The translations under genes and the position numbers were made by a program. The notes beneath the pieces are model-generated. The model searched no databases, was not told where the DNA came from, and saw nothing but the letters and a program-made list of their open reading frames with translations. Below, one piece after another: positions 1 through 36,865 of a stretch of DNA of 36,865 nucleotides (position 1 is its first letter; every line of letters starts with the position of its first letter). This stretch comes from Priapulus caudatus (taxonomy: Eukaryota > Priapulida > Priapulimorpha > Priapulimorphida > Priapulidae): NCBI RefSeq assembly GCF_000485595.1, contig NW_014577197.1, forward strand, positions 28,147 through 65,011, in the 5' to 3' direction.

Positions 1-370
1 GGTGCCTTGCGCAGTGTCACAGGATACCCCCAGACGAAACCAAGGCTTCCATCTTGCCTGTACCCCGCCAGGTCGGCTCTGAGTGGCGTGACTCCTCTGC
101 CCATTGTTTGTAAATGGCCGGAATTGCGCATATTACTAAAGTGGAATGAAGGCGGGCTTTCTGAAAAACAATATTTTAAGAGTGAATATTCACGTCACAT
201 CAGTACAAGGTACAAGCACATTGATAGAAGTGGAAACGTGTTAGGCTTTTTTACCCGCCGATACGGCGTACTGGGGCTCCGACATGTAGCAGTGCAGGCC
301 ATTTTGCATGCCGATCTCACGGAATTTCAATCACCCGTTCATTGTCCCAATACCTCCGAACAAATATATA
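1..370 (+). repeat. Dispersed repeat family 1, copy A
   Basis: Shares ordered blocks with copies B and C: attgtttgtaaatgg, ctaaagtggaatgaag, aaaacaat.ttttaag, gtgaatattcacg, taggcttttttacccgc, gatctcacg.aatttcaat. The long + strand ORF across it has no protein resemblance I recognise and is not supported as a gene. Confidence 0.6.
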
Positions 371-540
371 AAAACGCGCTAGCTACGCGTGCGAAAGCCC
401 GGTTAGCCGTAGCCTTCAGGCTTACGCAGTTTGGACATTCCACCTCACACAGTGACCTCGCGCGGAGCCTCGCTGTACACCATCGATTGCGCAACGGGAC
501 GCTCTGCTGCCGTCTAGTCCTTTCATGCCGTCCCTCCTCC

Positions 541-790
541 ACTCTCTCTGCTCACACACACAACACACACAACACACACGCAAACGCTCTCTCTACTCAC
601 TCTCTCCGCTCTCAGGCCCCACACCACACACAGAGCCCGACGCTGGCTCGTGTCGCAGGCGGGCTTCCTCCTGTCCCTCCTTTCCTCACTGCGATACCAC
701 AAGCCCACCATACACTCATTCTCCCATCCTGCCGCTCTCTCATCCTCCCATTACAACCACACCACACCCAGCACTAACCATCAACGCACC
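541..790. repeat. CA/CT-rich low-complexity tract
   Basis: Runs of cacacaa, ctctct and cccacac on the + strand produce several overlapping spurious ORFs. Confidence 0.75.
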
Positions 791-799
791 CCAGGCAGA

Positions 800-2340
800 T
801 CCAGCGGCAGACCCGCGCTCCGCACTTGCGCAATGCATGCGTGTACCGTGTCGCAAGTCACTGTGGATGAATGTCTCTGCGATCCACCGCCGGTACGTCG
901 TTCTACTAGCGCGGCTCGCTCATTCCCTGCACACCGGCGTCCTTTAGCTTCACCGGCGGCCAACCATATAAACAAATAGTTATCTCAGCGGGGGACAGAG
1001 TTAATTTACGGCTCTACGAGTGCGTTAGAGGTAGGTAATCATCTTCACTATACACTTGGTACATAAATACGACGTGCCTGCTTCGCATCCGTTTGACCTC
1101 ACTCATCTCTAAAACGTATGCCTTCATTACTCGACACACGGCCCTAGTCGCAGCGCGCCGGCCCGCAAGGATATAAGACCTTGTCTTCACATCTGTGCAC
1201 ACTCCTGAACCATCGTCCGCACATTGCGAAAATGATTGTGGTCCAGAGCTTATATCCATGACACCGTGCTGGCCTGCCTGCGATCAACCAATTATAAATG
1301 CAGGCCAGTGTTACCGTGGGCACCACCACACTCGCTGAACTTCACTGTCGACACAGCATCGCAGAGGACTAGCATGACTACATGATCTAGTTAGATTTTG
1401 TGCGTTGTCCTCCTGCGATAACAACTGTAGAGCTTGTACTCACCGATACACCACCTATATATAAATTAAGTAATATACATATACATATCGTTGGGGGTGT
1501 TTTTTTTTTTTTCTTCATTTCTTTTTGAGCGATTCGATATGTTGCTGCTCGCCGTGTTGTGTCGTTTTGGACGACATAGACACGTCGAGGCCTCAAGGTA
1601 TCCACTCACCGGTTCTGTTTACGGGATAGGCGCGCATCTAGTTGCGGAATATTAGACTGATAACCGGCGTTACACACGGCGCGCGTCGCCACCACAAACG
1701 CTACGCATGCGTGACGCGACGGCGGCGACTGGAGTCGCACGCGGGCATCGCATAAGCGACTCTGCTGCAAATGCGTATTTCCAATCACTTACAAGGCTCG
1801 CTAACGCGTTTCAAATTGAAACCTGCATTAAAGGCTGCCAGTGTTAGAGCGTTAGTATCTATTTACCTGGCCATCTCTATGCTCTCTACTATCTTTCGAT
1901 AAAACCCTGGTCGGTAGATTCATTCAAAGCTGCGTACGCAAAATAATTTGCGTAAAATCTTGTGTACACAACTTTCGACTTTGCTTAGTCTGGCACTTCA
2001 TCAACACAGCATATTTAGTAAATTTTCGTACGATTTCGCGTACGCCAAGCAGACGTTTTGAGCGTGCGAGTTCCGTCAAGCCTATAAATTATCGCTAAAC
2101 CTTTCGCTTACACTCACACGAGCTGACGAAGGGTTTGCCGTAAAACCACTCGAAATTATCCCGCAGTGTTTTTCGCCAGACATACGCCACGGCATGCACT
2201 TAATTTTTTCGAGAAAACATTATACAAAGTACTTACTCAAACTAAAAATAAATAAATAAACTACCATACTACACCACACAGCGGCGCCTTTTGACGCTTC
2301 TTTTTGTCATAGCTTGGCATTGTTTTTTCGTTTAATAAGC
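800..2340. other. Intergenic DNA without recognised gene
   Basis: No ORF with recognisable protein features. It contains a T-rich run near 1500-1515, a 15-bp palindrome gtttcaaattgaaac near 1809-1823, and gcgtacgca-type motifs near 1933 and 2038 that recur near 3392-3470. Confidence 0.5.
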
Positions 2341-2344
2341 GAGG

Positions 2345-3120
2345 TTCGTAGTTAGCCGGTGTACGTGCAGCACGCAACGCACTTGTACGAGCACGACGCA
2401 CCCCACGCTGTACGTGCACACGCACGGACGACACGTGCACAAGCACGCACGCACGCCGTGTACAGTACACACGCACGCACGCAACGTGTACGGGGCACAC
2501 ACACAGCACGTATACGTGCCAAACAGGGCGACCACGTGCACACACACGCACGCACGTGGACATGCACGCACGCACGACGCACGCACGTGTCGTGCACAAC
2601 ACACACATGCACGCACCGGACGACTGTACGTGCAACACGCACGCACGGCACGCACCGTCGTACGTGACCACACGCACCGTGTACGGCTTGCGACAAACGC
2701 AAGCAAGCACGGCCTCCGTGTACGTTACACACGCAACGCAACTGCCACGTGTGTACGCTGCAACACACGGGCGCGAGCACGCACAGTGCACGTGCACGCA
2801 CGCAACGCACGAGACGGCACGCACGAACGCACGTGTACGTGCACGTGTGACATGCACGGCACACACGCACGCCACGCACGTGTACGTACACACGCACGCA
2901 CGCCACGCATACGTACACACGCACGCACGCACGTGTTACGTTACACACACGCACGCACGTGTACGTGACACGCACGCACGCACGCACGTGCACGTGCACA
3001 CGCACGCACGCACGCCACGCCACGTGCACGTGCACACGCACGCACGCACGTGTACGTGCACAAGCACACACGCACGTAGCGACGTGTACGTACACACGCA
3101 CGCACGCACGTGTACGTTTC
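2345..3120. repeat. (ACGC)n / ACGTGTACGTGCAC simple-repeat array
   Basis: About 780 bp built from acgc, cacgtgtacgtgcac and related words. Nearly all of it alternates purine and pyrimidine strictly. It generates long Cys/Val/Arg-rich or Thr/His/Arg-rich ORFs in most frames, which are artefacts of composition. Confidence 0.92.
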
Positions 3121-4205
3121 GCTGCTTTCAGTCGAGTGTTGAACGCCAATCATACAAACGAAAATGAGGACCAAGGAGCTACATATTATAACACCTTATT
3201 TTATTTTTAGCTCCTTGATGAGGACAACTCTCACCATCCCCAGCACTCCTGTAGACAGAGCTAGACGAGCCATATGGTTTACATACAATCGAGGCGTCAG
3301 TTTGGTTCCTATGGTATGTGTCGCACAGTGTGATTGGTTATTGTTAGGCACGCCCCTCAACAGCCAGCAGCCACGATGGCATCAACATTTGCGTACGCAG
3401 GTGCTACGCTGCGTTGATGAATCGCACCTACGAGCTTTGCGTACGTACTTCGTAGAAACTCGTGTACGCAATACACTTTACGCAACGTTGATGAATCCGC
3501 CAGCTAAAACATTTTGTCATAACATAGATATACACAACACATGTGTAGTGTGTCGTACTATAACTAGTGTGTCGTAAATTGATATTTAATTTAGAGAACA
3601 AATACCCGAGTGGAATGGTATGAAGAATGGCTTAGTCTAGGAATAATAGAGCGCCAGGTCTTCCGAACTTTGCAAAAACATGCGGTAGATTATCGGATAA
3701 GATCTATCTGCGCACATGCTAGATATCTACTACTTAAGATGAATCACATTTTGTTGAAATTATATATTTTAAAATGCAGAGCATATATTCGGTAGAGAAG
3801 CTTGATATGAAAATGTGCATCTGATGACCGCTCTTATATAATTTCAAGCAGTAAAACCTTCTCAAAATCCTCGCAACGTCGAATGAAATCATTTTCGCTT
3901 TTCATTGCCGTTGGTTGGTGTCGCACATGATAAGTTGTGTATTGCGACAAACCAAAAATTTACAGACATAACTTTGTTAACATTACATGTTAAAACGGAG
4001 AGCATGTACTTACGAGAGGTTTGGCTGATAAATCTTATCCCAATGCCTTATTTGAATAATTTATAAGGCGCTACGTTCTCTAAACTGAACTAAATCGAAG
4101 AGTACCTTAGAGCCATTAGCTGTCTGTGCGCGGCATGCCTAATATCTGCTATTAGTGCATCACGTGATAAATCGTTGAAATTCCATTGGATAACGTCGCA
4201 GGTAC
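3121..4205. other. Intergenic DNA without recognised gene
   Basis: No recognisable coding region. Two stretches, about 3690-3770 and 4110-4185, share spaced words (ctgtgcgc/ctgcgcac, catgc, atatct, gttgaaatt) and may be an old direct duplication. gcgttgatgaatc and acgttgatgaatc recur at 3411 and 3485. Confidence 0.4.
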
Positions 4206-4209
4206 TATG

Positions 4210-4245
4210 AAGCAATAGTGCCCGCTTGAGCGGGCACTATTGCTT
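4210..4245. repeat. Perfect 17-bp stem hairpin
   Basis: aagcaatagtgcccgct at 4210-4226 pairs exactly with 4229-4245; only two central bases are unpaired. The arm contains AATAGTGCCC, shared with the foldback at 4611-4742. Confidence 0.85.
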
Positions 4246-4610
4246 GCGCGACGCATTGTTATTATAACGCATTGTGTCACGAATCTCCTTCGTCTGGGCG
4301 CCACGCAAGAGTTTTCGAATTAATGGCGATTGTGTTTGTGTTGGCTGGGTTTTGTAACTTTTGTTACATCGAATGCACCGGCAAATTAGGGAGTATAAAG
4401 AAGGTATATAAGCATGAAAAGTAAACAGAAACACTAATTGTATTTTCATACATTTTATTTTGTACAAATAACACACAAATATACACTTGCTGGTGCTAGA
4501 AATTCGTGACGTAGCAGTTTAATACAATTGAAATTGTTCGTTTAAGAAACTTTGTCTTATTACTATCATATTTGCAAGTAGATTGCAAAGTCATGTGATG
4601 CACTAAAAAC

Positions 4611-4742
4611 ATTAATGCCTGTTGTTGGGGCACATGCTGTTCATAGTGTTGCTTGGGAGGAATAGTGCCCTCGCTACCGCTCGGGCACTATACCTTCCTC
4701 TGCAACACTATGAGAGCATAGTTGCCCAACAACAGGCATTAA
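4611..4742. repeat. 132-bp foldback element
   Basis: attaatgcctgttgttgg at the left end pairs with ccaacaacaggcattaat at the right end. Pairing continues through catgctgttcatagtgttgc / gcaacactatgagagcat and an inner GTGCCC...GGGCAC stem. Some mismatches occur. No coding capacity. Confidence 0.85.
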
Positions 4743-5156
4743 TATATAAATATAAGTCGCACTGTGTCCATTAACTACAATTATGCATTTAATTTTATAA
4801 GCCACATACCCACCAGTCACTTTAATAATGATAAAATTTATAGATCTACGAAATTTTGTTCTCGCGAAAGTGGAGATCTGTACTCGATCATGCCCTGTTT
4901 CTGCACCATTACAATGACATTTTGAAAATATTGAATATTATATGTATGCAAATAAACTTTTAAAATGTAAAGCAAAAACTCCTTGCAGTAGCCTGACATG
5001 CAAAGTATATATTTCCAACGACACTCTATAATAATGAGAGGATGCCAGTTTTCCTGGTTGATGGAACACTGATTATATTTAAATCAAAACAACAGATGGC
5101 GGCACGTATCACACATGATGAGTATGCACACCTACACGCGTTCATTAAGCGCTATC

Positions 5157-5334
5157 TGTGACACTGCAAGAGGGCTAGAGAACATTATTTTAGTCACGTG
5201 GGTTTGTGCGCTCCGCTCTGGTTTTGCTTCAAATTTAAATTTCTTCTAAGTAGTCTATTGTGATTTTCTTCTAAGTAGCCGACGTAGTACCCACGTGAAT
5301 AAAATATTTCCTCTAACCCTACGGCAGCGTCACA
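5157..5334. repeat. Inverted-repeat element (~178 bp)
   Basis: tgtgacactgcaagagggct at 5157 and its imperfect reverse complement ending at 5334 form arms of about 45 bp. Each arm ends internally in a CACGTG E-box (tcacgtggg / cccacgtga). The loop contains two copies of ttcttctaagtag. Confidence 0.8.
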
Positions 5335-5364
5335 GATACAAGAGAAAACCAGGCTATTGTAAGG

Positions 5365-5625
5365 CTCGCTCTGATTGGTCTGATTGTTTGCAAATGGCTA
5401 ATGCGATTTTCTAAAGTGGAATGAAGCAGAAGCGTTTCTGGAAAACAATCTTTTAAGAAGTGAATAACGATTGAAGTGAATATTCACGCACATCAGTAGC
5501 AAGGTAAAGCCATGTAGAAGGGAACGGTAGGCTTTTTTACCCGCTGATACCGGCGTTGCGATCTCACGAAATTTCAATGCACCCCGTTCTGTCTCAGTAT
5601 AACGCATCCAAAATATAAAACGTTA
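5365..5625 (+). repeat. Dispersed repeat family 1, copy B
   Basis: Same ordered blocks as copy A: gattgtttgcaaatgg, ctaaagtggaatgaag, gaatattcacg, taggcttttttacccgc, gatctcacgaaatttcaat. No coding evidence. Confidence 0.65.
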
Positions 5626-5710
5626 TCTGGGACAGAATTATTCAGTCTAGTACTACTATACTCTACCTGCTCATCTCTTTTTCACCTGTTACTTGTTAGT
5701 GTTATATTAG

Positions 5711-6053
5711 CAGGGTGCGAAATTAACGGTAGTCCGGAGTCAAATACTCCCTGATTTACTGTCGGACTCCCTGATTTGACATATGCAGGAGTCTGTGTGA
5801 CTCCCTGAAAATTCTGCCATACTAAATAGTTCGTTCTGGAGCACGGCCTCGCTGAATTACCGTATTTTTTTTGCTAATGTCCAAAGAAAATTTGGCAGAC
5901 GTGCAACCGCATGAATCTTAAGAATAAGCACATGTGTTATTGTTAATATCTTTAATTTTGAACCTCAGACTGCGGATTCCATCTTTTTGAGGATAGGGAC
6001 TCCCGTTGGACTCCCGTGTTCAAAAGTTAATTTCTATCCTTGTATTAGTAATA
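5711..6053 (+). repeat. Dispersed repeat family 2, copy 1
   Basis: Begins agggtgcgaaattaacggta and carries actccctgatttgac, gtctgtgtgactccctgaaa, gctaatgtccaaagaaaatt, gcagacgtgc and ttaatttctatccttgtat. Two further copies occur at 10391-11010 and, inverted, at 11111-11451. Confidence 0.8.
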
Positions 6054-6790
6054 ACTAATTTCTTGTAAATGCCGTTCGAGTGCTCTTCTGCATCCAGGGT
6101 GTAAGCCAGGAAAAAGAAACGGGGGGGGGGTCTCACCATCTGAGCGAAGCTAGTATGCTGTGGGTGCAAAACACCCTAGAGGAAAAACTTATGATTTTAT
6201 TTCAAGCAGGGGTAAAATTTGGCCGCCCTCATGCCGTCTCTATCAAATTTCATCCGTCTCATCCAAGAAATTGCCATCCAAAAGATGGGTAGACGGGTCT
6301 CTGGCTAACACACTGTGTGTAACGACATGATTTCTTACACGCGTGCATGCCACTGTGCACACAAACTGGAATTCAAAGAAACGGAGCACTCTGGATCTTT
6401 CTGTGAGTTTGTCCTCAGTGGCTTGCGTTCGGTGAGATTGTCTGGTGCAGAAGAGCATTTGAACAGTATACAGTCTACAGAGAGTGCATAAACATCAAAA
6501 CTTTGGTAATAAATACAATTCGTGTTTTTTACTATCATTTTATTTTGACAACGACTCAATTGCATGTGTCCTAGAATAGCTACATGCATGACAATCGACC
6601 ACGATTGGGATATGTCTGCAGGCGCGAATTTTTTGTAGTTCTGCCCTATAGCCCTGTGGCATATAGGAAAGTGCAAGGGAACCTGGTGAGGAATATTTGC
6701 AGCGTGGTTGGGAGCACTGTATCCCATGGTACAATAAAAAATAAACCTGATCTGGCAAGATAGATGGTATTCGCTTTATGCGGCCAGTCG
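6054..6790. other. Intergenic DNA without recognised gene
   Basis: Contains a run of ten G at about 6121-6130. Short ORFs on both strands have no recognisable protein features. Confidence 0.4.
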
Positions 6791-6791
6791 T

Positions 6792-6953
6792 TAAAGGCAT
6801 AATAAGCCCATTGATTATGCAATGTTGATGAATGCTAGAGTAACTGGCACCTTGTGTAGTTAATAAGTACATAACCTTATAGCCACCCGCGTATTAGTTT
6901 GTCCAAAATCAATTCGTCAACATTGCATAAGCAATGGGCTTATTATGCCTTTA
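6792..6953. mobile_element. MITE-like element with 37-bp inverted ends
   Basis: taaaggcataataagcccat at 6792 continues to gcaatgttga and is mirrored by tcaacattgc...atgggcttattatgccttta at 6917-6953. About 162 bp, no ORF. Confidence 0.8.
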
Positions 6954-7120
6954 AGACTCAACTCGTCGTAATTTGACCACATTTGGCGCTAACGGTCACA
7001 GGTGTTACAATTGCAGTCGTGTTAAAGTTGAAGTGGCAGTCGCACTAAAGATCAGTCACTCGACATCATGCAATTATTCACTTGTGGGACAGATGCGATC
7101 GTACATTGTCTTATATACCC

Positions 7121-7274
7121 AGTACAAACTGCAAAATTTAATCCTACATCAAACTAGTCTGGACAACGCACGCGCTAATTCGCAGCTTGCAGGCACAAAA
7201 TACACATTGCAAATATTCTGCACGCGCCTGGCCCGGACTAGTTGGATGTAGAATCTAATTTGCAGTCTGTACGG
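7121..7274. repeat. Inverted-repeat element (~154 bp)
   Basis: Left arm actgcaaaatttaatcctac through caaactagtctgg pairs with ccggactagttggatgtag through ctaatttgcagt (7233-7266), with outer bases also roughly complementary. Confidence 0.75.
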
Positions 7275-8960
7275 AGTATTAAAGCCCTAGCAGAGGCTAT
7301 GTCGTAGCAGAGGGCTGTATAGTTGGAACTAGAGTGACACTTATCTATGCAGTGTCCGGTATTTAACCCTTGATTGCAGAGGCGCTAAATAGTGTATTGC
7401 AGGAATTCGTATGCTACGAGGGGGGAAATTTTGGGTGTGACCCATAAATTTACGCTGACATGGATTGCTAAAAGGAAGAGCCCGCTTGTCTAAAACCGAT
7501 CGAGAGCTAAGCTGCCATCACACAAGCCGGGTGTAAAGTGCACTCAGCCAACTCACCAGGATGGATAAACATTCGGTCTCCTTATCCTCGCAACGGGCAG
7601 GTGCCAGATGAATGCTGTTGTTAGTGTGTCACTGTCAGCAAAGACATCAGTTTTCACTTATGTGATTATGTGCTTGACCTGGTAAAAGAAAATTTTGGTC
7701 GGGTGACTTTGTTTAAGGGCCACGATTCGGAATTTAGGTGCACTCGTGCGCTTTCCATTGCATGCATTTACAGGTGGTGTGAGTACACGTAGGCTCCAGC
7801 AGGCTGTGTGCAAAAACTTTTTTATCGGTGTGTGGGCTTGCAAAGTGTTACCAAATGTGGCAAAATGTTGTACCCAAACTTGGAATCTTGCACAAACTAT
7901 GAATTTCAGCGCATCCGCAGTTTGGGCAACCAATCTGCAGATTGGGCAAAACGTGTTACATATTTTATTAACTATTAAATTCATAGGCTATGAAATGTTA
8001 TATCATTACCATGAGATTCTATATCCTCTTTCTTGATTGTGTGTGGCAACTGGCATCTTGGTTAAGAAATTAAATGGATATTTTAGACAATTTGAATTTT
8101 GATAGGACAAATTCCTAGTTTGGGCAAGGTGAGCAGGGTTTGCACAAACTTGGAATTCATAGGGTATCAAAGGTTATATATAACATATGTAATATATGAT
8201 ATATCATCAGAAAGAGTTCCTATATCTTCTTATCAGCTTTCTTCAATGTGTTTGGCACATAAATAAATAATAAATGATTATCCCTTCCTAGTTTGCACCA
8301 GTTATGCTTGCATACACCACAATCGGTGTAGTTGAATAAGCGACTGTTTTCAGCGTGCCCAATCTTGAGATTTGTGTGGGGGCTGACCATTACAAACAGC
8401 TTGTGGTATCTTTATCAATCACCATTGGGCGGGGTCCTGGGTCAATCTGAGATTGCCAATAAGTACCTAAATGCTTACATGTGTTCCTTTAATCTGCAGC
8501 TTACTGGATTATATATAGGTATAAGCTGTAAATATGTGTGTAACTACCTTGTGGTACTGACATGCTACTAAGTGTGGTACACAAGTGTTCGCTTTTTTAT
8601 CACATATCGAAAGTCACACAAAGATTTATAATTATGTTCGGCAGTCATGGATTTAAATAAGCGTCGCTTTCTTCACTGCACAGCTAGATATCGCATATAA
8701 CACAGTACACGTGCAGTGTACATTTGGGGGAGGGGATACACTTGTTTTACTTCATGTGCCACTACTTTGCTATTAACCTGGTATGCACCGGTTCATGCAC
8801 CCAGCTTTTTTTGACCTATCTCTACTTCTCTCTTTACCACTTTATCTCCTAATCTCTTTCTATATCTCCGTGTATCTTTCCCCACCCCTGATATCATATT
8901 GTACGAATGTCGCAATACATATCGTATCATGCCTGTAGCATATCGTTACACCTTTACAGT
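7275..8960. other. Intergenic DNA without recognised gene
   Basis: AT-rich. Words such as ccaaacttggaat and tttgggcaa recur loosely at 7875-7945 and 8115-8160, and AT-rich tatatgatatatc sequence is at about 8180-8205. No supported gene. Confidence 0.4.
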
Positions 8961-8963
8961 AAT

Positions 8964-9148
8964 CAGGGGCGTGTACGTTGGGGGGTTCAGGGGGTCCAGA
9001 CCCCCCCCCCTGCTCGCGCAGAAAACGCATCTAAGGGGGTCTAATTTCAAAGATTTTCTGGGGAAGGGCCCCAGACCTCCCCTTCGCGTGCTCGCAAGTT
9101 TGGGTTACGGTTAGACCCCCCCTGGTACAAATCCTGTACACGCCCCTG
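8964..9148. mobile_element. Short TIR element (CAGGGGCGTGTAC family), copy 1
   Basis: Starts CAGGGGCGTGTACG and ends TGTACACGCCCCTG, flanked by the direct repeat GTAAT (8959-8963, 9149-9153). The inside carries the G/C-run palindrome gggtccagaccccc and cttcgcgtgctcgcaagttt. A related, degraded copy is at 10731-10936. Confidence 0.75.
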
Positions 9149-9528
9149 GTAATGATGTTATTACTTCATTCTACATAAAAACCATCGCAACATTGCGTAG
9201 ATGTTTTATTAACAACTACACAGCTGTGGCCTATCATGTTCGATATAAATCCAGACTATTGAATCACAAGTAGACACGACAAGATATCTTATGTTAATAT
9301 TTATGTAGTGGCAAGTATTTAATTGAAACTTCAGAACAGTCACTAAGAAATTGTCTCATCGCACTGGTTGTAAGGAATTTGTGCAGAAGGATTGAAATTT
9401 TAAATTATGGGTTTGATGTTTTAGGCAGTGCCATGATTATCATACTTATTGTAGTTTATCATATTTAGTGTAGTTTATCTATAATCTACAATAAAACTAA
9501 AAGCGTCTACAACAGCTGAGAAAAGCAA

Positions 9529-10322
9529 GGCATGTGAAACCAAGAGTACATAATAGAGAAGAATATGACACTGTTTTAACAGCGTTTTGCATAGTTTTCA
9601 ACTTGTAAATATTCTATCAATATGTGAATAAATATATTCAAACTTTACCTTGTTTTCGTCTATGATTCTCCCTTAATCATATGACACCACCAATTTACCT
9701 GAAAATCGTATGTGTTCTTCAAAAAAGTTCTTTGAATACGACAAGGTTTCACACAGTTTTCCCAAACTTTTGCATCTTTGCGGCCAAACTTGATATAGCG
9801 GCGGCAGCACCAGGTTCTAACTACGGGACGCTGGGGGCTGTTGGGGATATTAGGTAAGCACAGTAACAGCACTTGTTTCGCTTCCTTATCTTCAGGAACA
9901 CGATGGAAACACAGCTAAAATCAGCTGCTAACTCGCCGTGAGCACACATTTATTTCTAGCACACTGGAAACGTTACACGCTGAATACAATTCGATGCCTA
10001 ATATCCCCAACAGCCCCCAGCATTCCGTCATAGACAATAGAACACTAATCCGATAATAAACTCGCGCCGAATACATGCGAACATTTGGGAAAACTGTGTG
10101 AAACCGTGTCGTATTCAAAGAACTTTTTTGAAGAACACATACGATTTTCAGGTAAATTTGTGGTGTCATATGATTAAGGGAGAATCATAGACGAAAACAA
10201 GGTAAAGTTTGAATATATTTATTCACATATTGATAGAATATTTACAAGTTGAAAACTATGCAAAACGCTGTTGAAACGGTGTCATGCTCTTCTCTATTAT
10301 GAGCTCTTGGTGAAACGCATAT
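9529..10322. repeat. ~800-bp foldback element with ~300-bp arms
   Basis: The left arm (9529-9862) and right arm (9994-10322) are reverse complements with scattered mismatches. Examples are aacagcgttttgcatag / ctatgcaaaacgctgtt, cttgttttcgtctatgattc / gaatcatagacgaaaacaag, and ctgggggctgttgggg / ccccaacagcccccag. The loop is about 130 bp. The ORFs on both arms are mirror products of the repeat. Confidence 0.85.
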
Positions 10323-10390
10323 GCAGTGTTGTAGAAAATGATGTTGTATGACAATATTTCTGTGTACAATGAAAGGAAACGAGACACTAC

Positions 10391-11010
10391 AAGGTGCAAA
10401 ATTAACGGGAGTCCGGAGTCATACTCTCTGATTTACTGTCGGACTCCCTGATTTGACATGTGTAGGAGTCCGTGTGACTTCCTGAAAAATTCCTGGCCAT
10501 CACTAAGATAGTGGTCTCGTGTCCAGGAGCATGGCCTGCGGGAATTACCATGTTTTTTTAGCTAATGTCCAACAGAAAATTTGGCAGACGTGCTAACTGG
10601 CATGAAATGCTTAAAAAACAGAAAGCACACATGCGGATTGTAACAATAGTCTTATTTTCTGGATCTTCCAGACTGCGGACGCTCCCTCATAATTTTGCTG
10701 GCGGACGTCCCTATTTTTTAAGGTAGACAGGGCGTGTACGCAGGGGTGTCTACGAGGGGTCGCGACGGACCCCCCCCCCCTGCTCGGAGCAGCCAGAAAA
10801 CGGCATCTAGAGGAGGTCAAATTCATCAATTTTCTGGGGGAGTGCCCGGCCAGACTCACCCTCCCTTCGCGTGCTCGCAAGTTTGGGATTACAGTAGACC
10901 CCCCCTGCTACAGAATCCTGTAACCGGGCCCCTGGTAAGGACTAAGGGATGGCCGTTGGAACTCCATCGTTTAAAAGTAATTTCTACCCCTGTATATATT
11001 ATCAGTGATA
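10391..11010 (+). repeat. Dispersed repeat family 2, copy 2, split by an insertion
   Basis: aaggtgcaaaattaacggga through actccctgatttgacatg, gctaatgtccaacagaaaat and gactgcgga matches copy 1. The match resumes after 10936 with ggactaagggat...aaaagtaatttctacccctg. The element at 10731-10936 interrupts it. Confidence 0.75.
10731..10936. mobile_element. Short TIR element (CAGGGGCGTGTAC family), copy 2, nested
   Basis: cagggcgtgtacgcaggggt, a run of C, cttcgcgtgctcgcaagttt and cgggcccctgg parallel the copy at 8964-9148. It lies inside repeat family 2 copy 2, so family 2 was already present when it inserted. Confidence 0.65.
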
Positions 11011-11110
11011 ACGCCTTGGTAAGAGTTATATAAAGAAATATAAAATATAAAAAATATATTTATTAAAATAAAATTATATAAAAAAACATGGCATGTGTAC
11101 TGACAACTGA

Positions 11111-11451
11111 CAGGTGTAAAAATTAAATTTTGAACAAGGGAGTCCAACAAAAAAAAAAAGTCCCTGCCCTCAAAAAGAGGGAGTCCGCGGCAAAATGAGG
11201 GAGTCCGCAGTCTGAAGTTCAAAATTAAAGATATTAACAACGCATGTGCTTATTTTGAAGATTCATGCGGTTGCACGTCTGTTAAATTTTCTTTGGACAT
11301 TTGCTGGAAAAATATGGTAATTCCATGAGGCCGTGCTCTGGAATGAACTAGTTAGTATGGCAGAATTTTCAGGAAGTCACACAGACTCCTGCATATGTCA
11401 AATCAGGGAGTATTTAATTGACTCCGGACTCTCGTTAATTTCACACCCTGC
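11111..11451 (-). repeat. Dispersed repeat family 2, copy 3 (inverted)
   Basis: Ends gttaatttcacaccctg, the reverse complement of the family start, and contains gactcctgcatatgtcaaat and agacgtgcaa-type words on the opposite strand. Together with copy 2 it forms a large head-to-tail-inverted pair. Confidence 0.75.
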
Positions 11452-11455
11452 ACTA

Positions 11456-12186
11456 CGTCACAGTACGTGTCTGTGACATTACTATCGATAGAGTTTTTTA
11501 TGAAAACAGAAAAATGATCCTGGTATAGCGCTGAGAAGGGTTTTGAGTTTCCACAAATAATTGGTCACATTCGACGCTAGAGTGGTACGCTCCCTGTAGC
11601 TATCAACATATTTACACTTACAGTTGGAGGTGCGGTGCCATTTTTGCGGAATCATCACAGATCGCTCAGTTACAACTTACATGCCAGTTTTTTGGTTCAC
11701 CTTTGTTTCCATTAGTGTACGTACTAACAGCTTGCCAACATTTTGCCAACAGGCATAGGAGAATTCTTCAAAGTGGAGCCCATCTAAAACCACACCAAGT
11801 ATATATATAGTAAGTGTATGCGTAGATAACATAGTTTAAGCAATTCCTTTAACGTGTAGTTGATTTTTTATGTGGAATTTCTAACAATTTCTTTGCAATT
11901 TTAATGAGCGCAATAACTCACATAAGTAGAACATGCATTCAGAATCAAAAATTGTCTCACCTTCTAATGAATTAAATACGCTGCTATCCCTTTCCGTATA
12001 TATACGATCGGCATAAAATCTATCCCAACAGGATAGCGTTAACAGGATATAAGATCGAAACGACCATATAAATATAAAACCACGTAAAAACAAATCCATT
12101 TGCCGTCGCAGGACGGCGAGAGTAACAACGGCCGCATTTTCTTTCGCACGAAAAACAATACCCGCGTTCGCGTCTTCACGTCGCCA
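11456..12186. other. Region upstream of the C6orf120 gene; no separate gene seen
   Basis: AT-rich until about 12100, where GC content rises sharply. A promoter or first exon for the downstream gene may lie here, but no TATA box or donor could be assigned with confidence. Confidence 0.35.
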
Positions 12187-12204
12187 CCTTCTTCTGTTTT
12201 TCAG
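12187..12204 (+). other. Putative 5' UTR splice acceptor of the C6orf120 gene
   Basis: A pyrimidine-rich run ending in tttttcag lies 55 nt upstream of the C6orf120 start codon. The matching donor and first exon were not identified in the AT-rich sequence upstream, so this is inferred from the acceptor alone. Confidence 0.4.
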
Positions 12205-12259
12205 ACGCTGCGCGTGGCGCCCGCGCCTCCCCCCCCCTGCGCGCCAGTCGGCAGCAGCC

Positions 12260-12814
12260 ATGCGAGTGCACGCTATCATCGCCGCTCTGCTCGCCTGCCT
12301 CGCCACATGCGTGCGGCTCTCCGTCGCCACCGGCGACCTCGTCCAGCGTCTGCAGGACGTCGTCGCCGCGGGCAACTACACGTACTTCCGTCTGAACCGC
12401 GCCGGCAGCGTGACGATGGTGCTGCGCTCGATGCGCGGCGACGCCGACCTCTACGTCTCAGAGTCGACGCTGCGGCCGGACTTTGCGTTCGAGAACCACG
12501 ACCTGCAGTCGGTGACGTGCGGCCTCGACTCCGTCACGATTCCCGCCGCGTTCCGCCGCCCCGTCGGCGTCGGCGTCTACGGACACCCGCATCATATGGA
12601 GAGCGAGTACTCGCTCGAGATCTACCTGTCGGACGATCGCTCGGAGCCGGAGTACGAGCGAGCGGAGCGCGACAACGAAGCGGGGTTCGCCGCGGCGACG
12701 CCGAAGCTGCCGTTGCCTGACATGCCGGCGTACGGCGAGAGCCATGAGGAGGAGTCGCTGCTGTGGACGATAATCGTCGGCGTGTTGAAGGTTCTATTCG
12801 ACGTGCTGCTCTAG
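12260..12814 (+). CDS. C6orf120: C6orf120 homologue (UPF0669 family secreted protein)
   Basis: 184 residues in one exon, stop at 12812-12814. Residues 1 to about 24 form a signal peptide (MRVHAIIAALLACLATCVRL, then SVATG). The rest matches the UPF0669 family throughout: NYTYFRLN (residues 39-46, with an N-glycosylation sequon at N39), MRGDADLYVS, the cysteine segment QSVTCGLDSVTIPA, FRRPVGVGVYGHP, an acidic linker, and the C-terminal EEESLLWTIIVGVLKVLFDVLL region (hydrophobic helix). Human C6orf120 is about 190 residues, so this looks full length. The ATG has a good context (gcagccATG), and a likely splice acceptor (tctgtttttcag) ends at 12204, so a 5' UTR intron is probable. The human protein is reported to be secreted and N-glycosylated; its biochemical activity is not established. 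The coding exon is much more GC-rich than its surroundings. Identification is by recall of the family, not by a search. Confidence 0.93.
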   Translation: MRVHAIIAALLACLATCVRLSVATGDLVQRLQDVVAAGNYTYFRLNRAGSVTMVLRSMRGDADLYVSESTLRPDFAFENHDLQSVTCGLDSVTIPAAFRRPVGVGVYGHPHHMESEYSLEIYLSDDRSEPEYERAERDNEAGFAAATPKLPLPDMPAYGESHEEESLLWTIIVGVLKVLFDVLL

Positions 12815-13741
12815 CTTTGGCGCGAGCGCGCGTCGGGTTGCCGACGGCGACGACGACAACCGGCTCTCTCGCTCCCGTTCTCCGTGTTTGCCGATGGACG
12901 GTGTAGTTTATAGAAACTGGACTGCTGTTGTTACGCGCGCAGAACTTTGTTACCTGGTTACCGATAATATTTATGTGTCGATGCAGCAAGGGGCGAGACG
13001 GTAGGTCAATGTGATTGTGTCGTGTAGTTACACGATGTAACGGATCGAGTGCACGTTGACAGAGCTGGCTCGAACAAAAGCGCGCAGTGCTGAGCGACCA
13101 TGCTTGAATTACTAATTGGAAAATACAAATGCCGTGTTAGAGTGAATTAGTTCAATTTAGTTATTAGCCCGAGTGTTATGAACACTTGATTTCGGGAAGA
13201 TAACACATAGATGTATATGTCGAAGGTGATGCTAAGAGAAAAACTATCACACTGTGTGTTTGGACATTTACAGCGGAGGAAGTTTACTTACACGATTGTT
13301 GTTTTAGTTGTCAGATTATACTTCCGAGTGGCTGCGTGGAATAACTAAGTTTTGATGAAACCGTCGACGGGTAGATGTATATTTATGTGGACCATCTGCA
13401 ACCTATATTTAACCCTATTTGTTTAAATGGAAACTTGATTCTGCGCATGTCAAGTACAGCAAGTAGGCTATGTGAGGGTATGATTACAGAAGATCAGGTT
13501 GTTAAGAATTGTGTGTTGTCGTGGCTGCTGACTAGCTTAGTTCTGTTTTACGGCTCAAAACGCTGCAATTATGTTGATAGACATTCTGGATACTTGTATT
13601 CCATACTTGTAGCTCATGCCTTTACTTGAAATACTGAAAATGTAAGAATTCTAATGAATATTTTTGTAAGGTTAGTTGAAATGTAAAAAAATAGTTTTCT
13701 AATGTGAAAGACATTTGCACGTGCCCAACTGTTTTACAAAT

Positions 13742-13747
13742 AATAAA
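13742..13747 (+). terminator. Poly(A) signal, probable 3' end of the C6orf120 transcript
   Basis: Canonical AATAAA about 930 nt after the C6orf120 stop, followed by a T/G-rich stretch (actttgtttgg) suitable for cleavage-factor binding. It lies just before the start of the SelL transcript region. The interval 12815-13741 is otherwise non-coding 3' UTR with no repeat I recognise. Confidence 0.6.
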
Positions 13748-13912
13748 CATTTGATTCCTGAAGTCTTCTAAATACTTTGTTTGGCAATCACTCTGGCAAA
13801 TTTCTCGTCACATTTAATCGCATACACTCTTCTCTCGACACATTTCTTTTCGCATTCTGAATTCTGTGCCGCGCTCACCTAAACATTCGAATTCGGTTGT
13901 CCTTCGTCAGAA

Positions 13913-13929
13913 GATTTCTTTCTTTACAG
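13913..13929 (+). other. Putative splice acceptor upstream of the SelL start codon
   Basis: The sequence gatttctttctttacag is a strong pyrimidine tract plus AG, 24 nt before the ATG at 13954. It suggests a non-coding first exon between the C6orf120 poly(A) site (about 13.76 kb) and here, or further upstream. The donor was not identified. Confidence 0.45.
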
Positions 13930-13953
13930 CCTAAGGTCCACGACATCACACGA

Positions 13954-14877
13954 ATGTCGTCCGAGACGACGGACGCGCGGCGCCACCTGGCGAGCGTCGT
14001 CACGGCAACGGCCGCCTCGATGGAGGAGATACTGGCGACGGCGCGCCTCCGAGCCGCGGGATCCGTCGAGGAGTTTCTCGAGCGAGACTACGGCTGCATG
14101 GGCCGCGCGCTCGGAGTCTACCGCGACATGCTGGCGGGAGTCGGCTGCGCGACGCGGCGGCAGGCCGAGGACGCGTGGGGGCGCTGCTACGCAAACCGCG
14201 ACGTCCGCGAGTCCGTCGACGACCTCCTCGAGGTAGAGGGCGCCTGGAACGCGTTCCTGCACGACGTTGACGACCGCGCGCGTCGCCGCAGCAACGACGG
14301 CGGCGGCGACGGCGGCGGCGGCGGCGTCGAGGTCGGCGACCCGGCGCCGGGCGACGCGCGGCTCCGTGACGCGGGCACGCGCGCTGAGGTCGCGCTCGCC
14401 GACTACCTAGGGGGCGCCGCCGTCGTCGTCGTGCTGCTGCGTCACTTTGCTTGACTGCCGTGACGCGCGCACGCGCTTGCGCTCGCGCGCCGCCGCGCCG
14501 AGCTCGCCGCCGCCGGCGCCCGCGTCCTCCTCGTCTCGATCGGCACGACCGAGGCGGCGCGCGAGTGGCGCCGCCAGACGGCCGCCGACTTCGACATGGC
14601 GGTGAGCGAGGACCGGCTCGTCTACCGGCGCCTCGGGCTCGGTCGCTCGGCGTACAGGGTGTGGAACGTGGCGTCGCTGACGTACTACTCGGAGCAGATG
14701 GCCGCGGGAACGCCGCTGCCGGAGATGTTCCGAGCGCAGCGCGAGGACATCCACCAGAGCGGCGGAGACTGCGTCGTCGACAGGTCTGGCCGCTTGGTGT
14801 TCGTGCACCGCAGTGAGACGTCCGTCGACAGGCCGTCAGTGGACACGATCCTACATGTTCTGTCGCGCATCGATTAA
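13954..14877 (+). CDS. SELENOL: Selenoprotein L (SelL), thioredoxin-like with UxxU redox motif
   Basis: One open frame of 307 residues from ATG 13954 to TAA 14875-14877, interrupted only by TGA at 14452-14454 and 14461-14463. These read as U167-L-P-U170 in the context RHFAULPUR, directly after a hydrophobic strand (AAVVVVLLRHFA). That is where thioredoxin-fold AhpC/TSA-like proteins carry CxxC. Before it come a helical N-terminal region (1-115), a Gly-rich linker (116-124) and VGDPAPGDARLRD. After it come ELAAAGARVLLVSIGTT, the PLPEMF segment and GGDCVVDRSGRLVFVHRSET, typical of AhpC-TSA_2 domains. SelL is a known cytosolic selenoprotein family whose two Sec form a diselenide; its substrate is not established. 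A splice acceptor (ctttctttacag) ends at 13929, so a 5' non-coding exon is likely; the frame is open upstream but has no ATG. Strongly GC-rich exon. A double nonsense pseudogene is unlikely given the exact UxxU spacing, intact flanks and downstream SECIS-like hairpins. Confidence 0.9.
14452..14463 (+). other. Recoded UGA-N6-UGA: two selenocysteine codons (UxxU)
   Basis: tga ctg ccg tga in the SelL frame. The two UGA codons are separated by exactly two sense codons, giving the diselenide UxxU motif at the position of the CxxC redox centre. Reading through both as Sec joins two halves that belong to the same thioredoxin-like domain. Confidence 0.88.
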
Positions 14878-15333
14878 ACGCGAGAATCTCACGGCGCGCG
14901 GGGGCGGGGGTACTCCGAATTCGCTACACGTCCGTAGCTGCGCGAATTATGTTTGAATCGTTGTGCGGCTGCTTGCTATGCTCATTCGGAAGAATTCGTT
15001 CAGAACAATTGCTCAGGTTACGATCGACTATAGATGCTGTGTGATTATATTGAAGTTTCGGGGAACCGGGAAAGGGTGCTGACGCTATTCACAAATCACA
15101 TTTTCTGCTTTTTGCGGGTAATGTAATAGTCACAGGAGCATAGCTTGATCATATACCTGGCAGGGGGATTTTCTGAACCAACTATTAATAACTGAATGTT
15201 ATTTTAGAAGTTTTAATTAAGAAATGAGAGCAGAGGTAGTGTGATGGAAATTTGTTAAAATATTTATTCTATTATTTATTTGTGCTCCTCAACCCCCCTC
15301 CCCCGTGGCTATTGACCTGAATCGTGATAATAA

Positions 15334-15446
15334 CGTACACTAAATTTACGGAACTAACGACAGTTTGTGACGGCTGTCTTACCAAGGGTTTCATCCAATC
15401 TGACAGCTTGAAGATGCCTGTCCATATAAAGTAAATTTAGTGTACG
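15334..15446 (+). repeat. 16-bp inverted repeat enclosing SECIS element 1
   Basis: cgtacactaaatttac at 15334-15349 is the exact reverse complement of 15431-15446. The 81-nt interior contains the whole first SECIS-like hairpin. In RNA this would extend the SECIS into one long stem; in DNA it resembles the ends of a small foldback element. Confidence 0.75.
15359..15422 (+). promoter_or_regulatory. Candidate SECIS element 1 in the SelL 3' UTR
   Basis: All parts of a type II eukaryotic SECIS are visible. Helix I is GACAG (15359-15363) with CTGTC (15418-15422). An internal loop follows. The quartet is TGAC (15368-15371) opposite TGAA (15409-15412), giving tandem G.A/A.G pairs. Helix II is GGCTGTC (15372-15378) with GACAGCT (15402-15408), seven pairs including one G.U. 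The unpaired AA is at 15384-15385, 13 nt after the quartet, and an apical mini-stem GGG/TCC follows (15386-15388, 15394-15396). It lies about 480 nt after the stop codon. No covariance search was run. Confidence 0.78.
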
Positions 15447-15601
15447 CATACTAATTGCATTCAACAATGATAAAAGATGTGGTGGTGTAGTCATAGTAAA
15501 GAATGCTATTCACTCAATGCACTTACAAGACGATAGTGTTTGCTTAGAGCAACCATGTCTCTAAATGAAATATTTAAAAGACTTATAGGACTCGCGAGTT
15601 T

Positions 15602-15648
15602 TTGACGGTTGTCATACAAAGGGTTTGAGCCAATCTGACAGCCTGATG
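15602..15648 (+). promoter_or_regulatory. Candidate SECIS element 2 in the SelL 3' UTR
   Basis: A second hairpin resembles the first in sequence and shape. The quartet is TGAC (15603-15606) opposite TGAT (15644-15647), giving the canonical U.U, G.A, A.G pairs. Helix II is GGTTGTC (15607-15613) with GACAGCC (15637-15643), seven pairs. Unpaired AAA is at 15618-15620, 12 nt after the quartet, and a short GG/CC apical stem follows. Helix I below the quartet is weaker than in element 1. The shared blocks AAGGGTTT and CCAATCTGACAGC suggest a duplication, while substitutions inside helix II keep pairing. Confidence 0.68.
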
Positions 15649-15673
15649 TAAGTAATGTTCGTAATCCGTACAA

Positions 15674-15679
15674 ATTAAA
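15674..15679 (+). terminator. Possible poly(A) signal (ATTAAA) of SelL
   Basis: ATTAAA lies 26 nt past the second SECIS candidate, followed by T-rich DNA. I saw no AATAAA between the stop codon and this point, so a single 3' UTR of about 800 nt carrying both hairpins is plausible. Confidence 0.4.
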
Positions 15680-15776
15680 CTTGTTTATATTAATTTGATA
15701 AAAAAAAAACTAAACATGTGATGTATAAGTTACACTTCTTGCCTTTATTCTGTCAGAGCAGGAGTACATTATAGTA

Positions 15777-16192
15777 CAGTCCGACCTCCTTTATCCGGCC
15801 ACGTCGGGACAGGCACCCATCCGGATATGGGATTTGGCCGGATGTGAGAGTTATGCTCAAACACAGCATTTCTATGCAGTTCAGTAGGGTTTATGCATGG
15901 GATAATGTATTTACTCATTGCTATGATTATTTGTAACAAACTGTCGTGTTTTATGGTTTATATGAAATGGAAATAAAATGAAATAAAACAGAAATTTTAC
16001 TGGAGGCATAGCGGACAGCACACACACACGCACACGCACACGCAAACACACGTACGGTTGGTACATCGCACGAGTTTTGAGCGAGATTTTTAGGTGGAAA
16101 TGAATGAAAAACAGAGAACATGCACTGCGAGATCGCGGCCGGTTAATAGAGATTTCCGGATAACGGATGGCCGGATAAAGGAGGTCGGACTG
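15777..16192. mobile_element. pogo/Tigger-like non-autonomous element (MITE)
   Basis: Terminal inverted repeats start CAGTCCGACCTCCTTTATCC and end with the matching GGATAAAGGAGGTCGGACTG, flanked by TA on both sides (15775-15776, 16193-16194) as expected for Tc1/mariner-pogo insertions. The CAGTcc...TTATCCGG terminus is typical of Tigger/pogo elements. There is no transposase; the interior carries a short (CA)n-like tract near 16020-16045. It sits between the convergent SelL and Aven genes. Confidence 0.85.
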
Positions 16193-16340
16193 TACATGTA
16201 AATGGGAGTACAGTTTCTCTCTTGTTTATATCATCTTGTTACCATAATGCAGTTCATCAAGTTACATCACTTGTCACATTTGCAGAGTTTAAGGTTCTGT
16301 ACAGCGTAGATATTGGTTGATATTAGCAGACGTATGCACT

Positions 16341-18318
16341 TCAACTATCTAGAACACTGTCCAACCAGTCATCCAGGTCAACACCACCTGCTCCTGAGCC
16401 TACAAAAGAATGGACGAATATGTCTTCATGTTCCTGTATAATCATATATAGATAGCACAACCTGTAATTCCATTTTACATTTACATTTAACTACACGTTA
16501 TAATGAAGAGGCAGTTTCATCAATTCATAGTGTTGTATAAATTACTCTACTGGGATTAGAATTATCTAAATATATTATTGTCATGTAGATCGTGAATATA
16601 GTTACATGCAGAAGACACACCTGAACCTACTGGACGGCATTCATTCTTGGAACCTGTGTGAGCCAACTGCGAATCCAAAGACAGGAGGGTGTCTAGATCA
16701 TCTTCTTGCTTCTGAATCGCCACGTTCCCTAAAGCAGCGGTTATTTCTGTGACGTCTTTATCCGACTTGCTACCCACTTCAGTTCCTGCACTGGTCTGTT
16801 GCAAGTCGCTAGTAAGCTTTCTGTCGGTATTCTGTACAGGAAGCATGGTTACTGAATCTGTGACAGGCACTGATGCTTCTGCTCTCAAGTTGGGAATAGG
16901 TGTTGACGACAGCAAAAAATCCAGCTCCGCTTGCTCTGCTTCAGTCACTGCTGAATTTGCATCTTTTAGATGCTGTCCGGTAATTTGGCATGTACCATGA
17001 GACTCGTTATCAACAGATTCAACACCCAACTTATTTAGTGTTGTAGATTCTGTGCCATCGCTAAGTAGACCAATTACATTGCTAGCAATTGTGTGCTTCT
17101 CATCATCTGCATTGAAAGGTAGTGGTTTGTATGGTGCGGGTGAGTACATTTCAGAACATCTCTTGGCATCCTCTGCAAAAGCTTTAATATGTTTCTCCTG
17201 TAAGAAAAAAAAATTTGGTTTAAATCTCCTTGCTCACAAACGGTTTTCTATCATATCGTAAAAGAAGATCGATCTATATGTTTATATGAGCCGAACCTAA
17301 ATGTTGATAATAACCTCAAATAAGCTTTCATCCAAGTGCAGACGCTTGTGCAGTGGAATACATGCAAGGGCTGCAGCGAGAGTATCACAGTCGATTGACA
17401 TGAAGCCTCCAACAGGAACGCTGCTGCTGCTCTCGCTCTCCTCGGCATCCCATTGTCTTTCATCCTTAAAGCGAAATTCTGCTGCTGAGCCCCCTGCTCA
17501 AAAACATAAACAGATATTGCATGAATATAGTTATCCATTCGAAGCCAATACGAATGCCATTAAGATTATGTTGCACATGTTAGTGTCACATAATTTAACC
17601 GAACTGTTAACCTATTCTAAATTTCTTGGTATTCTAACACTGCGAACACTGCCAGGCTTTGTGATGTGTGCATGAATGCAAGACCGGCCGCCGTACACAC
17701 CTGTTGTCGTTAGTAATGAGTGGAAGTCGGCACCCCTGCACTGTTCCTGCTCACTTGGCGTGTCAACGTCGCATTCATACCTGTCCCAGTTACTGGTAAC
17801 ACCTCGTCTTGAAAACGAAGATGGAGCCTCTTCTAATTCGGAAGTGTCATCCTATAGTATAGGATTACATGCACGGGTAAAATATTAGATTAGTTCATTT
17901 ACATTGATCACATTATACAATGCGATTAATTGTTCTATAGGCAATTGCACGTTGTTGTGTGCATTACTTTTAGCTAGAAATGTTTATTTTCATTGTAAAA
18001 TACTTTTTGGAATATACGGTACCACTTAAAGTTAATTTGGTTTACGTTTTGCAATTATGAACCAGCATTGCATCAAGGCATTTGTTAATCTTTACATTCT
18101 TTACATTCTTTGCAATGTAGACTTATAGGTTCTCAAACCTGCTCCCTGGTTTCCGGCTCCACTTGGGCAGAATCATCTCTTCTTCCCTGTCTACCCACTC
18201 TCCCTCCTCTACGACATGATGAGGCTGAGCCTGAATCTCGTTTATTAATATTATTATTAATATTATGTTTTGCATTGTACTGTGCACTGCTTTTTTTCTT
18301 ATGCTGGTCAGGTTTCAT
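16341..18318 (-). CDS. AVEN: Aven homologue (apoptosis and caspase activation inhibitor), five exons
   Basis: Exons on the minus strand with GT-AG boundaries: 18318-18139, 17851-17701, 17493-17315, 17197-16621, 16399-16341 (stop TGA 16343-16341). Phases agree at every junction and give about 381 residues; human Aven is about 362. Matching landmarks in order: a basic RG-type patch CRRGGRVGRQGRRDD (residues 35-49), SSFSRRGVTSNWDRY (71-85), CRGADFHSLL, AEFRFKDERQWDAEE, the segment MSIDCDTLAAALACIPLHKR, two acidic leucine motifs (ELDFLLSSTPIP and DDLDTLLSLDSQ), and the conserved C-terminus DLDDWLDSVLDS. Aven binds Bcl-xL and Apaf-1, damps caspase activation and acts in ATM signalling in vertebrates. 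The start is uncertain: a strong acceptor-like ttgttttcttctag lies just upstream on this strand (about 18328), so an extra N-terminal exon is possible. Confidence 0.88.
18243..18264 (-). repeat. (ATT/AAT)n microsatellite inside Aven exon 1
   Basis: attaatattattattaatat encodes NINNNIN in the predicted Aven N-terminus, a lineage-specific low-complexity insertion if exon 1 is correctly called. Confidence 0.6.
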
Positions 18319-18319
18319 T

Positions 18320-18920
18320 ACTTTTACTAGAAGAAAACAAATTAAGACACTGTGTTCATATTCACATCAGTGTTGAAATTAGTGCCGGTAAATCGCCCCA
18401 GCTTCAGAGAATAGGACTATTACGGGGATTGTTTACAATGATAAATACCAAGTATGAGTGGGCGCAGCCATGATAATACAGAACCAGACAAATCCTGTCG
18501 ATAGATTAGACGAAATAATTACAATAATTCTAGCCAGCATATACCATAGATATATACAACCAATATACATTATTTACATGTATTTTTATTATATGTAATG
18601 TTTTGATAAACACAGCGCTTCATATCTAAAGATGATATAATATAAATAAATATTTCCAAGTTGTAGTCTTTCATAAATATCTACGTCTGGCTCTGGTCAG
18701 TGGCCTACCAGTACTGTTCACTTGTAATTACCGCGGCAAATGTTGTTGTCCACGCGTTGTTGAACAACACGATCGTATTAGAGATCCAGGTTGGACTAAG
18801 ATACAATAATTTCAGTAGAATACATCGCAGTTAATGTAATAAGCAATATATAACGCGTGAATGCACATAAATTACTTGTACGTCGCTCCTAGTGTAATGA
18901 CTAAAGTAATGTATTGGATT
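18320..18920. other. Probable upstream region of Aven; no other gene seen
   Basis: AT-rich, with (ATA)-like runs near 18540-18650. It may contain the first exon or promoter of the minus-strand Aven gene; nothing specific could be assigned. Confidence 0.35.
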
Positions 18921-18930
18921 GTCACGACAC

Positions 18931-19040
18931 TAGCTCTAGTAGTAGTACTATAGCCGCTTACATTAACTGCCGCTGGCAGCTAAATGAGCGCTATGAGCCG
19001 CCAGCGGCAGTTAATGTAAGCGGCTATAGTACTAGAGCTA
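18931..19040. mobile_element. Foldback MITE with 9-bp flanking direct repeat
   Basis: Arms tagctctagtag...gccgcttacattaactg (18931-18980) and gccagcggcagttaatgtaa through ctagagcta (to 19040) are almost perfectly complementary. TCACGACAC flanks both sides (18922-18930 and 19041-19049). A 9-bp target duplication with long TIRs resembles Mutator-like elements. The direct repeat can be read as 13 bp because TAGC follows on both sides. Confidence 0.75.
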
Positions 19041-19278
19041 TCACGACACTAGCACGCCTGATAAGTTTGTGTGCGGACTGCCAACATGATCATACGTACA
19101 TTACATACCTAGCATAGGTTCTAAGAGTTACAGTAAGATTGCCATAAGTTGCCTTCTCTCTTCTCACTACGTGGCAAGAAGGTGTGAAACAGTTCAGACT
19201 GGAACCTCTAGTCTAGACAGTCCCTTGCAGCTTACAGTAGACTAGCAATCTGAGCATTAGGGCCTACTGGCGCTGAGA

Positions 19279-19573
19279 GGGTCTATGTCTCCCGCGGTAC
19301 TGCCGGAACGTACCCTGGGTACGGTCCGGTATACCGGAACGTACCCTGGTACTATATTATATGCCGGACCGTACCTCGCCTACTCCACTAACGAGTCTAG
19401 GGAGTCGCCTACGCCTGCTCCATATCCCGAACCCGAACCCGAACCCTAACCCTAACCCGAACCCTAACCCTAATCCTAACACTAACCATATCAAATAGTG
19501 ACCAGGGTACGTTCCGGTATACCGGACCGTACCCAGGGTACGTTCCGGCAGTACCCTGGGGGACATAGACCCT
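19279..19573. repeat. Inverted repeat (~72-bp arms) enclosing telomere-like DNA
   Basis: gggtctatgtctcccgcggt through gaacgtaccctggt (19279-19350) is mirrored by accagggtacgttcc through gggacatagaccc (19501-19573). Each arm contains a smaller near-palindrome, ggtccggtataccgga. Confidence 0.88.
19426..19488. repeat. Interstitial telomere-like repeat (CCCTAA/CCCGAA)n
   Basis: The order is (CCCGAA)3, (CCCTAA)2, CCCGAA, (CCCTAA)2, then degenerate tcctaacactaacc. The glycine/leucine/phenylalanine ORF on the minus strand is a by-product. Confidence 0.9.
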
Positions 19574-19763
19574 ATGAGCCCTACTGGCCACGGCCAACGT
19601 TCGATCCTCTTGAGTGTGGCGGAGTGAAGCACTGAAGTGAAGGCACTTAATTATTATAATTTATATAGTTATGTGCTATGCGAATGCCATGTGATGCGAT
19701 GCTATGTTGGCATGCCCTGCAAAATTCACCCTGTATAGTATGTCCCCTTGGCTTTATAGACTA

Positions 19764-19973
19764 CTGTATACGCCATATTTTTAGCGTACAGATATTTTCG
19801 CGAATTCAGACTTGACGGACAATTTCGCGAGAGGTTAATTTCGCGATAGGTGAATTATGAATTACTCGATATTATTCGGTATGAATTATTTGCGTGTTGT
19901 TATTTTCGCGGTCGGGGACGCATTCGCGAAATACGCGAATATTAAACCACCGCGAAATATACTGCGTATACAG
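19764..19973. mobile_element. MITE-like element, CTGTATACGC ends
   Basis: CTGTATACGCCATATTTTTA at the left and CGCGAAATATACTGCGTATACAG at the right are imperfect inverted repeats. The interior is rich in ttcgcg words. About 210 bp, no ORF. Confidence 0.6.
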
Positions 19974-20169
19974 CATACCAGCGTGTATAGCCCTTCATTC
20001 CACGGCAGGGATATAAATTCTTGTGCATAAGTCTATCGCTATCAGTGCACCCTTTAAAAGTGTAATAAGTATTGCAGTGTGGCATGCTATGCTGTAGCCA
20101 ATGAAACAATTTAAAGGCCTGGCTGGCAAAATAATAGTGTTTGCCTTTGCCAACCATTGTTAATTAAAC

Positions 20170-20275
20170 ATCAGGGTTCGAATTTCGGCTGAAAATCTAG
20201 TGGACAGCGGGACCACCAACTTCAGAAAGTTGGTGGTCCTGTACAAAAGTTGGTGGTCTGCTTATTTCCTAGCAG
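20170..20275. repeat. GGTGGTCC-type short repeat
   Basis: ggttcgaatttcggc is followed by gggaccaccaacttcagaaa and gttggtggtcctg / gttggtggtct, forming local hairpins. A loosely related inverted stretch lies at about 20885-20975 (ggtggcccgagc, ttggtggcctcgg, gtcggcaccaatttcgaac). Confidence 0.5.
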
Positions 20276-21957
20276 TGAGTAACAAAATAGTATACAAAAA
20301 TAACCATTGGCATCAACAACATACATGTAACATGTAGAGTTGGTCAAATAATATATTTCAACTCTAGGCATGTCGGGGGAGCTTCTGGGAAAGGTTTTAC
20401 TTTCGTTTTTCTCCTCCCCAGTCTTCGGTACCCCCATGCATAGATCAATGCTGCCGCACATCCTCAAAGTTACAACTGCCTAGAATCTTTAAGTATATAT
20501 ACAGTTTACATTGCTTCTAGATATCTAACTGAATAAAAATAGTCAACTTTCTATGTAAAGAAAAGTAACGAATTCAGTCACGATAACCCCTGATAACCCC
20601 TGCGACATAGGAACTTATTATTATGCATTAAAACACTCATAACTTATAACGCATAAAAACACTCGGCTACGCTACATGCGGCATGCCGCAATCGATTTTT
20701 TAGACGGTCGCAAGTTTTTGTTCGTATGGCGAATCATGAGTTGAGGCAGTTCATGCCCTCAGCTCTAGACTTTTTGGATACCCCGTCAGAAACGGAGCGC
20801 ATTAGAATACGCTCCCGTTTACATGTCTGTCTAAACGCCGTTGCGATAACCGAAGTATTTCAGCATAATATGAGGGGAAAAAGTGCCGGTCCTTCCAGTT
20901 TCGTAGAGATGGTGGCCCGAGCAAAAACTTGGTGGCCTCGGGCCTCCGGGTCGGCACCAATTTCGAACGCTGTTAACAGGGATGAGATTCTTCCGCGGAA
21001 ATCCGCGGATTTGACAGTCCCAGGGGTCGATTTTGTGAAACGTCTAAATTCGTTGAGAAAATTGGGAGGGGGGTAACAATGTAACAATTTAAATTATATA
21101 TCCTCAACAGCACCTGACTGTAGACTGTAGAGTGTAGACAGTAGGCTGACAGCGAAGTATACAGTGTATCTGTTTTTGCGTACCAGAAAAGAAAATCCTC
21201 GTTCACAGGCTGCAGTAGAGGGGCAAACATTTGGGGTAGCTGATCACGTAACGACCATGCCTGGCCTGGGGGCCGGGTTTACATGTTGCTGCGTGCATGT
21301 TGTGTGCATGACTATGCACTGATTGTTCCATTCGCATTGTGTTTTTTTCATTCAAATCTCGTCGCAGCAAGGCAGCTTATGTCTGAGTAAAACAATGCAA
21401 GCGACGGGTGGAAACAGAAAAATATCATTATGTCTAGACATTTAATAAAAAATTTGCCCTATTTTCAGCCCCCTGATTTCCTATTATAGTTCGTTTGTTC
21501 CTTTTGACAACTTGAAAAGGTGATTCAAAGGTATCCTATAATGTGTTCAGAATAGCTTAGAATGCACCAAATTGCACCATTCTTTTAAAAAATTCCAGGG
21601 GAGCATGCCCCCGGACCCCCCTAGCATGGCGATGACCTACGGTCCTCCCATTGCTCGCTCCTCTGTTTGTTTGCTAATTAAAATTTCAGCTGAAAATTAA
21701 ATTATCCAATCTCATCCCTGTGTTAAACATCAAAACACTGTCCAAACCAAATTATTCATTTCACAATTAATGTCATGCAAAAATATCCAAATAGGCAGTG
21801 GTGTATGTATTATTTATGTTATCTCATAAATTATTTACTTGTCCATGTAAAGTCTTGGTATACAGTCCAACACCACATTATTACAGTCAAGTAATATTAC
21901 ACAGTTAAAGTTAATAAAATAATAAGATAATAAGATAATTAAAGTTTTTAATGTTTC
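20276..21957. other. Intergenic DNA upstream of NAA40; no supported gene
   Basis: Contains ataacccctg direct repeats near 20583 and a small + strand ORF at 20726-21076 overlapping repeat-like DNA. A fragment ggggagcatgcccccggacc near 21599 belongs to a class of dispersed repeat sequence. The NAA40 promoter should lie in the distal part. Confidence 0.35.
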
Positions 21958-22009
21958 AGAAACCTGCTACCAAATTTTTTTCGTGTCAAAGGCCCCATCT
22001 ACTTGCAAC

Positions 22010-25000
22010 ATGGGGGTAAGTGTTTTGCAGTAAATTCAGATTAAGATGTGTATATTGGCTATACTGATAGTTTGAATAAATTACAATAAATAAATAGGTA
22101 AAGGGGTGTGTGTGGTTTGACCAAGGAAGCCCAGATCAACTATAATCTGCATTGATCGTTCTTGAACAGATGTTGTCAATACATTTTTTGTTAAACCTAT
22201 ATTGCAGAGGAAGTCTGGTATGAAAGGCAGCTTCAAAGAGAGACGGCAAAAGTGGAAAGAGGTAAGGTTTGCTGTAACATTACAGATACTATTATGTAAT
22301 TGTTAGGCTTACAATAGCCATTCAAAATTTTTATTTTATAGAAAATTGCATATTACTCTAGTTTAATAGAATGCTTGTAGATTCACTTGTGATATGGTAT
22401 TAATTAAACACGTTCATACATTGTATGTAATGAAGACATACATGAATGAGTAAAGTGTCAAAATGTTAAATATTAGATGATTATACATCTGGGAAGTTAC
22501 GGGTTATTGAGTCTTTAGTTCATGATATATGAGTGTTACATATTTTCGGTGTAGGAATCTGAAAGAATTGCTCAAGCACAAAAGCGTGTTGCAGAAGCAA
22601 ACAAGGTATTTAATCACGTTTATAAAATTGAACTTTTTTTGTAATACATATAAATTAATTTTATGCAATCGGCCATGATATTTGCCTGAATATGTGTTTA
22701 TAATTCTTTTCTGCTACTCCCAGGAGGTTTTAATTTTATGACAATCACACTTGTAATTTGTATATATTTTCCTTTCTCTTTATAGATGACGGACCCATTC
22801 CAAGAGCTATCAATGGGAGCATTTCAGAAATTTGATCGAAATGAGTATGACCTATAAAACTCTAACATGCTTGAACAGGAAAAAATACTGTATTATAGTT
22901 TTCCACTAAAATATCGTTTATGTAACTAACGACATGGAATTGTAATTTTACAGATAGATGTATTTACATTCAACACATTACATTCTAAAACGTAGTATAA
23001 CCATTGTAGGTTTGTATGCATGGCCAGATGTGGTAAAGAGGTGCGGACTGAATTGAAATGCATTCTTGATGACTATCACTGAACTATGTGCAATGATAAA
23101 TGATAACGAAATGATAAGCTTTCCCGATCTACTTGATAGCATCAGCATAAATATTGAGGCGAAGCGAGTAGCAGACTTGGACGAAGAAACACTACAGTGG
23201 TGCATAGATCTGACTAAGGTCAACATGCAAGATATGTAAGTAGAAAGGTGGACACATGTATACAAATCTGTTTTGGCTTCTGTGGGGTTGAGACGTGTTA
23301 TAGCAGAAAATTAAAATTTTATCATTCATTAAACTTTCACTATTATATTAACTGTTCAATAGCAATTTAAATTTGATTTAAAAAGTTCATTGTATTATTT
23401 ATTTCTGAATTCAGTGACTTTACCAAAAGTTCTGCGATCACATTCCTAATATAACCAACTAATGAGGAGAAATTGCACAAAAGCAGAGCAGTTGGGGGGT
23501 TTGCAATTTTGATCATCTAATTCCCATTTTGTCATACAATATTAATGTTGTGGAATGATATTCACGTGTTCCGATTGCGATGGAGAATTAATCCTCCATT
23601 TTATGGCAGTCATTGCCATGAAATTAGATTTCTTGCGCCGAGCTCTTGCAACCTGTAAGTGTGCGGAAAGCCTCACGTAATGCAATCATTCTCGTCCGTT
23701 AACCGCACGGTTTGTGGTGGGCACCTCCGGTAGATACGAAATGAGCGAGGGAGGCTGGAGTGACAGAGCGAAGCGGGAAGAGATGACTCATGAATCTGTG
23801 TGGTACCTGATCGCACGCAATCAGCAGGGACAGAGAAAAGCACTCGTGCACTTTCGCTTCGACATGGACTATGAAGTGGAGGTTGTTTACTGGTGTGTAT
23901 ACTCACTCACTCTACTGCTCTAGTTTAATGTCGCATCGAAATTATGCTGGTACTACTGAAGCTAGATATTGATAATTGTATCCCCCGCGACGAAGTCGGT
24001 GGGGATACTATGGTTTCATGTCTCCCCAGCCGCCGCAGACAATTTCCCTTCCGCTCTATAACTCGACCCCTAATTCACCTAGCGCTACCAAACTTGGTAT
24101 ACTTACACATCTTGGGGAGAAGGTGAGCAGCGTACCAAAACCAGGTCACTGCGACCTTTATTTGACCACCTTTACCTTGACCTTGATCATATTTCCCTTC
24201 TGCTCTCTAACTCGGCCCCTAATTGACCTAGCGCTACCAAACTTGGTATACTTACACATCTTGGGGAGAAGGTATGTCGCGTACCATAGCCAGGTCACTA
24301 CAACCTTTATTTGACCTTTACCTTGACCTTGATCATATTTTCCTTCTGCTCTATAACTCGGCCCCTAATTGACCTAGCACTACCAAACTTGCTATACTTA
24401 CACATCTTGGGGAGAATGTGTGTCGCGTACCAAAACCAGGTCACTGCAGTTTTTATTTGACCTTGACCTTGACCTTGATTATATTTCCCTTCCGCTCTAT
24501 AACTCGGCCCCTAATTGACCTAGCACGACCAAACTTGGTATACTTACACATCTTGGGGAGAACACGGGGGATACATGTAGTTGGCGACAACTGCCCTTTC
24601 TAGTTATGAATAGCAGAGATATGCTTTTACAGCCATGTTTGAATAGGTCACGGTTATAAAATGGTAACGGTAATTAATTAGCAGCAACAGTACAAAAAGT
24701 ATCCCAAATTAGTAATTGTAATAATAGAATTGTCTTTGAATGTTTGTCATCTTGGTACATATGAATGTCTGTGACAGTTTATATACTTATATCTGTATAA
24801 TTATATATGATTACAAGTATTAAAAGTGCAAGAAAATTGGTGATATACTGAGTTTTTATAGTAATTTTGCTATATTTTATTCAGTTATGAGATTCAGCTG
24901 GTGAAGGAAGTACAGAAGAAAGGACTTGGGAAGTTTCTGATGCAGATCCTGGAGCTGTTTGCATTCAAGTTAGTTCTTGCAATTATGCCTATTATTATTA

Positions 25001-26025
25001 AGTGCCCAGAGATTTTTGGTTAGAATCTAGCTTAGAAGCTAATACACTTAAAAAAAAAGCATTGGAAACTGAAAACAGGTATATGTTTGCCGGGCTTGAA
25101 TTTCTCCAGTTTGAGAACTAATCTACACGGATTTTATACTTGTTTAATGAACAAATGTGCTTAAAATTCAACTAAAGTTTAGTTGCCTAATTTTATGGCA
25201 TAAGATGGAGGGAGGTTAGCTAAATTTATTACTAAATCTTCCCGAGTGTAAAAAATTGTTTTTTACTCGTGACACGTATTTGAGACATTATGTCTATTTT
25301 CCAAGAATGTGTTTGATGTAGGCTGACAAAGGTGTGTGTGCGTAGTGATGTGTGACATTGCAACATTAAAAAGTTGCTATCGTTCAATTTTGCATTTTTA
25401 TTCCCTACGCAATCCCTTCGCAGCGCATATCTTCAAATTTTGAATGTCTTATTATATATTTGCTTTTTTTTTGGTGTGTAATGTGTTACTCGCCCTGCAT
25501 TTAACAGTGCAGTAATGAATCTTACTTAAGAAGCTCACGCTCTGTGCTCAGCAGGAATCTCACCGTGTGCGGGGTCGATTTCACTGAGTTTTCAGTCTCG
25601 CGAGGCGGTGAGGAAAATATCTCGTGTTTGATAATTTTGGTCTCGCTAGGCTGAAACTCAGCGTGTGCGGAGTATTGAGGTTCCTGAAACTCAGCGTGTG
25701 CGGAGTATTGAGGTTCCTGCTCACTGTTGGCGCATGCGTATTTAGTTATTCCGAAATGGCTGCGCATTTTTATTGGCTCAGCCGTGTACCCGCTCCAATC
25801 ACCGCTTCGAGACTCCTGCTCAGCACGGAGCGTGAGCTTCGTGCTGAGCAGGTGTCTCACCGTGTGCGTGGGCCTTTATGTGAAACAAATTTGTTTCCAT
25901 TGCTGCAAGTTTTAATAGTGCAATCACATATCATTTTATTACGTCCACAGAACTGGAATGAAGAAGGTGATGTGTACAGTATTTTCACACAATACTGGCT
26001 CAATGGCGTTTTTCAAGAAAATAAA
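22010..26025 (+). CDS. NAA40: N-alpha-acetyltransferase 40 (NatD), partial at 3' end, eight exons
   Basis: Exons with GT-AG boundaries and consistent phases: 22010-22015, 22208-22261, 22555-22605, 22786-22844, 23140-23235, 23734-23892, 24885-24968, 25951-26025. They give 194 residues plus a split codon. Landmarks: N-terminal MGRKSG, basic helix FKERRQKWKEESERIAQAQK, MTDPFQEL, FDRN, INIEAKRVADLDEETLQWC, DLTKVNMQDIYE, KREEMTHESVWYLIA, LVHFRFDMD, VVYCYEIQL, the acetyl-CoA loop QKKGLGKFLMQILEL, and TGMKKVMCTVFSHNTGSMAFFKK. This is the GNAT enzyme that acetylates the N-terminus of histones H4 and H2A. Human NAA40 has about 237 residues, so roughly 45 C-terminal residues are missing. They should follow the donor at 26026 but are not in the next 280 bp nor recognisable after the N gap. 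A likely acceptor at 21958-21959 precedes the first coding exon. Confidence 0.92.
24070..24562 (+). repeat. ~146-bp tandem satellite in NAA40 intron 6
   Basis: Units beginning ctaattgacctagc start at 24070, 24219, 24365 and 24511 (spacing 149, 146, 146; the last is partial). Each contains CTACCAAACTTGGTATACTT, ACACATCTTGGGGAGAA and CCTTGACC sub-repeats. The array is bordered by tatcccccgcgacgaag (23980s) and a related gggggata near 24566, suggesting an element with its own ends. Confidence 0.85.
25525..25875. repeat. Repeat element with inverted ends and internal duplication in NAA40 intron 7
   Basis: gctcacgctctgtgctcagcagg near 25532 is repeated in inverted form near 25812 (cctgctcagcacggagcgtgagc) and again in direct form near 25835. 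Inside, a ~34-bp block tgaaactcagcgtgtgcgga is tandemly duplicated (about 25650-25717). No coding potential; the ORFs here are interrupted by the flanking NAA40 splice structure. Confidence 0.6.
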
Positions 26026-26199
26026 GTAAGTGACTTTGATATATGCAGATATTATATTTAATATTGTAAATATTGCGAAGCTGGTTGACGATGGTACTGG
26101 TGAACGTTTAGTGAGTTGAAGATGTGTTCTTGGTACTTGGCAGTGCGCGTGACTGGTGTTAGTATAGGTGTGATGTATGACCTCTTGGCAGCTCATTCA

Positions 26200-26305
26200 A
26201 ATAATGCTGAGAGATGGTGAGATATGCTGAGAGATAGAGACAGAGGTGTAGAGAGATGTAGAGATATGCTGGGAGATGTAGAGAGATGCTGAGAGATAGA
26301 GAGAT
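26200..26305 (+). repeat. GCTGAGAGATAGAGA minisatellite, truncated by gap
   Basis: Repeats of atgctgagagat and gtagagagat run into the N stretch. The unique DNA just before (gtgtgatgtatgacctc, cagctcattcaaataatgct) is homologous, in reverse orientation, to about 33935-34005. Confidence 0.85.
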
Positions 26306-26330
26306 NNNNNNNNNNNNNNNNNNNNNNNNN
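26306..26330. other. Assembly gap (25 N)
   Basis: Twenty-five N inside a minisatellite. Sequence continuity across this point, including the location of the last NAA40 exon, is not demonstrated. Confidence 0.99.
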
Positions 26331-26970
26331 TTTCGATATTATTTTCAATATACTATTTCGATGTATTTTTGCCCATATCGCACGCCCGCATATTTTCTCC
26401 CAGCACGTGTATCGCTCGTTGGGGGTGACGACACGTTTCGTATTTAGGATTCTCGTCCAAACTGTTTCTTGACTACGTATAACTCTATCATTGGGCTAAA
26501 GGGGAGGGAGATTTCTTGCAACGCGTTTTTGCGCATACAATATGTTTTCTCTTGCGAGGTACGTTCTCATACTTATTGTGTAGCAGCGCCTCTACAGACA
26601 ATCCAAAAGTCGTATTGACATCGTAGGAGGCGTGCTAGTTTTACTACGAGATTCGGCCAGAATTGAAAAGATCGTAGCCGCGGTTTTCGTATAAGTGGGG
26701 GTTGTACCGATCCCAGACATCACGATCGAATGTGCAACGCCCTAGAACCCTATTATTTGCGCCACCCTGCCCAATGACCACCTTACTGGTCCCTCCATCT
26801 TCTTCCCGACGATTGACCCTTCATACCCCTTCGTAGTGTCTTTGTATTAGCTGACTTTCAGATCGCTAGTGGGTGCTCTGCTAGTAATTAATTAGTGTAT
26901 GACAGATTACAAGGTCGAGCAAACTCCATAACCCGTTGTCGATAAGTTTATTGATTTTGAACTCCCCTCA
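26331..26970. other. Unique-looking DNA without recognised gene
   Basis: No ORF or exon matching the missing NAA40 C-terminus or any other family I recognise was found in this stretch. Confidence 0.4.
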
Positions 26971-26974
26971 CTGA

Positions 26975-27590
26975 TGAGCTCCTGCTGCCTCGGCCTCTCG
27001 CGCCCCCCGCAGCTGCCCCGCCCGCCCCCCTGCCCGCCCCCGCCGCTCCGCCCGGCAACCCCGACACGTCACGCCACCAGAAGCCCAGATAACATCCAAC
27101 AACGATGCACCACCTCACAGTCCGGTTTCATTGGTGTAACAGCGGATAAACAGAGTGTCTTCCCCCACAGCGTGGACGGCCGCTGCTGAGCCCACCTTTG
27201 ATCACACTCGCACCCCCTTCCACCGTTTCGTTCCACCGATGTGCCATCCTCTCTCCTCTTCTCGTCTCTCTCTCCTCCCGCAAGTCCCACCGCCCCCCCG
27301 CACCGCCCGCACCCCCCAGCCGCTCCCGCCGCAACGGTCCCCTGCGCCAGTACACACCGCAGCTCACGTTGCTCCTATACCCTCCGCCTCTCGTACTCAC
27401 TCTCCTCCGTCTCTCTCTCCCTCTCCTCTCTCTCTCTGCTCTGCGCCTGGCTCTCTCTCTCGCTCTCTCTCTCTCGCGCTCCTGGCCGTCTCCGCCAGTC
27501 CTCGCCACCGGACCTCCCCACGCCGCCCCCTCGCCGGCAACACTCCCCGCGCTCCCGCAGCGAAACCTACCGCACACGACACCACCGGCA
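26975..27590. repeat. GC- and CT-rich low-complexity region
   Basis: ccgcccgcccccctgcc-type sequence followed by runs of ctctctct. It supports long overlapping ORFs on both strands made of Ser/Pro/Leu or Arg/Gly, with no domain signature. Confidence 0.75.
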
Positions 27591-30500
27591 GCTGGCGCAA
27601 GTACTCGCCGGCACCACACCGCAAGCATCAAGCAGTAACCTCGGAGGAAACCGGAGCCACCGCAGAGCTCAGGCCGTACCTGCGCAACAGGAAAACACAA
27701 GTACAGCCGGACCCGCAAGCCGTAAACTGCACTCTCTCTCGTCTCAGCTCTCGCGCTCTCTCATCTTTCTCCGGCAGCTCAGTTCCAGTAACCCTCTCGG
27801 CACGAAACACTCCGGTCTCGCGTCAACCCTTACGACCTACGTCAGGTTGTCTCTTTATCGTGAAGGGGAAGGACGCGTCCGAGGTCTCTGCATGTCGGTG
27901 TATCGGATTGCAGTTCTCGTGGATTTTTGAAATGCGGTGTCTAACAGGTACGCGTCGATACAACACCGCTCAGCTTCAGGCCAGTGCCCCAACCCCACGC
28001 AGAACACAGTCTCGCATTCTCGTCACTGTCTCGTCGTTCTCTCGTCTCTCTCGTCATCCCCAAGTGCCCCGCAAGCACTCTCATGCACAACCCACACTGC
28101 CGGCCAGCCTCAGCAGTAACCTCGCGACACTCACCGCAGCTCAGGTCAGTACTCTCGCACGACACACCGCACGCTCAAGCCCATACCAGCCACTCGACAC
28201 ACCGATTCGCTCAGAGTAATCGCCATGATCCATCACTGCGAGCTCAAGCAGTAACCATCTCGCACGAACACACCAGGCAGCTCAGGCAGTAACTCGCACC
28301 AGAACACACCGCAGCTCAGCAGGATAACCACCAGCACGGGGGAACACACCGCAGCTCAGCAGTAACTCGCCACGAACACTCTTCTCTGGCCCGAGCTCAG
28401 CAGTAAACGCTCGCAGCGAACGACACCGGGCAGCTCAGCAGTAAGCTCCGCACGAACACAGCCGCGCAGCTCAGCAGTAACCTTCGCACGAACACACCGC
28501 AGCTCAGCAGTAACCAACAGATGGGCAAGAACACACCGCAGCTGCAGCAGTAACACTCGCGAGAATTGGCTGCACCGCAGCTCAGCAGCAACCTGCGCAC
28601 AGAACCCGAGATCCCAGCAGGCAACGCACGCGAACGAAACACACGCACAGCTCAGGCAGCAACCTCTGCACGAACACAGCCGCGCTCAGCAGTACTCGCA
28701 CGAACACACGCAGCAACCACGACGAAACACGCAGCTCAGCAGTAACCTCGCAGTGAACACATAGCGCAGCTCAGGCAGTAACCTCGACGAACACAGCGCG
28801 CTAGCTCGCAGTAAACGCTCGCACGACCAGACCGCTAGCTCAGCAGCCACGTGCAGAAGCACCCGCAGCTCAGCAGTAACCTCTGCACGAAGAACACATG
28901 AAAAAAAAAAAGGGGACAACGTGTACCGCAGCCGCAGTAACCTCGCACGAACACACCGCAGCTCAGCAGTAACCTCGCACGAACACACCGCAGCTCAGCA
29001 GTAACCTCGCACGAACACACCGCAGCTCAGCAGCAAGCCTTCGCACGAGACACACCGTAGCTCAGCAGCACCGCTTCGCACGACACAGTCCGCGCTCAGC
29101 GTAACCTCGCAGGAACACAGTTCGGGGCGCAGCTCAGCAGTTAACCTGCGCACGACCACACCGCAGCTCAGCAGTAAACCAACGCCGAACAACGCAGCTC
29201 AGCAGTAACTCGCACAGAACACAGCCGCAGCTCAGCAGTAACCCTGGCACGAACACGACCGCAAGGCTCAGCAGTAACCCTCCGCAGAAACACGATGCGA
29301 CCGCAGCTCAGCAGGCAACACGCACGAACACAGCCACGCTCAAGCAAGCAACACGCACAGAACACACCGCAAGCTGCAGCATAAGCTCGCACGAACACAC
29401 CGCAAGCTCAGCAAGTAACGCTCGACGAACACAGGTGGATTCGCAGCTCAGCAGCACCACGCACGAACAACGCCCCGCAGCTCAGCAGTAACCGCGGCAC
29501 AGAACACACGCAGCTCAGCAGTAACCGCGGCACGAACACAGACGCAGCTCAGCAGTAACTCGGACGAACACGACTCGTCAGCTCAGGCAGTAACTCGCTA
29601 CGTAACACACGCAGCTCAGCAGTAACCGCGCACAGGGAACACCGAGCCTCAGCAGTACCGCGCGCACGGACAACACCTAAGCGGCAGCTCACAGGTACCT
29701 CGGCCGAAGCACGGGAGGCCCGCAGCTCAGGAGTAACCGCTCGCACGAACACGACCGCAGCTCAGCGTCAACGCTCGACACCGAACAGCACCGCAGGCTC
29801 AGCAGTAACCTCGCACGAGACACCCGCAGCCAGCAGTAACCTCGCAAGAACAACACCGCTGCGTCGCAAGGATACGTGAGGGGAGCGGTGAGCTGGGGGA
29901 GGATGGAGGTGTCGGGGCGTAGCTCAGCAGTAACTCGCACGGACACACCGCAGCTCAGCGGGCAACACAGCTCAGGAGTAACCTCTGCACAGAACACACC
30001 GCAGCAACCTCGCACGGAACACACCGCAGCTCAGCGCAGCAAAGCCAGCTAGCTCCGCCAGTAAACCACGGCACAGGAACAAGCCGCAGCTTCAGCAGCA
30101 ACGCACACGTGCTCAGCAGTAACGCTCGCACGAACACGTGTCACCGGCGGCCGCGCTCAGGTCAGCCAACCTCTTGCACGAACACCCGCAGCTCAGGCAG
30201 TAACGCACGGGCACGAACACACCGGCGCTCAGCAGGTAACCTCGCAGACAAAAGGCCGCAGCTCAGATAGTAACCTCGCCGAACACACCGCAGCTCAGCA
30301 GCAACCCGCAACTGAACATCACCAGCAGCTCAGCAGTCACGGGCACGAACCACATCACCGCAGGCTCGAGCAGTAAGCGCTCGCAGCGAACACACGCGCA
30401 GCTCAGCAGTAACCCCGCACGGAACACACGCGCAGCTCAGCAGTACGCTCGCATACGAAACATCACCGCAGCTCAGCAGTAACCTCGCACGAACACACCG

Positions 30501-33035
30501 CAGCTCAGCAGTAACCTCGCACGAACACACCGCAGCTCAGCAGTAACCTCGCACGGAACTACACACCGGGCAGCTCAGCAGTAACCTTCGCATCGAACAT
30601 ACCGCAGCTCAGCAGTACGACGCACGAACAAGTCCGCATCTTGCTCAGCAGCAACACTCGCACGAATGACACGCGCAGCTCAGGCAGCAACGCACGCACG
30701 GAAACAGGAGGGCCCCGACATTATCTGCGCTGCGACCCGGCAGCTCAGCAGTAACCTCGCGGAACAACATGCCGCAGGCTCAGAGCAGTAACCTCAGCAC
30801 GAACGAACACGCAGCTCAGCAGCAACCACGCAGGCGAACACACGGCAGCTCAGCAGCACGAGCACGAAGCACAACCGCACGCTCAGCAGCAACGCACACG
30901 GCACGCAACACACGCGCGCAGGCTGGAGCAGTAACCTCGCACGAACACACGGCAGCTCCAGCAGTAACGCTCGCACGGAACATCACAGCGCAGCTCATAG
31001 GTAACGCTGCACGAACAGCACAGCCAGCTTCCACGGCAGTACCTCGCACGAAACATCACGCAGCTCAGGCAGTAACCACGCACGAAAACAAGCCGATGTC
31101 AGTAGTAACCTCACACGAACACCCCTGCAGCTTCAGCAGCAACCTCGCACGGCACTACATAAGAGGAAGGGGGGCCGAGCTCAGCAAGTAACCATCAGCA
31201 CGAACGAGCCCGAGCTCCAAGAAAGCAACCTCGCACGAACAGCGAGCAGCTCAGCGGGTAACCAGCACGAACACCGCGGGAGCCGCCCCAGGCAGGGGAC
31301 CGCAGCTGCAGGCAGTACCCTCGTCACGACACACCGCGCTCAGCAGTAACCTCGCAGCGAACAAGACCGCAGCTCAGCGAGGTAACCTCGCGCGAACACA
31401 TACCGAGCTCAGCAAGTAACCTCGGAGAAACACCGCAAGGCTCAGCAGGCAACCTCGCACGGGAACACACCGGCAGGCTCAGCAGCAACCACCGCAAGAA
31501 CACAACCGAGGCATGCAGCAGTACCTCGGCAGCGAACATTCACCGCAGCTTCAGCAGTAACCTGGCACGAACACAACCGCAGCTGCAGCAGCACCTCGCG
31601 CACGAACAACACACGCAGCTCAGCAGCAACCACGCACGAGGAACCCAGGAATACACCGCAGCTGCAGCAGTAAACCTGCGCACTGAACACACCGCAGCTA
31701 CAGCAGTAACTCGCACGAACACATTAGTCGCTGCCCGCAGCTCAGCAGTACCGGCGCACAGGAACACACCGCATGCTCAGCAGCAACCTCGCCGACATGT
31801 GATACCCGCAAGCTCAGCACCACCAGCCGCCCCGCAGCTCAGCAGTAACGCACGCACGGACAATGGGTTCGGCGCCGCCGCGCTCAGCAGTAACCTGCCG
31901 GAACACACCGGCAAGCTCCCAGCAGCGAGAACCTGATCGACAACCGGAGCTCAGCAGTGACCTCACCACGAACACATACCGCAGCTCAGCCAGTAACCCT
32001 CGACGAAACACCGGCAGCTCAGCAGTAATACCACGCAACCGCACACACCCGCAGCTCAGGCAGGCAACCACGCAGCGAAACACCGGCAGCTCAGGTCAGT
32101 AACGCTCGCACGGAACACCCGCAGCTCAGCAGTAACTCGCAACGAGACACACGCCGCAGCTCAGTCAGTAACTCGCCAGGAACACCGCAGCTCAGCAGCA
32201 ACCTCGCACGAACACACCGCAGCTCAGCAGTAACCTCGCACGAACACACCGCAGCTCAGCAGCAACCTCGCACGAACACACCGCAGCTCAGCAGTAAGTC
32301 AGACACGAAACACCGCAGCCTCAGCAGTAACCGCTCGCAGAACACACCGGCAAGTCAGGCAGTAAGCCTCGCACGAACACGACCACAGGCTTCAGGCCAG
32401 CAACCGACGCAGCGGAACACACCGCAGCTTCAGCAGTAAGCCTCGCACGAAACACACCGCAGCTCAGGCAGTAACCTCGGCACGAACACACCCGGAGCTT
32501 CAGCAGTAACGCTCGGACGAAGCACACCGCAGCTGCGCAGTAACCGCACCGAACACACCGCAGCTCAGCAGTAAGCCTCGGCACGAACACATGACCGAGC
32601 TCAGCAGTAACCTGCGGCAGAACACAGGGTCCCGGCAGCAACCTCAACGACGAATCACCAACCAGCAGCTCAGCAGTACCACACATCGAACACAGGCTCG
32701 CCTTCGCAGGCTCAGCCGCAACAGCACGAAACAGGTTGAATGGGGCCGCAGCCAGCAGCAACCTTCGGCACGAACACACCCGGCGCTCAGCACAACCTCG
32801 GACACGAGACACATCCGCGGCCGCGGTGGATGCCGGCAGACTCAAGCAGCAACCACGCACGAAACCACACCGCAGCTCCAGCCGGCAAGCCTTCGCACAA
32901 CAGCTCCCGGCCGGGCTTATCCGGAGGTCCAGCAGCTCAGGCAGTATACCTCGCAGAACACAGAGAACTCGCAGCTTCAGCGCAGTAACGACTCGCACGA
33001 ACAGGACACCGCAGCTCAGCAGTTCGCAAGGCTCT
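27590..33035 (+). repeat. 32-bp satellite array, ~5 kb
   Basis: The consensus unit can be read as AGCAGTAACCTCGCACGAAC followed by ACACCGCAGCTC. It is clear from about 28210 and degenerate before that. Perfect tandem copies occur at 28937-29035, 30471-30553 and 32190-32296; elsewhere single-base insertions and deletions are frequent. In either strand the 96-bp reading cycle contains an in-frame stop (TAA on +, TGA on -), so the consensus cannot encode an uninterrupted repeat protein. Confidence 0.95.
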
Positions 33036-33040
33036 CCGAG

Positions 33041-33166
33041 CTAACTACGATGCCGCAGGAGACGAGCGTTGGCACAGCGTCGGCGGGGCGGGTTTGCGGT
33101 CGCATGCGGCGGGCGGCGCGGGCTTGTCGGCTTGCTGAGGATCTCGTAGTCCGACTTCTCGTCCAT
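33041..33166 (-). CDS. Possible coding exon, unidentified
   Basis: On the minus strand an acceptor-like gtttacctcag (exon from 33202) precedes gccATGG at 33166. It opens MDEKSDYEILSKPTSPRRPP and runs 41 codons to TAG at 33041-33043. The GC-rich, non-repetitive block 33045-33240 between two satellite arrays and the good Kozak context suggest a real first coding exon. The downstream half shifts to Arg/Pro-rich sequence and may contain an indel error. I do not recognise the family. No second exon was found. Confidence 0.25.
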   Translation of the reverse strand: MDEKSDYEILSKPTSPRRPPHATANPPRRRCANARLLRHRS

Positions 33167-33248
33167 GGCGGGTCGGTGCTGTGTCTGCGCTCGACGGACG
33201 TACTGAGGTAAACACCTGTCTGAAACACCTGAGGCACATCCCCTGTCA

Positions 33249-34101
33249 CATTTCTCTCCAATCTCTCTTCATCCTCAGACATGCTCTCTCTAGTTCTCTT
33301 CCATCTCTCAGCATTTATCCTCTATATCTCATTATTTCTCTCTCTCTCTCTCTCCACGCTCTCTCATCGGTCAGCATCTTTGCAGCTCGCTTTCCAGCTC
33401 TCAGATATCTCTCAGTATCTCTCTCTATGCTCTCAGTATCTCTCTCTATACTCAGTATCTCTCGCTATCTCTCAGTATCTCTCTCTATCTCTCACATCTC
33501 TTTTCTCTATCTCTCTTCCATCTCTCAGAATCTGTACTATCTCTCTCCATTTCTCTCATCTCTCAGCAGCCTCTCTATCTCTCAGCATCTCTCTCCATCT
33601 CTCAAGTATCTCTTAGTATCTCTCTCCATCCTTTCAGCACTCTCGTCCATTCTCAGCATCTCTGCCCATCTTTCAGGCATCTCTTGCCATCTCTCGATCT
33701 TCTCTCCATCTCTCAGCATATTCTCCATCTTCAGATTTCTCTCTCTATAATCTCATTATTTCTCCTCTATCTCTCATCCTCCCCCTATGTCCATCGGCAA
33801 CTCTCTCAGTATATCTCTCTATCTCTCCTTCCTTCCCTCGCCATCTCTCTCCATCTTCTCAGCATCTCTCAGCATCTCTCCCCATCCTCTCAGCATGATC
33901 TCTCACTATCTCTCAGTATCTCTCTTCATCTCTCAGCATCATTTCTATGAGCTGTGTGGAGGTCATATAGCAATCACACTTGTATTCACACCTGCACACC
34001 TCCCTCTCAGCATCTCTCCTCATCTCTCAGTATCTCTCTATCTCCTAACATCCCTCCCTCTACATCTCCCAGCATCTCTCTCTATCTCTCAGCATCTCTC
34101 T
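33249..34101 (-). repeat. CTCTCAGCATCTCTC minisatellite
   Basis: Degenerate repeats of atctctcagcatctctc and agtatctctctctat cover the region. The same unit as at 26200-26305 is present on the opposite strand, including the interspersed unique segment gagctgtgtggaggtcatat. The Ser/Leu/Ile ORFs are by-products. Confidence 0.92.
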
Positions 34102-34102
34102 A

Positions 34103-34154
34103 GCTGCTGCTGCTGCTGCTGTTACTGTTGCTGCTGCTGCTGCTGTTACTGTTG

Positions 34155-34188
<34 letters not shown>

Positions 34189-34190
34189 GG
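34103..34190 (+). repeat. (CTG)n trinucleotide repeat with TTACTGTTG interruptions
   Basis: gctgctgctgctgctgttactgttg recurs twice, followed by an uninterrupted CTG run ending near 34188. Confidence 0.95.
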
Positions 34191-34196
34191 CTACCA

Positions 34197-34386
34197 CTAC
34201 TCCCGTATATGATCGCGTAATAACCGCGGGGCGCCTATAAGCCGCACCTCAATTTGAATCGGGTAACCAAGTATTGCGCCTAGTATATTTCCCCTCACGG
34301 TATGGCGCACTTATAAACCGCAGAGCAAATACAGGGTTGAAATCTGAGGCCAAATTTGCGGTTATTACGCGAGTATATACGGTAGT
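34197..34386. mobile_element. MITE-like element, CGTATATnnTCGCGTAATAACCGC ends
   Basis: actactcccgtatatgatcg...cgtaataaccgc at the left is mirrored by gcggttattacgcgagtata...cggtagt at the right. About 190 bp; a minus-strand ORF starting inside it is not credible. Confidence 0.8.
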
Positions 34387-36080
34387 CGTTAGTAGAACGT
34401 GATGGTTGCCTGTTGGAGCGAATCGTTTTGGCATTGTTCGTATGTGAGTGAGTGTACGTGCGTTTGTGATAGGAATAGATCGTCTGGTGTATTGTTGTTG
34501 TATTATTAGGAAGGCTTCCATCGCTACGTCTTTCTTCGTATGGTTCCTATGAGCTGTTCATCTTGAGATCATCGTAAAATCGTGTATCGAAAACTCGTCT
34601 TCCTTTGTAAGCGCACGCCGCCTGTCAAGATAGCATCGTTTGTGGATCTGGTTTAAATAGGTGGAATCAAGTGGCTCTAATATAATGATTGTTTTGGTTT
34701 TAGTAGTCCCTTGAATTTGGCTCAGTTGATTATTGGGTTAATATTTGGATTATACCAGACTGCTCAAAAACTATATAGTGATTTCAAAATTATGATTCGT
34801 CGAGTAATTTAATTGTTTTCTACGCAAGTCATCGTTAAGTCCACATTAATTTTAGTACTTTACTAAAAATCGATCTGATTTCCAATGCAAGTGACTTGCT
34901 TGATTACACAAGCGTGCAACTATAGTTATTTCGTTACCTTCAACAATTAATTTTATGAAGTCTCGTACTTAAAATTATTGTGTCCAGAGTTAACATGGAA
35001 TTAACCTATCTGCCAGGGGTGATTGATAGGTAGCTGTAGCCACTCACCGTTGCTGTATGGGCATTCTGCAAACGCTGCTTAAAAAGAAGATGCCGAAAAG
35101 TCTATATTGATCGTTCGCTACCATACAATCAGGAGTAGATAATAGAAGATCTTCTATTATCTACTCCTGATACAATGAACCTGTTGTCTTGTGCATTGAT
35201 ATTAAACAAAATATTTTATAGAATAAAGACATTTTATACACATGTAATTCTTGATTTTCGTTAGTGATTTTCATCCAAAAGTGTATTCCACATTTGTAGA
35301 TTTTGAAGTCAAGGTACGAAGAAGGATCTTCTAACTAAAAGTGTAGCTGTCAATAATGTAATGCAAATGCAGATAGTTGCAAACAAATTGGGTTGTGCAG
35401 CTTTAAAATGTGGCACTAGCGCGCTGTCCTAGGCGGTAACACATTTATTTGAAAAGTTATCTCAGAAATGGACTGGAATGCATCGTTTTGCATCATGCAC
35501 AAATTTATTCGTGTGAGTGCCCTTGGATCTCCCCTCCCCACTAAGTTAAATTAATATGTGCTTGCAAAAGATTCCAACAATGTGCAATTGTGGTTATGAA
35601 TATGTACAATGTCAAAATGCATGGTGGTCATGTCTCGTAGATGAGTTGGCTGTATTTCGCTTTATTTTTGTCTGGAGGTGCAAAGCCCATATATACGTGT
35701 GTGTATAGAGAGAAACAAAAGTGACATGATTTCATGTATCTATCATACTAGGGGGTCGAAGCATTACAATGAAGTCAATAGAAGACGATACATGGTTATT
35801 ATAGCGGCGTCTTTGCTGTTCTAAACAAAAAAATTGTTTACAAGTCTGGACAGTGAATCTGTTGTCATTTAGCGTCAATAACGTGTATGTTGCATACACA
35901 CTAAAATTAAGTAATTTTAATGAATCTTTGTGTCATGCTTACTAAGGCCTGCTGTCTATAGACATTATGCACAAGCACAGTCAAATAAGCATTATCATAT
36001 TCGTCACACACACAGCTACGTTCATTGGCTAAAACAATCGAGTTGCGCGGTTAGGGATTTTCGGAATTATTTAATTTTTA
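34387..36080. other. Intergenic DNA without recognised gene
   Basis: AT-rich, apart from the palindrome at 35128-35171. No supported ORF, splice structure or RNA gene was seen. Confidence 0.45.
35128..35171. repeat. Perfect 44-bp palindrome
   Basis: atcaggagtagataatagaa + ga is followed immediately by its exact reverse complement, centred on AGA|TCT at 35149/35150 with no spacer. Flanks aca on both sides do not pair. Confidence 0.95.
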
Positions 36081-36084
36081 ATGT

Positions 36085-36345
36085 TCAATGAATGACGCAC
36101 TCATTCACTTCCGAAAGCGGGTAAAAATGCCTAATTTTTCCACTTCGGTGCGAAATGCATCGGTCGGGCCTTTTATTATTTACGAAAAGCAAACAGTCTC
36201 GCCAAACACCTACACGCAGTAACGGCCGGGTCACGTCGTTGACCCATTCATGTTCATCCACGAAGAAGGCGGGGCTTATTCTGATTACGGAAATGCGAAA
36301 ATGCAACAAAAGGACGTAGCGCAATGCGCTAAACAGCTTGTTATT
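36085..36345 (-). repeat. Dispersed repeat family 1, copy C (inverted, divergent)
   Basis: The reverse strand shows gaagtggaaaaattaggc, atttttacccgc and neighbouring blocks in the order seen in copies A and B, with many differences. The minus-strand ORF across it has no recognisable features. Confidence 0.4.
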
Positions 36346-36639
36346 TTCGTATTTGTGCCAAACTCTATCGTAGGAAACCGTTCTAGCCTAGCAGAATGCC
36401 CTAGTTCCTGAGATCGGCGATTTGGTGGTCCAATCCAATGGGTCCACATATTTAAAAACATATGGCCGCATCACGTCAAGATGTACATGTAGTAAGATAT
36501 TAGTAATGATGTATACACACTATTCATTAGCATTTAATTCATAAGCATTTACTATGTTATTCATTAGGTGAAATTCATGATTAGAAATAAGATTATTGCC
36601 ACATCAGGGTCTTAGCTAGCGGGGAGGCAAGATGACAGT

Positions 36640-36865
<226 letters not shown>

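What the first reader, a model, noticed from the sequence alone, without database searches (positions are those of the whole stretch)
15359..15648. Two tandem SECIS-like elements in one SelL 3' UTR
Both hairpins have the UGAN/NGAN quartet, a 7-bp helix II, unpaired AA 12-13 nt above the quartet and a short apical stem. They share AAGGGTTT and CCAATCTGACAGC but differ in helix II in ways that keep pairing (GGCTGTC/GACAGCT versus GGTTGTC/GACAGCC). Published eukaryotic SelL genes were described as using one SECIS for both Sec; dual SECIS elements are otherwise best known from selenoprotein P. A two-Sec, two-SECIS SelL would be a new arrangement and could partition the two UGAs or raise processivity.
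Basis: partly seen in the sequence, partly recalled or inferred. Interest (0 to 1): 0.92.

Follow-up and report, generated by a model that had tools for sequence, protein, structure and literature searches.

The report
Two SECIS hairpins after one SelL
An animal-like gene for selenoprotein L, a protein with two selenocysteines, is followed by two related copies of the kind of RNA hairpin that tells ribosomes to insert selenocysteine, where accounts I could read describe only one; the copies look real, but whether both work is untested.

Summary
An intronless SelL frame (13954-14877) has UGAs at codons 167 and 170 (UxxU). Downstream lie two SECIS-like hairpins, E1 (core 15362-15411) and E2 (15597-15646), 43 of 50 bases identical, with flanks that do not align convincingly. 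Strict and energy scans find both; two or more hits occurred in 0 of 3000 and 0 of 4000 shuffled UTRs. With three mismatches allowed, a shared motif matches only here in the 385-Mb assembly. The first canonical poly(A) signal after the stop codon is ATTAAA at 15674, behind E2; variant hexamers lie between E1 and E2.

Against: Rfam SECIS_1 reports neither hairpin at E up to 10, though it has little power here: a GPx SECIS scores 23.1 bits, under the cut-off of 35. My strict scanner missed that GPx SECIS. E2 lacks a convincing helix I; helix II differs on one side only. UGAs 9 nt apart are unlikely to be partitioned.

Best reading: a duplicated SECIS, E1 complete, E2 probably auxiliary. Function and transcript structure are untested.

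The parts
13954..14877 (+). SelL-like coding sequence, one exon, 307 residues with two in-frame TGA before the TAA stop
   Evidence: translation with TGA=U, U167 and U170; Pfam AhpC-TSA_2 3.6e-13; NCBIfam SelL_rel_redox NF040769 8e-34, 116.8 bits against a cut-off of 120; the only match in the assembly at E <= 0.01, 3 candidates scored
14452..14454 (+). first Sec-UGA (codon 167)
14461..14463 (+). second Sec-UGA (codon 170), giving UxxU
15359..15422 (+). E1: SECIS-like element with helix I GACAG/CUGUC, 4/6-nt internal loop as counted, quartet UGAC/UGAA, 7-bp helix II, unpaired AA, apical stem
15334..15349 (+). 5' arm of a perfect 16-bp inverted repeat that extends the base of E1
15431..15446 (+). 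3' arm of that inverted repeat
15597..15646 (+). E2: second SECIS-like element, 86% identical to the E1 core; core intact, helix I weak
15674..15679 (+). ATTAAA, first canonical poly(A) signal downstream of the stop codon
   Evidence: use not tested

Best explanation
This is a single-copy animal-like SelL gene whose 3' UTR carries a duplicated SECIS. Shown: the reading frame with two UGAs, two related hairpins with SECIS anatomy, and a canonical poly(A) signal behind the second. Inferred: E1, complete with helix I, is the main element that recruits SBP2 and eEFSec/tRNA-Sec to recode both UGAs. Inferred with less certainty: E2 arose by local duplication, lies in the same mRNA and acts as an auxiliary SECIS, a second SBP2-binding site that raises recoding efficiency, rather than serving one particular UGA.
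For: UxxU frame open for 137 residues after the second UGA and matching SelL-related and AhpC-TSA_2 models. Both hairpins meet the SECIS descriptor; two or more hits in 0 of 3000 and 0 of 4000 shuffled UTRs. The energy scanner also finds the SECIS of the assembly's UGA-containing GPx gene, the only hit at its cut-off on either strand of that 10-kb locus. E1's helix I and internal loop (4/6) resemble those of the GPx SECIS (4/5). The E1/E2 similarity stops at the SECIS core, with flanks at or near shuffle level, and all 7 differences spare UGA, GA, AA and helix II pairing. Only these two matches to the shared motif in 385 Mb. A canonical poly(A) signal follows E2.
Against: Rfam SECIS_1 does not report E1 or E2, though it reports the GPx SECIS at E 0.35. 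The strict scanner that finds E1 and E2 does not find the GPx SECIS even with one mismatch, so it is no general SECIS detector. Neither E1 nor E2 has A before UGA (E1 G, E2 U), while AUGA prevails in most invertebrates outside sponges (PMC3473315 section 11) and is found in this assembly's GPx SECIS. Helix II is short, 7-8 bp. E2 has a weak helix I and an unremarkable extended fold. Variant poly(A) hexamers lie between the elements (TATAAA 15425, AGTAAA 15430 and 15495, GATAAA 15469, AATGAA 15564), and ATTAAA at 14873-14878 overlaps the stop codon. No transcript data; no orthologous UTR could be fetched; a short recent duplication is not excluded.
Confidence: 0.6

Rival explanations
1. E1 is the only working SECIS; E2 is a duplicate that still shows the core because it is young and is on its way to decay, comparable to human Sep15, whose upstream SECIS is reported as non-functional (PMC2874816 passage).
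For: E1 has helix I and a 16-bp outer stem; E2 has no outer stem and only a weak helix I, and has U before UGA. A 7-substitution set that spares the core arises by chance in 3.6-4.3% of simulations.
Against: Similarity ends at the functional core rather than at arbitrary edges; E2 has one more helix II pair in its fold and a slightly better inner hairpin than E1.
Confidence: 0.3
2. The two hairpins belong to different transcripts: E2 is the SECIS of another gene, or an alternative 3' end leaves E2 out of the usual mRNA.
For: No transcript data are available here; variant poly(A) hexamers lie between E1 and E2; an alternative poly(A) site between the two SECIS is known for human SelP (PMC5133445, passages read).
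Against: No AATAAA or ATTAAA on the + strand between the one overlapping the stop codon and 15674. The list of ORFs of 120 aa or more shows none on the + strand between the SelL stop and E2; shorter ones and exons were not examined.
Confidence: 0.07
3. Neither hairpin is a SECIS; they are a chance or unrelated repeat pair, and the true SelL SECIS lies elsewhere.
For: No Rfam SECIS_1 match; hairpin energies are ordinary; no A before UGA.
Against: Shuffle controls; no other candidate in the UTR in the energy scan at its cut-off; Rfam SECIS_1 is insensitive in this assembly.
Confidence: 0.03

Closest known systems
Selenoprotein L (SelL) of fish and aquatic invertebrates
   Same: Prx-like protein with two Sec separated by two residues (UxxU)
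   Different: Passages of PMC3316567 and PMC3541580 describe one SECIS for both Sec; here there are two SECIS-like elements
Selenoprotein P 3' UTR with two SECIS
   Same: Several UGAs and two SECIS in one 3' UTR; vertebrate elements are separated by 334 nt on average (PMC3316567 passage), here 235 nt start to start
   Different: SelP has many UGAs (10 in human) and, in human, one form I and one form II SECIS (PMC5133445 passages); here two close UGAs and two near-identical elements
Ciona SelW1 with two predicted SECIS (PMC2874816 passages)
   Same: A non-SelP selenoprotein gene with two form II SECIS in its 3' UTR, function untested
   Different: One Sec in that gene; two here

Membership tests
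Selenoprotein L | Prx-like/AhpC-TSA domain related to SelL | tested here: met
   Pfam PF13911 3.6e-13 and PF00578 1.8e-12, both over cut-off; NF040769 8e-34 but 116.8 bits, just under its 120 cut-off, with C in place of U
Selenoprotein L | UxxU redox motif encoded by two UGA | tested here: met
   U167 and U170; 2 TGA inside the genomic match
Eukaryotic SECIS element | UGAN/NGAN quartet at the base of helix II | tested here: met
   both elements
Eukaryotic SECIS element | unpaired AA 11-12 nt above the quartet | tested here: met
   both elements
Eukaryotic SECIS element | helix I below the internal loop | tested here: inconclusive
   E1: 5 bp with a 4/6 loop, met; E2: best is 6 bp with 3 G-U pairs and a 3/10 loop, doubtful
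Eukaryotic SECIS element | match to a SECIS covariance model (Rfam RF00031) | tested here: not met
   no match at E up to 10 in 14850-15780. Controls: the GPx SECIS scores 23.1 bits against a cut-off of 35, E 0.35 in 4 kb; assembly-wide none over the cut-off with 150 of 3022 candidates scored, and the GPx SECIS not listed. Little power; SECISearch3 was not available
Eukaryotic SECIS element | drives Sec insertion / binds SBP2 | not testable with these tools
   needs an experiment
Two-SECIS 3' UTR (SelP type) | both elements in one mature mRNA | not testable with these tools
   only indirect: the first canonical poly(A) signal after the stop codon is at 15674

The most novel reading that the evidence does not exclude
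A SelL gene that uses two working SECIS elements, the second kept by selection to raise double-UGA recoding across UxxU: a two-Sec, two-SECIS arrangement outside selenoprotein P.
Probability: 0.45. Interest if true: 0.62.

Novelty: new variant of a known kind. Interest (0 to 1): 0.5.

Why it matters
Why selenoprotein P needs two SECIS elements is tangled up with its many dispersed UGAs. A small gene with just two adjacent UGAs and two near-identical SECIS copies would be a simpler system in which to ask whether SECIS number, rather than SECIS type or UGA position, sets recoding efficiency. It would also show SECIS duplication in a multi-Sec gene outside SelP.

Tried and rejected
Rejected: E2 as part of a dispersed repeat (no further copies found; the reversed-pattern control gave one chance match; the DNA search skips very common words). 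Rejected as SECIS: the 15193-15244 scanner hit (mostly G-U, lost in the energy scan) and the three assembly-wide RF00031 matches (one repeat family by eye). Rejected by inference: partition of the two UGAs. No use: phage collection, first protein search (none of 7992 scored), PDB (best E 0.0047), Rdx family in the assembly (none at E <= 0.001, perhaps split by introns), tRNA scan of four loci, Pfam on three other ORFs of the window, alignment of the GPx SECIS with E1 and E2 (gapped, not used), covariance model R1 from E1+E2, which in 76,854 bases finds only E1 and E2 and not the GPx SECIS. A second GPx-like locus on C805 (27.4 bits, no TGA in the matched exon) gave no energy-scan hit on its own strand. 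Not obtained because the genome search was busy: tRNA-Sec (RF01852), selD/SPS2 (TIGR00476), Sep15/SelM (PF08806). So one SECIS of this assembly (GPx) served as a control; SBP2, eEFSec and SelP were never sought.

Limits of my scanners: the descriptors rest on recalled SECIS rules and were written after seeing E1 and E2; the -9.8 cut-off was set after seeing the GPx value; the shuffles do not correct for this. The strict scanner misses the GPx SECIS. Two other sites in the window reach the energy cut-off (11326-11364, 20983-21030), so five hits in 153,708 strand-bases include two unexplained ones. The flank test used simple letter shuffles; the downstream 60 nt scored about 2 sd above the shuffle mean, the upstream 60 nt did not.

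Full report
The setting. The window lies in a 385-Mb unnamed assembly of 2952 contigs. It carries an intronless reading frame at 13954-14877 that is open if two TGA codons (14452-14454 and 14461-14463) are read as Sec, giving ...LLRHFAULPURAH.... The protein matches AhpC-TSA_2 (3.6e-13) and AhpC-TSA in Pfam and the NCBIfam model SelL_rel_redox at 8e-34, with 116.8 bits against a cut-off of 120. It is the only match in the assembly for this protein at E <= 0.01 (3 candidates scored), with two TGA inside. A two-sequence profile search found ten related proteins; the eight whose sequences I read begin downstream of the UxxU position, as expected if gene callers stop at UGA, though other reasons are possible. 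The neighbour at 12260-12814 is a UPF0669/C6orf120 homologue (6.7e-46), so I take the host to be an animal (inference; the species was not identified).

The hairpins. E1 (15362-15411) and E2 (15597-15646) are direct copies, 235 nt from start to start, 43 of 50 bases identical. Both have UGAC facing UGA(A/U), a helix II of 7 bp (8 in E2's fold), unpaired AA 11-12 nt above the quartet and a small apical stem. Outside these 50 nt the upstream 60 nt align no better than shuffles, and the downstream 60 nt lie about two standard deviations above the shuffle mean. Conservation that stops at the functional core suggests selection on both copies, although a very short duplication would look the same.

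Chance. A strict descriptor scan of the UTR found both, plus a third, mostly G-U hit at 15193-15244. Among 3000 dinucleotide shuffles 29 had at least one hit and none had two. A second scanner that scores the inner hairpin found E1 and E2 only in the UTR and gave 3 of 4000 shuffles with at least one hit and 0 of 4000 with two. These descriptors were written after the hairpins were known. Over five sequences, 153,708 strand-bases, the energy scanner made five calls: E1, E2, the GPx SECIS and two others in the window (11326-11364, 20983-21030) that I cannot assign. Folding energies of the bare hairpins are ordinary.

Control gene. A GPx gene with an in-frame TGA lies on C98. About 50 nt behind its presumed stop codon (gene end read by eye) Rfam SECIS_1 reports an element at L010 2942-3005 with 23.1 bits and E 0.35, below the gathering score of 35. 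The energy scanner gives the same element as the only hit at its cut-off on either strand of that 10-kb locus, and its helix I with a 4/5 internal loop resembles E1's 5 bp with a 4/6 loop. A UGA-containing GPx with a SECIS indicates that the host decodes Sec; the tRNA and protein factors could not be searched. The strict scanner does not find this GPx element, even with one mismatch, because its helix II has internal mismatches. Rfam SECIS_1 reports neither E1 nor E2 even at E up to 10. It also puts nothing in the assembly above its cut-off (150 of 3022 candidates scored), does not list the GPx SECIS there, and its three listed matches look like one repeat family. The missing Rfam match is therefore a real negative result of low power.

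Differences between the two. E1 has helix I and a perfect 16-bp outer stem. E2 has at best a 6-bp helix with three G-U pairs and a 3/10 loop, and its extended fold is no better than shuffles (108 of 200 fold at least as well). E1 has G and E2 has U before UGA, where most invertebrates have A and 12 of 21 sponge elements have G, the sponge SelL among them (PMC3473315, section 11 read). The two helix II differences are G-U to G-C and C-G to U-G, one-sided changes; random sets of seven substitutions spare the descriptor in 7164 of 200,000 (from E1) and 8636 of 200,000 (from E2) simulations, 3.6% and 4.3%.

One transcript? On the + strand between the stop codon and 16000 the canonical poly(A) signals are ATTAAA at 15674 and AATAAA at 15972 and 15982; a further ATTAAA (14873-14878) overlaps the stop codon. 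Variant hexamers between E1 and E2 are TATAAA 15425, AGTAAA 15430 and 15495, GATAAA 15469 and AATGAA 15564. The simplest mRNA ends just behind E2 and holds both. A MITE-like stretch with 28-bp perfect inverted repeats follows at 15774-16195. No expression data were available.

Not a detectable repeat. A 301-nt query of the region matched only itself, and a shared 24-nt motif with up to three mismatches matched only E1 and E2 in the assembly. Both searches have the limits that the tool states (common words skipped).

Literature. PMC3316567 (passages) says that the two Sec of SelL are inserted with a single SECIS and that SelP is unique in having two; PMC3541580 (passages) also gives SelL one SECIS. 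PMC2874816 (passages) reports two predicted SECIS in Ciona SelW1 and mentions two in human Sep15, the upstream one non-functional. PMC5133445 (passages) describes distinct effects of the two SelP elements. I also saw passages of PMC3473315, PMC2397514, PMC12936836 and PMC2375036 and a term search of PMC7539508 without a match. The searches, of which several list only part of their matches, showed no SelL with two SECIS in the listings or in the passages I read. The library lacks most subscription papers, and the paper that I recall as the original SelL report is not held.

Verdict. The arrangement is real at sequence level and is a new variant of a known kind. My estimates: E1 is a working SECIS, about 0.9; both work in one mRNA, about 0.45. 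The likeliest role of E2 is auxiliary, raising recoding of both UGAs together.

Noticed in passing
15774-16195: MITE-like stretch with perfect 28-bp inverted repeats at its ends (GTACAGTCCGACCTCC...), downstream of the SelL poly(A) signal.
   Followed up: partly
15334-15349 and 15431-15446: Perfect 16-bp inverted repeat framing E1; it would form a long lower stem below the SECIS.
   Followed up: partly
12260-12814: UPF0669/C6orf120 homologue on the + strand upstream of SelL.
   Followed up: no
L010 1504-2994 (G000:C98): A GPx gene with in-frame TGA and an AUGA-type SECIS about 50 nt behind its presumed stop codon; between its exons lies a hairpin (2639-2728, minus strand) with sub-threshold Rfam miRNA matches.
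   Followed up: partly
L012, L013, L014: Three copies of what looks by eye like one repeat family match Rfam SECIS_1 at 26.8, 26.2 and 23.1 bits, as well as or better than the GPx SECIS; probably false SECIS.
   Followed up: partly
proteins P0002-P0007, P0010, P0011: SelL relatives from public genomes or metagenomes are recorded as proteins that start after the UxxU site, so they may be truncated selenoproteins; by eye six of these eight (P0002-P0007) end in a hydrophobic, membrane-like tail.
   Followed up: no
11326-11364 and 20983-21030: Two other + strand sites meet the SECIS energy descriptor; not tied to any gene here.
   Followed up: no
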